Shown in pieces: positions 1-64,000 of a stretch of DNA of 64,000 nucleotides. The stretch's first letter is position 1. Each line of letters starts with the position of its first letter. A program made the position numbers and the translations under genes. The notes beneath the pieces are model-generated. The model saw nothing but the letters and a program-made list of their open reading frames with translations. It had not been told where the DNA came from and ran no database searches. The stretch is from Fluviicola sp. XM-24bin1 (GTDB lineage Bacteria > Bacteroidota > Bacteroidia > Flavobacteriales_D > Crocinitomicaceae): positions 62,001-126,000 of the forward strand of contig QCWI01000005.1 of the NCBI GenBank assembly GCA_003149635.1. Direction: 5' to 3'.

Positions 1-798
1 ATTGAGAAAGGAATGGATAACGAAGGCAAAGTTCTTGCAGGTTTGGTGGAGAAAGCCAATACGCGAATCACTGAGATTAAAACAGGAATCAAACCAGCAC
101 TTCGTCCAGATGCAAATGCGAAGTACTATGCAGAGGTAGTTATCGATTTGGATGAAATCGCTGAACCAATGATCGCCGATCCAGATGTAAACAATGAAGA
201 CGTTTCAAAACGATACACGCACGATACGATTCGTCCATTGTCATACTACGGAGGAACGAAAACGGTAGATCTCGGATTCGTTGGTTCATGTATGGTGCAC
301 AAAGGAGATATGCAGATTCTCGCTCAAATGTTGAAGAACATCGAAGCGCAACAAGGATCGGTAGAATTCAAAGCTCCATTGGTAGTAGCACCTCCAACAT
401 ACAACATCGTAGATGAATTGAAAGCGGAAGGTGATTGGGAAGTATTGGAAAAATACGCAGGATTCGTATTCGATGACAACAACCCGAAAGAAGCGGCTCG
501 TAAGAAGTATGAAAACAAATTGTACTTGGAGCGTCCAGGATGTAACCTTTGTATGGGGAACCAAGAGAAAGCAGAGCCAGGAGATACGGTTATGGCTACT
601 TCAACACGCTTGTTCCAAGGACGTGTCGTAAAAGACTCAAACGAGAAGAAAGGAGAATCATTGTTGTCCTCTACGCCAGTTGTAGTTCTTTCCACAATCT
701 TAGGTCGCACGCCAACCATGGAAGAATACGAAGCAGCTGTTGATGGAATCGTATTGACGAAATTCAAACCATCTACAAAGCAATTGGTGAATAGCTAG
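1..798 (+). CDS. acnB: Bifunctional aconitate hydratase 2 / 2-methylisocitrate dehydratase, C-terminal part
   Basis: This is the 3' end of an AcnB-type aconitase, which interconverts citrate and isocitrate in the cytoplasmic TCA cycle. The frame is open to the left edge, so the start and N-terminal domains lie outside the window. Two cluster-ligand regions are visible: GSCMVHKGD near nt 283-310 and CNLCMGN near nt 541-560. Both match the three-cysteine pattern that binds the 4Fe-4S cluster in this family. A strong terminator follows, so the gene ends its own transcript. The next gene is a second, AcnA-type aconitase; the two proteins are only distantly related and are not a recent duplication. 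Confidence 0.93.
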   Translation: MEKGMDNEGKVLAGLVEKANTRITEIKTGIKPALRPDANAKYYAEVVIDLDEIAEPMIADPDVNNEDVSKRYTHDTIRPLSYYGGTKTVDLGFVGSCMVHKGDMQILAQMLKNIEAQQGSVEFKAPLVVAPPTYNIVDELKAEGDWEVLEKYAGFVFDDNNPKEAARKKYENKLYLERPGCNLCMGNQEKAEPGDTVMATSTRLFQGRVVKDSNEKKGESLLSSTPVVVLSTILGRTPTMEEYEAAVDGIVLTKFKPSTKQLVNS

Positions 799-818
799 AA
801 AGTAATTCATTTAAAATA

Positions 819-860
819 AAAAGCCCGGCACTTTGAGAACCTCAGTGACCGGGCTTTTTT
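819..860 (+). terminator. Rho-independent terminator after acnB
   Basis: A GC-rich stem, AAGCCCGG with CCGGGCTT, is followed by a run of T. The loop side contains a second, smaller inverted repeat (829-847, CACTTTGAGAACCTCAGTG). It belongs to a small repeat family found in other terminators of this window. Confidence 0.85.
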
Positions 861-879
861 GATTCTATTGGAGTATCTA

Positions 880-915
880 GCTTCCCCCTTCGGAGGGGGA
901 CTGAGGGGGAGGATA
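880..915. repeat. C/G-rich hairpin repeat, copy 1
   Basis: A 36-bp sequence with a TCCCCC/GGGGGA hairpin around a TTCGGA loop, followed by CTGAGGGGGAGG. An identical copy lies at 46119-46154. It stands out sharply from the AT-rich spacer and lies between acnB and acn. Confidence 0.8.
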
Positions 916-1065
916 ATCAGGGGGAATATTTTTCTCAATACAAACAGTTATAAATTTCCTTCAGTTCTACCATAGAAATTACTTATATACCTAGGTATTA
1001 TTTCAATGGGTTTTACTTTGTCCTTCACTGAAAAAGTGCTATAATAACGGGCAAATAGCATAAGT

Positions 1066-3333
1066 ATGGTATTTGATATAGACATGATAAAAGAGGTGTA
1101 CGCACGTTATCCGGAACGAATTGCGGCAGCTCGACAAACGGTGAATAAGCCACTGACATTAGCGGAGAAGATTTTATATACCCATTTATGGGATGGGGCA
1201 GCAACAGTTGCGCACGAGAGAGGGAAGTCATATGTGGACTTTGATCCAGATCGTGTGGCCATGCAAGATGCAACGGCACAAATGGCTTTGTTGCAGTTCA
1301 TGCAAGCGGGTAAAACAAAAGTGGCAGTGCCTTCCACGGTGCACTGTGATCACTTGATCCAAGCGAAAATTGGGGCCACGGCCGATTTGCAAGAAGCGAT
1401 GAACAAAAGCTCTGAGGTTTTTAATTTCCTTGAAAGTGTTTCGAATAAATACGGAATCGGATTCTGGAAGCCAGGAGCAGGTATCATTCACCAAGTTGTA
1501 TTAGAGAATTACGCATTCCCGGGAGGAATGATGATTGGAACGGATTCACACACCGTAAACGCAGGCGGACTCGGAATGGTCGCTGTAGGTGTAGGTGGAG
1601 CCGATGCCGTTGATGTAATGGCCGGAATGCCTTGGGAGTTGAAAATGCCGAAATTGATCGGGGTGAAATTGACCGGAAAATTGAACGGTTGGACAGCTCC
1701 GAAAGATGTGATTTTAAAAGTGGCTGGAATTCTTACCGTAAAAGGAGGGACTGGAGCCATTGTAGAATATTTTGGAGAAGGAGCAGAGTCGATGTCTTGT
1801 ACAGGTAAAGGAACCATTTGTAATATGGGAGCGGAAATCGGAGCGACGACGTCTACTTTCGGATACGACGATTCCATGCGCAGATACCTATCGGCTACAG
1901 GTCGTCAAGAAGTAGTGGATGCTGCAGATCAAATCGCTGAGCACTTGACGGGAGATCCTGAAGTGTACGCGAATCCAGAACAATACTTCGACCAGTTGAT
2001 TGAAATCAACCTTTCAGAATTGTCGCCTCACATGAACGGCCCGTTTACGCCAGATTTGGCAACTCCGGTTGCTGAAATGAAAGAAAAAGCGGCGGCAAAC
2101 GATTGGCCAACAGAAATAGAATGGGCGTTAATCGGTTCTTGTACGAACTCGTCGTATGAAGATTTAACGCGTGCAGCATCAATCGTAGAAGACGCTTTCT
2201 CTAAAGGCGTCAAACCAAAAGCGATATTAGGAATCAACCCAGGATCGGAACAAGTTCGATTTACAGCAGAACGCGACGGCTTACTAGATACTTTCATGAA
2301 ATTTGAATCGGCTCGAATCTTTACCAACGCCTGTGGGCCGTGTATCGGTCAGTGGGATAGAGAAGGAGCAGACAAGCAAGAAAAGAACTCTATTGTACAC
2401 TCATTCAACCGAAACTTTGCGAAGCGTGCTGACGGAAACCCGAATACGCATGCCTTTGTAACATCTCCGGAAATGGTAGCGGCCATTGCGATCGCAGGGC
2501 GTTTGGATTTCAATCCAATCACGGATTCTTTGACGAGCGAAAGCGGGGAGGAGATCATGCTGAAAGAGCCTACTGGAATCGAATTGCCAACGAAAGGCTT
2601 CGCGGTTGAAGACAATGGATATCAAGATCCTGCTGAGGACGGTTCGTCCGTTCAAGTATTAGTAAATCCGGAATCTGAACGTTTGGAGCTATTGACACCA
2701 TTCGAACCTTGGGACGGAAAGAACATCACCGGAGCAAAATTATTGATCAAGGCATACGGAAAATGTACAACAGATCATATTTCCATGGCAGGCCCTTGGC
2801 TGCGTTACCGCGGTCACTTGGATAATATTTCTAACAACTGTTTGATTGGTGCCGTGAACGCATACAATAAGGAAACGAATAACATCGTCAATCAATTGAC
2901 TGGTGCTAATGGCCCAGTGCCAGCAACGGCTCGTGCGTACAAAGCTGCAGGAGTTCCAAGCATCGTAGTTGGAGATCACAATTATGGAGAAGGTTCTTCA
3001 CGCGAGCACGCAGCAATGGAACCACGTCATTTGGGAGTTCGTGCCGTTATCGTGAAATCATTCGCGCGAATCCATGAGACCAACCTCAAGAAGCAAGGAA
3101 TGCTTGGATTGACGTTCGCGAATGAAAATGATTACGATAAGATCTTGGAAGATGACACCTTCAACTTCTTGGATTTGGATCAGTTCGCAGAAGGAAAGCG
3201 ATTGACTTTAGAGGTAGTTCACGCCGATGGTTCAAAAGATGAAATCAAGTTGAATCACACGTATAACGAAGCACAAATCGATTGGTTTCGTGCTGGTTCC
3301 GCGTTGAACTTGATCAAAGCGCAAAACGCTTAA
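1066..3333 (+). CDS. acn: Aconitate hydratase (AcnA/mitochondrial type)
   Basis: A complete 755-residue aconitase that converts citrate to isocitrate via cis-aconitate in the TCA cycle. The start [19 protein letters not shown] is typical of the family. The three expected 4Fe-4S ligands are present: Cys359 in [11 protein letters not shown], and Cys423 and Cys426 in ACGPCIGQW. The substrate-binding region DSHTVNAGG lies near residue 157. The swivel domain with [15 protein letters not shown] is in the C-terminal third. Length and order match mitochondrial-type aconitases. The stop codon TAA overlaps the ATG of the adjoining pseudogene fragment, so the usual downstream spacer and terminator are missing. 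Confidence 0.96.
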
Positions 3334-4079
3334 TGGATCTATACTGGAATGGTGTTGACAATGGAGGAACTGGTATGGCTGATGTGATTCCTTCAGGAGG
3401 AGATGCCACGAATTTTGAACCAAGTTTGCCTGTTGTTGCTAGAGAAGTATACATTATCTGTTTTTCCAATTACAGCAGCGTTCAAACAAGTGTGCCTCTG
3501 GAGTTTGGAGGTTCGGCAGTTGTAAGCTGTTCACCGTTACCTGTAGAATTAATCAACTTTAAAGGAAGCTTTTACGAAACAGAAAATGTTACAATGCTTA
3601 CATGGGAAACGCTTTCAGAAAGAGATAACGATCGCTTCGTAGTGCAACGATCAGTTGGTAACAATTTATTTGAGGATATCGGAGAGGTTAAGGGAGCAGG
3701 TTTTTCTAATGAAAAACTGAAGTACGGTTTCGCTGACTCAGAGTTCCGTGAAGGGGAGATCAACTATTATCGTTTGAAACAAGTAGATTTCGACGGAGAG
3801 GTCGAATATTCGGAAGTGATTTCGGCGGAGACGCCGAAATCTCAACTGCAGTTATATCCCAATCCTACTTCCGGATGGGTAACCATAAATACCGTCCAAC
3901 TTCCTGAGGGTTCTGAGATCTTCTTGAGTGACGTTCAAGGAAGGAGAATTGCAACGTTCATAAGTACAAGTTCAACAATGTATCAATTGGATTGAAGCGA
4001 CCTTCAGAAGGGGACGTATTTAGTCACTGTGGTAAATGAAAATAATGGATCGCTATCACAAAAACTGATAGTGGAATGA
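3333..4079 (+). pseudogene. Remnant of a T9SS type A secreted protein
   Basis: An N-terminally truncated piece of a secreted cargo protein. Recognisable sequence begins with DLYWNGVDNGG immediately after the acn stop; no signal peptide exists. It continues through a typical pre-sorting region (SPLPVELINFKG, WETLSERDNDRFVVQRS, NYYRLKQVDFDGE) and the sorting domain (LYPNPTSGW). A TGA at 3993-3995 interrupts the frame in YQLD*SDLQKGTYLV, where related proteins usually have a leucine. The same frame then runs to the expected C-terminus SQKLIVE and stops at 4077-4079. A mutation TTA to TGA would explain the stop. The fragment is most likely a leftover of a deletion or recombination event and is unlikely to make a secreted product. 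Confidence 0.8.
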
Positions 4080-4416
4080 TAAAGCTTTTGTTTGAACAGC
4101 GAGTGCTGTTAGATTAGTCGGTTAGGTTCATAATTCGTCCCCAGAGGTAGTACAAGAGAAAGTTGGGGCGTGTTAAATGAAAAGAGAGTTGTGGTGACTC
4201 TCTTTTTTGCTTGAATTAAAAAATGGGCGCGTACTTTTTGTGCAGTTTACTGTAACCTTATCATTTTTACCCTCGTAACACCAATAAAAGCGATATTGCT
4301 TAAAGGGTTGTTTATCAGTGTTTTCAAAAAAAAGCAGTTGTTAAATTTTTATTAACGTTAACAAGTGGTACAAATTTTGAATAGATTGCATCTCAAATGA
4401 CTTAAATTATTTAAAA
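4080..4416. other. AT-rich spacer with a terminator
   Basis: This 337-bp spacer holds the hairpin at 4180-4208. Its right part is AT-rich and must contain the promoter of the barrel gene at 4417. A weak -7-like sequence (AAATTTTG, one mismatch to TAnnTTTG) is present near 4372-4380. I see no coding sequence in it. Confidence 0.5.
4180..4208 (+). terminator. Rho-independent terminator after the T9SS remnant
   Basis: AAAGAGAG pairs with CTCTCTTT across a short loop and is followed by a T run. It would stop transcription coming from acn through the pseudogene fragment. Confidence 0.7.
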
Positions 4417-5022
4417 ATGAAAAAGAAATTACTAGTACTAGCTACAGCGATCTTTATGGTAGGAGGTAGCGCGAATGCTCAAGCTGTTGAGCAAGGCAAC
4501 ATGATTATTGATGCTTACTATGGTTTCCCGAACCTTTACACTAACGTATTTAAAACGGCGTATGCTAACTCTGGAACAGAGATCGATTTGAAAATCGGTG
4601 GAATCGGACCAGTAGGTGGACGTTTCGAGTACATGGTAGCAGACAAAATCGGTGTTGGATTGGATGTTGGATTCAACAATTCAAACATCACTTACTTTGA
4701 GGATCAAGGTGCAAACCGTTACGAGTACGACTTCTCAACACAGAAATTAGGATTCATGGCGACATTTAACTACCACTTCTTGCAAAATGTAGATATGGTA
4801 GATGCTTACGTCATGTTCGGAGCAGGATACGGAAACCGTACGTTTACGTTTGCTTCAACAGATCCAAACTACGTTGAAAGTTCAGTAGAATCATTGATTC
4901 CAGTAGCTTCTCGTATTGGAGTTGGGATGCGTTACTTCTTCACTGACAACATCGGTCTTAACTTAGGACTTGGATTCGGTCAAGGGGGATTGGTAAACGC
5001 TGGTATCTCAGCTAAATTCTAA
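4417..5022 (+). CDS. Outer membrane beta-barrel protein
   Basis: A 201-residue protein with an N-terminal signal peptide (MKKKLLVLATAIFMVGGSANAQA, cleavage after about residue 21). The mature part alternates short polar and hydrophobic segments rich in Gly, Tyr and Phe (for example GGRFEYMVADKIGVGLDVGF) and ends in a C-terminal aromatic residue (ISAKF). This is typical of small 8-strand porin-like barrels of Bacteroidota. It is monocistronic, with its own terminator. It probably sits in the outer membrane; its ligand or role cannot be read from the sequence. Confidence 0.8.
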   Translation: MKKKLLVLATAIFMVGGSANAQAVEQGNMIIDAYYGFPNLYTNVFKTAYANSGTEIDLKIGGIGPVGGRFEYMVADKIGVGLDVGFNNSNITYFEDQGANRYEYDFSTQKLGFMATFNYHFLQNVDMVDAYVMFGAGYGNRTFTFASTDPNYVESSVESLIPVASRIGVGMRYFFTDNIGLNLGLGFGQGGLVNAGISAKF

Positions 5023-5041
5023 GAGAATCTCATTAGAAACG

Positions 5042-5070
5042 AAGGGAGTTCATTGAGCTCCCTTTTTTTG
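5042..5070 (+). terminator. Rho-independent terminator after the barrel gene
   Basis: AAGGGAG pairs with CTCCCTT around an 8-9 nt loop (TTCATTGAG region), followed by seven T. Confidence 0.85.
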
Positions 5071-5198
5071 TATTTCATCTTTTCAAAGTACCTTCGAAAC
5101 AGGCCGAACAAACTTTTTTGAAAAAAAACACAAGTCGACCGCAAGTATTTTAATAAACAGGCAACACAGAGTTAACAAACACTTAAAACTCTTAACTC

Positions 5199-6737
5199 TT
5201 GAAAAAACGCTTTGCCTTGTTAGCACTAGGTTTGCTAACGTTCTCCTTTGGGCATACTCAGTCCTTCAATGGATTCGCCCTCTACAACGAACTCAATCAA
5301 AACACAACGTATTTAATCGACGCGAATGGAAATATTGCCCATTCGTGGTCAAATTCAACTTCCTGTAATTATGCCGTGCGACTCAAGGATAATGGAAACA
5401 TTGTTCGAGGCGCCGTGTACAATGGGAATCAATTGAACGGTGCCGCAGTTGGTGGGATGATCCAAGAAATCGACCCTTCTGGAAATGTCGTTTGGGAATA
5501 TATACATTCTGGTTCCGATCACGTCTCTCACCACGATTTTGAAATCCTACCCAACGGAAATGTCATCTTGACCGCATGGGAAGTAAAAAGCGTGAACGAA
5601 TTAGAGCAGGCTGGATTCAGCAATCCAACGGATGAAAAATGGCCCACCGCCTTAATTGAATTGGAACCAGATGGAACTGGAAGTGCTACCATCGTTTGGG
5701 AATGGCACATTTGGGATCATTTGATTCAAGATCACGACAATACCAAGAACAATTATGGTGTTGTAGCAGATCACCCAGAATTAATGGATATCAACGCGAT
5801 CAGCTCCGGAGGTGGAGGTGGAGGCGGCGGTGGCGGCGGAGGTGGCCCCGGCGGCAATAGCGGCGATTGGTTCCATGTAAATGGATTGGATTACAATGCC
5901 GAATTGGATCAAATCGTTTTCAGCTCGCGTTACGCTAGCGAATTCTACATAATTGATCATAGCACTACAACACAGGAAGCAGCCGGTCATACTGGAGGTA
6001 ACTCTGGAATGGGAGGTGACTTCATCTACCGTTGGGGAAATCCGGGGAACTACGGTTCCAGTGATCCTCAGGCGATTGCTGCGGCAGTTCACGATCCTCA
6101 TTGGATTATTGACGATGGACGCCCGTATGGTGGATATATTCAATTCTTTAACAATTCTGGAGGATCTGGGGGTGGATCAGCAGTAGATGTTATTCAAGCA
6201 CCGGAATCAGGATGGATTTATACGTTTGGAGGAAGTTCTTACGCTCCATCGACGTATGCAGATCGACACGATTGTTTGGTAAGCAATTCTGGACAGTCGG
6301 CCTCAGATCGCATGTCGAACGGAAACATCTTCGTAGCCGTTTCGCAGCAATACATGTACGAAGTAGATGCTAATGGAAACCTAGTGTGGCAGTACAATGC
6401 TTCCCCCGCAAAAGCGTTCCGATACGAGTGCGATCATCCGGGGATTGAAGTAATTCTTGGTGCCAACCCTTGTGGATTGTCGTTAGATGAAAACAATGCT
6501 TTCGAAGACGTTACATTGTATCCTAACCCTTCAAAAGACGGGATTTTCAATATTGACGGTCAGTACAGCAACGAAGATGTACAAATCACGGTGACGAATG
6601 CTTTCGGTCAGGTTGTTTTGCAAGCATCGAATATCGCCAAGATTGATTTATCGAATCATCCCGCAGGAATTTACTTTGCAACATTTACTGGAGAGAATAC
6701 TTCTTCTGCAACTTTCAAATTGAACGTACTTGAGTAG
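5199..6737 (+). CDS. Arylsulfotransferase-like secreted protein with T9SS sorting domain
   Basis: A 512-residue secreted protein. It starts at TTG, chosen because a clean signal peptide follows (MKKRFALLALGLLTFSFGHTQS). The body shows repeated propeller-blade phrases (YLIDANGNIAHSW, IQEIDPSGNVVWEY, HHDFEILPNGNVILTAWE, VDANGNLVWQY). These are typical of the arylsulfotransferase (ASST/Arylsulfotran_2) fold, a six-bladed propeller. The enzymatic activity is inferred only. A run of 13 glycines lies near residues 204-217 inside the propeller. The C-terminus (VTLYPNPSKDG to KLNVLE) is a T9SS type A sorting domain. It is the first gene of a three-gene operon; its stop overlaps the next start by 8 bp. 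Confidence 0.75.
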   Translation: MKKRFALLALGLLTFSFGHTQSFNGFALYNELNQNTTYLIDANGNIAHSWSNSTSCNYAVRLKDNGNIVRGAVYNGNQLNGAAVGGMIQEIDPSGNVVWEYIHSGSDHVSHHDFEILPNGNVILTAWEVKSVNELEQAGFSNPTDEKWPTALIELEPDGTGSATIVWEWHIWDHLIQDHDNTKNNYGVVADHPELMDINAISSGGGGGGGGGGGGGPGGNSGDWFHVNGLDYNAELDQIVFSSRYASEFYIIDHSTTTQEAAGHTGGNSGMGGDFIYRWGNPGNYGSSDPQAIAAAVHDPHWIIDDGRPYGGYIQFFNNSGGSGGGSAVDVIQAPESGWIYTFGGSSYAPSTYADRHDCLVSNSGQSASDRMSNGNIFVAVSQQYMYEVDANGNLVWQYNASPAKAFRYECDHPGIEVILGANPCGLSLDENNAFEDVTLYPNPSKDGIFNIDGQYSNEDVQITVTNAFGQVVLQASNIAKIDLSNHPAGIYFATFTGENTSSATFKLNVLE

Positions 6738-8997
6738 ATTGGCGCGTATATATCTTCTCTGCCCGCTGGTTCTTCTTATTGCTACTTCCGTTTGGTCTCA
6801 GGATGATTTTTACGATATCAATCATGTGCCAGAAATTAGAATTTACTTTGAAGAATCCAATTGGGATGAGATCTTGGACAGTCTCTACATCGTTGGAGAC
6901 GAAGCGCGACTGCGTGGAAATGTGATTATTGACGGAGCCCCATACTTAGGTGTGGGGATTCGCTATAAAGGATACAGTTCCTACAGTCCGAATCGTGATA
7001 AAAATCCATTCAATCTGGATTTGGACTACACCTATCAATGGCAAGAACACCAAGGTTTTCGCAAATTGAAGCTCAGTAACGTAATTCAAGATCCTTCCTT
7101 TGTTCGGGAGGCGCTTTCGTATAAGATTGCACGAAATTACATGCCGGCTTCTGAAGCCAACTTCGCCAACGTATATGTGAACGATACGCTGAAAGGAGTT
7201 TATACGAATGTCGAAGCGGTGAACTCTGATTTCAACGAAAAACACTTCTTGGAATCGGGGAATACCTTCGTAAAGTGCAATCCAGAAACCGTGAGTCTCA
7301 ATGGAGCCAATTCCAATCTGGAATTGATTTCAGGAGGCTCCATGGAAGATTATTACGCATTGTACGATGTGAAATCGACCAATGTCAACGATTGGCTAAG
7401 ATTGTATGAATTCATCGAAGTACTGAATGACGATCCTCAAAATATTGACGCCGTATTGAATATAGATCGGGCACTTTGGATGCACGCGCTTAATTATGTA
7501 CTGATCAATTTTGATAGTTACATCGGCTACGCTCAGAATTACTACCTGTACAGAACGAGCAACGGTCAATTTCAGCCCATCCTGTGGGACATGAACATGT
7601 CATTTGCGAGTTATCGATTGACAGACGCCTCCGATAATTGGGACGGATTCACCATCGAAGAAGCAAAAACAATCGATCCTTTGCAGCATCTGAATAGCTT
7701 CTCAGTACACGAGCGCCCATTGATTCGTCATTTGCTGGAGAATGATACCTACAAAAGGATGTATCTCGCGCACATCAAAACCATTGTTGAGGAGTGCATC
7801 AATTCCGATGACTACTACGATTGGGCAGAGGAAATGCAAAGCATCATTGAAACAAGTGTTTTAAACGACACTAATAAGTTCTATTCGGATCAAGCTTTTT
7901 ACGACAATTTAGATAGTACAGTGACCGATTTTGTGGAGTATCCCGGCATTAAGGATTTGATGGAGGGAAGAGCCAATTATCTGATGAACTATCCGGGAAT
8001 GAATCATACACCGATAATTCAGAATGTGAATGAAATCAGCAATTCAGGATTGACACACGATGATCTTTGGATTACTGCAGAAGTACAATCCAATATGATT
8101 CTGAACGTGTATTGTCAATTCAAATCTTCTGAAGACCATGATTTCGAAATCACTCAAATGTATGATGATGGAAACCACAATGATGGACAGGCGAATGACA
8201 AAGTTTATGGGGCATTTTTCGAAGATCCCATGTATCAAATGGATTATTTCATCTACGCAGAGAACGATTCCATCGGAGCGTTTTCACCCGCGAGAGCAGC
8301 ATATGAATTCTACACAGTTGATTTGGAAATGACGCAGTCGGATCTTGTGATCAATGAAGTAATGATAGAAAATTCCTTCCTGGCTGACGAATACGGCGAA
8401 ACAGAGGCTTGGTTGGAAATATTTGCTCCAAGTACTGCAACCATTCAATTGAATGAATTGGAATTGAAATCACAGACTACAGGCGAGGTATGGGCACTTC
8501 CTTCGAGCAGATTACCCGGGTTTGGGTATCAAAACATCTGGTTGGATGGAGATACTTTGCAAGGAGAATGGCATGCTAGCTTGGAATCTCAAATTGGCGA
8601 CACACTTTTATTGCAATATCCAAACGGAACCATTGTCGATCAAGTGATCATCAAAAGCACCTCTTCGCAATCTTCATATGCGAGATATCCTAACGGAACA
8701 GGTGATTTTACAGAACTCAAACCTACTCCGAAATCAGAGAATTTGAATGGAGATGAAATGCTTACCGATCAACTTTTCGCTTATCCGAATCCCGCAACTT
8801 CACAATTGACAGTTCGCTTAAATAAAACAGATGCCTTAATTCAACTTTGGTCGAACGATGGCAGAGTGGTGCGTGAACAATGGGGCGAAATGGGAGCGGT
8901 CACAATGAATCTTGATGGAATTCGCAGCGGAGCTTATCTACTTACTGCGAAAACCGATAATTATTTAGAAACGAAACGAATTTTAATTCAAAAATAG
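6730..8997 (+). CDS. CotH kinase family secreted protein with lamin-tail-like and T9SS domains
   Basis: A 755-residue secreted protein. The TTG start overlaps the upstream stop and gives a signal peptide (MSRLARIYLLCPLVLLIATSVWSQ). Residues about 30-400 match the CotH family, atypical kinases first known from spore coats: VPEIRIYFEESNWDEI, RYKGYSS, FRKLKLSN, ANVYVNDTLKGVYTNVEAV and the metal-site-like ILWDMNMSF. Then follows a lamin-tail-like stretch (VINEVMIENSFLADEYGETEAWLEIF) and a T9SS type A domain (FAYPNPATSQ to RILIQK). It is therefore expected outside the cell or on its surface. Kinase activity here is inference. It is the second gene of the operon; the next start abuts its stop. Confidence 0.8.
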   Translation: MSRLARIYLLCPLVLLIATSVWSQDDFYDINHVPEIRIYFEESNWDEILDSLYIVGDEARLRGNVIIDGAPYLGVGIRYKGYSSYSPNRDKNPFNLDLDYTYQWQEHQGFRKLKLSNVIQDPSFVREALSYKIARNYMPASEANFANVYVNDTLKGVYTNVEAVNSDFNEKHFLESGNTFVKCNPETVSLNGANSNLELISGGSMEDYYALYDVKSTNVNDWLRLYEFIEVLNDDPQNIDAVLNIDRALWMHALNYVLINFDSYIGYAQNYYLYRTSNGQFQPILWDMNMSFASYRLTDASDNWDGFTIEEAKTIDPLQHLNSFSVHERPLIRHLLENDTYKRMYLAHIKTIVEECINSDDYYDWAEEMQSIIETSVLNDTNKFYSDQAFYDNLDSTVTDFVEYPGIKDLMEGRANYLMNYPGMNHTPIIQNVNEISNSGLTHDDLWITAEVQSNMILNVYCQFKSSEDHDFEITQMYDDGNHNDGQANDKVYGAFFEDPMYQMDYFIYAENDSIGAFSPARAAYEFYTVDLEMTQSDLVINEVMIENSFLADEYGETEAWLEIFAPSTATIQLNELELKSQTTGEVWALPSSRLPGFGYQNIWLDGDTLQGEWHASLESQIGDTLLLQYPNGTIVDQVIIKSTSSQSSYARYPNGTGDFTELKPTPKSENLNGDEMLTDQLFAYPNPATSQLTVRLNKTDALIQLWSNDGRVVREQWGEMGAVTMNLDGIRSGAYLLTAKTDNYLETKRILIQK

Positions 8998-10221
8998 ATG
9001 AGAACAAAACTTACCTTGTTGGCCTTGATCCTTGTAGGATCGGTTTCAGCGCAAACTTTTACCAATTATACGACCACGGACGGTTTGCTGAATGATAATG
9101 TGAATTGTCTGGATGTTGCCAGCTCCGATGTGCTTTGGTTTGGAACGCAGTCTGGAGTTTCTGTATTTGATGGAGTGAACTGGGTAGGGCACACCAATGC
9201 TACGGATCCCGGATTAGTAGATGATAATGTTTTGGCTATCCGCGTAATGTCCAACGGAGATGTGTGGGTAGGAACCGATTTTGGCGCTTGCCATTTCGAT
9301 GGAAACTCTTGGACTACCTACACAACTGCCGATGGATTGGGGAACAACCAGATCAAATGCATTGAAGAAGACGCCTCAGGAAACGTATGGTTCGGTACCA
9401 ACAATGGAGCGAGTTATTACGATGGAAACACCTGGATGAATCTTGGCACAGCCGACGGATTGCCTTTTGGAGGGGTTACAGCGATCAACATTGATGGAAA
9501 CGGCGATGTTTGGCTTGGATCGGGACTGGGCGGAATCGCCATTTACAACGGAACCATCGGAACGATGATCACGGAAGCGAATACTGGATTGGTAGATGAT
9601 CGTATCCGAGGACTTCGAAATGACGCCAATGGAAATCGTTGGGTCGGAACGTCTGAAGGAATTACCGTTCTGGACGGATCGAATAATAACATCGGGTATC
9701 ACACTCAGATGTACACCTTGCCAGCACCTGATACTTTGAATCCAATTGAAGATGTTGAAATTGACAACTCAGGCAATGTTTGGGTAGGTGTGTATGTGGA
9801 TTATTTGGTAACTGAAGGAGGCGTTTGTGCCTTTGATGGAAATTCATGGACGGAGTACCATGTTTCCGATGGATTGGTTGGGCCAGTGGTTCGAGCGTTG
9901 GCGATAGACAGTCAGAATGACATATGGGTAGCAACAAGTTCTGGCGTAAGTCGTATTTCAGATCATGCGGTTTCCGTCGCTGAAAACAACTCAGAAAGTT
10001 TCAGTATGTATCCGAATCCGGCGTCTGATGTAATCACGATTGCATATCCAGAAAACTCAATGGAAGGGGAGGTTTACATATTCAATGCATCTATGCAACT
10101 CATCGAAATGTTGGAGTTTAATAACGGTGCAAAGAAAATCTCCTATGACATTTCACATTTTTCGAGTGGAATCTATTTCATTCGAACGAACGGTCATTTG
10201 AAGAAGTTAATTATCGATTGA
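8998..10221 (+). CDS. Secreted two-component-regulator-type beta-propeller with T9SS domain
   Basis: A 407-residue protein with a signal peptide (MRTKLTLLALILVGSVSAQ). It contains at least seven repeats of the pattern 'DGLxxNxVxxIxxDxxGxVWxGTxxGxxxFDG' (for example GNVWFGTNNGASYYDG). This is the Reg_prop propeller repeat known from hybrid two-component sensors. No kinase domain follows; instead the chain ends in a T9SS type A sorting domain (MYPNPASDV to KKLIID). It is thus a free secreted propeller, probably binding something, with no enzymatic motif visible. The ATG directly follows the upstream stop. It is the last gene of the operon, ended by a hairpin terminator. Confidence 0.82.
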   Translation: MRTKLTLLALILVGSVSAQTFTNYTTTDGLLNDNVNCLDVASSDVLWFGTQSGVSVFDGVNWVGHTNATDPGLVDDNVLAIRVMSNGDVWVGTDFGACHFDGNSWTTYTTADGLGNNQIKCIEEDASGNVWFGTNNGASYYDGNTWMNLGTADGLPFGGVTAINIDGNGDVWLGSGLGGIAIYNGTIGTMITEANTGLVDDRIRGLRNDANGNRWVGTSEGITVLDGSNNNIGYHTQMYTLPAPDTLNPIEDVEIDNSGNVWVGVYVDYLVTEGGVCAFDGNSWTEYHVSDGLVGPVVRALAIDSQNDIWVATSSGVSRISDHAVSVAENNSESFSMYPNPASDVITIAYPENSMEGEVYIFNASMQLIEMLEFNNGAKKISYDISHFSSGIYFIRTNGHLKKLIID

Positions 10222-10240
10222 CACGCTAAGCTAAAAACAA

Positions 10241-10275
10241 GAAACCCTGACAATCGCAAGATGTCAGGGTTTTGT
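10241..10275 (+). terminator. Rho-independent terminator of the secreted-protein operon
   Basis: AAACCCTGACA pairs with TGTCAGGGTTT around a short loop and is followed by TTGTTTTAA. Confidence 0.85.
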
Positions 10276-10309
10276 TTTAATATGTAGAATTGTTTCAGGA
10301 ACCTTAGCG

Positions 10310-10417
10310 TCCGCTATTCCTTATTCAATATTCATTTTTTCTCATAACTCATAACTCCCTCTTCGAGAGCCTCAGTGTCCGTTATTCCTGATTCCTTATT
10401 TCTTATTCAATATTAGT
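10310..10417. repeat. TATTC-rich spacer tract
   Basis: The spacer consists of reiterated phrases such as TTATTCAATATTC, CATAACTCATAACT and TTATTCCTGATTCC, plus a palindrome half (CTTCGAGAGCCTCAGTG, 10361-10377). Similar tracts recur at 13015-13135, 14230-14270, 15350-15375 and 15980-16072. Confidence 0.6.
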
Positions 10418-11227
10418 TTATACTGCCACATTATGTTCTCTCAAAGCATCGTTCAATGAAGTCTTCAAGTCGGTAGAAGCTTTACGTTTTCCAATGATCA
10501 AAGCACATGGAACATTGTAGTCGCCAGCAGGGAATGATTTTGTGTACGATCCCGGGATTACTACGCTTCTCTCGGGCACATAACCTCTGATTTCTACAGG
10601 CTCACCTCCAGTCACATCAATAATTTTCGTTGATTTTGTTAAAACCACGTTTGCTCCAAGAACGGCTTCTTTTCCAACGCGAACGCCTTCTACTACAATA
10701 CAACGAGATCCGATAAATGCACCATCCTCAATAATTACCGGGGCAGCTTGCAATGGTTCCAAAACACCACCAATTCCAACACCACCGCTCAAGTGAACAT
10801 CTTTACCGATTTGAGCACAAGATCCAACAGTAGCCCATGTATCGACCATGGTCCCTGAATCCACGTACGCTCCGATATTCACGTAAGAAGGCATCATGAT
10901 TACCCCGGGTGCTACGTATGCGCCATATCTAGCAACAGCATGAGGTACCACACGAACTCCTAATTCTTTGTAATTCGTTTTGAGTGCCATTTTATCGTGG
11001 AACTCAAATGGGCCAACTTCAATCGTTTCCATTTGACGGATCGGAAAGTACATCACTACGGCTTTCTTCACCCATTCGTTGACTTGCCATTCTCCATTCT
11101 CTGTAGGCTCAGCCACGCGTAAAATTCCTTTATCGATGTCTTCGATTACATGCTCAATAGTTTTAACTACCTCAGCATCTTTCAATAATTCTCTGTCTTC
11201 CCAGGCCTTTTCTATAATGGATCTCAT
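10418..11227 (-). CDS. dapD: 2,3,4,5-tetrahydropyridine-2,6-dicarboxylate N-succinyltransferase
   Basis: A 269-residue cytoplasmic enzyme of the succinylase branch of lysine and diaminopimelate synthesis. It transfers succinyl from succinyl-CoA to tetrahydrodipicolinate. The C-terminal two thirds is a left-handed beta-helix of hexapeptide repeats (GAYVAPGVIMMPSYVNIGAYV, GTMVDTWATVGSCAQIG, GGVGIGGVLEPLQAAPVIIEDGAF in parts). The N-terminal part MRSIIEKAWEDRELL is typical, as is the length. It is divergent from ruvX and appears monocistronic. It feeds peptidoglycan cross-link precursor synthesis. Confidence 0.95.
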   Translation of the reverse strand: MRSIIEKAWEDRELLKDAEVVKTIEHVIEDIDKGILRVAEPTENGEWQVNEWVKKAVVMYFPIRQMETIEVGPFEFHDKMALKTNYKELGVRVVPHAVARYGAYVAPGVIMMPSYVNIGAYVDSGTMVDTWATVGSCAQIGKDVHLSGGVGIGGVLEPLQAAPVIIEDGAFIGSRCIVVEGVRVGKEAVLGANVVLTKSTKIIDVTGGEPVEIRGYVPERSVVIPGSYTKSFPAGDYNVPCALIIGKRKASTDLKTSLNDALREHNVAV

Positions 11228-11242
11228 CGTTCAGTTTTTCGA

Positions 11243-11250
11243 CAAAAGTA
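11243..11250 (-). promoter_or_regulatory. -7 box of the dapD promoter
   Basis: On the minus strand this reads TACTTTTG, a perfect match to the Bacteroidota -7 consensus TAnnTTTG, 15 bp before the dapD start. No convincing -33 TTG lies at the usual distance. Confidence 0.45.
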
Positions 11251-11363
11251 ATCTTAATTGAAAATTCTAAAATTGAAAAATTCAGAATTCACAACACTAG
11301 ATCTCAAACATCACAATATTCACAACTCAGCAAAAGATCCACCATTATTCATAATTTTACAAA

Positions 11364-11783
11364 GTGTCAAAAGCAATAGCAATAGATTTCGGACTCAAAC
11401 GAACAGGTCTCGCAATTAGCGATGAAACTCGAATGTTTGCATTTGGTCTGGAAACCGTTGATTCTAGAGATTTGATGAACCGATTGATTCAGCTCTCAGA
11501 ACAGGAAAAAATCGATACGATTGTTCTTGGATTACCGAAACGATTGAATAATGAAGATGCTCACATTACACAGAACGTTTTGTTGCTGGAAGAAGCGCTA
11601 AAAAAGCAATTTCCGTTGTATTCCGTCGTTTTGGAAGATGAGCGATTCACCTCCAAAATGGCCTCTGCCGCCATGCATACTGCCGGAGCATCAAAAAAGC
11701 AGAAACGAGAGAAGGGGCTGATCGATAAGGTATCTGCCACAATCATTTTGCAATCCTATCTGGATCGTAACGGACTTGTATAA
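11364..11783 (+). CDS. ruvX: Putative pre-16S rRNA nuclease / Holliday junction resolvase RuvX (YqgF)
   Basis: A 139-residue YqgF-family protein. It starts at GTG, which places the family N-terminus AIAIDFGLKRTGLAISD correctly; this Asp-containing strand is the first catalytic motif of the RNase H-like fold. The motifs IDTIVLGLPKRL, LEDERFTS and a C-terminal IDKVSATIILQSYL follow. The family is involved in maturing the 5' end of 16S rRNA and was earlier proposed as a resolvase. It is followed by def and a lipoprotein gene on the same strand. Confidence 0.93.
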   Translation: MSKAIAIDFGLKRTGLAISDETRMFAFGLETVDSRDLMNRLIQLSEQEKIDTIVLGLPKRLNNEDAHITQNVLLLEEALKKQFPLYSVVLEDERFTSKMASAAMHTAGASKKQKREKGLIDKVSATIILQSYLDRNGLV

Positions 11784-11831
11784 CAGCGTGTCAATTTGGC
11801 TTTTGATGCAAGAAAATCAGTAAGATTCTGT

Positions 11832-11839
11832 TAATTTTG
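11832..11839 (+). promoter_or_regulatory. -7 box upstream of def
   Basis: TAATTTTG matches TAnnTTTG exactly. A transcript starting a few bases downstream would begin close to the TTG at 11848, favouring the ATG at 11857 as the real def start. Confidence 0.45.
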
Positions 11840-11856
11840 TAGCACAATTGAGAAGA

Positions 11857-12444
11857 ATGATTTTACCCATTGTAGCATACGGAGATCCGGTATTGAAGAA
11901 GGAGGCGGAAGAAATCGAAGAGAACTATCCGAAATTAGATGAGTTGATTGAAAACATGTTTGAAACCATGTATCAGGCATCAGGAGTTGGATTGGCCGCT
12001 CCTCAAATTGGACTCAGCATTCGATTGTTTATTGTGGATGGAACATCTTTCGCTGAAGATGCTGAAGAAGATCCCAAGGCAAAAAACATGGAAGATTTCA
12101 AAAAGGTGTTCATCAATCCAATTATCGAAGAAGAGACGGGGGAGAAGTGGGGATTTGCCGAAGGATGCTTGTCCATTCCAACCATTCGTGAGGAAGTTTT
12201 TCGAAAAGAAGAAGTGACAATTTCCTATTATGATCAAAACTGGAAACTACACGAAGAAACATTCGATGGATACAAAGCGCGAATCATTCAGCACGAATAC
12301 GATCACGTGGATGGAGTTTTGTTTACCGACCATTTGTCTCCTTTGAAAAAGCGCTTGATTACAAAGAAACTTACCAATATTTCAAAGGGTGAGGTGGAGC
12401 ACAATTACAAGATGAAATTCCCAGCTAAAAAGAAACAACGATGA
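11857..12444 (+). CDS. def: Peptide deformylase
   Basis: A 195-residue metalloenzyme that removes the formyl group from the N-terminal methionine of new proteins. All three family motifs are present: GVGLAAPQIG, EGCLSIP with the metal-binding Cys, and IQHEYDHVDG with the HExxH-type metal site. The ATG at 11857 gives the usual N-terminus MILPIVAYGDPVLK. An in-frame TTG at 11848 would add three residues and is less likely. There is an insertion of acidic residues (FAEDAEEDPKAKN) near residue 65, common in this phylum. The stop overlaps the next start by 4 bp (ATGA), implying translational coupling. Confidence 0.95.
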   Translation: MILPIVAYGDPVLKKEAEEIEENYPKLDELIENMFETMYQASGVGLAAPQIGLSIRLFIVDGTSFAEDAEEDPKAKNMEDFKKVFINPIIEEETGEKWGFAEGCLSIPTIREEVFRKEEVTISYYDQNWKLHEETFDGYKARIIQHEYDHVDGVLFTDHLSPLKKRLITKKLTNISKGEVEHNYKMKFPAKKKQR

Positions 12445-13007
12445 GATCTTCACTATCTTTTTTCAGCCTAATCGGTATGCTCTTATTTGCATTTGTAGTA
12501 ACGGCATCTTGCACCGAAGAACCTGAGGTTCGGAAAGGAGGGGCGATTAAAAAAGATATTGCGAAGGCTGAAACAAAGGTGAATGACGCTGCGAAAGCCG
12601 GAAACGAAGATGCTTACACAAAAACCAGTGAAGAACTGATAGATTACCTTTTGGAGTACTATCATACCTATCCAAAAAACAAGTACTCAGCCGAATGTCT
12701 GACGAAAGTACACATGGTGCATTCGAGAATGGGGAATGTTGAGCAATCTGTTGCTTACGCAGATACTTTGCTGGATCAATTTCCGAAATACAAGAATCGC
12801 GCACAGATCATTGAGAGCCAAATTCAAGCCTACGAAATGGAAATCAAGCCGCGCAACGTTGAGAAAATCAAGAAGTACTTGAGAATGTGGCTCGCCGAGA
12901 ATAAGAAAGCGCCAAAGCAAAAAATCGAAGACATGGAATACCACTTGAAATTCGCAGCCATGTCCCTCGAGGAACGCATGATGATGAATTTAGAGGAGCT
13001 GGATTAA
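12441..13007 (+). CDS. TPR-like lipoprotein downstream of def
   Basis: A 188-residue protein with a lipoprotein signal: a hydrophobic stretch ends in VVTASC, with Cys24 as the likely lipidation site. The mature part is helical and charged, with a tetratricopeptide-like rhythm (AAKAGNEDAYTKTSEELIDYLLEY, AECLTKVHMVHSRMGNVEQSVAYADTLLDQFPKY in parts). It is therefore probably a helical-repeat scaffold on the periplasmic face of a membrane. The start overlaps the def stop, so it is co-translated with def. No enzymatic motif is visible and the function is unknown. Confidence 0.75.
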   Translation: MRSSLSFFSLIGMLLFAFVVTASCTEEPEVRKGGAIKKDIAKAETKVNDAAKAGNEDAYTKTSEELIDYLLEYYHTYPKNKYSAECLTKVHMVHSRMGNVEQSVAYADTLLDQFPKYKNRAQIIESQIQAYEMEIKPRNVEKIKKYLRMWLAENKKAPKQKIEDMEYHLKFAAMSLEERMMMNLEELD

Positions 13008-13014
13008 GGCTTCC

Positions 13015-13135
13015 TTCATTAGTTATTCATTATTCCTGATTCAATATTCCTTATTTGTCATAACTCATAACCCCGACTTCGAGAACCTCAGCCTCGTTAT
13101 TCATTATTCTCTATTCCTCATTTATTATTTTAAAC
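13015..13135. repeat. TATTC-rich spacer tract
   Basis: Repeated phrases such as TTATTCATTATTCCTGATTC and CATAACTCATAAC resemble those at 10310-10417. A half palindrome CTTCGAGAACCTCAG lies at about 13077-13091. Confidence 0.6.
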
Positions 13136-13138
13136 TGT

Positions 13139-13215
13139 CCCTCGGCTATCTCGCCCGCTTGGCTCGGCCTCAGTGTTAGCTTCGCTGCTGCCTTCGGCGG
13201 TCAATAGCTTTCGCT
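13139..13215. repeat. 77-bp direct repeat, left copy
   Basis: Begins CCCTCGGCTATCTC and contains CCTCAGTGTTAGCTTCGC. A second copy in the same orientation lies at 14156-14232, with about 8 mismatches by eye. The two copies flank the stress-protein gene. Confidence 0.8.
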
Positions 13216-13220
13216 TTCTC

Positions 13221-14048
13221 TTATTTCTCCTTCACCACCGCCATTGGAAACGAAGCCAACAATGACACCTCTTTGGTAATGCTTTTCTGGAACAAACGCT
13301 CTAAGAAATTATGTTTTCGCGCGACAATTGCCATTAGATCTGCGTTGGATTTATCCATATAAGAGCCAATTCCAGCCGCTACATTTTCGTTCTTAATGTT
13401 CTCAAATTTATGAGGGATATCGCCGCACGTGTGGAAAAAATCGATCACTTCAGGAGATTCATCCGACATTACATCTTGTCCATTTTCTTGAATGTGGAAG
13501 GCGCAAATTTCGGCTTCTTGATCTCCCGCCAATTGCACTACTGGCTTCAAAATATCTTGCTTTTGTAAGGGCTTAAAATCTACCGCCAGCGCTACACTGT
13601 TGATGTTTTTGAATTCGCAATCTTTAGGAACAATGATCGTCGGGATTTCAACATTTCTCAGTACGTCCATTGTGTTGCTTCCTAGGAAGAAGTTCTGCAC
13701 CTGCGAAGCTCCTCGTGTACCTACAACAACATAATCGGCCAATCCATTCTTTGCCAAACTGTTTACAACGGGATATAGGGAGCCATGCTTGGCCAGAGTC
13801 TCAATAGAGTGGTTCGGATATTTTTCTTCCAACTCCGTCTTCAATTCCGCCAAAAGTGATTCTGACTCCTTGTATAGGTAATATGCGATGGAAACCATGG
13901 CAGCGGTGGATGTACCCGGCTCACGGTAGGTATTCAAAACTGTATATGTAACACCTTCAGAACCGAACAATTGGAGTCCGTATTCAATGGCTGTCTTTGC
14001 GTTATCTGAGAAATCAGTAGTAAGAATTACTCTTTTCATATCGATCAT
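13221..14048 (-). CDS. Universal stress protein, tandem Usp domains
   Basis: A 275-residue protein made of two UspA-like halves. The first starts KRVILTTDFSDNAKTAIEYGLQLF and contains the nucleotide-loop-like VVGTRGASQVQNFFLGSNTMDVLRNVEIPTIIVP in segments. The second begins SVALAVDFKPLQ and ends with LLASFPMAVVKEK. The first half has the G-x2-G-x9-G(S/T) ATP-binding pattern; the second lacks it clearly. An alternative ATG lies three codons in, at 14041. Family members help cells survive stress, mostly with unknown mechanism. The gene stands alone between two 77-bp direct repeats. Confidence 0.85.
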   Translation of the reverse strand: MIDMKRVILTTDFSDNAKTAIEYGLQLFGSEGVTYTVLNTYREPGTSTAAMVSIAYYLYKESESLLAELKTELEEKYPNHSIETLAKHGSLYPVVNSLAKNGLADYVVVGTRGASQVQNFFLGSNTMDVLRNVEIPTIIVPKDCEFKNINSVALAVDFKPLQKQDILKPVVQLAGDQEAEICAFHIQENGQDVMSDESPEVIDFFHTCGDIPHKFENIKNENVAAGIGSYMDKSNADLMAIVARKHNFLERLFQKSITKEVSLLASFPMAVVKEK

Positions 14049-14155
14049 TTTTGTTTGATACTAAGTTCCCTATTTCCCTCTGTCAGAAACATGATGATTG
14101 TCAGTTTTAAAAGAGATTATAGTCGCCAAAAGCCCAAAACACTAGTCAATATTAT

Positions 14156-14232
14156 CCCTCGGCTATCTCACCCGCCTAGTTCGGCCTCAGTGTTAGCTTC
14201 GCTGCTGACTCCGGCGGTCAATAGCTAGCGCT
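14156..14232. repeat. 77-bp direct repeat, right copy
   Basis: Same orientation and length as 13139-13215. It is followed, like the left copy, by a short pyrimidine-rich or TATTC-rich stretch. The stretch 14049-14397 otherwise holds only the -7 box at 14357. Confidence 0.8.
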
Positions 14233-14356
14233 ATTTCTTATTCCTTATTCAATATTTATTATTTCATATTTCGCTCACAACTCGCACCCACTCTCACTCT
14301 TACATTTTTCCCTGTTAACGATGTGTTAAAAACTATAACAGTTGAAATTCTTGCAC

Positions 14357-14364
14357 TATATTTG
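14357..14364 (+). promoter_or_regulatory. -7 box upstream of the first DUF1573 gene
   Basis: TATATTTG matches TAnnTTTG exactly, 33 bp before the ATG at 14398. A clear -33 TTG at 17-23 bp was not found. Confidence 0.5.
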
Positions 14365-14397
14365 ATACAGAAATCGAAACTAATTAAACAAAGAGAT

Positions 14398-14835
14398 ATG
14401 AAAAACGCAGTATTATCACTTCTATTGATCTTCGTTGCTGGTGTAGGAACTGCAATGGCGCAAGAGGTACAACAAGGACCACAAATTTCATTTGAGAAAG
14501 AAGTTCATGATTACGGAAAGATCAAGAACGGGGCAAATGGAGAGTGTACTTTTGAATTTAAAAACACAGGAAACGCACCTTTGATCATTTCAAATGCAAA
14601 AGGATCTTGTGGATGTACTGTACCACAGTGGCCAAAAGAGCCAATCGCTCCAGGTAAAACTGCAGTGATCAAAGTGAAGTACGATACTAAGCGTGCTGGA
14701 GCAATCAACAAAAGCGTTACAATTACTTCTAACGCAACGAACGAGCCAACAAAAGTAATCCGCATCAAAGGATACGTTGAGGCACGTCCAACTTCTGGAG
14801 CTCCTGTTAACTCAACTGGACCAGCAGTAAACTAA
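14398..14835 (+). CDS. DUF1573 domain secreted protein, copy 1
   Basis: A 145-residue secreted protein. The ATG at 14398 is chosen because it opens a proper signal peptide (MKNAVLSLLLIFVAGVGTAMAQ), and the promoter-like box lies just upstream. The mature part is one DUF1573 domain, an immunoglobulin-like fold: FEKEVHDYGKIKNG, FKNTGNAPLIISNAKGSCGCTVPQWPKEPIAPGK in parts, and VKYDTKRAGAINKSVTI. It has the conserved CGC pair. The function of this family is not settled. The sequence is closely similar to the gene at 15473. The second DUF1573 gene begins one base after the stop. Confidence 0.85.
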   Translation: MKNAVLSLLLIFVAGVGTAMAQEVQQGPQISFEKEVHDYGKIKNGANGECTFEFKNTGNAPLIISNAKGSCGCTVPQWPKEPIAPGKTAVIKVKYDTKRAGAINKSVTITSNATNEPTKVIRIKGYVEARPTSGAPVNSTGPAVN

Positions 14836-14836
14836 G

Positions 14837-15208
14837 ATGAAACGAGTAGTAATACTCTTACTGATATTTATGAATTCCGCCCTTGTCTTTGGACAGGAGG
14901 CGGAATTTAGTTTGGAGGAAAAAGTGCACAAGTTCCCCAAAACTAAAGAAGGTGTGTTGCTCGAACACGAGTACAAAATCACCAATACAGGAGACGCACC
15001 GCTGATTATTTCAGATTACAGCGTATCCTGTACGTGCACGAAAGTCTACCTTCCTAAAGAGCCAATTCTTCCCGGAGCAACATACAACCTCAAAGTTACC
15101 TTCGATACCAACGGCAAATTTGATTTTCAAGACCGCACCATCTACTTGAAAACAAATACCAAAAAGGAAACCCACGCCGTCAGTTTCAAAGTCCGCTTAA
15201 TTCAATAG
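14837..15208 (+). CDS. DUF1573 domain secreted protein, divergent copy 2
   Basis: A 123-residue secreted protein with a signal peptide (MKRVVILLLIFMNSALVFGQ) and a DUF1573 domain (HEYKITNTGDAPLIISDYSVSCTCT, LPKEPILPGATYNLKVTFDTNGK in parts). The Cys-x-Cys pair is kept as CTC. It is co-transcribed with copy 1 (gap of 1 bp). It lacks the basic-Gly C-terminal tail of the other two. Its role is unknown; a partner or paralogue function with copy 1 is plausible. Confidence 0.82.
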   Translation: MKRVVILLLIFMNSALVFGQEAEFSLEEKVHKFPKTKEGVLLEHEYKITNTGDAPLIISDYSVSCTCTKVYLPKEPILPGATYNLKVTFDTNGKFDFQDRTIYLKTNTKKETHAVSFKVRLIQ

Positions 15209-15472
15209 CTCTGGGGCTTATTTCGTTCCTAGTTATCCACTGAGGTTCGCTCTCGCTTTTTCGCACTACTCAACAGTTAGCACTAATTCTTATTAATTCA
15301 CACTTCGGTTCCATCAGAAGCCGCGCTTCTTCTTGCTCGGTGTGCAATTCAATATTCCTGATTCATCATTCCAAATGTTAACTTCTTCTTAAAGTCCTTA
15401 ATTAGTTGTTAAACTCCTGATTTGCATGTGTTTCTGCGATATATTGGTCATGGAAATTTAAATGATCTAATG

Positions 15473-15913
15473 ATGAAAAACACCATTTTTTTATGCGCCC
15501 TCTTCCTGATGGGAATGGTAACAACGGCAATGGCTCAACAAGTACAAGATGGGCCTCAAATCACCTTTGAGAAGGAAGTCCATGATTATGGCAAAATCAA
15601 ACAAGGAGCGAACGGAGTAGTGGAATTTACCTTCACAAATACCGGTAATGCTCCATTGATTTTATCCAATGCGAAAGGATCTTGTATGTGTACTGTTCCA
15701 AGTTGGCCCAAAGAACCTATCGCTCCGGGTAAAAGTGCGACACTTAAAGTGAAGTACGACACCAAGCGAGTAGGGGCAATCAACAAAAGCGTGACGATTA
15801 CTTCGAACGCCGTAAATGAACCAACGAAGGTCATTCGCATCAAAGGATATGTGGAAGCTCCAGATGAGAGTGGAGCGCCTGTCAATAAAACAGGCCCGGC
15901 CGTAAGAATGTAA
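15473..15913 (+). CDS. DUF1573 domain secreted protein, copy 3
   Basis: A 146-residue secreted protein. Start ATG at 15473 (or the ATG directly before it at 15470) gives signal peptide MKNTIFLCALFLMGMVTTAMAQ. The mature part is nearly the same as copy 1 throughout (QDGPQITFEKEVHDYGKIK, TNTGNAPLILSNAKGSCMCT, TSNAVNEPTKVIRIKGYVE), including the tail SGAPVNxTGPAV. It therefore arose by a fairly recent duplication. It is separated from copies 1 and 2 by a repeat-like spacer and has its own terminator. Confidence 0.85.
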   Translation: MKNTIFLCALFLMGMVTTAMAQQVQDGPQITFEKEVHDYGKIKQGANGVVEFTFTNTGNAPLILSNAKGSCMCTVPSWPKEPIAPGKSATLKVKYDTKRVGAINKSVTITSNAVNEPTKVIRIKGYVEAPDESGAPVNKTGPAVRM

Positions 15914-15933
15914 TAGGTAACCTACTACAGGCG

Positions 15934-15970
15934 AAAGTCCGATTCTGAACCATCAGTCTCGGACTTTTTT
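15934..15970 (+). terminator. Rho-independent terminator after DUF1573 copy 3
   Basis: AAAGTCCGA pairs with TCGGACTTT and is followed by T residues. Confidence 0.85.
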
Positions 15971-15979
15971 AGTTTTCAC

Positions 15980-16072
15980 TTAGACTGTTTATTCACTATT
16001 CATGATTCCTTATTCATTATTCCTAATTCAACATTCAACATTCAACATTCATCATTCACAATTCAAACAGTG
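15980..16072. repeat. TATTC/CATTC-rich spacer tract
   Basis: Short reiterated units: ATTCATGATTCC, TTATTCATTATTCC, then AACATTC three times and variants. It resembles the tracts at 10310 and 13015 and lies before dnaE. Confidence 0.6.
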
Positions 16073-16155
16073 TATAATTCCCTCATTCTGTTCATAAGTT
16101 CTCTTCTGTTTAACTCCAGAAAACGCTATCTTTAAAACTTCCTAAAAATTGCTTC

Positions 16156-19100
16156 ATGTACATCATTTTCGATACGGAAACCACCGGATTACCGCGTGAT
16201 TGGAATGCACCAATAACCGACACGGACAACTGGCCTCGCGTGATTCAGATCGCTTGGCAACTCCACGATGACATGGGAACCATGATCGAGCATCAAGATT
16301 TCTTGATTCGCCCGGATGGATTCGATATTCCGTATGATGCCGAGCAGATTCACGGAATCTCTACCGAATTGGCAAGAGAACAAGGGGAATCGCTGGAAGA
16401 TGTGTTGAAGTTATTCAATGAGGCACTAGGGAAAGCAAAGTTCGTAGTAGGTCAGAACATCCAATTCGATATCAATGTAACAGGATGTGAGTTCGTACGA
16501 ACGGAAATGGACACTCCAATGTTGGAGATGGACATTCTAGACACCTGTACGGAAACTACGGCGAACTTGTGTCAAATTCCCGGAGGTAGAGGAGGAAAGT
16601 TCAAGCTGCCTACTTTAACCGAGCTTCACGAGTACTTGTTCAACGTTCCATTCGCGGAAGCGCACAACGCAACAGCCGATGTGGAGGCAACAACACGCTG
16701 TTTCTTTGAATTGATGCGCCGTGGAGTTTTCCTTCCGGATGAATTGCAGCAGGAGGACAAGTACATTGAAGACTTCAAGGCGTTCAACCCCGCACCGATT
16801 GGTACTTACGGACTGAAGCATCAGAATCTCAAGGAAGAAAGTGCGAAATACAAAGTCGATGTTGCGCCAACCGAGATTTCCGACAAGGATAAAGACGAAG
16901 CGCTTGCGGCTCTAGCTGATTATTCCTACGCGCATTTACACAATCATACGCAGTTTTCCATTCTTCAGTCCACCATTCAGGTGAATGACTTGGTGGCGAA
17001 AGCAGCGGAGTTTAAAATGAAAGCCGTTGCTCTAACGGACACCGGAAACATGATGGCAGCCTTTCATTTCGAAAGAGCGGTGTCCAATCACAACAAAGCC
17101 GTCGCTTCGAAACGTGCCGAGGCGGAAGAAAATGGAGAAACATTTGATGGGCAGGAAATCATGCCGATCATTGGATGCGAATTCAACGTATGTCGCGATT
17201 TACACGATAAAAGCGTCAAGGATAACGGTTATCAAGTAGTATTCCTTGCTAAGAATAAAAACGGGTATCATAACATCATCAAATTAGCGTCAATCGCTTA
17301 TACAGAGGGAATGTACTACGTGCCTCGAATCGATAAGAAGGTGGTAGAGCAGTACAAAGAAGACTTGATGGTGCTCACAGGAAACCTCTACGGTGAAGTA
17401 CCAAGTTTGGTCTTGAATGTCGGTGAAACTCAAGCTGAAGAAGCACTTGTTTGGTGGAAACGGCAATTTGGCGATGATTTATACGTCGAATTAATGCGAC
17501 ACGGGCAGGAAAATGAGGATCGTGTGAACGAAACGTTGATTCGTTTGGCGAATAAGCACGAAGTGAAGTTGATTGCTTCCAACAATACCTATTACATCGA
17601 AAAGGAAGATGCGGAGGCGCACGATGTATTGTTGTGTGTGAAGGACAATGAATTGGTAGCAACTCCGAAAGGAAGAGGTCGTGGATTCCGTTATGGACTG
17701 GACAACGAAGAGTACTACTTCAAGTCGCAGGAAGACATGAAGCACTTGTTTCTAGATGTTCCCGAGGCGATTCAGAGTATTGATGAAGTTATTGCGAAAT
17801 GCGAACATTATGGCTTGGCGCGTGACGTATTATTGCCTGCTTTTGATATTCCAGAGCAATTCCAAGATCCAAAAGATTTGGAAGATGGAGGGAAACGAGG
17901 AGAAAACAACTATCTCCGCCATTTGACCTATGAAGGAGCGAAAAAACGTTACGGTGAAATAACCGACGAAATTCGCGAACGCCTTGACTTCGAATTAGCG
18001 ACGGTGGAAAGAACGGGGTATCCGGGTTATTTCCTTATCGTTCAGGATTTCTGTCAAGCGGCCCGAGATATGGGTGTATCCGTAGGGCCAGGTCGTGGAT
18101 CGGCTGCAGGATCGGCAGTTGCTTACTGTACTGGAATTACGAACGTTGATCCCATTCACTACGATTTGCTATTTGAGCGTTTCTTGAATCCAGATCGTAT
18201 TTCAATGCCCGATATTGATATCGACTTCGACGATGAAGGACGTGGCCGCGTGATTGATTGGGTTATCGATAAATATGGCGCCAATCAGGTAGCTCAAATT
18301 ATTACCTACGGTACAATGGCGGCGAAATCGTCTATACGTGACACAGCGCGTGTTTTGGATCTTCCATTATCCGACGCTGATCGTATTGCCAAGTTGATTC
18401 CAGACATTTCCTTGAGCAAATTGTTCGGGATGTCTGAACCAGAATTACGCGAAAAACTCAAGAACAATCAAGACGATATCAATCGTGCGAATGAACTCCG
18501 AGCGATGGCACAAGGAAATGACCTAAGTGCCAAAGTGATCAACCGAGCGCGCGAATTGGAAGGGTCGGTTCGAAATACAGGTATTCATGCGTGTGGGGTA
18601 ATTATCACACCAGATGATATCACGAAATTCGTTCCAGTAGCCTTGGCAAAAGACTCCGACATGTATTGTACGCAGTACGATAACTCGGTTGCGGAAGATG
18701 CCGGTTTGCTGAAGATGGACTTCCTTGGATTGAAGACTTTGACACTGATCAAACATGCCGTTCGAAATGTGAAAGATCGACACGGAGTAGAGTTGTTTCC
18801 AGATGATTTCCCAATCGATGATGAGAAGACATACGAATTGTTCCAACGTGGTGAAACGGTAGGGATCTTCCAGTATGAATCTGCCGGGATGCAGAAGTAC
18901 ATGCGAGAGTTGAAACCGAAAGTTTTTGCGGATCTCATCGCCATGAACGCCTTGTACCGTCCGGGACCACTGGAATACATTCCTTCGTTTATTCGCCGTG
19001 CGCATGGGGATGAGGAAATCGTATATGACCTTGATGCCTGTGAGGAATACCTGAAAGAAACCTACGGAATTACTGTGTATCAGGAGCAGGTAATGTTGCT

Positions 19101-20517
19101 CTCACAAAAGCTTGCAGGATTCTCGAAAGGTGAGGCCGATACGCTTCGTAAAGCGATGGGTAAGAAGAAGAAGGACGTGTTGGATAAAATGAAGCCGACC
19201 TTCTTGGAGCGAGGAAGTGAAAATGGACACGATACCGAGAAACTAGAAAAAATCTGGAAGGACTGGGAGGCATTTGCATCCTACGCCTTTAACAAGTCCC
19301 ACTCGACGTGTTATGCGTGGATTGCCTATCAGACGGCTTATCTAAAATCCAACTACCCGGCGGAATATATGGCTTCCGTGTTGAGTAACAACATGAACGA
19401 TATTAAACAGGTGTCGTTTTTCATGGAGGAATGCCGACGTATGGGAGTACCAGTTTTGGGGCCGGATATTAACGAATCCAACTATCACTTTACGGTGAAC
19501 AAGGAAGGAGCGATTCGCTTCGGGTTGGGTGCTATCAAAGGATTAGGATCAGCTCCAGTGCAAGCCATAATCGAAGAGAGAACGGAAAACGGCTGGTTTA
19601 GCGATATTTTTGATTTGACGAAGCGTGTCAATCTGCGCATTTGTAACAGAAAAGCTTTTGAAAGTTTGGTGTATGCCGGAGGATTCGATTCCTTCAAGAA
19701 TGTGCATCGTGCTCAATATTTCAAGGAAGATGGAAGTCAGCGCACGTTCCTTGAGAATGTGGTTCGCTTCGGATCTGGATTCCAGGACAGTGAAAATTCA
19801 TCTCAAGCTTCGTTGTTTGGAGAGGATAGTGGAGCAAAACTGCCAGAACCAGTAATTCCTCCAGCAGAAGAGTGGGGGAACATTTACGCGCTCAATAAGG
19901 AGAAGGAGGTAATCGGGATGTTTATTTCCGGGCACCCGCTAGATGATTTCCAATTAGAAATTGATTCCTTCTGTAACGGAAACGTTGGGATGCTGAACAA
20001 CATGGAAGAGCATCGCAATAAGGATTTGCTCATTGCTGGAATCATCTCGGAAGCAGAGCATCGATTTACCAAAAAAGGTGATCCGTTCGGAACATTAATC
20101 GTGGAAGATTACAACGATTCGTACAAGCTTTTCCTCTGGCGAGAGAATTATCTCAAATACAAGCATTTTCTCAATCCAGGGACGTTTGTAGCGCTCAAAG
20201 GTCGAATTGAGATTCCACCGAGACGTTCAGAATTGGAGTTTTCTGTGCATTCCATCGATTTGCTGCAAACACTTCGGGAAACGAAAGCGAACAGCATTCA
20301 GTTGAAGGTATCGACCAAGGCTTTGGATCAAATCATGATCACAGATTTGAACAAACTCTTCATGGAAAATACCGGAAATACACCAGTGAAGTTTATCGTC
20401 TTCGATCCTTTGGATAATGTGGAAGTAGCAATGCCATCCAAAACCATAAAGGTGGGGTTGAACAACGAGTTCGTAAATGGATTAAAAGATTTTGATTTAG
20501 AGTTTAAAATCAAATAG
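16156..20517 (+). CDS. dnaE: DNA polymerase III alpha subunit with fused N-terminal 3'-5' exonuclease
   Basis: A 1453-residue replicative polymerase. Residues 1-190 form a DnaQ-like proofreading exonuclease: FDTETTG (ExoI acids), a central NIQFDINV, and HNATADVEAT (ExoIII). A PHP domain begins near residue 257 (YAHLHNHTQFS). The polymerase palm holds the catalytic acids D686, D688 and D690 in PDIDIDFDD, after the GPGRGSAAGS motif near 645. The tail includes helix-hairpin-helix and OB-fold regions. Fusion of exonuclease and polymerase is usual in Bacteroidota, so a separate DnaQ may not be needed. The 3' end overlaps the opposite gene by 21 bp. Confidence 0.97.
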   Translation: MYIIFDTETTGLPRDWNAPITDTDNWPRVIQIAWQLHDDMGTMIEHQDFLIRPDGFDIPYDAEQIHGISTELAREQGESLEDVLKLFNEALGKAKFVVGQNIQFDINVTGCEFVRTEMDTPMLEMDILDTCTETTANLCQIPGGRGGKFKLPTLTELHEYLFNVPFAEAHNATADVEATTRCFFELMRRGVFLPDELQQEDKYIEDFKAFNPAPIGTYGLKHQNLKEESAKYKVDVAPTEISDKDKDEALAALADYSYAHLHNHTQFSILQSTIQVNDLVAKAAEFKMKAVALTDTGNMMAAFHFERAVSNHNKAVASKRAEAEENGETFDGQEIMPIIGCEFNVCRDLHDKSVKDNGYQVVFLAKNKNGYHNIIKLASIAYTEGMYYVPRIDKKVVEQYKEDLMVLTGNLYGEVPSLVLNVGETQAEEALVWWKRQFGDDLYVELMRHGQENEDRVNETLIRLANKHEVKLIASNNTYYIEKEDAEAHDVLLCVKDNELVATPKGRGRGFRYGLDNEEYYFKSQEDMKHLFLDVPEAIQSIDEVIAKCEHYGLARDVLLPAFDIPEQFQDPKDLEDGGKRGENNYLRHLTYEGAKKRYGEITDEIRERLDFELATVERTGYPGYFLIVQDFCQAARDMGVSVGPGRGSAAGSAVAYCTGITNVDPIHYDLLFERFLNPDRISMPDIDIDFDDEGRGRVIDWVIDKYGANQVAQIITYGTMAAKSSIRDTARVLDLPLSDADRIAKLIPDISLSKLFGMSEPELREKLKNNQDDINRANELRAMAQGNDLSAKVINRARELEGSVRNTGIHACGVIITPDDITKFVPVALAKDSDMYCTQYDNSVAEDAGLLKMDFLGLKTLTLIKHAVRNVKDRHGVELFPDDFPIDDEKTYELFQRGETVGIFQYESAGMQKYMRELKPKVFADLIAMNALYRPGPLEYIPSFIRRAHGDEEIVYDLDACEEYLKETYGITVYQEQVMLLSQKLAGFSKGEADTLRKAMGKKKKDVLDKMKPTFLERGSENGHDTEKLEKIWKDWEAFASYAFNKSHSTCYAWIAYQTAYLKSNYPAEYMASVLSNNMNDIKQVSFFMEECRRMGVPVLGPDINESNYHFTVNKEGAIRFGLGAIKGLGSAPVQAIIEERTENGWFSDIFDLTKRVNLRICNRKAFESLVYAGGFDSFKNVHRAQYFKEDGSQRTFLENVVRFGSGFQDSENSSQASLFGEDSGAKLPEPVIPPAEEWGNIYALNKEKEVIGMFISGHPLDDFQLEIDSFCNGNVGMLNNMEEHRNKDLLIAGIISEAEHRFTKKGDPFGTLIVEDYNDSYKLFLWRENYLKYKHFLNPGTFVALKGRIEIPPRRSELEFSVHSIDLLQTLRETKANSIQLKVSTKALDQIMITDLNKLFMENTGNTPVKFIVFDPLDNVEVAMPSKTIKVGLNNEFVNGLKDFDLEFKIK

Positions 20518-21381
20518 ATCGCGCAATTCGGTCAATTCATGTACCTTTTCAGCATTTCCAGATTGTTGGAATGCGTTAATCAAGTTCGTAAGCATGCGAG
20601 ATAGAATCGCGGAGTTTGAACACGGTTCAAAATATTCACGGATTTCCGATTTGTTCAACGCCTTCAGAAATTCTTTGATTTCCAATTCATCGAAGATGCC
20701 GCCCCGCGCAAATGCATTGATATAGAACAAAGCCCCGTGCTTATTATTGGTGTTAATGAACGGATTGATGTTGTCCTCATCCATGTAAGCCAGCACAAAA
20801 TGATTCGGCAGATTCACACCAAAAATTGGCAAATCCAAGGATTGAGCAACAATAGAATAAATCACACACAAGCTCAGAGGATTCCCTTTCTTCGTTTCTA
20901 GAACTGTGTTAATACACGAATTTAATGGTGAATGAAAGTTCTTCGAGTTTCCTGAAAATCCGTACTTACCGTAGAAAATCTTATTGAAGACGCGTACTTT
21001 TTCATATGCCGTCTGATGCGCATTGATCTCTAACCAAATATCCTTTCGAATTTTCTGCAAGGAGTCTTTCAACGCTGCTTCATCCAAATTTGGATATTGA
21101 TACTGAGCGATAATGAGAGCGCCTTCCAATAAATCCTTGTGCGAAGCGTCAATCCATTCTTTCAATCGATTGCGAGTATTAGAAAATTGGATATCGTGTA
21201 CCAAATCTTCAATGCGGGATTGAAACAATAGTCCATAATCTTCATGCTCCCAAGACGATTCCAGTAAAGGAATTACTTCAGGCCCTTTATCAATGAGTGC
21301 ATCACGCACGTGAGCGTAGATGTTCTCATCAGGATCATCTATCAATCGGACCAAAGCTAAAACGGACGAATTTTCGCTCAT
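20497..21381 (-). CDS. SirB1 / transglutaminase-like family protein
   Basis: A 294-residue cytoplasmic-looking protein. The C-terminal two thirds match the SirB1/transglutaminase-like family: NKIFYGKYGFSGNSKNFHSPLNSC, ETKKGNPLSLCVIYSIVAQSL and LPIFGVNLPNHFVLAYM. These carry the Cys and His expected in the papain-like core. The N-terminal ~90 residues look HEAT-like (DPDENIYAHVRDALIDKGPEVIPLLESSW in part). The family role is not established. It is convergent with dnaE and overlaps its last 21 bp, with no terminator between them. Confidence 0.8.
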   Translation of the reverse strand: MSENSSVLALVRLIDDPDENIYAHVRDALIDKGPEVIPLLESSWEHEDYGLLFQSRIEDLVHDIQFSNTRNRLKEWIDASHKDLLEGALIIAQYQYPNLDEAALKDSLQKIRKDIWLEINAHQTAYEKVRVFNKIFYGKYGFSGNSKNFHSPLNSCINTVLETKKGNPLSLCVIYSIVAQSLDLPIFGVNLPNHFVLAYMDEDNINPFINTNNKHGALFYINAFARGGIFDELEIKEFLKALNKSEIREYFEPCSNSAILSRMLTNLINAFQQSGNAEKVHELTELRDLFDFKL

Positions 21382-21655
21382 ACTTCCAAAGTTACGGCGG
21401 TTTTCTGCTCTTTCCGAATTGAGTTCTCAATACTTTTTCAGTGGCGGATGTTGAAATCGAAAAAAAAAGTTGTTGAAAAGTGAAACCTTTTAGTAAGTCT
21501 AGCGTTCATAATACCACGGATCAATTATTAACAATTACAGGTTAAGAGAAGAGGGGCTCATTTCGATGTGTCCCTTTTTTTATTTTGCTGATAACTAGGT
21601 CATCGAGCTTGCCGAGATGTGGATTTTAGTTATTTTCGTTTCAAAGCAAAGAACT
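21382..21655. other. Spacer between divergent genes
   Basis: 274 bp with no gene. It holds a weak hairpin followed by a T run near 21552-21580 (GAGGGG/CCCTT) and the palindromic repeat at 21601-21619. Confidence 0.4.
21601..21619. repeat. Variant of the CACTGAG..CGAAGTG palindrome
   Basis: CATCGAGCTTGCCGAGATG has the same half-site arrangement as the palindromes in terminators at 829, 26593, 27519, 31994 and 59601, but is not part of a terminator here. Confidence 0.5.
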
Positions 21656-22033
21656 ATGAAATACGCAGCATTGATTTTATTTTGTTTGGGAGTTACAGGA
21701 TTCGCTTCGGCGCAACAGCGACCAGTGCGTCCAGGAACTCAGAAAATGAAGGTAACGACATCCGTAAATACCTCATCAAACACCACTACGAATACGCAGG
21801 TGAACGTCCACCGAGGATTGAACGGAACAGTTCGAACTGCAAGCTGCGGCACATATATCGAAGTGGAAGTAAACGGAGCTATGCAGCGTTTCTTTCCGAC
21901 CAACTTGAATCCGAAAATGCACATCGACGGTTACACAATTTCTTTCGATTACGTGGATGACAACGGTACGAAGTTCCCGGAAGGATGTGAAATCACGAAG
22001 TCGGTTCAATTGAACAACGTTCAGTACCGCTAG
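21656..22033 (+). CDS. Small secreted protein of unknown function
   Basis: A 125-residue protein with a signal peptide (MKYAALILFCLGVTGFASAQ). The ATG at 21656 is preferred over one 13 codons upstream for this reason. After a Thr/Asn-rich linker (TTSVNTSSNTTTNTQVNV) comes a compact domain with two cysteines (RTASCGTYIEVEVNGAMQRFFPTNL, FPEGCEITKSVQL in parts), likely disulfide linked. I recognise no family. It is secreted to the periplasm or outside and stands alone on its strand. Confidence 0.65.
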   Translation: MKYAALILFCLGVTGFASAQQRPVRPGTQKMKVTTSVNTSSNTTTNTQVNVHRGLNGTVRTASCGTYIEVEVNGAMQRFFPTNLNPKMHIDGYTISFDYVDDNGTKFPEGCEITKSVQLNNVQYR

Positions 22034-22057
22034 AGGTTTTCGTTATTGCGACCGAGG

Positions 22058-24316
22058 TCATTGAGGCTCTCGAAATGCCGAGGACGAAGCCAAAGCCTTC
22101 TTCACTTTATCCAATGCCTTTCTATTTGAAGGGGAGTTCAATGCACTTTCTATTTTCAATTTTTCGGCCTGCGTCAAATGCCATGAAAGTGAGATGCGAT
22201 CGTTCTTTTGCTGCATCAAGTTGAACGTGATGGTTTCCACGGGGAAATTCAATGATTTCAAGCCCAGTTGTTCCAATTCCTTCTGATTGTAGCTCTGAAT
22301 TCGCGGGAAATTCTTGTACATGTTCCCAAAAGGAAGCGTGAGTTTATCAATGAAAGATACTTCTTGGAACTTTTCTTCTGCGTACACCTTTCGTGTATCT
22401 CTAATTTCAACAATTAACACACCGGAAGTATTTTCGGCAATCCATTCCGAAAGGGAGTGGAGGAATAACATCGTTGTTTTCGTTCCGTAATTATCGCGAA
22501 TCCCGGCGTCCATTAATTGCGTGGATGGAGAAGTAGGCAGCGTAATCATTGGCATTACAAATGGGAAGGTAGCCGAAGCACGCAAAACTGTACTGAAGCG
22601 CATTTTATCAATGTTCTGTTTGTCCAGAAGTCCTCGAATTTCGATGTTTTCGTACAATCCTGAGAGATGATCGCCTGCATAATGTCCACTAGCAAGAAAG
22701 TGTAAGTCTTGAGAAGAGATCAAAAGTCGTCGGCCATCATTGATAATCGTTGGCGAGAAAATCAATGTTGGGACTTTCCCTTGTTTCTCGTAATTGGTGT
22801 AGTAACCAAGATTGTGATCAAGTATATTGCCCGTATTCTCTAATAACTGCTGTTCGAATGCGTATCCACGGTCTTTTGAGTAGCGCTTGCCGTCGTAATC
22901 AATCTTCTGATAACGAACGAAGATGTCATTAGTCGAAGCCATGAAAGAGAGCTTGTTCAAGATATCGCTCCCGATTTCTCGCTTCATCTCGTGAACATTC
23001 TTTGGTGCCTTTTTGTTTTTCGATCGGCGCAATTGTACTTCACGATAATATGCCGCTCCAACCATACCGCCGGAAGCTCCGGTTATCATCTGTGTATGTG
23101 TCCCGAATTCATTGTTTGAAGCTTCGTCCAGTTTATTCAAGACGAGGGTTGTCCACAAAGCACTTCTCGAGCCTCCGCCAGATGTATTGACAATGACGAG
23201 TTTGGGTTTCTCTTGAGCGGTACGCGCTTTCCAAGCATCCAACATTGCGAGGTAGTTTTCAATGGAAGCTTCGTTCTTGGTCTGATCACCGCAGATTTTC
23301 TTGATGCGCGCTACACTGTATTCCGATAAGTCCGCTTTCTCATAACTCAATCCGTATGCATAGCTCTTGTAATGGAAAAGTTTGGTCGTTTTACTCATAT
23401 AGTTCATGCAGAGCAGAATTCCGACCAGTACAGGGTAGAACCAATTGCGCAGCCAAGCTTGCAAAGCACTGTAAAGCATCAAGATGATCGTCAGAAGCAA
23501 AACAATACTTGTAGCGGCAGGAACTTCCAAGACATCATATTCATTGAAGAATCCAAGACCAAAGAAGATTAAAATGGTGAGGATTTCATACAAAGAGGCA
23601 CTTACACGGTTCTTTGCGAAAATGGAAGCGACCAATTCTTTATCGAAGTGTTTGGAACTCCGGCTGACTTTTAATCGAAGTCGTTTTCCTAGATAAACCG
23701 TTGGATATTCTTTTTGTTTTCGGAAGATATCGTACCATTTGTTGTTCTGATAGGACATCGTTTTGAAAGGTTTGCTCGCACCTCCTTTATATGGGTCGTA
23801 TTTAATCAAGCGGAAGAAAAACATCCATGATAAGGTCAAGAAGATGGTGACTCCAAGTAGAAATCCGAATGCAAACAACAGCGATTCCCCCACGGTGGCG
23901 TATTCCTCGGAATACTGAAAGGAAATCATGTTGATCAGATAGTTCGTGATGAAAATCAATGGAATCAATCCATTATTGATACAGAACTTGAAAAATGGAC
24001 GGTCAATCGTGATTAAAAAAGGGTAGAGGGGCCCAAGTCGGATATAACTATAGGTATTGAATCCCATGATGAATCCTCCCAACGCGAATCCCAATAAGAG
24101 AAATGATTCAAAAGAGATGGAGTTTAGATACTCGGGAGAAAGAAACAAATAGGGAACTCCGAAAAAGGTGCCGAGTGAATCGTTGATAACCGCGAATAAC
24201 ATTCCCCAGATTAATAGCGCCAGGAAATTGTATTTCAAATGAGAGAATACTAATTGAAGAGGGAAGAGCGCTCTTACGAACGTAACCGAACTCCAATTCC
24301 TGTCAAAGATCCTCAT
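22058..24316 (-). CDS. Patatin-like phospholipase with N-terminal membrane domain
   Basis: A 752-residue protein. About 340 N-terminal residues contain several hydrophobic membrane segments. A cytoplasmic or periplasmic patatin-like catalytic domain follows: the oxyanion motif SGGGSR near residue 380, the nucleophile elbow GASGG near 412 and the Asp of the dyad in LMDAGIRDNYG near 601. The family hydrolyses acyl esters of lipids. The last residues (AFREPQ and the stop) are read from a copy of the small palindromic repeat at 22059-22077, which suggests that the original C-terminus was altered. The upstream thioesterase gene is on the same strand, 57 bp away. Confidence 0.8.
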   Translation of the reverse strand: MRIFDRNWSSVTFVRALFPLQLVFSHLKYNFLALLIWGMLFAVINDSLGTFFGVPYLFLSPEYLNSISFESFLLLGFALGGFIMGFNTYSYIRLGPLYPFLITIDRPFFKFCINNGLIPLIFITNYLINMISFQYSEEYATVGESLLFAFGFLLGVTIFLTLSWMFFFRLIKYDPYKGGASKPFKTMSYQNNKWYDIFRKQKEYPTVYLGKRLRLKVSRSSKHFDKELVASIFAKNRVSASLYEILTILIFFGLGFFNEYDVLEVPAATSIVLLLTIILMLYSALQAWLRNWFYPVLVGILLCMNYMSKTTKLFHYKSYAYGLSYEKADLSEYSVARIKKICGDQTKNEASIENYLAMLDAWKARTAQEKPKLVIVNTSGGGSRSALWTTLVLNKLDEASNNEFGTHTQMITGASGGMVGAAYYREVQLRRSKNKKAPKNVHEMKREIGSDILNKLSFMASTNDIFVRYQKIDYDGKRYSKDRGYAFEQQLLENTGNILDHNLGYYTNYEKQGKVPTLIFSPTIINDGRRLLISSQDLHFLASGHYAGDHLSGLYENIEIRGLLDKQNIDKMRFSTVLRASATFPFVMPMITLPTSPSTQLMDAGIRDNYGTKTTMLFLHSLSEWIAENTSGVLIVEIRDTRKVYAEEKFQEVSFIDKLTLPFGNMYKNFPRIQSYNQKELEQLGLKSLNFPVETITFNLMQQKNDRISLSWHLTQAEKLKIESALNSPSNRKALDKVKKALASSSAFREPQ
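22059..22077. repeat. Palindromic repeat at the 3' end of the patatin gene
   Basis: CATTGAGGCTCTCGAAATG is a variant of CACTGAGGTTCTCGAAGTG seen in terminators elsewhere. It overlaps the last codons and the TGA of the patatin-like gene. Confidence 0.6.
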
Positions 24317-24373
24317 ATATATAAGATAACGAAAATTCGGGAGGATTGGATGGTCGTAGAATCAATCATTTGC

Positions 24374-24787
24374 CTATTTCGCGTGTTTTTCGAGCAGTTT
24401 TATGAAATCATCCGGTGGAGCGATAGGTCGCATCGTTTCCTTTGCCACGAACACCAGAGTAGTAGATCCCGTTGAAATGAGCTTTTCATTTACATGAATT
24501 TCGTAATGAAAAATCAAACGAGGGCCTTTCAATTCGCTGACATTTGTCGTAATTTCAAGGGCGTCATCATATAGCGCGGGAGCTTTATAATTTATTTCGA
24601 AGTGAGCAACGGGTAACATAATGCCACGATCTTCCAGACTTTTATAACTCATTCCTAGTCCACGCAACGCTTCCACACGCCCAACTTCAAAATACTGTGC
24701 ATAATTACCATAATAACTATAGCCCATTTGGTCGGTTTCTCCGTAGCGAACTCGAAGGGTTGTTGTATGCTTAAAGTCTGTTTTCAT
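24374..24787 (-). CDS. Acyl-CoA thioesterase, YbgC/4HBT family
   Basis: A 137-residue single hot-dog-fold protein. The N-terminal motif RYGETDQMGYSYYGNYAQYFEVGR is the 4-hydroxybenzoyl-CoA thioesterase pattern, with Asp as the likely catalytic acid. MLPVAHFEINYKAPALYDD follows, as in YbgC-like proteins. It hydrolyses acyl-CoA or acyl-ACP thioesters; the substrate is unknown. It is divergent from dnaA and upstream of the patatin-like gene on the same strand, which suggests a shared lipid context. Confidence 0.88.
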   Translation of the reverse strand: MKTDFKHTTTLRVRYGETDQMGYSYYGNYAQYFEVGRVEALRGLGMSYKSLEDRGIMLPVAHFEINYKAPALYDDALEITTNVSELKGPRLIFHYEIHVNEKLISTGSTTLVFVAKETMRPIAPPDDFIKLLEKHAK

Positions 24788-25126
24788 TGTTTATAACTCT
24801 TGGGGCTAAAAATAATTAGTCTTTTGCTGGCATTGGAGAAATTAAAGCCGTATTTTCATAGTTATTCGTTTTCAGTAGTAAACTAATGCGTTGTAGTGAG
24901 TTGATACGTAATTGATTACCTAATTCTGTGTAAAGTGAATGTTAAGATGCAATGAATTTGTTAAAAAATTTCGAAGTAAAACTTTTTAAAAAATCAACCG
25001 CAAATCGACTTTTTTTTTCACTTTTTTATGTAAATATTTGTCTATCGCAAGGACGAATCAGTCAGTAGCTATTTCTAGTCATTCTGTAGTTTGTTGTTTG
25101 TGGACGAATACAAACCTTTTAACCAT
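24788..25126. other. Divergent spacer upstream of dnaA
   Basis: A 339-bp AT-rich spacer with a stretch of nine T near 25010. I looked for DnaA boxes (TTATnCACA and its complement) and saw no clear cluster, so I do not call an origin here. A near -7 box (AATATTTG, one mismatch) lies near 25033-25040. No gene is seen. Confidence 0.5.
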
Positions 25127-26563
25127 ATGAAAATGAGCAAAAATCACGAGGGAGTTTGGGACGCTTGTCTGAAAGTAATTAAAGATAATGTTTCGTTGCA
25201 CGCTTTTAAAACGTGGTTTGAGCCCATTGTGCCGGTTAAACTTGATGGACAAGTGCTAACCATTCAGGTACCTTCTCACTTTTTCTATGAGTGGCTTGAA
25301 GAAAACTACATTACCCTGCTGAAGAAGGTAATCAAAAAAGAACTAGGCGCCGAAGGACGTTTGGAGTACAGTATTATCATGGAGAACAATCAGACGAATA
25401 CGACTCCTTACACAGTGAAGCTCCCTGCTCTTAACAAAAAAGCATTGCGTAATTCTCCCGTTTCCATGCCTATCAATGTGAACGAGAATCAAATTCGCAA
25501 TCCTTTTATTATACCTGGCCTTAAAAAGGTAAATGTTGATTCCAATCTAAACCCATCGTACTCTTTCGATAATTTCGTAGAGGGAGATTGCAATCGACTT
25601 GCACGCGCATCTGGCTATGCGGTTGCTAATAAACCGGGAGGAACGGCTTTTAACCCATTATTGATTTACGGTGGAGTTGGCTTAGGTAAAACGCACCTAG
25701 CTCACGCTATCGGGATTTCAATAAAAAACCAGTTTCCTAACAAGACAGTATTGTATGTAGGATCAGAGAAATTCGCACATCAGTTTATTGATGCTATCAA
25801 GAATCAAACAACCAATGACTTTATTCATTTCTATCAAATGATTGATGTATTGATTATTGACGATGTGCAATTCTTCTCAGGTAAGGAAAAAACACAGGAC
25901 GTGTTCTTCCATATCTTTAATCACTTGCACCAAAACGGAAAGCAAATCATTCTTACGAGTGATAAACCGCCTGTAGAAATGCAAGGAATGGAGCAACGAC
26001 TACTTTCTCGCTTTAAGTGGGGATTGTCAGCCGATTTGAGTGCTCCAGATTTGGAAACGCGCATGGCAATCCTTGAGAAGAAAATGTACGGTAACGGAAT
26101 TGAGTTACCAAAGGAAGTGGTAGAATACCTTGCTTATTCTATTAACACCAACGTACGGGAAATGGAAGGGGCATTGAACACGCTGTTGGCCCAAGCTTCA
26201 TTGAACAAAAAGGCGATCACGCTGGAATTGGCCAAGCAAATGGTCGACAAGTTTGTGAAGAATACAGCGCGCGAAGTGTCTATCGAATACATTCAGAAGG
26301 TAGTTTGTGATTACTTCGATCTACCATTGGAGATTTTGAAATCGAAAACGCGTAAGCGCGAAGTAGTGCAAGCACGTCAGATTTCAATGTACTTCTCTAA
26401 AAAGATGACGAAGTCTTCATTGGCAAACATTGGTGCACACTGCGGTGGTAAAGATCACGCAACAGTATTGCACGCTTGCAGAACCGTGACAAACTTGTCA
26501 GAAACAGACAAGCAATTCCGATCGTATTTAGAAGATTTGGAAAAGAAGTTGACGATTCAGTAA
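25127..26563 (+). CDS. dnaA: Chromosomal replication initiator protein DnaA
   Basis: A 478-residue AAA+ initiator that melts the origin. The start at ATG 25127 (MKMSKNHEGVWDACLKVI) or 25133 fits the family; a TTG at 25091 would add 12 unlikely residues. The N-terminal domain I is followed by a linker (residues about 90-140). The AAA+ core has Walker A GGVGLGKTH near residue 182, Walker B VLIIDDVQF, and the arginine-rich EQRLLSRFKWG. The C-terminal DNA-binding domain has the signature GGKDHATVLHA near 441. It has its own strong terminator and is divergent from the thioesterase gene. Confidence 0.96.
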   Translation: MKMSKNHEGVWDACLKVIKDNVSLHAFKTWFEPIVPVKLDGQVLTIQVPSHFFYEWLEENYITLLKKVIKKELGAEGRLEYSIIMENNQTNTTPYTVKLPALNKKALRNSPVSMPINVNENQIRNPFIIPGLKKVNVDSNLNPSYSFDNFVEGDCNRLARASGYAVANKPGGTAFNPLLIYGGVGLGKTHLAHAIGISIKNQFPNKTVLYVGSEKFAHQFIDAIKNQTTNDFIHFYQMIDVLIIDDVQFFSGKEKTQDVFFHIFNHLHQNGKQIILTSDKPPVEMQGMEQRLLSRFKWGLSADLSAPDLETRMAILEKKMYGNGIELPKEVVEYLAYSINTNVREMEGALNTLLAQASLNKKAITLELAKQMVDKFVKNTAREVSIEYIQKVVCDYFDLPLEILKSKTRKREVVQARQISMYFSKKMTKSSLANIGAHCGGKDHATVLHACRTVTNLSETDKQFRSYLEDLEKKLTIQ

Positions 26564-26587
26564 ACTAACCCACAAGAATTTAAAGAT

Positions 26588-26625
26588 CCGTACACTGAGG
26601 TTCTCGAAGTGTACGGGGCTTTTTT
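26588..26625 (+). terminator. Rho-independent terminator after dnaA
   Basis: CCGTACACT pairs with AGTGTACGG, a perfect 9-bp stem, followed by GGGGCTTTTTT. The palindromic repeat CACTGAGGTTCTCGAAGTG (26593-26611) forms the tip of the hairpin. Confidence 0.85.
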
Positions 26626-26635
26626 ATATCCCATT

Positions 26636-26896
26636 CTAAAGAATCGGATAAGTTTTCTTTGTCTTTTGCACAGAATTAATCTCCCTGTGGTTCCCGCACA
26701 ACGGACAGATTGTCCATTCATTGAGATCTGGATGTAATTCCAGCCATAATTTCAGAAGGTTCTCCTCGTTTCTTCTAGGTATTTTCGGATTCTTTAAAAT
26801 CGGATAGTTCTTAATAGGTTGTTTCTTTTGAATTTGAACCTCCTTTTTGCCTTTGATTGGTATGGTGCAAGGCATCCCGACACGTCGGGATTTCAT
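26636..26896 (-). CDS. Small hypothetical protein with a CxxC pair
   Basis: An 86-residue frame. A later ATG at 26875 would give 79 residues and start inside a palindrome. The sequence is Lys/Pro-rich in the first half (PIKGKKEVQIQKKQPIKNYP) and has CPLCGN with nearby His and Asn, which might bind zinc. I recognise no family. The frame may be a decayed or small genuine gene; base composition does not decide it. Confidence 0.3.
   Translation of the reverse strand: MKSRRVGMPCTIPIKGKKEVQIQKKQPIKNYPILKNPKIPRRNEENLLKLWLELHPDLNEWTICPLCGNHREINSVQKTKKTYPIL
26874..26891. repeat. Short palindrome
   Basis: ATCCCGAC and GTCGGGAT form an 8-bp inverted repeat with a 2-bp centre, at the 5' end of the small frame at 26636-26896. 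It may be a hairpin repeat unit or an operator. Confidence 0.5.
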
Positions 26897-27000
26897 TTCA
26901 GTCTTTCAGCAAACCAAGAACAGGCATTTCTTTGTGAAAAACTATAGCTCAAAAGAAACAACCGGAAGAATTGGATGTTGAATTCAATTTGAGGTTGAAA

Positions 27001-27414
27001 TCAAGCGTAAGAATTTCGCTCCGATGCTAAATCGCTGAGGTATTCTACAAATTCATATTCGTTACCATCTGCGTCGTAGAAATATTCGCGGATTCTAAAT
27101 TGTTCCTCTTGTCTGGGAAAGCTTCGCTTGTAACCTGCGTCTAGAAGATGTTTGGCAATAGTTCCTGCATCCGAAACCACAAATCCAAGGTGATTGATTC
27201 CTGAACTTTTGTAGTCCTTTTGGATGTGGAGATCTTCTGAGGGCGTGTTTAACGCAACATATGTTGTCTCATCACCAAAATGCAACCATGTTCTCCCGTT
27301 GGAAACTCCGCCTCCACGTTTTTCAAAGTGGGGGAAAGCCGTTTTCAAGAAGTATACGGCGTTATCCATATTGTTTACTGTGATATTGGCGTGTTCTAAA
27401 TAAAAAGTGTTCAT
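27001..27414 (-). CDS. VOC (glyoxalase-like) family protein
   Basis: A 137-residue protein with two beta-alpha-beta-beta-beta modules of the vicinal oxygen chelate fold: FYLEHANITVNNMDNAVYFLKTAF at the N-terminus and GINHLGFVVSDAGTIAKHL in the middle. It ends in DADGNEYEFVEYL. His and Glu residues in positions expected for a metal site are present (LEHANI, INHLGF, EYEFVEY). The substrate is unknown; relatives include glyoxalase I and dioxygenases. It stands alone, downstream of the large T9SS gene and separated from it by a terminator. Confidence 0.82.
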   Translation of the reverse strand: MNTFYLEHANITVNNMDNAVYFLKTAFPHFEKRGGGVSNGRTWLHFGDETTYVALNTPSEDLHIQKDYKSSGINHLGFVVSDAGTIAKHLLDAGYKRSFPRQEEQFRIREYFYDADGNEYEFVEYLSDLASERNSYA

Positions 27415-27503
27415 CTTGCTTCGTTTTTATGTTCACCATAAAGGTCTTCTATTTGAAAGTAGTATGATTTAGGATTTCTTTATATCCAGATAGATTCTAC
27501 CAA

Positions 27504-27540
27504 TAAAAAAGTCCCGGTCACTGAGAAGTGCCGGGACTTA
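27504..27540 (-). terminator. Rho-independent terminator after the 686-residue T9SS gene
   Basis: AAGTCCCGG pairs with CCGGGACTT, and the minus strand continues with TTTTTT. The loop contains the short version of the palindrome (CACTGAGAAGTG, 27519-27530). Confidence 0.85.
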
Positions 27541-27560
27541 AATTCTTATAATTGAATATT

Positions 27561-29621
27561 TTATCTCTTAATCAACTTTCCAGAGTATGTTTTGTTCGAA
27601 GTTGTAATAGTTACAAAGAATACGTTTCCTTCTACCTCAGACAAATCCAAATCAAATCGGTTTCCTCCTGGAACTGCAGGAAGCATTGATTTTACCACAG
27701 TCGACCCTTCAACCGACATTACTTGAAGCATTACATCTTCTTTTTTGTAAGCGTTAAAGATCACTTCAGTTTTTCCAGTTGTTGGATTAGGAGTAAACGC
27801 AAGGATATCGTAGAAATCATCAAGAATGTTGATCGAACGTACATCCGATACACGTGATGCTCCATTGTGATCTACTTGCTTCAAGCGATAGTAGTTAACT
27901 CCTACAACTGGATCTGGATCGATAGTCACATAATCCGTTTCCATTTGCGTTGTTCCAGCTCCCTTAATTACCTGGAAAGTTTCAAAGTTAACCCCGTCAG
28001 TAGATCGTTGTACCTCGAATCGGTCGTTGTTCAATTCCGACATAGTTTTCCATGACAAGTACGTCGCATGCTCATCCGAGTAGTACTCAACATCGAATTT
28101 TGCCAATTCTACAGGAAGAATAGAACAATCCAAAGTAGCTGTACCACTGAAGTTCAAATCGTATCCAGTACCAGAAGCATTTGGCGACCATTCGTCTACA
28201 ACAATGATGTAAGAATCACCAGAGTTCGCGTTAATCGTAGCAACCTGTCCATTTCCGGCAGCTGGCTCAGAGAAGTCTGTGTCTCCACCTGTTCCAGTAG
28301 TTCCAGTTACAGCGGCGTCAGAACAACGCAGCGGCGCGCCCAACGCTGCACAAGTAACGTTTGGTCCATACACTGTGAAATCGTAATCATCTGCAGGATC
28401 GTTAGGGACAATTGTAATATCTAATGTACCTCCGTTATCTGCAGTTACAGTAAACCAGTTTGTGTGGTTCTCTCCTCCAGCAGGACAAGTACCAAAGCTA
28501 CATCCGTCAGACGTAAGTCCTGGGCCGGTAGCATCACCCGGTAATGAATATGTATTACATAGAGGCGTCATCATCATACAATCACTGTTTTCAGTTCCCG
28601 TAGGCCCTCCTGCACATGGAACACATTGCATTGTTGCCGCCCATCCTGCTGCTGTTACAGTATTATCTGAGTAGAAACGGAAAGTCAAACATCCACTGGC
28701 ATCAGTTGACGTAAACGTAGCCGGCATGGACCCTGTCAGGTTACCATGCATACCGTTGATACCTGCATACGCAGTTGCCGTGTGAAGCGCAGCAAATTCA
28801 GGACTGTTCTGAGTTGGTCCGTTTTTCACCAACATGTAATCCCAGCTTGCCTCAGTAACAAAAGAAGTAAATGTTACTTGCATACAGTTTCCTGCTTGAT
28901 CAGGACAGAATACGCGGTAAATTCCTCCAAATCCTGGAGTACCAATATCCGTTGAGTAGTTTCCTGGTAACGCACCGTCATCCGTGTAAGAAAATGGTCC
29001 GCAATCGTTTACCAAACAAGCTCCTACGAACTCACCAGCTGCTCCTACGGTAGGGTGGATGTAATCCGCTCCTGGATAAGAACAAGATCCATCGTCAACG
29101 GTAGCTGCTGGGTTATAGTTCAATGCTGTAGGGTCTGTACATCCCGGAATCGGAGCCACGGTTGTTACTCCCAAGCATCCAGTAATTGTAGCGTTGGATC
29201 CATTACGTTGGATCCGGATAAGGTAAGTATTACCTGCAGTCGTAGGAAATGTGATCGACTCATCTGCAGTACCTCCATTGTTCGAACAATATACGTTTAG
29301 CACACCTGCACAAGGAGGAGTCGTTAATTCATATACGTGTAGTATGCCGTTTGCACTTAATCCTGTGAAATCGACAGTCGCCGTGTTTCCATCTCCAGTG
29401 AACCACGCCCATCCATCATCTAAATTCGCAGAGCCACAAGAACCTGGGTCAAGGTCGGTTGCCCCGACAGCTGCGGTACTTAGATTAGCACAAGGTGTGT
29501 TTGGTGTGATTTCTGAACCTGCCAGAAGACCTGTACAAGGCCAATCCTGCAATGCTTGTCCGAATGCTGAAGAAACGGACAATACGAGCACAAAGCTAAG
29601 TAGCGTATTCAATTTCTTCAT
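27561..29621 (-). CDS. Large secreted protein with CUB-like region and T9SS sorting domain
   Basis: A 686-residue secreted protein with signal peptide MKKLNTLLSFVLVLSVSSAFGQ. It shows several extracellular modules. First comes a Cys-rich, Gly/Asp-rich region. Next is the known repeat-type motif GCTDPTALNYNPAATVDDGSC-like near residue 158. A CUB-like part (CGPFSYTDDGALPGNY) follows, then another Cys-rich beta region (NWFTVTADNGGTLDITIVPNDP). The linker PVELAKFDVEYYSDE and the type A sorting domain (FTPNPTTGK to GKLIKR) complete it. It probably acts on the cell surface as an adhesin-like or binding protein. It is co-transcribed with the upstream small secreted protein (2-bp gap). Confidence 0.75.
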   Translation of the reverse strand: MKKLNTLLSFVLVLSVSSAFGQALQDWPCTGLLAGSEITPNTPCANLSTAAVGATDLDPGSCGSANLDDGWAWFTGDGNTATVDFTGLSANGILHVYELTTPPCAGVLNVYCSNNGGTADESITFPTTAGNTYLIRIQRNGSNATITGCLGVTTVAPIPGCTDPTALNYNPAATVDDGSCSYPGADYIHPTVGAAGEFVGACLVNDCGPFSYTDDGALPGNYSTDIGTPGFGGIYRVFCPDQAGNCMQVTFTSFVTEASWDYMLVKNGPTQNSPEFAALHTATAYAGINGMHGNLTGSMPATFTSTDASGCLTFRFYSDNTVTAAGWAATMQCVPCAGGPTGTENSDCMMMTPLCNTYSLPGDATGPGLTSDGCSFGTCPAGGENHTNWFTVTADNGGTLDITIVPNDPADDYDFTVYGPNVTCAALGAPLRCSDAAVTGTTGTGGDTDFSEPAAGNGQVATINANSGDSYIIVVDEWSPNASGTGYDLNFSGTATLDCSILPVELAKFDVEYYSDEHATYLSWKTMSELNNDRFEVQRSTDGVNFETFQVIKGAGTTQMETDYVTIDPDPVVGVNYYRLKQVDHNGASRVSDVRSINILDDFYDILAFTPNPTTGKTEVIFNAYKKEDVMLQVMSVEGSTVVKSMLPAVPGGNRFDLDLSEVEGNVFFVTITTSNKTYSGKLIKR

Positions 29622-29623
29622 AA

Positions 29624-30001
29624 TTATTCGTTTTCGTTTAAGTCAATTGGTTTTAACGTTCGTGTGGCAAAAAGAATCATGACAAGGCCTTGTTCCGGTA
29701 AGTCCACATAAACGTTTTGGTACTCTTTGAACTGATTTAAGTAACGATATGGGTCTACAGTATCAATTAACTGTTGAGATACGTCGTTTGCGGAAATACC
29801 ATCAAATACGTAGTCTCTCTCATACACTAATGCGCCTTTGGCTTTAGCAGCCTTGTAAAGGTCGGCATCTGCGTAACTAGCCGGGTTAGCTAGATTGTTA
29901 CTTGGGTTGATGTCAGGAATCTTTCGTTCTTCAGAATTTTGAGCATTGGCACCAAAGCAGAATATTATTGCCAAGCCTAAGAGCAATTGAGAGTAATTCA
30001 T
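29624..30001 (-). CDS. Small secreted protein paired with the large T9SS protein
   Basis: A 125-residue protein with signal peptide MNYSQLLLGLAIIFCFGANAQ. The mature part is charged and rich in Asn and Tyr (YADADLYKAAKAKGALVYERDY, VYVDLPEQGLVMILF). No sorting domain is present. The stop lies 2 bp before the start of the 686-residue T9SS gene, so both belong to one operon. The function is unknown; it could be a periplasmic partner. Confidence 0.65.
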   Translation of the reverse strand: MNYSQLLLGLAIIFCFGANAQNSEERKIPDINPSNNLANPASYADADLYKAAKAKGALVYERDYVFDGISANDVSQQLIDTVDPYRYLNQFKEYQNVYVDLPEQGLVMILFATRTLKPIDLNENE

Positions 30002-30065
30002 GAGTATGATGTTAGTTCTTGTTTTTAGTTATTCGTATTAGAGTAGATGCGGTATTACTAGAGAA

Positions 30066-30227
30066 TCAGTTTCTCCTTGATTCGTCGTTAATTTCTTCAA
30101 TTGAAAGCATTTTGGATGCCAGGGCATAATCAGCGTCGCCCTTCAGATCGTGTAGAGCAGCAAAGTGCTCAGCGTTTAAGATTGTAGCACGAAAAACGAT
30201 GCGTTGATCGGTAGTTGTAAAATCCAT
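30066..30227 (-). CDS. Possible 53-residue small protein
   Basis: An ATG-to-TGA frame on the minus strand that reads MDFTTTDQRIVFRATILNAE and continues HFAALHDLKGDADYALASKM before an acidic/basic tail (LSIEEINDESRRN). The amino-acid composition is protein-like, with amphipathic helices. A Bacteroidota start is plausible but no ribosome binding site or family is recognised. It may be a real small protein or a chance frame. Confidence 0.4.
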   Translation of the reverse strand: MDFTTTDQRIVFRATILNAEHFAALHDLKGDADYALASKMLSIEEINDESRRN

Positions 30228-30274
30228 TATAAGTAGTTTTTGGCAGCATGGCGCGCGTGGCGCACGAGTAATAT

Positions 30275-30290
30275 ACGGAAATTATTCCGT
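30275..30290. promoter_or_regulatory. Inverted repeat, possible operator
   Basis: ACGGAA-ATTA-TTCCGT is a perfect 6-bp inverted repeat with a 4-bp centre. It lies 48 bp upstream of the 53-residue frame, between the two divergent units. Confidence 0.3.
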
Positions 30291-30407
30291 TATGTTTCAG
30301 TTAGATGTATTAAAGGCTAACTTGAATGAGCAATTCTTAATTCATAGTTAATATTTGAACAGAAAATATCTAGGTTTTAGTAAATCTCTTAAGTTGGCTG
30401 CATTAGA

Positions 30408-30415
30408 TAGTTTTG
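30408..30415 (+). promoter_or_regulatory. -7 box upstream of the IMPACT-family gene
   Basis: TAGTTTTG matches TAnnTTTG exactly and is 29 bp before the TTG start at 30445. No -33 TTG at the usual distance. Confidence 0.45.
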
Positions 30416-30444
30416 ACTAACATTGCACGTCAGAAGGCTAAGAA

Positions 30445-31059
30445 TTGCACAATAAAAACACATATCGAACCGTAAAGTCCAGAAGTGAAGGGTTTTACAA
30501 AGAGAAGGGATCGAAATTTATCGGGATTGTGGCACGTTGCTATAGTGAAGATGAGGCAAAACAACTCTTGGAGGAATGGCGTCAGGAACATGCTCAGGCG
30601 GGACATTTGTGTTATGCTTATCGAATAGGATTGAATGGTGAACGTTATCGCGCAAACGATGACGGTGAACCTTCTAATTCAGCGGGCGCTCCCATTCTTG
30701 GCCAACTGCAATCCTTTGATTTGACGAACACGCTGGCGGGTGTGGTGCGTTATTATGGAGGAACCAAACTCGGTGTTGGGGGATTGATCAATGCGTACAG
30801 AACTGCCACCAAGGATGCGATCGAAGCTACTCAGGTAGAGGAAATGGAAGTCTTTGAACATATTCATATGATCTTCCAGTATGCTGATATGGTAGGAGTG
30901 ATGAACTGTTTAAAACGGTGGAATATTGAGATGGATCGACATGCATTCGAAGATGAGTGCGAGATTGAATGTAGCCTTCCTTTATCCAATTCAGAGGCAA
31001 TTCAATCGGAGTTGAAAGCATTTGAAACTTTAGAAATTACAAACAAAGGAATTTATTAA
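30445..31059 (+). CDS. YigZ/IMPACT (UPF0029) family protein
   Basis: A 204-residue cytoplasmic protein that starts at TTG. The UPF0029 core is present: SEGFYKEKGSKFIGIV, AGHLCYAYRIG, RANDDGEPSNSAGAPIL and VVRYYGGTKLGVGGLINAY. A C-terminal ferredoxin-like half follows (QYADMVGVMNCLKRWNIEM). Bacterial YigZ is linked to translation control or proline peptidase neighbourhoods; the exact role is not known. The next peptidase gene starts right after its stop, so they form an operon. Confidence 0.9.
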   Translation: MHNKNTYRTVKSRSEGFYKEKGSKFIGIVARCYSEDEAKQLLEEWRQEHAQAGHLCYAYRIGLNGERYRANDDGEPSNSAGAPILGQLQSFDLTNTLAGVVRYYGGTKLGVGGLINAYRTATKDAIEATQVEEMEVFEHIHMIFQYADMVGVMNCLKRWNIEMDRHAFEDECEIECSLPLSNSEAIQSELKAFETLEITNKGIY

Positions 31060-31980
31060 ATGGAACGATTAAAACAACTTACGGAGATTCGTGCTGCAGC
31101 TAGCGATGAAGGAGCAATGAAAACGTTCCTTTTAAATTATATCAAAGAGCACGCTTCAGAATGGAAAGTTCAACCGCAAATTTTCGAAGGAAGAGAATTT
31201 CAAGATTGCTTGGTTGTCGTATTCGGAAAGCCGAGAACCGCCATCTACGCGCATATGGATTCGATCGGTTTTTCAACTGGATATGACAAAGAACTTATAA
31301 AAATTGGCGGGCCACGTTTGATAGATGGTATGGAGTTAGTTGGTTCGGATAGTCAGGGAGAGATTGAGACAGAATTGATGGTTATTGAAAGCGATGAAGG
31401 AAAAAGCATTCAATACGTATTTGATAGAGAAATCGATCGGGGTACCATTTTGACTTTCAAACCGAACTTCCGCGAGACTTCAGAGTACGTTCAATCACCT
31501 TATTTGGACAATCGATTAGGGGTTTGGAATGCTTTAAAGGTTGCTGAAACTTTGGAGAATGGAGCTATTGTTTTTGGAACCTATGAAGAGCATGGTGGTA
31601 ATACAGTAGCCAATTGTGCACGTTTTCTAATGGAGAAATATGAAGTCTATCAAGCTTTGATTTCGGATATCACGTGGGTGACCAATGGTGTTGGTCATGG
31701 TGGTGGAGTGGCAATATCCATGCGAGATAGCGGTTTGCCAAGACGAAGCTATTTGAATCGAATTATTGAACTGGCTCGCGAGTCAGGCGTAGATTTTCAG
31801 CTAGAAGTAGAATCAGCAGGTGGAAGTGATGGAGGTGTTCTTCAAAAATCTTCCTTGCCCATTGATTGGTGCTTCATTGGAGCAGCTGAGGACAACGTAC
31901 ATACTCCTGATGAGAAAGTATTTAAATCGGATATTGATTCCATGGTGGAATTGTACAAGTATCTGATGGATCATCTATAA
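31060..31980 (+). CDS. M42-type metallo-aminopeptidase-like protein
   Basis: A 306-residue cytoplasmic metallopeptidase-like protein. Motifs in order: AIYAHMDSIGF (first metal His and Asp), SPYLDNRLGVWNAL (bridging Asp), FGTYEEHGG (Glu-Glu catalytic and metal), ALISDITW (metal Asp) and EDNVHTPDEKV (metal His). These match the M20/M28/M42 co-catalytic two-metal fold, closest to M42 glutamyl aminopeptidases. It is shorter than typical M42 (about 350). It probably cleaves small peptides from the N-terminus. It is second in an operon with the IMPACT-family gene and ends in a bidirectional terminator. Confidence 0.85.
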   Translation: MERLKQLTEIRAAASDEGAMKTFLLNYIKEHASEWKVQPQIFEGREFQDCLVVVFGKPRTAIYAHMDSIGFSTGYDKELIKIGGPRLIDGMELVGSDSQGEIETELMVIESDEGKSIQYVFDREIDRGTILTFKPNFRETSEYVQSPYLDNRLGVWNALKVAETLENGAIVFGTYEEHGGNTVANCARFLMEKYEVYQALISDITWVTNGVGHGGGVAISMRDSGLPRRSYLNRIIELARESGVDFQLEVESAGGSDGGVLQKSSLPIDWCFIGAAEDNVHTPDEKVFKSDIDSMVELYKYLMDHL

Positions 31981-32027
31981 AAAAAGCCCCGGTCACCGAG
32001 GTTCTCGAAGTGTCGGGGCTTTTTTGA
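31981..32027. terminator. Bidirectional terminator between convergent genes
   Basis: A perfect GCCCC/GGGGC stem flanked by A and T runs on both sides can stop both the M42-like gene and the M43 gene. The tip holds CACCGAGGTTCTCGAAGTG (31994-32012). Confidence 0.85.
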
Positions 32028-32043
32028 ATCTAAATTGTGTTAC

Positions 32044-33339
32044 TTACTGCAGCACAATACGTTTATGAGCGAATGCCGCTCCATTTGAAATTCTTACAAT
32101 ATATACACCGGAAGCGAAGTTGCTTAAATCGACAGTTTCGTTCTGGGCATTAAGTGTAGTAATAAAGATGCGTTCACCTTGAGGGTTGAAAACTTCAATC
32201 GCTGTTACAATTTCATCACTTTTAACTTGCACGAGTCCGTCAGTTGGGTTTGGATACACCTCCCAAGTAATGATTTCTTTTTCTGCAATCGCAGCTGGGT
32301 TTCCATTTACGAGGTCAAAACGCGGTCCATCAAGCACTCCATGCATCAAATCCACCTGACCTTGCGTGAAGCTGTTCTGACATGTCTCGGCAGAGTAGTC
32401 CATATAATTTTCAATCATGTCCGGTAAATCCACCCCGTTGATGTTGTCCGTACACGTGTTCTTCGTTGGATCACAATCTTGTTGCGATTCTGAATCCGCA
32501 TTTGGAGTATCATCTACACCGTCTTCTTCTGTGCAATCGCCATCGCCCCAGATGTGACGCAATCCAAGGTAGTGTCCAACTTCGTGCGTTCCTGTTCTAC
32601 CTTCAACATCAATCGTACCACCTCCAGTATCAAGAGGATTTGGGTTGTTGCGGCCTACTGCTTGGAACTGCAAAACAACGCCATCAGAAAGTCCGTTTGT
32701 AGTTCCTCCTGGCCAATTTGGTAATCCCGGAGGAGGCGTGGCATATCCCAAAACCGCAGGAACTTGAGTTCCAAAGAAATCGATGGCCATGTTACAAATC
32801 CAAATGTTGAGGTAGCGACTTTGATCCCACGGATCGTGGCCGCCTCCTGCTGTACTTTTTACCATTTCCAAATCGGAGAAATCCCCTCCTAAAAGAGCTA
32901 GGGATCCAAAAGATGTTGTGGTAGTTGAAGTTCGTGTAATTCCCGTGGTTGGCTGTCCATTTTCATCGATTTGAGCCAGTACGAATCGAATTTTAGGATC
33001 TCCTGCAATCGGTAAGAATTCGGAACGAAGGTTCACGGTATCGGCGTTTTCACGGTTGTAATCTTCGTTCAATACTTCAATCTGATTCAAAACCACAGAA
33101 TCCGGCAAGTTCTGAGCAGGAGTATTATATACAACGTGCACCACTACTGGAATGGTGTATTCGTGGTTCGATTTGTTCTGATTGGCCTTTGCTGCCTTAA
33201 AAGTCTCAAGGACAGATTTAGCGTATCCAGGAGTCAATTGATCCTGATATTGAATGGCTTGTGGTGTTCCACAACGTTCGTGCTGCGCGTAAGCCGAAAT
33301 GCTTAATAAAGCGAGTACGGGTAGTAAAATGTGTTTCAT
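32044..33339 (-). CDS. M43-family zinc metalloprotease with T9SS sorting domain
   Basis: A 431-residue secreted protease. The start is the ATG at 33339; a TTG codon precedes it. Signal peptide MKHILLPVLALLSISAYAQ. The zinc-binding site HEVGHYLGLRH near residue 252 is the HExxHxxGxxH pattern, and the Met-turn YMDYS follows about 65 residues later. This fits the cytophagalysin/pappalysin family. It has Cys pairs and an Asp-rich stretch (WGDGDCTEEDGVDD) that may bind calcium. The C-terminus is a T9SS type A domain (VYPNPTDGL to KRIVLQ). It is expected to be secreted and to digest extracellular proteins. Confidence 0.92.
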   Translation of the reverse strand: MKHILLPVLALLSISAYAQHERCGTPQAIQYQDQLTPGYAKSVLETFKAAKANQNKSNHEYTIPVVVHVVYNTPAQNLPDSVVLNQIEVLNEDYNRENADTVNLRSEFLPIAGDPKIRFVLAQIDENGQPTTGITRTSTTTTSFGSLALLGGDFSDLEMVKSTAGGGHDPWDQSRYLNIWICNMAIDFFGTQVPAVLGYATPPPGLPNWPGGTTNGLSDGVVLQFQAVGRNNPNPLDTGGGTIDVEGRTGTHEVGHYLGLRHIWGDGDCTEEDGVDDTPNADSESQQDCDPTKNTCTDNINGVDLPDMIENYMDYSAETCQNSFTQGQVDLMHGVLDGPRFDLVNGNPAAIAEKEIITWEVYPNPTDGLVQVKSDEIVTAIEVFNPQGERIFITTLNAQNETVDLSNFASGVYIVRISNGAAFAHKRIVLQ

Positions 33340-33448
33340 CAAGTGTGTAGTTTATGACTTGAAGATACAAAGCGAAAACGACAAATCAGATTTGAACTTT
33401 ACAATCGGTACTGATTGTATATCAGCGGTTTTGAAAAAAAGATCGGCA

Positions 33449-34072
33449 ATGTGCTCCGTAATTCGTAACTTCAAGTATCGATTTATACCTGCATTGAATA
33501 CCTTTTCTTCAGATTCCGATTTTGACGCCTTGTACCCGGATTCGGTGCAAAAGCACTCGTTCATTCATTGGACACCTATTGAAATTTTAGAGACAGCATT
33601 GGATTGGCTTCAATTGGAGTCATCTTCTCACGTATTAGATATCGGTTCAGGTGCAGGCAAGTTCTGCATTGTAGCAGGAAGTCGATCGAAAGCACGTTTT
33701 ACTGGTGTTGAAATGCGCGAAGATTTGGTTAAAGTCGCAAACGAGACACTTGCGAAAATAGGGATGGGAAATGTCGAATTTGTTCAAGCGGACATCACAA
33801 CCATTGATTTCAAAGAATACACGCATTTCTATTACTACAATCCATTTTGTGAGTACATCGCAGAATTCGACAGAATTGATGATACCATCACCTATGATCC
33901 CGAGACCTTCCGGAAATTAGAAGATTACGTTATTGACCAATTTGAGCAGCTTCCTGTCAACACGAGAGTGGTAACCTATTGTTCCGAGAGTTTTCCTTTT
34001 CCGGCTTCATATGAGTTAAAAGACATGTTGTATGATGGGAAATTGGCTTTATGGGTGAAGACAAAACCTTGA
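33449..34072 (+). CDS. SAM-dependent methyltransferase
   Basis: A 207-residue class I methyltransferase. The ATG at 33449 is chosen because longer frames would run into the oppositely oriented M43 gene. Motif I is VLDIGSGAGKFCIVAG, followed by FTGVEMREDLVKVANETL (post I, acidic residue) and VEFVQADITTIDF. The motif IV equivalent is FYYYNPFCEY. The substrate is not evident; the unusual YNPF motif resembles N-methyltransferases. It is upstream of a small secreted protein. Confidence 0.8.
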   Translation: MCSVIRNFKYRFIPALNTFSSDSDFDALYPDSVQKHSFIHWTPIEILETALDWLQLESSSHVLDIGSGAGKFCIVAGSRSKARFTGVEMREDLVKVANETLAKIGMGNVEFVQADITTIDFKEYTHFYYYNPFCEYIAEFDRIDDTITYDPETFRKLEDYVIDQFEQLPVNTRVVTYCSESFPFPASYELKDMLYDGKLALWVKTKP

Positions 34073-34148
34073 TTTCATAAGGGATTGACAAGTTTGGCAC
34101 GCATATTGAAATGTAAGTGTCAGAATCAAATTGTAAAAATAGACCGTT

Positions 34149-34388
34149 ATGAAAAAGTTAATGAAACCTCTAGTAGTCCTGTTCGCAATTGCAGTATCGA
34201 CAGGAGCCTATTCACAGCAAGATAAGCCAGGGAAAGCCCTGAAAAATGAATTGAAAACCAAAGAGATTACTGTACATCCAGCAGTTACTCCACGTGTCCG
34301 AGTGAAACACTTTGTTGTAAAGAACCGAGACGCAGATATCCAACGAATTATTCGTCAAAAAGGATTGACTGTAGCGGAAGTAAAGTAA
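34149..34388 (+). CDS. Small secreted protein
   Basis: A 79-residue protein with signal peptide MKKLMKPLVVLFAIAVSTGAYSQ. The mature part is strongly basic (KPGKALKNELKTKEITVHPAV, RVRVKHFVVKNRDADIQRIIRQKG). No family recognised. It is followed by its own terminator, so it is expressed separately. Confidence 0.6.
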   Translation: MKKLMKPLVVLFAIAVSTGAYSQQDKPGKALKNELKTKEITVHPAVTPRVRVKHFVVKNRDADIQRIIRQKGLTVAEVK

Positions 34389-34426
34389 GATTAAAGATCA
34401 TACATACAAGCAAATCGCAGAGGGTT

Positions 34427-34460
34427 CCAGAATTTGATTCTGGGGCCTTTTGTGTTTTTA
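34427..34460 (+). terminator. Rho-independent terminator
   Basis: CCAGAAT and ATTCTGG pair around a TTG loop, extended by AGG/CCT, followed by a T-rich stretch. It lies just before the stop of the convergent VOC gene. Confidence 0.7.
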
Positions 34461-34462
34461 GG

Positions 34463-34888
34463 CTATCGCTTTTCGAATACAATTTCTAGTTTGATTCCTC
34501 CAGGATCTTTGAAGAAAAGGGCATAGTAATATTCACCATGCTGAGGGTAGAGTAGAGGAGGAGCAACGATATTCGCATTCGTTTTTAATAGAGCCTCGTA
34601 GGCTGAATCAACTTCGGCTTCCGATGCAGCCGAAAATGCCAGATGGTGTAAGGCACCGGGTTTTCGTCGATGCACCTCCTCTTCTGCGAAAACGGAGCGA
34701 GGAGAGTTAATACCAACGATCAAATTCGAATGAAAATATTCAATGACTTCAAATTCATGAGCAGGTACTTTTCCTTTTGATTTTAGATTGAGATCAAACC
34801 CTAGAATGGGCATTAATTGGTCGTAAAAGACCTCGGCTTCGTCCAAATTATTAACGGTTATCTGGATGTGATCGATTTTCGGTTGCAT
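34463..34888 (-). CDS. VOC (glyoxalase-like) family protein
   Basis: A 141-residue vicinal oxygen chelate protein: KIDHIQITVNNLDEAEVFYDQLMPILGF at the N-terminus, GALHHLAFSAASEAEVDSAYEALL in the middle and YYALFFKDPGGIKLEIVFEKR at the end. His and Glu ligand positions are kept (DHIQI, LHHLAF, KLEIVF). The substrate is unknown. Unlike the protein at 27001 it ends with the classic FKDPGGIKLE. It is convergent with the small secreted gene. Confidence 0.85.
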   Translation of the reverse strand: MQPKIDHIQITVNNLDEAEVFYDQLMPILGFDLNLKSKGKVPAHEFEVIEYFHSNLIVGINSPRSVFAEEEVHRRKPGALHHLAFSAASEAEVDSAYEALLKTNANIVAPPLLYPQHGEYYYALFFKDPGGIKLEIVFEKR

Positions 34889-34936
34889 GAAACCAAATTA
34901 GTGAATACAGTCGATACGATGGTTTCAACTTCTTTA

Positions 34937-35980
34937 CTAACTTTCTTTACTTCCTGGCCCAGCCATCAGTTTGGAAATAAACTCTGTTTCGGGGAATTGA
35001 TCAAAGATGATGCGGAGGAATACCGTAATTGGAATGGACATGATTAGCCCTGGAATTCCCCAAATGAATCCCCAAAGCATGAGCATCACCAAAACTGTGA
35101 TCACATTCACCGAGAACGTACGCCCCATGAGAACAGGCTCCATAATTCCACCGAAAACTGCTTGAACTCCTGTTATCACCACAACGAAGAAAGCCAGTGT
35201 ACCGGTAGTGTCCAATTCCACCAAAGCGAAAACACTCAGAAGCACTACCGAGATTACGGAGCCAATGAATTGTACAAAGTTGATGAGGAAGGCAAAGAGT
35301 CCCCAGAAAATCGGGAAGCTCACATCAAAGGCGAAGCAGGCGAGGGTAAAACCTATTCCTGTAAGTAAACTCACAATGAATTTAACCTTCACAAACTTGA
35401 TGATATCCTTTTCAATTTTCGCGAATGTTTTAACAGATGCATGGCGATGTTTGAAAATCGCACGATTCATAATCTTCTCAAAATTGATGGATTCCACCAG
35501 AAGAAGAATTACGAAGAAAATCGTCATTAGGGTAGTGGAGAGGGCAGATTGCAATGATTTAAAAGTAGAACCGAAATTTTCCAGCGATCCACCATTCGGG
35601 AAATAATAGGACATTACGTTTTCGTCCGGCCCACGCTTCACACCAAAGAATCCTTCAAGGGTAATGATCAGGTCATTGATCTTCAATTCGGCTTGCTCAA
35701 AAAATGAATTATCGGCAGAGAGAATTTCAGCACTGGATAAAGAGATTAATTCTCCGGCCAGTTTCAGAACTCCAAATATTATCGCAACAACTGCAGCAAT
35801 GGCGAACCCTTTGTGAATGTTTTTTCTTTTGAACCATCGCATTAATGGTAAAAAGAGCAAGGTGATAAACATTGCGGCAATCAGTGGAATGAAAATGAAA
35901 TCCAACACCTTTAACAAGTAAAATACCACAGGAATTACAAGGATCAATAAAAGTATGTTGGTTGTTTTGCGGGTTTCCAT
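34937..35980 (-). CDS. AI-2E family transporter
   Basis: About 347 residues (350 from the ATG at 35989). The ATG at 35980 is preferred because the -7 box ends 13 bp upstream; longer versions add an unlikely charged N-terminus. About eight hydrophobic segments span the protein, with the AI-2E signature in the second half (FVQFIGSVISVVLLSVFAL, GGIMEPVLMGRTF, LWGFIWGIPGLIMSIPITVFLRII in parts). The family includes transporters of autoinducer-2 and Na+/H+ antiporter-like exporters; the substrate here cannot be told. It sits in the inner membrane. Confidence 0.87.
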   Translation of the reverse strand: METRKTTNILLLILVIPVVFYLLKVLDFIFIPLIAAMFITLLFLPLMRWFKRKNIHKGFAIAAVVAIIFGVLKLAGELISLSSAEILSADNSFFEQAELKINDLIITLEGFFGVKRGPDENVMSYYFPNGGSLENFGSTFKSLQSALSTTLMTIFFVILLLVESINFEKIMNRAIFKHRHASVKTFAKIEKDIIKFVKVKFIVSLLTGIGFTLACFAFDVSFPIFWGLFAFLINFVQFIGSVISVVLLSVFALVELDTTGTLAFFVVVITGVQAVFGGIMEPVLMGRTFSVNVITVLVMLMLWGFIWGIPGLIMSIPITVFLRIIFDQFPETEFISKLMAGPGSKES

Positions 35981-35992
35981 GGTTGCCATTGC

Positions 35993-36000
35993 CAAAATTA
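35993..36000 (-). promoter_or_regulatory. -7 box of the AI-2E family gene
   Basis: The minus strand reads TAATTTTG, an exact TAnnTTTG match. The transcript would start very close to the ATG. Confidence 0.35.
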
Positions 36001-36760
36001 TGGGTTGCAAAGGTATTGAAAAACTCAACTCGCGCTCCTTCGGATAACTTATTATATAGTCAAGTACATCTGATGGTATTTCAGTAGGATGCAAAAGTGA
36101 TCAAAAGAGGTATTAATTGGGGCAGGTATAATGGCATTTTGATCAAATCTATCATCGATGCGCATTATTACACATTAACCTTACAAATCTGTGATTTAAA
36201 AGAAAAAATACGAGAATTCTCTTAGCCTTCTACTGGATTTCATGTATTGACGACGGCCTTGATGCCCACTACATTTGAATTGAACAAAATTGTATAAAAC
36301 CAATTATTCAACTCGAAAAAACAGCTACTATGCTCCTACCATTGGATCATATCTCTTCACAAAAAGAATCGCCTTTCGGAAGAATGGCTTTTGAGTGTGA
36401 AGCTTTGTTCACACCTACTTACTTTTTTAAGAAGGAAGTTGTGAATGGAAAAAATGAGTCTAAATCGAATGTTTAGTTTTTGTTTGTTGCTCATGATTCA
36501 CGGAATTAATGATTAATAATTGTGAATCGCTCGATCGGTTGACAGAATAGGTAAGAATCCTAATCAAATCAATTATTGGCAGCAAATAAGGTGAACACGT
36601 AATCCTTTGTAGATTCTATCTTTCGAGGATTTCTGTCAACAAAAAACACAATTTTTCTTGTTAACAGAACAGTTGACAAATTCTTTGATTCTAAATGAAT
36701 TATTTGTGGTGATTTTTCAACCACTAATAACTGGTTTTCCTGAAATTTGGTGCTAAACGA
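36001..36760. other. Long non-coding stretch
   Basis: About 760 bp without a convincing gene. It is AT-rich. The only sizeable untracked frame is a 48-codon + strand frame at 36330-36476 (MLLPLDHISSQKES...), for which I have no support. Long minus-strand frames near 36569-36823 are antisense to the tRNA and are not genes. Confidence 0.4.
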
Positions 36761-36789
36761 AAAAAGCCTCTCATTTCTGAGAGGCTTTT
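36761..36789 (-). terminator. Rho-independent terminator of tRNA-Lys
   Basis: AAAGCCTCTCA and TGAGAGGCTTT form an 11-bp stem with a four-base loop. On the minus strand it is followed by TTTTTT. Confidence 0.8.
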
Positions 36790-36791
36790 CG

Positions 36792-36864
36792 TGATCCCTC
36801 TGGGGCTCGAACCCAGGGCCCACGCCTTAAAAGGGCGTTGCTCTACCAACTGAGCTAAGAGATC
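36792..36864 (-). tRNA. tRNA-Lys (anticodon UUU)
   Basis: A 73-nt cloverleaf on the minus strand. The acceptor arms GATCTCT and AGGGATC pair with one G-U. The D arm is GCTCAGTTGGTAGAGC. The anticodon stem ACGCC/GGCGT encloses the loop CTTTTAA, giving anticodon TTT. The T arm is CTGGG-TTCGAGC-CCCAG. The discriminator base is A, and CCA is not encoded. It reads both lysine codons AAA and AAG. Confidence 0.96.
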
Positions 36865-36882
36865 ATCCGCTTAACGCGAGTG

Positions 36883-36912
36883 CAAATATAGCCACTTCAA
36901 TCGGTATTGCAA
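36883..36912 (-). promoter_or_regulatory. Promoter of tRNA-Lys
   Basis: On the minus strand TTG (36912-36910) is 19 bp before TATATTTG (36890-36883). This is a full match to the Bacteroidota TTG-N17-23-TAnnTTTG promoter. The -7 box ends 18 bp before the mature tRNA. Confidence 0.75.
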
Positions 36913-37037
36913 TTGAAAAAACACTTTTTTTTGGATTTCTTTTTAGCCTTTTCTCTCTGCCGCTGAAATACAGGATTTTAAACTTTTTTGTACTTGCGAA
37001 AAATTTCGTGTTTGATTTATTCCGTACCTTGTATAGT

Positions 37038-37550
37038 ATGAAACGCGTGATTCTAGTCGGATTTATGGGGTGTGGGAAATCTACACTCGGGAAGAAATTG
37101 GCCAACAAACTCAAAATCCCGTTTATCGATTCTGACAAAGAAATTGAAGAACACTTTCAAAAATCAATTGGGGAACTGTTCGCAGAACAAGGAGAATCGC
37201 ACTTTCGAGAGTTAGAACGCGAATACATCGAAGCATTGGATCTCAGAGAGGATTTTGTCCTGGCTACCGGAGGAGGAATGCCGTGCTTTGGCGACAACAT
37301 GGAACAACTCAACAATGTCGGAACAACATTCTATTTGGAACGCTCTCCCAAAGAACTCGCTCATCGATTGGCAAATGCAAAAGCGCAGCGCCCACTCATC
37401 GCCGGGATGGAAAAGGAAGAATTGCTAGAATTCATCGAAAACAAATTGCAAGAACGCGAGGAATACTACAAAAAAGCCACGGTGATCTTAGGCCGAGACG
37501 AACAAACTCCTGAGGGGATCACGTCGTTTCTGGAACATCTTCTTCTGTAG
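37038..37550 (+). CDS. aroK: Shikimate kinase
   Basis: A 170-residue kinase that phosphorylates shikimate at O3 for aromatic amino acid synthesis. The ATG at 37038 places the P-loop VGFMGCGKST at residue 6 as usual. Then follow DSDKEIEEHFQKSIGELFAEQGESHFRELE in parts (shikimate-binding Asp and Arg), the GGGMP motif, LERSPKELAHRL and AQRPLI (lid Arg). It lacks a terminator and overlaps the convergent gene by 32 bp. Confidence 0.94.
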   Translation: MKRVILVGFMGCGKSTLGKKLANKLKIPFIDSDKEIEEHFQKSIGELFAEQGESHFRELEREYIEALDLREDFVLATGGGMPCFGDNMEQLNNVGTTFYLERSPKELAHRLANAKAQRPLIAGMEKEELLEFIENKLQEREEYYKKATVILGRDEQTPEGITSFLEHLLL

Positions 37551-38145
37551 GAACGCCAAAGAAGCTAGATCCCGTATTCTCTCCGCCACTTCGCATCATA
37601 AAGACTGAAATGGAGAGGCTTAACAAAGAAATCAAAATCAAAATCTTGTCGAAGAGTGTGATATCCTCAATGAAATACGCGAATCCTAGATAGATGCTGT
37701 TCAAAGCAACATATGCTAGTAAAGGAACGATTGAGAAATAAACGAAAATGCGCTTTTTGCGGTAAAGCAATACCAATCCTACAAAGAATACCAGCCAACA
37801 AACAATCGCGATCAAACTAGCCGTTTCCATACGATCCATGAAAACACCGTTCTCGAAGCCTAATTCCGTTCCACGTTCGTTAATAATCGAAGTGACACGA
37901 ATCCCTTTTTGTTGCAAAATCCAATCGCGGGAATTTACAGCGAAGTAGCTAAATCCAGACCAGATCAGGAACAGCATCCAGATGACAAGATTGGCAATGA
38001 AGGTAATGCGCGTGAAGATGTCTGGGCGTCTTTTTCCAAAAATCCAGTTACGCAGGACAATCACGAATGGAATCGGACTCTCCAGCTTTCGCATTTTCTC
38101 GCGCTTGATGCGCTCTTTATCTTCTCTTTCTGCTTCGGTTTTCAT
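37519..38145 (-). CDS. Membrane protein of unknown function
   Basis: A 208-residue protein with a charged N-terminal tail (EAEREDKERIKREKMRKL). Four hydrophobic segments follow, near residues 45-70, 108-128, 133-152 and 166-182. It ends in an acidic tail (FFGVPTEEDVPETT). No family is recognised. It is translationally coupled with the upstream lipoprotein gene by an ATGA overlap (38142-38145). The 3' end overlaps aroK, and this overlap is convergent. Confidence 0.75.
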   Translation of the reverse strand: MKTEAEREDKERIKREKMRKLESPIPFVIVLRNWIFGKRRPDIFTRITFIANLVIWMLFLIWSGFSYFAVNSRDWILQQKGIRVTSIINERGTELGFENGVFMDRMETASLIAIVCWLVFFVGLVLLYRKKRIFVYFSIVPLLAYVALNSIYLGFAYFIEDITLFDKILILISLLSLSISVFMMRSGGENTGSSFFGVPTEEDVPETT

Positions 38146-38999
38146 GCGTCCACTAAAACTACAAGATATTTCGAAATTTTCCAGAATTTTGCAGCATCCT
38201 TTATCGTCAAAATTGTTCCTGTTGCGTTTTCAGTGAGTGTATAAGAATCTGTAGGATGCTCTGTCATCAATCGTACATCCTTTCCTCGAATGTTTATAGC
38301 ATTCTGCTTCGTAGCATCTGCCTTGGTGAAGTAACCAGCGTCAAAATCCTGTCGCATTTCCAAACGACGTCCAATACCAATGAATCCATTCTTCTTGGAA
38401 ATAATGTTGTTTACCAGCAATTCCTCAGATGTCCCGTAAGCGTAATAAACGGTATTCAACTCATCGCGCAAACGATCTACAACAACCGCTTGTTCCTGAT
38501 ATGCATCGAATAACACAGAGTACTGATGATCCAATCGATCCAATTCCTTTTGAAGGGCCGCAATTTGCTCATCTTTCCATTGAATATCTTTCATCAAAGA
38601 CTCCACCATGATTTCCAATTCCTTGATTTGAAGATTGCTTTTATCCAACTCAGCATTCAATCGCTTTACAAGGCGCGCATTGTCTTCTCTCAAATAGTTG
38701 ATCCGACGAATTTCTTCCAAAATCCATTGTTTGTCCTCAGCTTGCAATTCTGGATTATCCGACAATTCACGGATTTCATCTCTACGGATTCCAATCGCTT
38801 CCAAATTCGCTTTGATTTCGTTGAAAAAGGCCAAAGACTCATTAATCACAGAATCTTTCATCGCGCTTTCAAGCTCCAACTGAGCAATTCGATTGTCCTT
38901 TTCTTTGTTTTCTGGAGCCGCTTCACCGCCATCTTCCGGCTTTTGCTGACAAGAAAATAGAACAATTCCAATTAAGACGGGTAGGATTATTTTATGCAT
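38142..38999 (-). CDS. Coiled-coil lipoprotein
   Basis: A 285-residue protein with a lipoprotein signal (MHKIILPVLIGIVLFSC, Cys17). The mature part from about residue 30 to 180 is a long heptad coiled coil rich in Glu, Lys, Leu and Ile (RIAQLELESAMKDSVINESL, KELEIMVESLMKDIQWKDEQIAALQKEL in parts). A small C-terminal domain (NGFIGIGRRLEM, YTLTENATGTILTIKD) ends the protein. It is anchored in a membrane, probably facing the periplasm. It is co-translated with the membrane protein that follows; together they may form an envelope complex (inference). Confidence 0.75.
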   Translation of the reverse strand: MHKIILPVLIGIVLFSCQQKPEDGGEAAPENKEKDNRIAQLELESAMKDSVINESLAFFNEIKANLEAIGIRRDEIRELSDNPELQAEDKQWILEEIRRINYLREDNARLVKRLNAELDKSNLQIKELEIMVESLMKDIQWKDEQIAALQKELDRLDHQYSVLFDAYQEQAVVVDRLRDELNTVYYAYGTSEELLVNNIISKKNGFIGIGRRLEMRQDFDAGYFTKADATKQNAINIRGKDVRLMTEHPTDSYTLTENATGTILTIKDAAKFWKISKYLVVLVDA

Positions 39000-39289
39000 T
39001 CGTGCTGTATTTCAGGACGTAACATTCAACAGAAAATCGGGCAGAATAGAACGTCATTTATTACTCTTCGAAAGTACTAATTTTCAAAGGATTTAAAACT
39101 GTAGAAAATAGGATTCGTCGCCCTTCGGTGATTATTTGAAGTGGCTTCATAAGTTTTTGTTGTTAAGCGTGCATAGCAAATGGTATGGTTGTTGAAAATC
39201 TATCTGTGAAAATACATCATTTGTAGGATCGATGCAACGCACGTTGTCAAAAGTGCCTTGATGCTGCGGAGGAGAATAAACTGTAGCCT

Positions 39290-40648
39290 ATGAAATCAAT
39301 TTGCACAATGGCCCTCCTGTTGTTGATGGGATCAGCACTAGGGCAAAATCAGAAAGATCTATCCATTCAATACCATTCGGATGGTGGAAAAACGATTATC
39401 GATAACGATGGAAAGGAACGCGTCACCTTGAAGTTCAATTCCGATGGCCTGGTTATTTTCCGCGAAGTTCAAATCATTGGAAGTCATCGCGTTTTGAGAG
39501 ACGAATACGTGTACGACCATAAGTATAGAGTAACAGAGAATATCGATTACAGTCATTCTTCAGGCTATCGTAAATCCGTAACAACATTCGACGAACAAGG
39601 TTTGGAAACGAGTTATACTGGCTATGAATCGGCGAGTAAGCACGAGAAAGGAAACCGGAAAATAGTGACGCAACGTAACTATACATACGACGTATCTAAT
39701 CGAAGCATTCGTTCTGAATCGAAATCAATTCCGGGAAGAACTCAATACGAATTCCGACATATCATTGATGAGTACATACACAATGCTGATGGCACACGCA
39801 CAATTAAAGAGAAGGAGTTAGATGCTAACGGTCGCGTGATAAAATCAGGAACTGGTAAAGGAATGGGACGGGGGCGAGTTGAGCCGTCAAAACCCAACAT
39901 CGTTGGGCGAATGACGCTAACAGCAGATGGATTTGTCGTACTGACACAGACTGGCATGTTCAAGTATGAAACGCATTATAAAAACAATCGCGTTGTGAAT
40001 GAAAAGGTATATCGATCGAATTATGGATGGAACAACATGGAAATTTCGCGATACGAATTATGGTATTCATTTGATCATAAGTACAATAACGGAAAGCTTG
40101 TGGAGCAAGTAGCGATGGACGGAGATGAAGTTCGCTCCAAACGGTTGATTGAATATGAAAAAGACCAGCCGGTTCGATTCAAGCGCTTTTACAAGCCAAG
40201 CGGGGCGAGTATGAAAATGGTGGTGAAGCAAGGATTTACTCCAGCGCACGAGCAATACTTCCCTGAATTGATGTCGGATTACCGACCAGGAGATAACTTA
40301 TCGGCTTTTGGCGATAGCTCTGATGAACCTCTGAATGAAGTGCAGCCTGCGCCGCAATTTGAATCGAGTGAATCGCCAGCGTATTCGAATGGAAACAGCT
40401 ATGGCATTGTACGTGAGTTGGAAAATACGCCGAAGCCTCCATTGAGCAATGAGTCTCTGAAATTAGACCGAGAAACACAGGCCTTACTGGATCAAATTCA
40501 GATGTTGGCCAATTCGAATTCCAGCGATAACATTACCGATGCGCAGATTCTATATTTCGCTTTGGAGCAACTGGTAGCACAATACCGACAAGAATTGAAA
40601 GAATTAAACCAGAAACATCTTGAAAGTCAGCAATCCATGTTCGATTGA
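39290..40648 (+). CDS. Secreted protein with repeat-like beta strands, unknown function
   Basis: A 452-residue protein with signal peptide MKSICTMALLLLMGSALGQ. The mature part consists of many repeated strand-turn phrases of the type 'YDxxxRVTxNIDY' and 'YNNGKLVEQVAMDGDEVRSKRLIEYEKDQPVRFKRFY', as in MORN- or YD-like repeat proteins. A low-complexity Ser/Pro/Asn linker (residues ~340-390) precedes a C-terminal helical coiled segment (LDQIQMLANSN, LEQLVAQYRQELKELNQKHLESQQ in parts). I recognise no family or catalytic motif. Confidence 0.6.
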   Translation: MKSICTMALLLLMGSALGQNQKDLSIQYHSDGGKTIIDNDGKERVTLKFNSDGLVIFREVQIIGSHRVLRDEYVYDHKYRVTENIDYSHSSGYRKSVTTFDEQGLETSYTGYESASKHEKGNRKIVTQRNYTYDVSNRSIRSESKSIPGRTQYEFRHIIDEYIHNADGTRTIKEKELDANGRVIKSGTGKGMGRGRVEPSKPNIVGRMTLTADGFVVLTQTGMFKYETHYKNNRVVNEKVYRSNYGWNNMEISRYELWYSFDHKYNNGKLVEQVAMDGDEVRSKRLIEYEKDQPVRFKRFYKPSGASMKMVVKQGFTPAHEQYFPELMSDYRPGDNLSAFGDSSDEPLNEVQPAPQFESSESPAYSNGNSYGIVRELENTPKPPLSNESLKLDRETQALLDQIQMLANSNSSDNITDAQILYFALEQLVAQYRQELKELNQKHLESQQSMFD

Positions 40649-40664
40649 CAAGTGAAAAACCGAG

Positions 40665-40702
40665 AAACCGCCGTTCCCACCCGCAGAGCTGGCGGTTTTT
40701 TC
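40665..40702 (+). terminator. Rho-independent terminator
   Basis: AAACCGCC pairs with GGCGGTTT and is followed by TTTT. It lies just downstream of the secreted repeat protein and may also serve the convergent gene. Confidence 0.75.
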
Positions 40703-40703
40703 A

Positions 40704-42038
40704 TTACATCAATTTATCGATGCGCAGGAAGTTGTTCCAGTATTGTTCCTTGGTGGTATCAGAATAATGAATTTGCCCGTATCGGTACTGGTAAATCTGA
40801 ATCTGACACAGAATAATCAACAGAACCGTTACGATTCGAAGCGTCCAGCCCGGCCATTGTTTTCTCCAATGATTCAACCCGATCGCCAAAAGCAATAGGA
40901 AGAATGGTAAATAATCAACGTAAACGCGTGAAGAGAAGCTTCCTCCATAATACCACATCCACCAAGAGGAGAGGATATAGGTTAACACGAAAAAGAAGAT
41001 CAACCAACTGAAAACGGGAAAACGATCCTTGCGTTTCCAAAGGGCGAAGATCCCAATGAAAGCAAGCAAATACATTGGTGTATATAGGAACAATCCCTTT
41101 CTGTAGCTAAATAGGATATCGAAAATGTGCGGATCGGTGAAATCAAATCCTTCCTCTTGATACGAATAGACAAACCAGTGTCCCGTCGCCAATTTATAAT
41201 AGCCCAATTGGAGCATTAGCACCCAACCAAAGATGGCAATGGCCACTAGTGCAAACCATTTCTTCTTAACAATTCCAACTATGGATTGCAGGAAAGATTT
41301 CCAATTCCCAGCAATAAACGGCAGCGACAAAACCACCAAAATATTGATCGGTCGGATAATGAGTATCATCCCAAGTAAGAATCCGAGAATGAGCAATTGT
41401 CTTGTTCTTCGTTCTTGCACCCAGTTGTGGTAATAATAAACGAGCATGGAGATAAAAGCAAACGAATAGATATGCGAAGTACCTGCTTCCACCACGACAT
41501 AGTAAAACAAGTTCGTTCCAAAAATACCTGCAACGGTCACCCAAGAAATCGTTCGTTCGTCAATTTGATAGCGGCGTAAGGTCTTTTGAAGGAAGAAAGC
41601 GCCAAGAAACAAGTAGAACAAAGCAGAAACACAAAGCATGAGCATATACGGTTTACTGTAACCATCTGCATCTCCCACGCCACCTCTAGCAAGCATGTGA
41701 CCGATCAAAAAGAAGGGTGTTTCCGCAACCGCCGTTCCGATATAGTACTTATTGATGATCTTTCCTTCGGCTATAGAACGATAATCCGTGTAGGTATTCT
41801 CGTTGTAGTATTTTTCTTTCTCCATCGCATCGAAGAACCCATAATTGGGATCATCGTAGATGAACATGGCCGGTAAATAGGAGTAATATCCCTTGGCATC
41901 AGAAGCAATAACGGTACGCCAATCTTCTCCGTTCCATTTCATATTGATAGAAACAAACGTCATCACGACCATGCATACAGTCAAAGTCCAATCGGAAGGT
42001 TTTAAGCGTACTTTCACGTGGGAGCTAAAGTAATACAA
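40704..42038 (-). CDS. Multi-pass membrane protein, GT-C glycosyltransferase-like
   Basis: A 444-residue polytopic protein with about 10-11 hydrophobic segments. Near residue 47 it has SDAKGYYSYLPAMFIYDDPNYGFFDAM, an acidic first-loop region of the kind found in GT-C fold glycosyltransferases (PMT/ArnT-like), which use polyprenyl-phosphate sugars. The assignment is inferred from architecture only. The start is uncertain: the TTG at 42038 is the farthest, and a GTG at 42017 is an alternative. It stands alone, divergent from the M61 gene. Confidence 0.6.
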   Translation of the reverse strand: MYYFSSHVKVRLKPSDWTLTVCMVVMTFVSINMKWNGEDWRTVIASDAKGYYSYLPAMFIYDDPNYGFFDAMEKEKYYNENTYTDYRSIAEGKIINKYYIGTAVAETPFFLIGHMLARGGVGDADGYSKPYMLMLCVSALFYLFLGAFFLQKTLRRYQIDERTISWVTVAGIFGTNLFYYVVVEAGTSHIYSFAFISMLVYYYHNWVQERRTRQLLILGFLLGMILIIRPINILVVLSLPFIAGNWKSFLQSIVGIVKKKWFALVAIAIFGWVLMLQLGYYKLATGHWFVYSYQEEGFDFTDPHIFDILFSYRKGLFLYTPMYLLAFIGIFALWKRKDRFPVFSWLIFFFVLTYILSSWWMWYYGGSFSSRVYVDYLPFFLLLLAIGLNHWRKQWPGWTLRIVTVLLIILCQIQIYQYRYGQIHYSDTTKEQYWNNFLRIDKLM

Positions 42039-42136
42039 CTTACGCTAACAGTCCTCACATGTAATCTACCACTGCTCACATCTTCATCCGCCAAAATTCA
42101 GGTTATTTATATCTTAGTGTCCAAATCGATAAAAAC

Positions 42137-43924
42137 ATGTTGAAATACCTATTTTCTCTGGCATTCATCGCCACTATTTTCTTGACTTCAGCACAGGATA
42201 TCTCGTATACGGTAAGTATGGAACGTCCTCAAAATCACTACTTCCAGGTGGAAATGAATCTTGAAGGGTTCAAACAAAAGGAGGTAAACGTGAAAATGCC
42301 GATCTGGGCACCGGGATCGTATCTCGCGCGAGAATTCGCAAAGAATGTGAATTTGGTGAAGGCCTTTGATGAGAAAGGGAATCCACTTTTGGTGAAAAAA
42401 ACGGACAAGAATACCTGGAACGTCAAGAAAGGGAAAACGAAGAGCGTAAAGATTAAGTATGAAGTATATGCCTTTGAATTGACGGTGCGTACGAGCTTTC
42501 TAGACATGACGCACGGATTCATTTCTGGTTCAGGAGTTTTCATGTACGTACAAGGACACAAGGACAAATCTGGTGAGGTGAATGTCGTTCCGCATAGCAG
42601 TTTTCAGAGAGTAACAACGGCTTTGAAACAGGCTGGAGACGGTGTTACCGGAGATGGAAAACGAACTTACACGTTTGAAGATTACGATCAATTAGTAGAT
42701 TGCCCAATTGAAGTGGGGAATCAGTTGGAATTCGATTTCGATGCTGCTGGAGTTAAACATCATGTGGCGATCTACGGAACAGGAAATCACAATCCTGCAG
42801 CCTTGAAGGAAGACATGGCTAATATGGTGGAAGCAGCGACCCGTGTTTTTGGCCAGAATCCGAACAAAGAATACACCTTCATCATTCACAATGTAGTAGA
42901 CGGACAAGGAGGTTTGGAGCATAAAAACTCAACGGTATTGAGCGTAAATCGCTGGACGTATTCAGGTGAAGATTATGTCGATTTCTTAGATTTGGTAGCG
43001 CACGAGTACTTTCACCTGTGGAACGTAAAGCGCATTCGTCCAGTGGAGTTAGGCCCTTTCAATTACGATTCAGAGAATTACACTTCCTTGCTTTGGGTTA
43101 TGGAAGGATTTACTTCGTACTACGAGAAAATGATTTTGCTCCGCGCTGGGTATTATTCGCAAAAGCAATTCCTATCTAAAATGTTTAGCAGCTTGAATTA
43201 CGTCGAAGGATCTACTGGTGCAAGAGTTCAACCCGTTGCACATGCAAGTTTCGATGCTTGGATCAAGGCGTATCGTCCGAACGAAAACAGTCGCAATACC
43301 ACAGCTTCGTATTACTCCAGAGGATCGGTTGTAGCCATGATGATTGATGCCATGATTATTAAATCAAGCGATGGAACAAAGTGTCTGGACAATTTCATGC
43401 AGCACATTTATAAAGTGTATTACGAAGGAAAAGACCGCGGATTTACCGAAGCCGAATTCAAGGCGGAGTTGGAAGCATTCATCGGGAAAGATTTGACAGA
43501 ATTCTACGAGAAATACATTGACGGAACAGTAATTCCAGATTACAATTCATTCTTGGAACCATTGGGAGTTGCCGTGACTTATAAAGGTGAGAGCAAACCA
43601 AGTTCCGGATTAACAACACGAGGAGGAGAAAACGTTTATGTACGTGCCATTCGTTCCGGTTCAGCTGCGGAAGATGCAGGATTGAGCGTTAATGATGAAA
43701 TCATCGCTGTGAACAATTACCGCGTGAACAAACCGATGTTGGATGCTTTCCTTAAAAGTTTGGATTTAGGCGATCAAGCAGAAATTTTGTTCTCTCGCGA
43801 AGAAGAATTGCACACGACGACGTTCACTATGACGGCTTACGAAAAGCCGCGTTTCGAATGGAAGAAAGCAGTAGAAGATCCTGACGCGAAGCGATTGTAC
43901 GATTTTTGGCTTGGTAAGAAATGA
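42137..43924 (+). CDS. M61-family metallopeptidase with PDZ domain
   Basis: A 595-residue secreted peptidase, signal peptide MLKYLFSLAFIATIFLTSAQ. The N-terminal region is the M61-type beta domain. The catalytic motif VAHEYFHLWNVKRIRP near residue 288 has HExxH, and the third ligand is the Glu of MEGFTSYY about 55 residues later. A PDZ domain (GENVYVRAIRSGSAAEDAGLSVNDEIIAVNNYRV in parts) is near residues 490-575. The family includes glycyl aminopeptidase. It probably acts in the periplasm. Its stop overlaps the next start (ATGA). Confidence 0.92.
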   Translation: MLKYLFSLAFIATIFLTSAQDISYTVSMERPQNHYFQVEMNLEGFKQKEVNVKMPIWAPGSYLAREFAKNVNLVKAFDEKGNPLLVKKTDKNTWNVKKGKTKSVKIKYEVYAFELTVRTSFLDMTHGFISGSGVFMYVQGHKDKSGEVNVVPHSSFQRVTTALKQAGDGVTGDGKRTYTFEDYDQLVDCPIEVGNQLEFDFDAAGVKHHVAIYGTGNHNPAALKEDMANMVEAATRVFGQNPNKEYTFIIHNVVDGQGGLEHKNSTVLSVNRWTYSGEDYVDFLDLVAHEYFHLWNVKRIRPVELGPFNYDSENYTSLLWVMEGFTSYYEKMILLRAGYYSQKQFLSKMFSSLNYVEGSTGARVQPVAHASFDAWIKAYRPNENSRNTTASYYSRGSVVAMMIDAMIIKSSDGTKCLDNFMQHIYKVYYEGKDRGFTEAEFKAELEAFIGKDLTEFYEKYIDGTVIPDYNSFLEPLGVAVTYKGESKPSSGLTTRGGENVYVRAIRSGSAAEDAGLSVNDEIIAVNNYRVNKPMLDAFLKSLDLGDQAEILFSREEELHTTTFTMTAYEKPRFEWKKAVEDPDAKRLYDFWLGKK

Positions 43925-45231
43925 AAAAAGCGCTAGTACTTTTTGGAGTTGTATTGTTGTTTGGTTGTTCGCCAGCAACAATTATCAAGTTGGATCGTCC
44001 GCCAGAGGCGAAGTATGAATCTTCTCAGATTGAACCGTCGATTGCGATCAATCCGAACAATGTAGATCAGATCATTGCAGGATCGGTGCTCAATGATTTC
44101 TACTACACAAACGATGGCGGAAAATCGTGGTCAAGTGAATCCATGCGCAGTGAATACGGCGTTTGGGGCGATCCCGTTCTAATGTTTGATACTGCCAATA
44201 CGGCGTATTATTTCCATTTGGCGAGTTATAAGAAGACGTCGCATTTAGATCGTATCGTTTGTCAGAAAGCAACGATTAACGAGGAAGGAGAGCTTCGCGC
44301 TGAAATGTTCGATGAAGGAACGTTTACGGAGCCGAACGGAACGAAAGTTCAAGATAAGCATTGGACGGTATTGAATGAAAAAACGAACGAAATCTATATG
44401 ACGTGGACGCAGTTCGATGCCTATAATTCCAAAAATGAAGCGGACAGCACCATTATCGTCTTTTCAAAATCAGCGGATCAAGGGGCAACGTGGAGTGCTC
44501 CAAAACGAATTTCGTTTTATGCTGGTGATTGTTTAGATGGTGACGATACTGTCGAAGGAGCAGTTCCTGCCGTTGGACCGGATGGTGAAATCTACGTGAC
44601 ATGGACTGGCCCGAAAGGATTGGTGTTCCAGAAATCCTTGGACGGTGGAGAAACGTGGATGCGGAAGGAATCTATCATTGGTAAACAATACGGCGGTTGG
44701 GCATTGGATATCCCAGGAATTTATCGTGCGAATGGATTGCCAATTTTGAAATGTGATTTGAGCCAAGGGCCCGATCGAGGTGCCTTGTACTTGAATTGGT
44801 GCGATCAACGCAATGGCGTGAATGATACCGATGTTTGGCTCATGAAATCCACCGATGGAGGAGAATCATGGAGTCAGCCAGTGCGTGTGAATCAGGACGA
44901 ATCAAAGCGACATCAGTTTTTCACTTGGATGGCTATCGACCAAGTATCTGGTAATCTGTTCTTTGTTTATTACGATCGTCGCAATACCTATGAAAACGAT
45001 ACGGAAACCTACATCTCGTATTCATTGGACGGTGGAGCTTCTTTTACCGACGTGAAAGTTTCTAAAAAAGCCTTTACGCCAGACCCTGATTTATTCTTTG
45101 GAGATTATCTCAACATCGATGTCGTTAGCGGACATATCGTAGCCATTTGGCCTGAATTGCGCAAAGGTAAAATTGAGTTGTACGTAGCAAAAACGAATGA
45201 TGTTCGACTTTGCACTCGTCAATATGATTAG
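43921..45231 (+). CDS. BNR-repeat (sialidase-like propeller) lipoprotein
   Basis: A 436-residue lipoprotein: MKKALVLFGVVLLFGC, Cys16 lipidated. At least five Asp-box (BNR) motifs are visible: TNDGGKSWSS, SADQGATWSA, SLDGGETWMR, STDGGESWSQ and SLDGGASFTD. This shows a six-bladed beta-propeller of the sialidase superfamily. The sialidase catalytic arginine triad and the Tyr-Glu pair are not obviously kept, so enzymatic sialidase activity should not be assumed. It is coupled to the M61 peptidase gene by a 4-bp overlap, which suggests a joint role at the envelope. Confidence 0.82.
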   Translation: MKKALVLFGVVLLFGCSPATIIKLDRPPEAKYESSQIEPSIAINPNNVDQIIAGSVLNDFYYTNDGGKSWSSESMRSEYGVWGDPVLMFDTANTAYYFHLASYKKTSHLDRIVCQKATINEEGELRAEMFDEGTFTEPNGTKVQDKHWTVLNEKTNEIYMTWTQFDAYNSKNEADSTIIVFSKSADQGATWSAPKRISFYAGDCLDGDDTVEGAVPAVGPDGEIYVTWTGPKGLVFQKSLDGGETWMRKESIIGKQYGGWALDIPGIYRANGLPILKCDLSQGPDRGALYLNWCDQRNGVNDTDVWLMKSTDGGESWSQPVRVNQDESKRHQFFTWMAIDQVSGNLFFVYYDRRNTYENDTETYISYSLDGGASFTDVKVSKKAFTPDPDLFFGDYLNIDVVSGHIVAIWPELRKGKIELYVAKTNDVRLCTRQYD

Positions 45232-45254
45232 TGTGATAAGACGTAAAGTATGCA

Positions 45255-45530
45255 ATGGAGATCTTTAATACAATTCATAAATACTTAATTGCTGCAGCAA
45301 TTCTCTCCGCATTCATTCACTTTGTTTTCTTATTTATAAGGGCGTCTAAAAAAGTGTCTTATACAGATAATTTGACAAGAGTAGAGCTTGAAAAAGCGGG
45401 AAAAGAAAATGTGCAAAATGGGGTCAAGATCTTAAGGGAATTCTCCAAAGCCTTCTTGATTTTAGTTCTTTGGATTGCGTGCATTAGTGGATATTTTGTA
45501 ATAATGCTCAAATTAGGTTGGATTTGGTAG
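45255..45530 (+). CDS. Small membrane protein
   Basis: A 91-residue protein with two hydrophobic segments (residues ~9-28 and ~66-90) and a charged middle loop (KKVSYTDNLTRVELEKAGKEN). No family is recognised. It is 23 bp downstream of the BNR lipoprotein and may share its transcript. Confidence 0.6.
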   Translation: MEIFNTIHKYLIAAAILSAFIHFVFLFIRASKKVSYTDNLTRVELEKAGKENVQNGVKILREFSKAFLILVLWIACISGYFVIMLKLGWIW

Positions 45531-45542
45531 TATCTCAAAGAC

Positions 45543-46028
45543 CTAGCGTCTAAGCTCATAAAAATAAAACACACGCTCTCCTTGAATCAAAGCTTCTTCT
45601 TTCGCGCGGAGTTCAGTTCCAGAGATGCGCATTTCTTCCCACAACATCGTTCTCCACACCTCAGGATTTTGCGGATCGTAAGCATAAATAGATAGGAACG
45701 TATTCCATTCGGAATCGCCATCTGAATCCGTTGACCAGTCCTCGTACATTTGCCAATCTCCTGAAAGTGTCAAATTCTCATCTGGAATGTATATTGTTAA
45801 AGTTCGATCGCCGTTAAAGCTTATCTCCCAGTCGCGATAGCTACCCGTCACATCGTTTCTGAACCATTTTCCATCGCCACGAACGTTGTTCTTTACTTGC
45901 GTAATCGTCCATGTCCCGATCAATCGTGTTTCGGCCTCATTAATGGAAAGGGAATCTACACTGCGCTTGCAAGATGTCGCCATCAGAACAAGCAATCCAA
46001 CGAAAAGAAAACGGTACAACTGTTTCAT
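45543..46028 (-). CDS. Lipocalin-like lipoprotein
   Basis: A 161-residue lipoprotein. The ATG at 46028 gives MKQLYRFLFVGLLVLMATSC with lipid-linked Cys20; a longer version starting at 46064 would spoil the signal. The mature part has short beta strands and a lipocalin-like 'GTWxIxxV' start (LIGTWTITQVKNNVRGDG), then LSGDWQMYED and EMRISGTELRAKEEALI. It is probably a small beta-barrel in the envelope. Function unknown. Confidence 0.65.
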   Translation of the reverse strand: MKQLYRFLFVGLLVLMATSCKRSVDSLSINEAETRLIGTWTITQVKNNVRGDGKWFRNDVTGSYRDWEISFNGDRTLTIYIPDENLTLSGDWQMYEDWSTDSDGDSEWNTFLSIYAYDPQNPEVWRTMLWEEMRISGTELRAKEEALIQGERVFYFYELRR

Positions 46029-46118
46029 AGCGAGTAATTTTGATTTCATAGAAACAAAAACCATTCCGAAAATATGAAGCTTCCTCGTTAAGAAGTATAA
46101 TATTTTATAGGAAGATTT

Positions 46119-46154
46119 GCTTCCCCCTTCGGAGGGGGACTGAGGGGGAGGATA
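46119..46154. repeat. C/G-rich hairpin repeat, copy 2
   Basis: Identical over 36 bp to 880-915, in the same orientation. It lies in a 219-bp spacer between two minus-strand genes, and nothing else was recognised there. Confidence 0.8.
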
Positions 46155-46247
46155 TTGAGTTCCGTTAACCTAATGGCAGCGACGAAGTTAATTGCCATAA
46201 AAACAGCAAGCAGAAGGACTTCAAATAGCACTAAAACAAAGAATGCG

Positions 46248-47003
46248 TCACTCAATCGGGCCATTGTTGAATTGAGTGCCTTTGTTGCGAATATTCGGGA
46301 AGAAGTATTTCAAATCTAGCGAGAGATACGAACCATCCATTTCCCCGAAGGCAATTCGCTCTGTTCCTTGCCATTGATATGCGGCGATCATGTCAAAGAT
46401 GGGAGCGAACGGTACTCTGGCTGAACCTCCGATATAGAAAAAACCCTTCTTCTCGGTTCTGAACTCAAAACCAAAATTAGCATTGGCATCAGCGCCGAAT
46501 TTTCGTCGGATCAAGCCGGTATGAATGAAGCGATGCGGCGTACCGCTAATTTGCTCAAACGTCTGAACATTCGTTGGCTTAAACGTAATAGCCAACCCCA
46601 TGGCAGCAGTAGAATACCAACGATCAGACAATCGGATGTAGAACAAAGCGTTCAATGGAATATCGTATTCAATAAAACCCAATTGAGAACTTCCAACGAC
46701 ATTCGAATCCGGTACGCTGAAGTTGATATCGTAGTACCGCTGATTGAAATTAATTCCGGTTTCAATGGAAATCAAATCGGTTAAACCAGCGCGAACCGTT
46801 GCTCCGAATGAATATCCAACTCGTTGACTGATAGTGGAAAAAAATCCATCTTGCTCTAACGTTAAAGTATTGGTGCCAATGAACTGAGTTGGGAAAAGTG
46901 TGCGAAGGTGCAATCCAAAATAGGAGGGAGGCCCCACTTTTTGAACTTGGGCAAATCCGGGTAATGCCCAAAAGCACAAAACAATCACAAGCAGTTTTTT
47001 CAT
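46248..47003 (-). CDS. Outer membrane beta-barrel protein
   Basis: A 251-residue protein; the ATG at 47003 opens signal peptide MKKLLVIVLCFWALPGFAQ, and an ATG two codons upstream is an alternative. Alternating beta strands with aromatic ends are evident (YFGLHLRTLFPTQF, VGYSFGATVRAGLTDLISIETGINF, PLNALFYIRLSDRWYSTAAMGLAITF in parts). It is typical of 10-14 strand barrels of the outer membrane. The ligand is unknown. It follows the small membrane gene at 47031 on the same strand. Confidence 0.75.
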   Translation of the reverse strand: MKKLLVIVLCFWALPGFAQVQKVGPPSYFGLHLRTLFPTQFIGTNTLTLEQDGFFSTISQRVGYSFGATVRAGLTDLISIETGINFNQRYYDINFSVPDSNVVGSSQLGFIEYDIPLNALFYIRLSDRWYSTAAMGLAITFKPTNVQTFEQISGTPHRFIHTGLIRRKFGADANANFGFEFRTEKKGFFYIGGSARVPFAPIFDMIAAYQWQGTERIAFGEMDGSYLSLDLKYFFPNIRNKGTQFNNGPIE

Positions 47004-47030
47004 GTTCATTCTAACGTAAAGAAGCGAAAT

Positions 47031-47450
47031 TTATTCCGATTTATTTTGCTCATTGATTAAACGCCCGTCTTTATCATATGAAGCGAGCTTTTCCTGTTGT
47101 TTGCAGTATCCCACAATGGCCAAAGTGAGGGCTGTCATTCCGAACAAAACAATAAACCAGCGAATCCCAGCAATAGGAATGAGTGGCTTTTTGTGTTTTC
47201 CTTCCACCTTCATATTCAATCGTTCAGCACGCTTGAAATCGGTTTTGTGCAATCCGAAAAGGTAATACGTTCGTTGCTTGTGTGCTTCAGAGCTACGTTC
47301 AAACCAGATTTTCTCAGCAGTAAGATATTGCTCAAAACTGTTCGCACGATCAATATCTGGAAAACGGAATACAACGTAATCAGAATTGGACGGGTGCTTT
47401 GTATAGTTCACCAGTCCTAAATCAAGAGGGTGATCTATTGGGTTATCCAT
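47031..47450 (-). CDS. Small membrane-anchored protein
   Basis: A 139-residue protein starting at ATG 47450 (MDNPIDHPLDLGLVNY). It has a soluble N-terminal domain with SNSDYVVFRFPDIDRANSFEQYL and ERSSEAHKQRTYYLFGLHKTDF, a single transmembrane helix near residues 96-115 (WFIVLFGMTALTLAIVGYC) and a short basic/polar tail. The start overlaps the nitroreductase stop by 16 bp, so they are likely co-transcribed. I recognise no family. Confidence 0.6.
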   Translation of the reverse strand: MDNPIDHPLDLGLVNYTKHPSNSDYVVFRFPDIDRANSFEQYLTAEKIWFERSSEAHKQRTYYLFGLHKTDFKRAERLNMKVEGKHKKPLIPIAGIRWFIVLFGMTALTLAIVGYCKQQEKLASYDKDGRLINEQNKSE

Positions 47451-48022
47451 TCTGTAGTGTATTCCAAAGGTTTTCTGTGTGCTTTTGGCCATTCAATGGA
47501 GGGATAGCCAATGTAAAACAAGCCGAGGCATTTGTCCTTTTCTCCTAATCCAAGGAATTCGTTCATTTCAGGCGTGTAAATCAATTTCGGTGTAGACCAG
47601 AATCCTCCAAGACCATAAGCTGTGCACGAAAGATGCATGTTTTGAATCGCGCACGCAACCGCTTCGATCTCTTCGATTTCAAGAATTTTTTCTTCCGGTT
47701 GACGTGCCATAGAAACTGCGATGATAACAGAGCTTCGCATAGGACGTGCCACCAACTTTGCCAATTTCGCATCGTTTTGCAATTCCTTGGGAATTAGTTC
47801 TAAGTAAGCTTTTCCTAGAAAGTCGCTCAGTTGTTGACGACCTTCATCCATGAATACTTTGAAACGCCAAGGTTGCGTATTTCCGTGCGTTGGAGCCCAT
47901 TGCCCATTATTCAGAATTACTTCCACTTGCTCACGATGTACCTTCCGCTCTGTAAATTGCTCCGGGTAGATAGTTCTACGTGTTCGGAACAATTCATTTA
48001 TTTCTGATAAATTGAATCGCAT
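47435..48022 (-). CDS. Nitroreductase family protein
   Basis: A 195-residue FMN-dependent oxidoreductase-like protein (start MRFNLSEINELFRTRRTIYPEQF). The nitroreductase signature is present: RRTIYP, NGQWAPTHGNTQPWRFKVF (FMN phosphate and ribityl contacts), AVACAIQNMHLSCTAYGLGGFWSTP and GLFYIGYP. It probably uses NAD(P)H to reduce a quinone or nitro-compound; the natural substrate is unknown. It is the first gene of a short operon with the gene at 47031. Confidence 0.88.
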   Translation of the reverse strand: MRFNLSEINELFRTRRTIYPEQFTERKVHREQVEVILNNGQWAPTHGNTQPWRFKVFMDEGRQQLSDFLGKAYLELIPKELQNDAKLAKLVARPMRSSVIIAVSMARQPEEKILEIEEIEAVACAIQNMHLSCTAYGLGGFWSTPKLIYTPEMNEFLGLGEKDKCLGLFYIGYPSIEWPKAHRKPLEYTTEWITQ

Positions 48023-48094
48023 GTCCTTACTTTCCTGCAAAAATAATACAAAATGCGGCTGAAAAGTGAGGAATTCGGGAAACAGATCGGCAGC

Positions 48095-49519
48095 CTAATG
48101 CTCCTGATCCATCTGTTGTTTCAGATAATAGAAAGTACGATCAATCGTATCGTATTCTCCATCTGGAGTCGGCTTTGGAGCAGGACTTGCAACTACATTA
48201 CCGGCAGCATCGATTAAGACAAATTGCGCATAATTCACAATACGATAGCGCTCAATAATGCTGTGATCACGCTCTACTTCGTACGAATCCCACGGTAATG
48301 AATTCAAGACTTCTTTGCTTTCCTCTGGTGAGTCTTCGTAATTGGGATAAATCGTAAGGAATTGCACGTAATCTTTGTAACGTGCGTGCATGTCTTTCAT
48401 AATCTCCAACTCTCGCATATTCGACTCACTGCGCGGATCAAGGAATTGAATGTAGAGATGCTTGCCTTTGTAATTTGTCAGTGTTTTCGGCGCCGATTCA
48501 TCCTGATGCAATACGAAATTAGGAGCTCTTCCACCTGGCACGAGATCTGTCAATCGATCCAAAACATTCTTGGCGATGTCTTCATGCGCTTCAAACAGGC
48601 AATTTTGAGACAGACTATCCAATATCATTTCGATGTTTGTCTTCGGGTATTCATCACTGTAATACGCCTCCGCAAGCGATTGGATCATTACCAACTCACG
48701 AATTTTTGGATTCGTCAACGTATATTCCAGCCCCAGCGCATTGAAAATCATCGTTGGACTGCTTTGAATTACCCCGTTGTAAAACTTCTCGTTCACCTTA
48801 TTGGTTAATCGCGGAATCGCCTTTTCGTAGAAAGCTGTTAGGTAATCCATGTAAAGATCGTTCGTGTACGAAACCGGATACTTTTTCAGGTAGAAATCGT
48901 ATTTCTCATATCTACCGCGCTCAGCAAGTGAATTAATGTTGTCCAATCCTGCAATGGAGTAGCGGATATACGTCTTCAAGAAAAAGCTATTCTCGCTGGT
49001 ATCTGGAAGGTAATAATTGTGAACGTTGGTTTTGAAAGTGTCGAGATATGCGGCAAACTCCGCATTTTCCTTGTCATTTCTTAAATGATACGTTCCTCCA
49101 ACAAAATAGTCGTACCAGCGCTGAAAACGCAGGATTTTATAGTTGATATCCAGACTATCTAAGTCATAGAAGGTCATTTCAACGGAATTTCCTGAAGGCA
49201 ATTTGGGCTCGTATTTATTACGTTCTGGGAAGAGCACGTTGTACTTCGCACCAGGTTCCACGTACATATACGATCGATTGTTTTCACAACGGATCATCAC
49301 CTTTTCAATCTCCTCTGAGAAAAAGCTCATTTCGAAGGTACTATCTTCAGCAACCGTAGCGCTCGAAACCAAGGTCAATTGATCACTTAGATAATCTTTG
49401 ATTCTAAATACTTTGATTTCCTGACCAATGTAATTAGGAGCATATCCTGTTACGACTACTTTCTGCGCGGATAAAGAGAATCCGCCAAGTACAAGAAAAA
49501 GGAGAATGAAATATCTCAT
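48095..49519 (-). CDS. Secreted thioredoxin-fold protein without a redox CxxC
   Basis: A 474-residue secreted protein, signal peptide MRYFILLFLVLGGFSLSAQ. The N-terminal half resembles the DUF4369-type beta domain before thioredoxin domains in Bacteroidota TlpA-like proteins. The C-terminal domain has the TlpA/AhpC pattern (GGRAPNFVLHQDESAPKTLTNYKGKHLYIQFLDP in parts, LTIYPNYEDSPEE and VNYAQFVLIDAAGNV). The position of the CxxC motif reads DPRSESNM and contains no Cys. It is thus likely a non-catalytic relative; function unknown. Confidence 0.72.
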   Translation of the reverse strand: MRYFILLFLVLGGFSLSAQKVVVTGYAPNYIGQEIKVFRIKDYLSDQLTLVSSATVAEDSTFEMSFFSEEIEKVMIRCENNRSYMYVEPGAKYNVLFPERNKYEPKLPSGNSVEMTFYDLDSLDINYKILRFQRWYDYFVGGTYHLRNDKENAEFAAYLDTFKTNVHNYYLPDTSENSFFLKTYIRYSIAGLDNINSLAERGRYEKYDFYLKKYPVSYTNDLYMDYLTAFYEKAIPRLTNKVNEKFYNGVIQSSPTMIFNALGLEYTLTNPKIRELVMIQSLAEAYYSDEYPKTNIEMILDSLSQNCLFEAHEDIAKNVLDRLTDLVPGGRAPNFVLHQDESAPKTLTNYKGKHLYIQFLDPRSESNMRELEIMKDMHARYKDYVQFLTIYPNYEDSPEESKEVLNSLPWDSYEVERDHSIIERYRIVNYAQFVLIDAAGNVVASPAPKPTPDGEYDTIDRTFYYLKQQMDQEH

Positions 49520-49563
49520 ACGCGTTTGTTTGATAACTAGTATAGCACGAATTGTACCACTAT

Positions 49564-50025
49564 TTATGAAACGAGCAATTCTGGGTTGGTTACAAAGGCT
49601 TCGATTGGCCCGCCATTCTTATGAATTTCACGAATGATGGAAGCATTAATAGCAGAATATTCCTGATCCGTGAGGAAGAATACTGTTTCAATTCCCGAAA
49701 TGGATTTGTTCATGTGTGCGATCGACTTTTCGTACTGAAAGTCCTTGGAATCGCGCAATCCACGGATGATGTGCGATGCATTGATGTCTTTGCAGAAATC
49801 AACAGTAAGCTTTTGGAACTGCTCCACGCGCACCTTATCGACATCCTTAAACAGCGTGTTGATGTGCTCCATACGACGATCTAAATCGAAGAGATAGGTC
49901 TTGCTGCTATTGACCCCCACGCCAATTACGACTTCATCGAATAAGGGAAGGCTTTTGTGAACGACAATTTCGTGTCCTTTGGTAAAAGGATCAAACGAAC
50001 CTGGGAACAATCCAATTTTTTTCAT
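49564..50025 (-). CDS. coaD: Phosphopantetheine adenylyltransferase
   Basis: A 153-residue enzyme of coenzyme A synthesis that makes dephospho-CoA from phosphopantetheine and ATP. The start MKKIGLFPGSFDPFTKGH includes the nucleotidyltransferase motif with the HxGH-type His. Downstream are VIGVGVNSSKTYLFD, IRGLRDSKDFQYE and the C-terminal FLTDQEYSAINASIIREI. The usual 'TSSPEYSFISSS' motif varies here to TDQEYSAINAS. The start overlaps the rsmD stop (ATGA), a common Bacteroidota arrangement. Confidence 0.95.
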   Translation of the reverse strand: MKKIGLFPGSFDPFTKGHEIVVHKSLPLFDEVVIGVGVNSSKTYLFDLDRRMEHINTLFKDVDKVRVEQFQKLTVDFCKDINASHIIRGLRDSKDFQYEKSIAHMNKSISGIETVFFLTDQEYSAINASIIREIHKNGGPIEAFVTNPELLVS

Positions 50026-50567
50026 GCTTCCGAATTTTGGAAAAAGCTGAAATGCACATTTCCATATTTACGTGAAAATAGAAAATGTGGAAGACTTTCC
50101 AGCGAAGTTTCTTTACCATGTTCAATCACCAACAAACCATTTGGTGCCAACAATTCGCGCTCAAACACTTTTTCAGCAATGGCCCAATGGTGTTCATATG
50201 CATAAGGTGGATCAGCAAAAATGATGTTGAAACGCTCGGCATTTTGATCCAAAAACTTCAAGATATCCGATTTGATAACGCGAATCTCAGATTCGCATCC
50301 CAATTCGTGCGCCATCCTTTTGATGTACTTGTAACAATGGAAGTTTTTATCAACTGCGACCAAAGTTCCAGCTTCACGCGATAAGAATTCTACCGAAATG
50401 TTTCCAGTCCCAGCGCACAAGTCCAAAATGTGCAAGTCTTCCAAAATCATCTGATTTTCCAACACATTGAACAATCCTTCTTTGGCGAAATCCGTCGTTG
50501 GACGGGAAGGAAAACGCTTGGGAACGTTGTATCGTCTAGTTTTAAATCGACCTCTGATTATACGCAA
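50022..50567 (-). CDS. rsmD: 16S rRNA (guanine966-N2)-methyltransferase
   Basis: A 181-residue RNA methyltransferase. The start codon is TTG; the family N-terminus MRIIRGRFKTRRYNVP confirms it. RPTTDFAKEGLFNVL, the SAM site ILDLCAGTGNISVEFLSR and the catalytic FADPPYAYE are present. It methylates G966 of 16S rRNA during small-subunit assembly. It overlaps DUF3822 by 10 bp and coaD by 4 bp, so the three genes form one operon. Confidence 0.95.
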   Translation of the reverse strand: MRIIRGRFKTRRYNVPKRFPSRPTTDFAKEGLFNVLENQMILEDLHILDLCAGTGNISVEFLSREAGTLVAVDKNFHCYKYIKRMAHELGCESEIRVIKSDILKFLDQNAERFNIIFADPPYAYEHHWAIAEKVFERELLAPNGLLVIEHGKETSLESLPHFLFSRKYGNVHFSFFQNSEA

Positions 50568-51322
50568 AGCAGCTGAGAATTGGTAAGGTATGCCTTAGCA
50601 AAGGCAGTGTTCATCTTTTGCAAGTGTTGAATCTTCTGGATGCCTTCAATTGCTTCATCGACAATTTTTTGATCTACTGAGCCATTCGTTCCGATTTCAA
50701 TCATTCCTTTTTCCCCGAGCAGTTCCTTTTGCTGCAACACAAAGTTGAGGTGATAGATTACATCCTCCGCAGTTTGATAGTCAAAAGAAGAGTAGAACTC
50801 TAGTTTGTTGTGTTTTACCAAGGTAATTCGGAAGTAATCTTTATTCAGAACGACGGTCGCTTTCGTATAAAATGCATCCGAATGCAACGCTTTACGGATC
50901 TGATGGGTTCCTGCGTGTTGCATGATGATTTGTGGGTACTTGATCACCAACAATGATTTTACCCAATTTGGGATGGCATAAACGTTGACAACGCTCAACT
51001 CGAAGATTCGGTTGTGATCTACATTAGATGGATCAACAGAGCTCCCGAAACATAATTTGAAAATGTCTTTTGGAGTGGATTCTGAGAATACGGCTGCAGG
51101 TACTAATGAAGACTGCGCATGTGACCAAGCAAGCGTTACATTTTCAAAATCTCCAGATAACTGGGCATGCGCATCAATCAGCTTTCGCACCGCATCTTTG
51201 CGATCTTGATCTGTTTTCCCTTGATAAGATTCGGAATGATGAAACAATTGCACCTCTCCAGAAAGGATGGTGAATTCCACATGGGACTCGGATAAATTGA
51301 TTCCGAGATGCGTACCGCTCAT
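50558..51322 (-). CDS. DUF3822 family protein
   Basis: A 254-residue protein of a family conserved next to rsmD in Bacteroidota. Motifs: NLSESHVEFTILSGEVQLFH, VYAIPNWVKSLLVIKYPQIIMQHAGT in parts and KDYFRITLVKHNKLEFYSSFDYQTAEDVIYHLNFVLQQ. The pattern of beta strands resembles an actin/ASKHA-like fold, so it might bind a nucleotide; this is inference. Its function is not known. It is the first gene of the rsmD-coaD operon. Confidence 0.85.
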   Translation of the reverse strand: MSGTHLGINLSESHVEFTILSGEVQLFHHSESYQGKTDQDRKDAVRKLIDAHAQLSGDFENVTLAWSHAQSSLVPAAVFSESTPKDIFKLCFGSSVDPSNVDHNRIFELSVVNVYAIPNWVKSLLVIKYPQIIMQHAGTHQIRKALHSDAFYTKATVVLNKDYFRITLVKHNKLEFYSSFDYQTAEDVIYHLNFVLQQKELLGEKGMIEIGTNGSVDQKIVDEAIEGIQKIQHLQKMNTAFAKAYLTNSQLLCV

Positions 51323-51326
51323 AGAA

Positions 51327-52232
51327 TTAGTCTTCTTGCTCCCAGCTTCCTTCGGTATCGAAGGTTGTCAGGCTCCCGAAGAAGAATTTGATTTTCTTTT
51401 TCGATCCCTCCAACTTAGCAAAAGGAAGGTATCCTTCTACTAGAATAGCTGGCCCTTTTTCTTCACCGATAGTGATAGAATCACGCGTCTGCAATGACCA
51501 CTTTTCTTTTCCTCCAGTAAATGGAATGATAGGAAGTGAATCTGGGCTGAACTTGTAAATTTCTAATTTCTCACGGTTACGAACATAAGATGTGTTCTTG
51601 AATTTCGTATCCATGATGCTTACTTGAATCGTGTCACGAACGAAACCTGCGAATAACTCTTGATAACGCGGCCCTTCTTGCCATTTCGATAAACGGAACG
51701 CCTCGTCCTCAGTCATGTTGTTATCGATCGGACGATCATCACCATACAAGTAATCTCTTTCTTCTGCAGTAATTTTCATCGCTGGAACCGTTCCTTTTGA
51801 AATCACTGACGGCATCGTACCGTTCTTTGCGAAGTCAATTAAGTCATCCCAGTTATCGATGTAAACACCGTATTTTTCTTTGTGTACTTTTTGCAAGAAA
51901 CGAATATCGATCATATTCTGCTTCGCGATTTGAATGCTCTTATCACGATTATCTTGATACGTCAAAGACTCGCTTACTGAACTGTATGAATACCAGAAAA
52001 GAACCAATGCGATCGCTCCGAAAACTCCTCCAACGATCATTACCATCTTTGGCTGAAGTTTCCCAAGGCTGAACAAGGCGCTCAAAACACCCGCCATTAG
52101 AATCATAGCAGCGGAAAGTAAGAATCTACCTCCTTGACCCTCCATTAGCCCAAAGATTAGTACACCAAAACCAATCACGGTAAACAAAAATGGTACGGAA
52201 AACTTTCTTACTATAAGTCCAATATTGTTCAT
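51327..52232 (-). CDS. Membrane protein of unknown function
   Basis: A 301-residue protein with three hydrophobic segments in the first 85 residues (FLFTVIGFGVLIFGLMEG, FLLSAAMILMAGVLSALF, VMIVGGVFGAIALVLFWY), then a soluble domain of about 210 residues (KYGVYIDNWDDLIDFAKNGTMPSVI in parts). The segment QIAKQNMIDIRFLQKVHKEKYGVYIDNWDDL resembles the start of pseudopilin-like or Bacteroidota envelope proteins, but I do not recognise a family. It lies 4 bp upstream of DUF3822 and is probably co-transcribed. Confidence 0.75.
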   Translation of the reverse strand: MNNIGLIVRKFSVPFLFTVIGFGVLIFGLMEGQGGRFLLSAAMILMAGVLSALFSLGKLQPKMVMIVGGVFGAIALVLFWYSYSSVSESLTYQDNRDKSIQIAKQNMIDIRFLQKVHKEKYGVYIDNWDDLIDFAKNGTMPSVISKGTVPAMKITAEERDYLYGDDRPIDNNMTEDEAFRLSKWQEGPRYQELFAGFVRDTIQVSIMDTKFKNTSYVRNREKLEIYKFSPDSLPIIPFTGGKEKWSLQTRDSITIGEEKGPAILVEGYLPFAKLEGSKKKIKFFFGSLTTFDTEGSWEQED

Positions 52233-52398
52233 ACGTCTCTTCTAAAATTCATTTTATACGCTAACAAAACTACAATTTTTTGAATTCTATGAAAGACCAG
52301 TGAATATATTTTTTCAACCGTTCAATCAATGAAAACTTTTTCCCCGCATGGGAAGCATTCTTTCAATTCTTAATACCTTTAGTAGTTCACCGTTTTTC

Positions 52399-53817
52399 AT
52401 GGAAAAATCTCCCTTTCAAAAGTTACTTATTGAGAAGTTCGGATTGACTCCCACAGAGCATCAATCGGAGCTTTTTCAGGCGTTGGAGGATTTTGTAAAG
52501 TACCGAGACCGCAAAAGTGCCTTCGTGCTTACAGGATATGCAGGTACGGGTAAGACGTCCGTTTTAGGAGCATTTGTGAAAGCGTTGAAGAGTGTCAAAG
52601 TGCCAGTGAAGTTGTTAGCGCCGACGGGTCGGGCCGCGAAAGTCTTTGGAGGAAAGTCCAGCGCGGATGCCTTTACCATCCACAAGCAGATTTATCGAAG
52701 AAAGTCGAAAACGGATTTCGGATCGCCCTTGAGTTTGCAGCCCAATTTATCGAAACACACTGTTTTTATTGTAGATGAGGCGTCCATGATAGGTGATTAT
52801 ACCTTGCAAAGCGACGGTTCTGTGAATGCGCGTAATTTGCTAGAAGATCTCTTTGAATACGTTTATTCAGGAGTTGGATGCAAACTTATTCTGATGGGAG
52901 ATGAAGGACAGTTACCGCCCGTTGGAAGCGATCATTCGCCCGCTTTGAGTCTGAAATACTTGGAACATCACTTCCCGGAATTGCAGATTTTCAATTTTCG
53001 ATTGACGGAGGTGCTCCGACAGGCTGAAGATTCAGAGGTGTTGAAGAATGCAACGCTTTTGAGAAATACGGAATGGGTGGATTATCCAAAGTTTGATTTA
53101 GTTCCGGGAGGCGATTTAATTCGAATCAATGGAATGGAATTGCAAGATGCACTAGATAGCGCCATTCATGCGGATGGGGCAGAGGAGTGCATCGTTGTGA
53201 CACGATCCAACAAACGAGCGAATAATTACAATCTTCAGATTCGCGGAAGAATCTTGTGGTACGAGGAGCAATTAAGCGGCGGCGATTATCTAATGGTAGT
53301 GAAGAACAACTACTATTGGATGGGGGAAGATTCCCGCATGGGATTCATTGCGAACGGTGAAATTTTTCGAATTCGCAGAATACTTGGTTACGAGGAATTG
53401 TACGGATTCAACTTCGTTCGGGTGATGGCTAATTTCGTCGACTATGAGCAAGAAGGCGATGTAGAATTGATTTTGCACACAGAAACCTTGCTAACCGAAG
53501 GCCCATCACTACCGCGTGATCGAATGAAGGAACTTTTTTACGCTGTTGAGCAAGATTACGTGCACATCAAAGTCAAAAAGGATCGTTACGAAGCAATTTT
53601 GAAAGATCTCTACTTCAATGCGCTTCAAGTGAAATATGCCTATGCCGTAACGTGCCACAAATCTCAAGGTGGACAGTGGAAGCATGTCTTCATTGATCAG
53701 GGTTTTCTCAATGAAGACATCCTCGGACCAGACTATTATCGGTGGTTATATACGGCACTCACACGTACAACCGACAAGGCATATCTCGTGAATTTCAACG
53801 ATGCATTTTTCGAATAA
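52399..53817 (+). CDS. RecD/Pif1-like ATP-dependent DNA helicase
   Basis: A 472-residue SF1B helicase. The ATG at 52399 gives MEKSPFQKLLIEKFGLTPTEHQ; a start at 52348 adds 17 residues. Walker A GYAGTGKTS lies near residue 46, and Walker B VFIVDEASMIGD near 122. Motif III MGDEGQLPPVG, and the C-terminal VTCHKSQGGQW and RWLYTALTRTTDKAYLV complete the UvrD_C_2 pattern. It is shorter than RecD2. The protein probably acts in DNA repair or recombination. It is convergent with the broken PorP gene. Confidence 0.88.
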   Translation: MEKSPFQKLLIEKFGLTPTEHQSELFQALEDFVKYRDRKSAFVLTGYAGTGKTSVLGAFVKALKSVKVPVKLLAPTGRAAKVFGGKSSADAFTIHKQIYRRKSKTDFGSPLSLQPNLSKHTVFIVDEASMIGDYTLQSDGSVNARNLLEDLFEYVYSGVGCKLILMGDEGQLPPVGSDHSPALSLKYLEHHFPELQIFNFRLTEVLRQAEDSEVLKNATLLRNTEWVDYPKFDLVPGGDLIRINGMELQDALDSAIHADGAEECIVVTRSNKRANNYNLQIRGRILWYEEQLSGGDYLMVVKNNYYWMGEDSRMGFIANGEIFRIRRILGYEELYGFNFVRVMANFVDYEQEGDVELILHTETLLTEGPSLPRDRMKELFYAVEQDYVHIKVKKDRYEAILKDLYFNALQVKYAYAVTCHKSQGGQWKHVFIDQGFLNEDILGPDYYRWLYTALTRTTDKAYLVNFNDAFFE

Positions 53818-53828
53818 CTACATCACAA

Positions 53829-54845
53829 TTAATACCTAGAGCTAAGTAGGAACGAAGGAATCATGTACTGCAGTTGAATTTCAAATGCTCCTCTGGACTG
53901 ATTGTTTTGCTTCAATGCTGAGGTTGTGACATCATACGCTAAGCCCAAATTCCAATTAGACATTTGCATGGCAACGTTGAAAATCATTGCATCTCCATTT
54001 CGAACAAAGAGTCCAGCCCCGAGACGGTAGGTACGCACCTTATCGAAAGAACTCGTTGTTTTGGCTGATTCTTTCAAGCGCATGAATCCCATGACACCTA
54101 TGTTGAAAGATTGGAATTCTCGTTGCTTTTGAAACAAAAACATGGGCTGAATCATGTACTTCTGTTTAGCGAAATAAAGTGAGGAGCTTCCGTGCAAGGC
54201 TAGCCTTATGGGCAATTTTGCCGATCCATCCACTAAGAATGAAACATCGGGACGTCCCAAATGATGCGTCACCATTCCGAATTGCAGCAGCTTCTGACCT
54301 TCGTGCTTCCCCGCAAGGGAGTACACAATTCCAGTTCCGACAGCAAAGGCAGTTCTGTTCAGTGTGCTAAATTGCTCACCTGTAGGAAGGTCGGGATCGT
54401 AGAACAAACCGTTGTGCTGATTTTCCCAACTTCCTGAATTTCGACCGAATCGTTGTCCGTAATATCCGAAACTCATGGCAGTACTAATTTGTCCGCCCTT
54501 GTGAATTGGAAGGTGATATGCAGCAATTCCCGAAACTGTAGTTACATCGAATTGATCGTTTAATTGCTCGTCGTATAAGTTCAATCCAATAGACATATAA
54601 CCTTCTCGCGCCTTTCGCCCGGGGAATACATTCGTCCCAACCGATTCAGAAATTGCGTTATAAGGAGATCCTAGCGCACGCCATTGCGTTCAATAAGAAG
54701 TTGTGATCTCCAATTCATTGTTCAATGCGCACAACGCTGGATTGTACAATGATGACAAGTAATTCAGGTTCGAACTGTGCATGTCCTGACCGCTCACGAA
54801 ATGACTCGCCGCGATGCATATTATGATGAGAATTCTCTTTTTCAT
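53829..54845 (-). pseudogene. PorP/SprF-like type IX secretion membrane protein, nonsense-mutated
   Basis: A 338-codon frame from ATG (54845) to TAA. It opens with a signal peptide (MKKRILIIICIAASHFVSGQ) and the PorP/SprF N-terminus (NLNYLSSLYNPALCALNNEL). After codon 51 it reads TTSY-stop-TQWRALGSPYNA. The TGA at 54692-54690 probably replaced an Arg codon (CGA), since this family usually has 'YRNQW'. Beyond the stop the frame is intact to the C-terminus PSFLLSSRY, with barrel-like strands. The 255 codons after the stop could restart at 54596. SprF-like proteins serve secretion of neighbouring type-B cargo. It lies 11 bp downstream of such a cargo gene, also broken. Confidence 0.85.
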
Positions 54846-54856
54846 AGTACTTGGTT

Positions 54857-56959
54857 TTAATTCACAACTGAGACAAATCCGGAGAACGTTTCCGTTGTTC
54901 CGTTGTCGTATGTGACGTTAATTACATAGACATATTGGTCGTTTGGAACCACGCTTCCCTGATAGGTTCCATCCCATCCGTTACCTTGATTAAAGCTTTG
55001 GAAGATCATTTGTCCCCATTGATTGTACACTGTCGTTTCAATGCGGTTAATGCACGATCCAATCACACTCCACACATCATTTACACCGTCAACATTCGGA
55101 GAGAACATGGTAGGAATAAATACTTCCAGACATGGAATGAAGATGTCGATCAAAACCGAGGCGGTGTCTGTACATCCATTGTTATCCGTAACTACAACGG
55201 TATAAGTCTCCATCGACATCGGTGTTATTTGAGGATTCGGACAGTTGGTACAGCTCAAATACGCCGGCGGGCTCCATTCTTAGGAATAGGTGCCGTACGT
55301 TGCATTGGTCAAAGCCTGCAGCGTTTCCGTTGTCGCGATTTCAATTAAGGTATCTCCCGGAGATGTCCAAACGCTTAAGTCATTGATCAAGTCAATTTCT
55401 TCTTCAATTGGATACTGACAGCCATTGGTATCGGTAATTACCGCCAAAGAAACTCGACCAAATGAGGTCGCCATCAGAGGATATTCTGGCGATAAATCCG
55501 TCTGAAGGCCCTAGAAGTGTGTCTTGGTAAACAGAATCGGTTACTTCTAAATCTTGAGAAAATGTCACACCGGAGATATACACGGAAGTATCCCCAAAAG
55601 CAATTCCTGTGGCCGCATCGTACATGCTTCCGCCATGATAACTTGACCATTGCAAGACTCCAGATGAATCAAATTTGGCAACAAATCCATCAGTTTCCCC
55701 ATGAGATTTTGCTGAAAGGCACTGTCGGTTGCAATTGCTGTATCCGATTTTGTGAGCCCGGATAAATAGATGTTGAAATCAAAATCCATGGATAGTTTCA
55801 TTCCGACATCCAAGCTGTCGCTGCCGAAATAAGTAGCCCAAGCGAGCTGACCGCTTTCATTAAAACGCGCTACAAATGCGTCGGCGTCACCTCCCAAGGT
55901 ATCCTGATGTCCAAGACTATCCGTGATTCCGATTGGAGAATACGTGGTACCAGTAATGACAATATTGAATGAAGTGTCGATGTGCACATCGTTAGCTACG
56001 TCCAATTCCGGGCCACCGAAGTAGGTACTCCAGATCATTGCTCCTGTATTTGTGTATTTACTCAGGAACGCGTCGCCAATGGAATCAGTAATGGTGTCCT
56101 GATACGCACCGGCTGTGGCGATCGTGTATATAGATTGCGTCATTCCGCAGATGCAAACGTCTCCAAAACGATCCGTGATCACACCTCGAACTTCGGTATT
56201 CAATGAGTCACCAATGTATTTCCCCCAAACGTATTCAGGCACGGGATCAATGATGAATTCTCTTGTGAAAAGATCGGGTGCAAGCGTTGAATAGGAAATG
56301 GTATATCCATTTTCGTCAGCAGATTGTTGGAAGTGAACTGGAAGCGTTTCTCCGTTATCCGCGTAGAAGCTCACGGGAATTACTTCTTTCTACGGACGTA
56401 TTGAGTTTTCCAATTCGAGTTGCCCATCACTAATGCTCATACCATCTGATCCTGCATAGTGCAATTGAATATCACTCAAATGGGCTCCAGGATGAAGCAC
56501 GATGTCGTATTTTACTTGTCCAGATGCTGTTTTCTTAAAAACAAGATCGATGTTGTCGTACATGTTTTCGTAAATCACTTCTTCATAGACATCAGCGATG
56601 CATTTACCCGCACTTCCGGCGATGTAATGCGATGACTGAATCGGGATACGCTGTTGAGGTCGAATTACAAACGATTTATTAGCGCCGATAAACGAAACAT
56701 CAATGCGATGCATGCGGATGGATGATCCTGAATTTTCGTACAAATCGAAGCTGAATCCAGAGGTGCGCAATTGAACATTCATGCCATATGCACCGGCAAA
56801 TAAGAACTTTACCTGATCGTTGGTTTTTCCGTTTTGATCGGTAATCTGACCATGGTTTTCAACATATCCATCGATAAAGTTTAATGCATTGAAATCCTGC
56901 GTAAATCCTGCAAAAGAGGATAGAATTATTCCAGTTAGAATGAGAAGTAGTCTTTTCAT
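54857..56959 (-). pseudogene. Type-B T9SS cargo protein with SBBP repeats, broken
   Basis: The remains of a large secreted protein: signal peptide MKRLLLILTGIILSSFAGFTQ, an N-terminal domain (FIDGYVENHGQITDQNGK), several SBBP beta-propeller repeats (MIWSTYFGGPELDVANDV, LAWATYFGSDSLDVG), Cys-containing extracellular domains and a gliding-motility-associated type-B C-terminal domain (FIPTMFSPNVDGVNDVW to FSGFVSVVN). Four lesions are seen: TAG at 56392-56390, a probable one-base loss near 55700 (after FQQNLMG), a frame change with loss of sequence near 55440, and TAA at about 55277-55279 (TYS-stop-EWSP). It is upstream of the PorP/SprF-like gene. Confidence 0.88.
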
Positions 56960-57242
56960 AAATAGAGCTTTAGTAGTATGAAGATGCAGGGAATAATTCA
57001 AGAAAAAGGCCGAGGGAAATCACAATTTTGACGCAGATATACGCCTCTACAAAATGTCGGGTTTGGCAGGAGGATGGAATTTACAAACTAAGTGTAGTTC
57101 TTGTTGAGTTAACGTGAAAAATGAGAGGAATTAGAGCGTATTTCAAAGCACAAGGCTAAGAGTAGATTTATGTGAATAATAATTCTAACGGTGGAATAAC
57201 AACAAATGAATGCCTCTCGCTCTGGTTTGAGTACGGATGAAT

Positions 57243-59528
57243 CTACAAGTTAAATTCCGACAGCTTAAATGATGTTGGCCCCACGCTAATGCGCACTTTA
57301 CGCCAAGTTTTGTTGAATCGATCGATAACTTTGGTCGCGTCTTCACGAGAAAGATACATTCCAGCTAGTGTATTGATTTCTTTCTGAAGTGCATTCATGA
57401 TAGTTGCGGTTCGATAGGCCGACAAGATGTCGTTTTTCGAAAGCTTGTATTTGTTCATCGCCGCAAGAATCGTTTCGTTGGAAACGGAAATGTTTGATTT
57501 GACTGGGTCAGTAAAAGAGTTGACTTCCAGTACGATATCGCGATCAATGCGAACCAACACTTCGGACTTACGAAGACGTAAGAAGGTAGAATCCATTTTG
57601 CTCACCGACGGCGTTCCTGGGTAGCGATCTAAGGTTTCAGGTTGGTAGTTCTTTACCGTTTTGGCACCGTTCCATTTTCCAACGCCTTGTCCTCGGGAGA
57701 TGATGGTGAATTCCATCTTTTTCTCCAAAAGACTTTCGAAGAACACGTGAAGAGCTACGGAATCTTCCTGAGTGAATAAACTTTGCAGGAGATCCCACTT
57801 ATCAGAATCGAAAACATCGTTTAGCTCTAGGTTGATGCGAGCATCGTAGTTTGGTTCGGCATCCATAACGCTGGCGTGCATCATTACTTCATCGGCATTC
57901 TTAGAAAGGCTGGATTCAGGAATGGCTAGTAAGCGAACTTCGAAGTCTTCCGAAAGTTCCTTTGCAGGAAATTGAAATTCCTGAGTGTAGAAATCGAAAG
58001 TACTTGAGTCTTCAAAAGTGTACAGTCCATCTTTCTCAGTGAAAGACATCCAGTTTTGTCCGAGTAGCGCTTTGTATTGATCTAGGCGCAATTCCAAGAC
58101 CGCACGACGATCAATGGCTTCTTGTTTCTCAATTTCAAGTTCTGCAATTCTTTTTTTGTAATTGTCGTAGGCTCCTTGCAGTGCGACAATTTGATCCTGC
58201 AATTTCTTTCGTTCTGAGCGCTGAGAATTGGTGGTTGGAGCACCATCGAAAGTCTCAGAACTAGCCTTAATGGCCTTTTTCTTGGATCGTTTTACTTTTC
58301 CGGAAGGTTTACTATCTGTTGTGATTGGCGTATATCCCAAATTGGAATATTCCATTTCCTTCTTTTGTAATTTGATCTCGGTGCTGTTCTTCTTTTTGGT
58401 GTTGTATTCGATCCAGTAATCGTAACCGCGGCGTCCAGAAATTTTATCTTCCAATTTCGCAATGTGATTGAATTCCAAATCATTGATAATAGCTTGGAAT
58501 GTAGTTCCTTCTGCGAAAGAGGAGTCAGGGGAGAGGAAGCGTGTATCGACAGAGCCAAAGAGTAGGTATTGACGTCCATTCTTCTCAATCACTACGGTGG
58601 TTTGTTTCTCGGAGTTATATCCCCAAACATCTACATGAAGATTGGTTAATCGATTGTTTCCAGCCGTTTTAAAATCGTGTATCGCGTATCGTGCAGGTTC
58701 AATTTTCTCTGTGGTTTTTCGCTTGGTTTCGATGGTTTGCAACATCAAATCGTATGGGAACAGTCCAACGGCTTTTGGCAAACCACGGTTCCACATTCCG
58801 CGTTCGTTCTTTTCTCGTTCTTCGAGCAATCCGGAAGTTCCGCTGCCATCTCCAGCTGCCATGAGTACGTTGTCGAATTCCTCAGCTTCTCCTCCGAGGT
58901 GCAAGTAAATTTGTTCCGTTCTGCCTTTGACATATTCGTTTACCGCATGATTCATCGCGCGCAGTAATTCCAATCGTTCTTGCATGTTGAGAAAACGCAT
59001 GGATTCAACCATCGCCACTTTATCATCCAAGGAAAGGCTTGGATTCAATACATTGTAAATCTTAGGATGCGGACGTTGTTGTCCGTCTTTCGGTCGATAT
59101 GCTTCTGATGGCAATTTTTCCTCAAGTAGCGCTTCGAAAGCATCAAATTCGTTCTGGTATTGCTTTAAGTTGTTCGGATTTTTTCTCTTCGCCAATAACA
59201 CCTTGTTCAATTCCCAAACTGCCATTTTATTAGAAGCCTCTGCTAATAATCCTTTCGTTGATTTACTGATTTCCTCTTTGCGAATGATGAGGTATTCTGG
59301 ATTATTAATGATGAGTAGTTCTACGGAATCGTAATTGATTTTCCCATTGGGAAAGGTTACCTCAGGGCCTTGATAGTCAAAATAACGTCCCAGATTGTTA
59401 TTCAGAATAGGACTTTTCTTAACGACATGGAAAAGGTAAGCGCGTTCCTCAGGTGTCAATCCCTCATTCAATTGGGCCTGAGCAGAAAAAGAGAGGAGCA
59501 GAACGATTAACAGGTAGAAATTTCTCAT
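57243..59528 (-). CDS. Large secreted protein of unknown function with central coiled coil
   Basis: A 761-residue secreted or periplasmic protein with signal peptide MRNFYLLIVLLLSFSAQAQ. The N-terminal part is charged and helical. A Lys/Ser-rich linker near residues 400-435 (SGKVKRSKKKAIKASSE) precedes a coiled coil near 440-490 (LQDQIVALQGAYDNYKKRIAELEIEKQEAI in parts). The C-terminal part is mixed and ends without a T9SS domain (KLSEFNL). I recognise no family. It stands alone on its strand, upstream of a broken cargo cluster. Confidence 0.65.
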   Translation of the reverse strand: MRNFYLLIVLLLSFSAQAQLNEGLTPEERAYLFHVVKKSPILNNNLGRYFDYQGPEVTFPNGKINYDSVELLIINNPEYLIIRKEEISKSTKGLLAEASNKMAVWELNKVLLAKRKNPNNLKQYQNEFDAFEALLEEKLPSEAYRPKDGQQRPHPKIYNVLNPSLSLDDKVAMVESMRFLNMQERLELLRAMNHAVNEYVKGRTEQIYLHLGGEAEEFDNVLMAAGDGSGTSGLLEEREKNERGMWNRGLPKAVGLFPYDLMLQTIETKRKTTEKIEPARYAIHDFKTAGNNRLTNLHVDVWGYNSEKQTTVVIEKNGRQYLLFGSVDTRFLSPDSSFAEGTTFQAIINDLEFNHIAKLEDKISGRRGYDYWIEYNTKKKNSTEIKLQKKEMEYSNLGYTPITTDSKPSGKVKRSKKKAIKASSETFDGAPTTNSQRSERKKLQDQIVALQGAYDNYKKRIAELEIEKQEAIDRRAVLELRLDQYKALLGQNWMSFTEKDGLYTFEDSSTFDFYTQEFQFPAKELSEDFEVRLLAIPESSLSKNADEVMMHASVMDAEPNYDARINLELNDVFDSDKWDLLQSLFTQEDSVALHVFFESLLEKKMEFTIISRGQGVGKWNGAKTVKNYQPETLDRYPGTPSVSKMDSTFLRLRKSEVLVRIDRDIVLEVNSFTDPVKSNISVSNETILAAMNKYKLSKNDILSAYRTATIMNALQKEINTLAGMYLSREDATKVIDRFNKTWRKVRISVGPTSFKLSEFNL

Positions 59529-59584
59529 AAAGGATCAGATGTACGAATATAACAAAGAAACGTCCGGTTGGTAACAGGTCAGGA

Positions 59585-59629
59585 TAAAAAAAGCCCCGGT
59601 CACTGAGCATAGTCGAAGTGCCGGGGCTA
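59585..59629 (-). terminator. Rho-independent terminator after the 342-residue T9SS gene
   Basis: AGCCCCGG pairs with CCGGGGCT, and the minus strand continues with seven T. The tip contains CACTGAGCATAGTCGAAGTG (59601-59620), the most regular copy of the palindrome. Confidence 0.87.
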
Positions 59630-59650
59630 ATATTTAGTTTGTGGGAAGGA

Positions 59651-60679
59651 TTACTTCCTCACAACTGTTTTTGTCGTTGTTTGACCTGCATTGTTGATTG
59701 TCAACAAGTACATTCCGCTGTTCAAGTTAGAAACATCGATAGTCTGTCCGTTTTCAATAGCAAACGTATTGATTACACGACCGCTAGCATCCAACAATTG
59801 TGCAGTTGCAGCAGCATCGAATTCACCAAATACAGTAACGATATCGTTAGCTGGGTTTGGAGCTACAGTGAAATCAAATGATTCCAATTCGTTTACACCA
59901 ACGAATATTCCATCTTCCTGAGACAATACCAAAGACGTTTCAGTGATTGGAGTACCTCCACCTTGCGGCAAGATTGTAATTGTCAAGTGAACGAATACTG
60001 GTAAGTTAGAGTTTGCGTAATCGTAGTACTCGTACTGAGTTTTGATTACGTCAACTGCTCCAACCAAAGGAAGTGTTGTTTGCGCATTTTCTTCGCTGTA
60101 GTAACGAATCACATTTGACAATGTTACGCTGTTAGGAAGCAACAAAGTTCCAGATCCATCAATTGACGCATTGATTGTTCCTGTCAATGCCTCATTGATT
60201 GGGAATCCATTAAAAGTCATTGCCAAAGATCCATCGTAGTTGTCGTTCACAGTAGCACCTCCTTCCGCAAACGGGTAAGTAAGAAGAATAGAAGGATCGT
60301 TTTCATACGTTACGATGATATCACCAAATGTAGCTTCTGTATAATAGAAACCTTGAGAAGTTCTATCCGATGCAGAAGAAGTAAAGAACTGCTTAATGTC
60401 TCCTACTGAAAGCACTTTAGTTGCCCCAGGGAAGTTTGCTCCATTTGGATCTGCTGAAGGATCAAGACATTCTACGTCTTGCGTTACACCGTTATATCCT
60501 GCAATTGTCGAGTAATCCCAAGTAACTCCAGGCCCGGTCGTTGCTGCGTAATTAGTTGCAAATGAATCAACTACAAATAGTGTTGATGTTTCTCCAATAG
60601 TTGGTTCGTTGGAAGACGTCATTTGAGCGTTTGCGAACGTAGCAGCTAGTAGAAAAGTGAAGAGTAAAGGTTTTCTCAT
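59651..60679 (-). CDS. T9SS type A sorting domain secreted protein
   Basis: A 342-residue secreted protein. The ATG at 60679 gives signal peptide MRKPLLFTFLLAATFANAQ, while a longer version would start upstream of the promoter. The mature part is a beta-rich unknown domain (VVDSFATNYAATTGPGVTWDYSTI, ASDRTSQGFYYTEATFGDIIV, ENDPSILLTYPFAEGGATVNDNY in parts). The type A sorting domain is FTVAPNPANDIVTVF to TKTVVRK. It is probably on the cell surface. No enzyme motif is seen. It is divergent from the MMPL transporter. Confidence 0.78.
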   Translation of the reverse strand: MRKPLLFTFLLAATFANAQMTSSNEPTIGETSTLFVVDSFATNYAATTGPGVTWDYSTIAGYNGVTQDVECLDPSADPNGANFPGATKVLSVGDIKQFFTSSASDRTSQGFYYTEATFGDIIVTYENDPSILLTYPFAEGGATVNDNYDGSLAMTFNGFPINEALTGTINASIDGSGTLLLPNSVTLSNVIRYYSEENAQTTLPLVGAVDVIKTQYEYYDYANSNLPVFVHLTITILPQGGGTPITETSLVLSQEDGIFVGVNELESFDFTVAPNPANDIVTVFGEFDAAATAQLLDASGRVINTFAIENGQTIDVSNLNSGMYLLTINNAGQTTTKTVVRK

Positions 60680-60695
60680 AATTTTTGATTTTCTC

Positions 60696-60726
60696 CAAAA
60701 GTATAAAAAGTGCGACATTTCTTCAA
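60696..60726 (-). promoter_or_regulatory. Promoter of the T9SS gene at 60679
   Basis: On the minus strand TTG (60726-60724) is 20 bp before TACTTTTG (60703-60696), an exact TTG-N17-23-TAnnTTTG promoter. The start lies 17 bp downstream. Confidence 0.7.
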
Positions 60727-60766
60727 TGTCCCCTATCATTGTATGCCGCCGTTTAAACAAAGGGGT

Positions 60767-60774
60767 TATCTTTG
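60767..60774 (+). promoter_or_regulatory. -7 box of the MMPL transporter gene
   Basis: TATCTTTG matches TAnnTTTG exactly. Transcription would begin near 60780, before the TTG start at 60794, which rules out the ATG at 60710. Confidence 0.5.
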
Positions 60775-60793
60775 TGCCTCAAACGAAACAGAA

Positions 60794-63073
60794 TTGAAGA
60801 AGGTTGGCGAAAAGTGGTTTAAAAAGTACTCAGTAATAGCCGTTTGCGCTTTATTTGTCTCTCTTTTGTTCTTTGTCTGGTTCGCCGTTCAGATAGAGTT
60901 TGACTACGATTTCGAGAAGTTTTACCCTACAGATGACCCCGAAACGGAGTTCTTTTTGGACTACCGAGAAAAATTTGAATCTGACAACGATTTCCTTCTA
61001 ATTGCCATTGAAAACGATCAAGGAATCTACAATTTGGATTTCCTGAAAAAAGTCGATGCGCTTACAAATGACCTTCAAAAAGCGAAATACGTCAAGAATG
61101 TTCTTTCTATTACTCAAGAGAAGGAATATTTCATTATTGGAGGTGTCACTGATGAACGGCCTTACATCAATTTTGAAGACATTGATTTAAAACGAGACGC
61201 AGCGAACATCAGTACGAAAAACGAGTTGGTAAACAATCTCGTTGCCAAAGACGGAAAGTCGCTTTGCTTGTTTATTCGCCACAAGGATTTCCTTTCCAAA
61301 AAGGGAAGCGATGTCCTGATGAATACTATTGAAAAGAGAGCGAAGAAGTACGGATTCGATAATCTTCGGATCGGTGGTCGCGCCATAGGGCAGAAATATT
61401 ACATCGATAAAATGTCCTTTGAAATGGTGCTCTTCTTAAGTTTGAGTGCCGTTCTCGTGGTCGTTTTCCTTTTGGTGGCCTTTAAATCGATTTGGGGAAT
61501 TATGATTCCACAGGCCGTCATTGTTGCCGGAATGATCTGGCTTGTCGGCGGAATGTCGCTTGCCAACCAACCGATGAATATCATTCTAACGGTCTTACCT
61601 TCGGTAATGTTCGTGGTATCGATGTCCGACGTGATTCACTTGGTCTCGCGATATCTGGATGCCCTGCGAGAATTGGATAATTCGTTTGAGGCGACAAAAT
61701 TGGCCGTTAGAGAAGTGGGATTGGCGACTTTATTAACCTCTATCACCACGGCCATTGGATTCTTCTCATTGGTATTTGTTCGGGTGGAACCGATTCAAGT
61801 CTTTGGAACTGTGATGGGAATCGGAGTGATGATCGCCTTCCTGTTGACCTTTACCATGTTGCCAGCGTTGTTCTATCTCACCGGAGGACCGAAATATGTA
61901 ACAGCACGCAAAAAAGATCACTTCTGGAAGAATCACTTGGAAAAATGGTTCATAAAAATTGCGCGAAACAAAACTTCGATTGTAATTGCAGGAGTAGTTG
62001 TCCTTGCCTTGAGTGTTGTTGGAATCATGCAGTTGGAGAGCGACAACATGCTCATGGATGATATATCAGAGGGCGAGCCTTTGAAACAAGACTTTAATTA
62101 TCTGGATGATCATTACGGTGGTGCCCGACCGTTTGAAATGGCAGTGACCATTAAGGATACCAACATACGCATCTGGGACCAGGAAGTATTACGAACCATC
62201 GATTCCGTTGAGAATTATCTCATTAACGATTACGGTGTAAATATCAAATTGTCTGTGGTGACGGCGATGAAAGTGTTGCACCGAGGTATGAATCTAGGGA
62301 AGGATGAATTCTACAGTCTCCCTGAAAAACGTAGCAAACGAAGAAGTGTCCGTAGAGCCTTGAGGATTGCGAACGAAGGGAAGTTCCTCAGAACGATGGT
62401 AGACAGTACGGAAACCATTATTCGAATCAGTGGTACCATTCCAGATCTTGGAAATAAGAAGGTCACTGCACTCAACGAAAAGCTGGATAAGTTCCTGAAA
62501 GGGAAAACGATGGACGGTAAATTGAAGTATCAAGTAACAGGAACCGCACATTTGGTAGATAAGAACCTGCGTTACATGTCAACCAGCTTGGTAAAAGGAT
62601 TGGCAGTCTCCATCTTAATTGTGGCGCTGATCATGGGATTGATTTATCGTTCTTTCAGCATGATGCTCATAAGTTTGGTGCCAAACATCTTCCCGCTGGT
62701 ATTTATTGGTGGTGCGATGGGCTTCCTTGGGGTTGATTTGAAAATATCTACAGCGATCATCTTCACCATTGCCTTTGGAATTGCCGTCGACGATACCATA
62801 CACCTGCTCGGTAAGTTCAAATATGAACTCATGAAAGGCAAAGGAGTAGTGTATGCACTTCGAAGAAGCTACTTTACCACAGGTAAGGCAATGATCCTCA
62901 CGACATTAATTCTTTGTTCTGGATTCTTGTTGCTGGTATTCTCCAGCTTCCTTGGAACCTTCTATTTGGGAATCATGCTGTGTTTGGCACTGATTGTGGC
63001 GCTGATTGCTGACCTCACGATCTTGCCAGTACTCATTCTTCTTTTCTACAAGCCGAAGAAAAAAGATTCGTAA
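60794..63073 (+). CDS. MMPL/RND-family transporter
   Basis: A 759-residue inner-membrane protein starting at TTG 60794; an upstream ATG is excluded by the promoter position. The layout is typical of the MMPL group: a first helix (VIAVCALFVSLLFFVWFAV), a periplasmic loop (FEKFYPTDDPETEFFLDYREKFESDNDFLL in parts), five helices with conserved SMSDVIHLVSRY near residue 275, a second loop, then AVDDTIHLLGKF near 655. Relatives export lipids, hopanoids or drugs; the substrate here is unknown. It shares an operon with nhaC (34-bp gap). Confidence 0.87.
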   Translation: MKKVGEKWFKKYSVIAVCALFVSLLFFVWFAVQIEFDYDFEKFYPTDDPETEFFLDYREKFESDNDFLLIAIENDQGIYNLDFLKKVDALTNDLQKAKYVKNVLSITQEKEYFIIGGVTDERPYINFEDIDLKRDAANISTKNELVNNLVAKDGKSLCLFIRHKDFLSKKGSDVLMNTIEKRAKKYGFDNLRIGGRAIGQKYYIDKMSFEMVLFLSLSAVLVVVFLLVAFKSIWGIMIPQAVIVAGMIWLVGGMSLANQPMNIILTVLPSVMFVVSMSDVIHLVSRYLDALRELDNSFEATKLAVREVGLATLLTSITTAIGFFSLVFVRVEPIQVFGTVMGIGVMIAFLLTFTMLPALFYLTGGPKYVTARKKDHFWKNHLEKWFIKIARNKTSIVIAGVVVLALSVVGIMQLESDNMLMDDISEGEPLKQDFNYLDDHYGGARPFEMAVTIKDTNIRIWDQEVLRTIDSVENYLINDYGVNIKLSVVTAMKVLHRGMNLGKDEFYSLPEKRSKRRSVRRALRIANEGKFLRTMVDSTETIIRISGTIPDLGNKKVTALNEKLDKFLKGKTMDGKLKYQVTGTAHLVDKNLRYMSTSLVKGLAVSILIVALIMGLIYRSFSMMLISLVPNIFPLVFIGGAMGFLGVDLKISTAIIFTIAFGIAVDDTIHLLGKFKYELMKGKGVVYALRRSYFTTGKAMILTTLILCSGFLLLVFSSFLGTFYLGIMLCLALIVALIADLTILPVLILLFYKPKKKDS

Positions 63074-63107
63074 ATCACTATTTTTGAACGATTTAAAACA
63101 CTAAACC

Positions 63108-64000
63108 ATGACCAAAGATTCAAAGAAAAAGCTTGATACTACGCAGATGTTCCTGCTTGCTCTGATTCCCGTATTAATCCTTATTGCGCTTTTAGGTTTA
63201 AGTGTTTATTTGTATGGCGACAATTCTTTGGGTGGAGCGAATCAGATGGCATTGATCGTGGGAGCCGTGATTGCCGGGTTGGTCGGCTGGCGCCTAGGAT
63301 TCTCATGGAAAGAAATAGAGAAAGGGATGGTTAAGAGTATCAAATCTGCCTTGCCCGCTATTCTTATTCTTTTGATGATCGGTGCACTCTCTGGAGCTTG
63401 GCTGATTTCGGGAATCGTGCCTACAATGATATATTATGGTCTTGAGATTTTAAATCCTACCATCTTCTTATTCGCGGCTTGTGTAATTAGCGCAATTGTG
63501 GCGGTCGCTACGGGAAGTTCTTGGAGTACCGTGGCTACGGTTGGAGTTGCTTTAATCGGAATTGGAGGTGCATTGGGAATTGATTCGGCGATGTCTGCAG
63601 GAGCAATCATTTCAGGAGCTTATTTTGGTGATAAAATGTCGCCACTTTCTGACACAACGAATTTGGCACCTGCGATGGCAGGAACAGATTTGTTCACGCA
63701 TATCCGCTATATGACGCTGACGACAATCCCATCGATCACCATTACGCTTTTACTTTTCTTGATCATCGGATTCTCAATTACAACCAACGACTCAGATGTC
63801 GGAGCTTTGGAAATGAGCAAATTAATTGATGAGAACTTTGTGATTTCTCCATGGTTCCTTTTGGTGCCAGCTTTAGTAGTATTCCTTATCGTAAAAAAGG
63901 TAGCTTCACTGCCTGCACTTTTCATTGGTACTATCGCGGGTTGTTTGGTAGCAGTATTCTTTCAGCCAGATATAGTTCAGGAAATTACCGGGAAATACCT
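63108..64000 (+). CDS. nhaC: NhaC-family Na+/H+ antiporter, N-terminal part
   Basis: A partial gene, cut by the right edge after about 297 codons. The protein starts MTKDSKKKLDTTQMFLLALIP and contains several hydrophobic helices. The NhaC signature motifs are ATGSSWSTVATVGVALIGIG and SGAYFGDKMSPLSDTTNLAPAMAGT (in segments). The family exchanges Na+ for H+ across the inner membrane for pH and salt balance. It is downstream of the MMPL gene on the same strand and has no terminator between them. Confidence 0.93.
   Translation, partial: MTKDSKKKLDTTQMFLLALIPVLILIALLGLSVYLYGDNSLGGANQMALIVGAVIAGLVGWRLGFSWKEIEKGMVKSIKSALPAILILLMIGALSGAWLISGIVPTMIYYGLEILNPTIFLFAACVISAIVAVATGSSWSTVATVGVALIGIGGALGIDSAMSAGAIISGAYFGDKMSPLSDTTNLAPAMAGTDLFTHIRYMTLTTIPSITITLLLFLIIGFSITTNDSDVGALEMSKLIDENFVISPWFLLVPALVVFLIVKKVASLPALFIGTIAGCLVAVFFQPDIVQEITGKY

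What the first reader, a model, noticed from the sequence alone, without database searches (positions are those of the whole stretch)
53829..56959. A type-B T9SS cargo gene and its adjacent PorP/SprF-like gene have decayed together
Established knowledge: type-B cargo (gliding-motility-associated C-terminal domain) generally needs a SprF-like partner encoded beside it. Here both members of such a pair are broken while the surrounding genes are intact. The PorP/SprF frame has a single TGA (54692-54690), likely CGA to TGA. The cargo gene has TAG (56392-56390), a likely one-base loss near 55700, a deletion-like frame change near 55440 and TAA near 55278. The larger number of lesions in the cargo gene suggests it was lost first and the partner is decaying afterwards. 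This is a natural test of functional coupling.
Basis: partly seen in the sequence, partly recalled or inferred. Interest (0 to 1): 0.7.

Follow-up and report, generated by a model that had tools for sequence, protein, structure and literature searches.

The report
Recently broken secreted-protein and shuttle genes
In this Bacteroidota genome a gene for a large secreted surface protein and the adjacent gene for its export partner are both recently disabled; this is real gene loss of an ordinary kind, it has at least one independent parallel in a related genome, and it does not show which gene broke first.

Summary
On the minus strand lie the wreck of a type-B T9SS cargo gene (56959-54857) and, 11 bases further on, a PorP/SprF-like gene (54845-53829) with one internal TGA. 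Three of 33 other held genomes of the genus carry the orthologous pair with intact frames. Against the intact 1340-residue cargo, the window copy has a TAG, a one-base frame change near 55700, a deletion of about 638 residues (1.9 kb) at 55440, and a TAA.

"Cargo first" is not: four lesions against one is what gene length predicts (P = 0.73). Neither gene shows clear acceleration on trees, so both losses look recent. The pair is a patchy, operon-like unit in different gene neighbourhoods, so its joint loss is unremarkable.

As a test of coupling I looked at other broken SprF genes in relatives. Of four with an adjacent cargo (this one included), two have a broken cargo (window; G029:C114) and two an open cargo frame (G029:C60; G003:C313, near a contig end). 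Beside intact SprF genes, 0 of 42 adjacent cargo genes were seen broken. That fits co-decay, but the sample is small, unmatched, and without reads to rule out assembly error. Interest is modest.

The parts
54857..56959 (-). pseudogene of a type-B T9SS cargo (DUF7948 domain, SBBP beta-propeller blades, CHU_C / TIGR04131 C-terminal domain)
   Evidence: intact orthologues of 1340 and 1362 residues in L036 and L037
56390..56392 (-). in-frame TAG inside the DUF7948 part
55694..55706 (-). one-base frame change between propeller blades
   Evidence: G022 cargo alignment passes from one frame to another at 55700-55694
55438..55441 (-). junction of a deletion of about 638 residues (1.9 kb): the later propeller blades, the Ig-like part and nearly all of the SprB-repeat region
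   Evidence: residues 511-1148 of the G022 cargo are missing here; domains named from the intact cargo
55280..55282 (-). in-frame TAA upstream of the sorting domain
54857..55258 (-). remaining type-B C-terminal sorting domain, open
   Evidence: PF13585 64 bits; TIGR04131 63 bits
53829..54845 (-). pseudogene of the cognate PorP/SprF-like outer-membrane shuttle
54690..54692 (-). in-frame TGA at codon 52, where three intact relatives have arginine

Best explanation
An accessory two-gene unit, a type-B cargo of the type IX secretion system and the SprF-like shuttle encoded directly behind it, has recently lost its function in this lineage. The pair is patchy in the genus and lies in different neighbourhoods in different genomes. 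Once the surface protein was no longer useful, neither gene was kept by selection, and stops, a frame change and a large deletion accumulated in proportion to gene length. The secretion machinery itself and the other SprF genes remain. Shown: the pair, its lesions, intact orthologues, the other intact SprF genes and SprA. Inferred: loss of use as the cause, and recency. Not resolved: which gene broke first.
For: Intact orthologous pairs in 3 of 33 other held genomes of the genus; spacing between cargo and SprF 10-11 bases in all four. Within 18-19 kb around the pair, the window region shares no other gene with the G022 or G020 region, and those two share none with each other. In its genome 14 of 15 PorP/SprF matches have no internal stop and SprA_N lies in an open frame of 2473 residues. 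SprF tree: distance from the clade root to the window tip 0.585 against 0.77, 0.80 and 0.95 for the intact three (summed from the tree); C-terminal domain tip 0.436 (window) against 0.396 (G022). Lesion counts fit gene lengths.
Against: Window SprF differs at 31 of 112 columns conserved in the other three, against 18 of 99, 18 of 99 and 19 of 100 for those three in turn, a mild excess that may reflect relaxed constraint or its outgroup position in the SprF tree (the C-terminal-domain tree instead pairs window with G022). No read evidence. The nearest orthologues are only 39-44% identical, so the ancestral state just before the loss is not seen.
Confidence: 0.8

Rival explanations
1. The cargo was lost first and the shuttle, dedicated to it, is decaying as a consequence.
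For: More lesions, including a large deletion, in the cargo. Type-B cargo and SprF-like shuttles form largely specific pairs in F. johnsoniae (PMC12618676, passages seen). Broken cargo beside broken SprF in 2 of 4 cases against 0 of 42 beside intact SprF.
Against: Lesion numbers fit gene lengths. Branch lengths do not separate the two genes. In G029:C60 and G003:C313 the SprF is broken and the cargo frame is open, the opposite order.
Confidence: 0.25
2. The shuttle was lost first; without its exit partner the cargo became useless or harmful and decayed fast.
For: G029:C60 shows an SprF broken by TAA next to an open 1255-residue cargo, so that order can exist. Secretion of type-B cargo depends on its shuttle (PMC12618676).
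Against: Nothing at this locus dates the TGA before the cargo lesions. Other shuttles may take over: orphan type-B cargos share one shuttle and crosstalk occurs (PMC12618676).
Confidence: 0.25
3. Some or all of the small lesions are sequencing or assembly errors.
For: No reads are held. In the parallel case G029:C114 the SprF frame change lies at a run of seven A, a typical error site. The three carriers of the intact pair are metagenome-assembled by their record titles.
Against: Five lesions of three kinds fall in this 3.1 kb, among them a 1.9 kb deletion; 14 of 15 SprF matches of the genome have no internal stop.
Confidence: 0.1
4. The stops are read through or recoded, and the genes still work.
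For: None found.
Against: TAA, TAG and TGA end 18, 12 and 11 of 42 open frames of at least 200 codons in the window (the remaining one runs off the window). A frame change and a large deletion would remain even with read-through.
Confidence: 0.02

Closest known systems
SprB-SprF and Fjoh_3952-Fjoh_3951 type-B cargo / shuttle pairs of Flavobacterium johnsoniae
   Same: A gene for a protein with a type-B C-terminal domain is followed directly by a porP/sprF-like gene (PMC12618676 and PMC9143113, passages seen); the window pair has the same order and domains.
   Different: The window pair is broken in both genes, and its cargo is a DUF7948 / SBBP propeller protein with SprB repeats in the intact relatives.
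Intact orthologous pairs in G022, G020 and G031 (contigs of the same length are titled Crocinitomicaceae bacterium cluster4_bin.2, Fluviicola sp. NORP3 and Crocinitomicaceae bacterium SZUA-1406)
   Same: Same gene order, spacing of 10-11 bases, SprF 39-44% identical.
   Different: Open frames; cargo of 1340 and 1362 residues in G022 and G020; the G031 contig ends inside the cargo (open for 609 residues).
Second broken pair, G029:C114
   Same: Cargo broken by an in-frame TGA just before its type-B domain; adjacent SprF broken by a frame change.
   Different: Another SprF subfamily, one lesion per gene, and the SprF frame change lies in a run of seven A, so an assembly error is possible.

Membership tests
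type-B T9SS cargo | C-terminal gliding-motility type domain (TIGR04131 / PF13585) | tested here: met
   TIGR04131 63 bits, cut-off 35; PF13585 64 bits, cut-off 27
type-B T9SS cargo | one open frame from signal peptide to C-terminal domain | tested here: not met
   TAG, frame change, deletion of about 638 residues, TAA
type-B T9SS cargo | Sec signal peptide | not tested
   N-terminus looks like one by eye; no predictor was run
PorP/SprF-like shuttle | PF11751 match over nearly the whole length | tested here: met
   89 bits, profile 4-273 of 273, with the stop read as X
PorP/SprF-like shuttle | intact open frame | tested here: not met
   TGA at codon 52
cognate cargo-shuttle pair | shuttle gene directly downstream of the cargo gene on the same strand | tested here: met
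   11 bases apart; 10-11 in the three relatives
cognate cargo-shuttle pair | secretion of the cargo needs this shuttle | not testable with these tools
   needs an experiment

The most novel reading that the evidence does not exclude
Type-B cargo and its SprF shuttle behave as one unit of selection: when either breaks, the other soon follows, so paired decay would be a general genomic signature that finds cognate pairs and dedicated, non-redundant shuttles. The window and G029:C114 would be two independent cases.
Probability: 0.3. Interest if true: 0.45.

Novelty: new member of a known kind. Interest (0 to 1): 0.27.

Why it matters
Broken pairs are natural knock-outs. If paired decay recurs in isolates with good reads, it would support, by evolution rather than by plasmid assays, that most SprF-like shuttles serve a single cargo. 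One pair alone says little, since the two genes sit together and may be lost together for any reason.

Tried and rejected
Order of loss from lesion numbers: rejected, the numbers fit gene lengths. Order of loss from branch lengths: no clear acceleration in either gene, so no order. Replacement by a recent duplicate: not seen; the next best C-terminal-domain match listed in the same genome is 35% identical and the next listed SprF there 27%. Loss of the whole secretion system: rejected, SprA_N is in an open frame and 14 of 15 SprF matches have no internal stop. A closer intact orthologue elsewhere in the order: 399 genomes searched with the four-row SprF profile; after the four orthologues (582-592 bits) the next match has 244.5 bits (the profile is built from those four rows).

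False alarms: two SprF matches flagged with internal stops (G243:C17, G370:C424) have full-length frames; the stops lie after the frame's end. G028:C66 is an SprF tail fused to unrelated sequence, with no cargo beside it, and I left it out of the count. G017:C55 (in-frame TAA) and G015:C3 (a 90-residue remnant) are broken SprF genes with no type-B domain found in the 10.5 and 8.5 kb fetched, so they are not in the 2-of-4 count. G003:C313 is counted as broken with an open cargo frame, but it ends near a contig end and may be an assembly fault; without it, and with only the 34 pairs seen whole as control, the count is 2 of 3 against 0 of 34 (P = 0.0045). A frame break in a fused PorP-like gene in G030:C7 is a different gene type and was left out.

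Limits of the survey: searches cover 38 genomes and 550 matches but their lists are cut; searches list in full the 424 matches of 29 of them. The remaining nine genomes (126 matches) are only partly listed. Partial matches at contig ends, several very short fragments and one sub-threshold match with a stop (G005:C139) were not followed up. The 40 control loci were picked from the top's list, mostly from other genera than this one, not at random; two of them are the false alarms above; 8 of the 36 control cargos run off the contig and are seen only in part.

Paper searches: (SprF, type IX secretion, type B CTD; pseudogene, type IX secretion, gliding motility; sprB, sprF, frameshift) list no title about joint decay of cargo and shuttle; I saw listings only for these, passages of three papers, and no paper in full.

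Full report
Observation. The window is part of a 3.63 Mb genome in 19 contigs, 99.86% complete. On the minus strand a type-B cargo pseudogene runs from 56959 to 54857 and a PorP/SprF-like pseudogene from 54845 to 53829. The flanking frames, 52348-53817 (a helicase by Pfam) and 57243-59528 (761 residues, no Pfam match), are open.

What intact copies look like. Searching 59 related genomes and the own one with the SprF read-through, and the 34 held genomes of the genus with the C-terminal part of the cargo, brings out three genomes of the genus well above the rest: G022, G020, G031 (SprF 45, 41, 38%; C-terminal part 56, 50, 47%). In all three the cargo lies directly upstream of the SprF gene, 10-11 bases apart. 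The intact cargo has 1340 (G022) and 1362 (G020) residues; the G031 contig ends within it. Pfam finds DUF7948, SBBP propeller repeats, an Ig-like domain (below its cut-off), an SprB repeat (above its cut-off in G022 only) and the CHU_C sorting domain. Contigs of exactly these lengths in the named collection are titled Crocinitomicaceae bacterium, Fluviicola sp. and Crocinitomicaceae bacterium, all MAGs, so the window is inferred to be from Crocinitomicaceae.

The lesions. Alignment with the G022 cargo shows an in-frame TAG, a one-base frame change near 55700, loss of residues 511-1148 at 55440, return to the first frame, and an in-frame TAA. The deletion removes nearly half of the coding length.

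Age and order. A fixed rate per base predicts that 80% of lesions fall in the cargo by intact length, or 67% by remaining length; four or more of five has P = 0.73 or 0.48. In the SprF tree the window groups with the three orthologues (support 0.999), and its distance from their common node is shorter than theirs (0.585 against 0.77-0.95). In the tree of the C-terminal domain its tip is 0.436 against 0.396 for G022. Against this, the window SprF differs at 31 of 112 columns conserved in the other three, where each of those differs at 18-19 of about 100, and the two trees disagree on where the window attaches. I conclude that both losses are recent relative to the divergence from these relatives, and that the order is not resolved.

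Context. No gene other than the pair is shared between the 18-19 kb regions around it in the window genome, G022 and G020. The same genome has 15 PorP/SprF matches, of which only this one has an internal stop, and 38 type-B domains over the cut-off, with two more below it. By their coordinates six other SprF genes there lie directly behind a type-B domain; those cargos sit in open frames of 416-1850 residues. Two other type-B cargos of this genome, with no SprF match beside them, look damaged: G000:C7:60616-63582 has an in-frame TAA, and G000:C9:146572-147267 is a short frame with no evident signal peptide. So type-B cargo loss here is not tied to a neighbouring shuttle.

A small natural test. 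PorP/SprF matches were listed in full for 29 genomes of the genus (424 matches) and in part for nine more genomes of genus, family and order. Broken SprF genes with a type-B domain directly upstream: the window; G029:C114, SprF broken by a frame change at a run of seven A and cargo by an in-frame TGA just before its sorting domain; G029:C60, SprF broken by TAA and cargo open over 1255 residues; G003:C313, SprF cut off after about 120 residues near a contig end and cargo open over the 665 residues fetched. So 2 of 4 have a broken cargo. As control, 40 loci from the top's list, all with a full-length SprF frame: 36 have an adjacent type-B domain, 28 of them in a complete open frame of at least 903 codons and 8 in a frame running off the contig, none seen broken; 4 have no adjacent type-B domain. 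With the six intact pairs of the own genome, 0 of 42. Fisher P = 0.006, or 0.0085 against the 34 seen whole. The two groups were chosen differently, two of the four cases come from one 88%-complete genome, and assembly errors could cluster, so this is a hint, not a demonstration.

Known background. In F. johnsoniae secretion of type-B substrates needs cognate SprF-like shuttles, usually encoded directly downstream; three orphan substrates share one orphan shuttle, and crosstalk occurs (PMC12618676, passages). SprF binds SprB and is proposed to anchor it (PMC9143113, passages). The window pair fits this scheme as a broken member.

Verdict. A confirmed, recent, two-gene pseudogene unit of a known kind.

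Noticed in passing
G000:C7:60616-63582 (L060): A second type-B cargo of the same genome carries one in-frame TAA (62947) before its sorting domain; no SprF match adjacent.
   Followed up: partly
G000:C9:146572-147267 (L061): A type-B sorting domain in a short frame without an evident signal peptide, perhaps a 5'-truncated remnant.
   Followed up: partly
G000:C17:20586-20924 (L062): A 112-residue frame with an apparent signal peptide and little more than a weak type-B domain (TIGR04131 20 bits, below cut-off), a very small possible type-B protein.
   Followed up: no
L059, G029:C114:131656-135913: Another type-B cargo / SprF pair with both genes broken.
   Followed up: partly
L058, G028:C66:36366-37070: C-terminal half of an SprF gene fused to unrelated sequence near a contig end, probably a misassembly.
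   Followed up: no
L125, G030:C7:360852-361647: A PorP-like gene of the kind that elsewhere lies in long frames of about 600 residues is split between two frames here.
   Followed up: no
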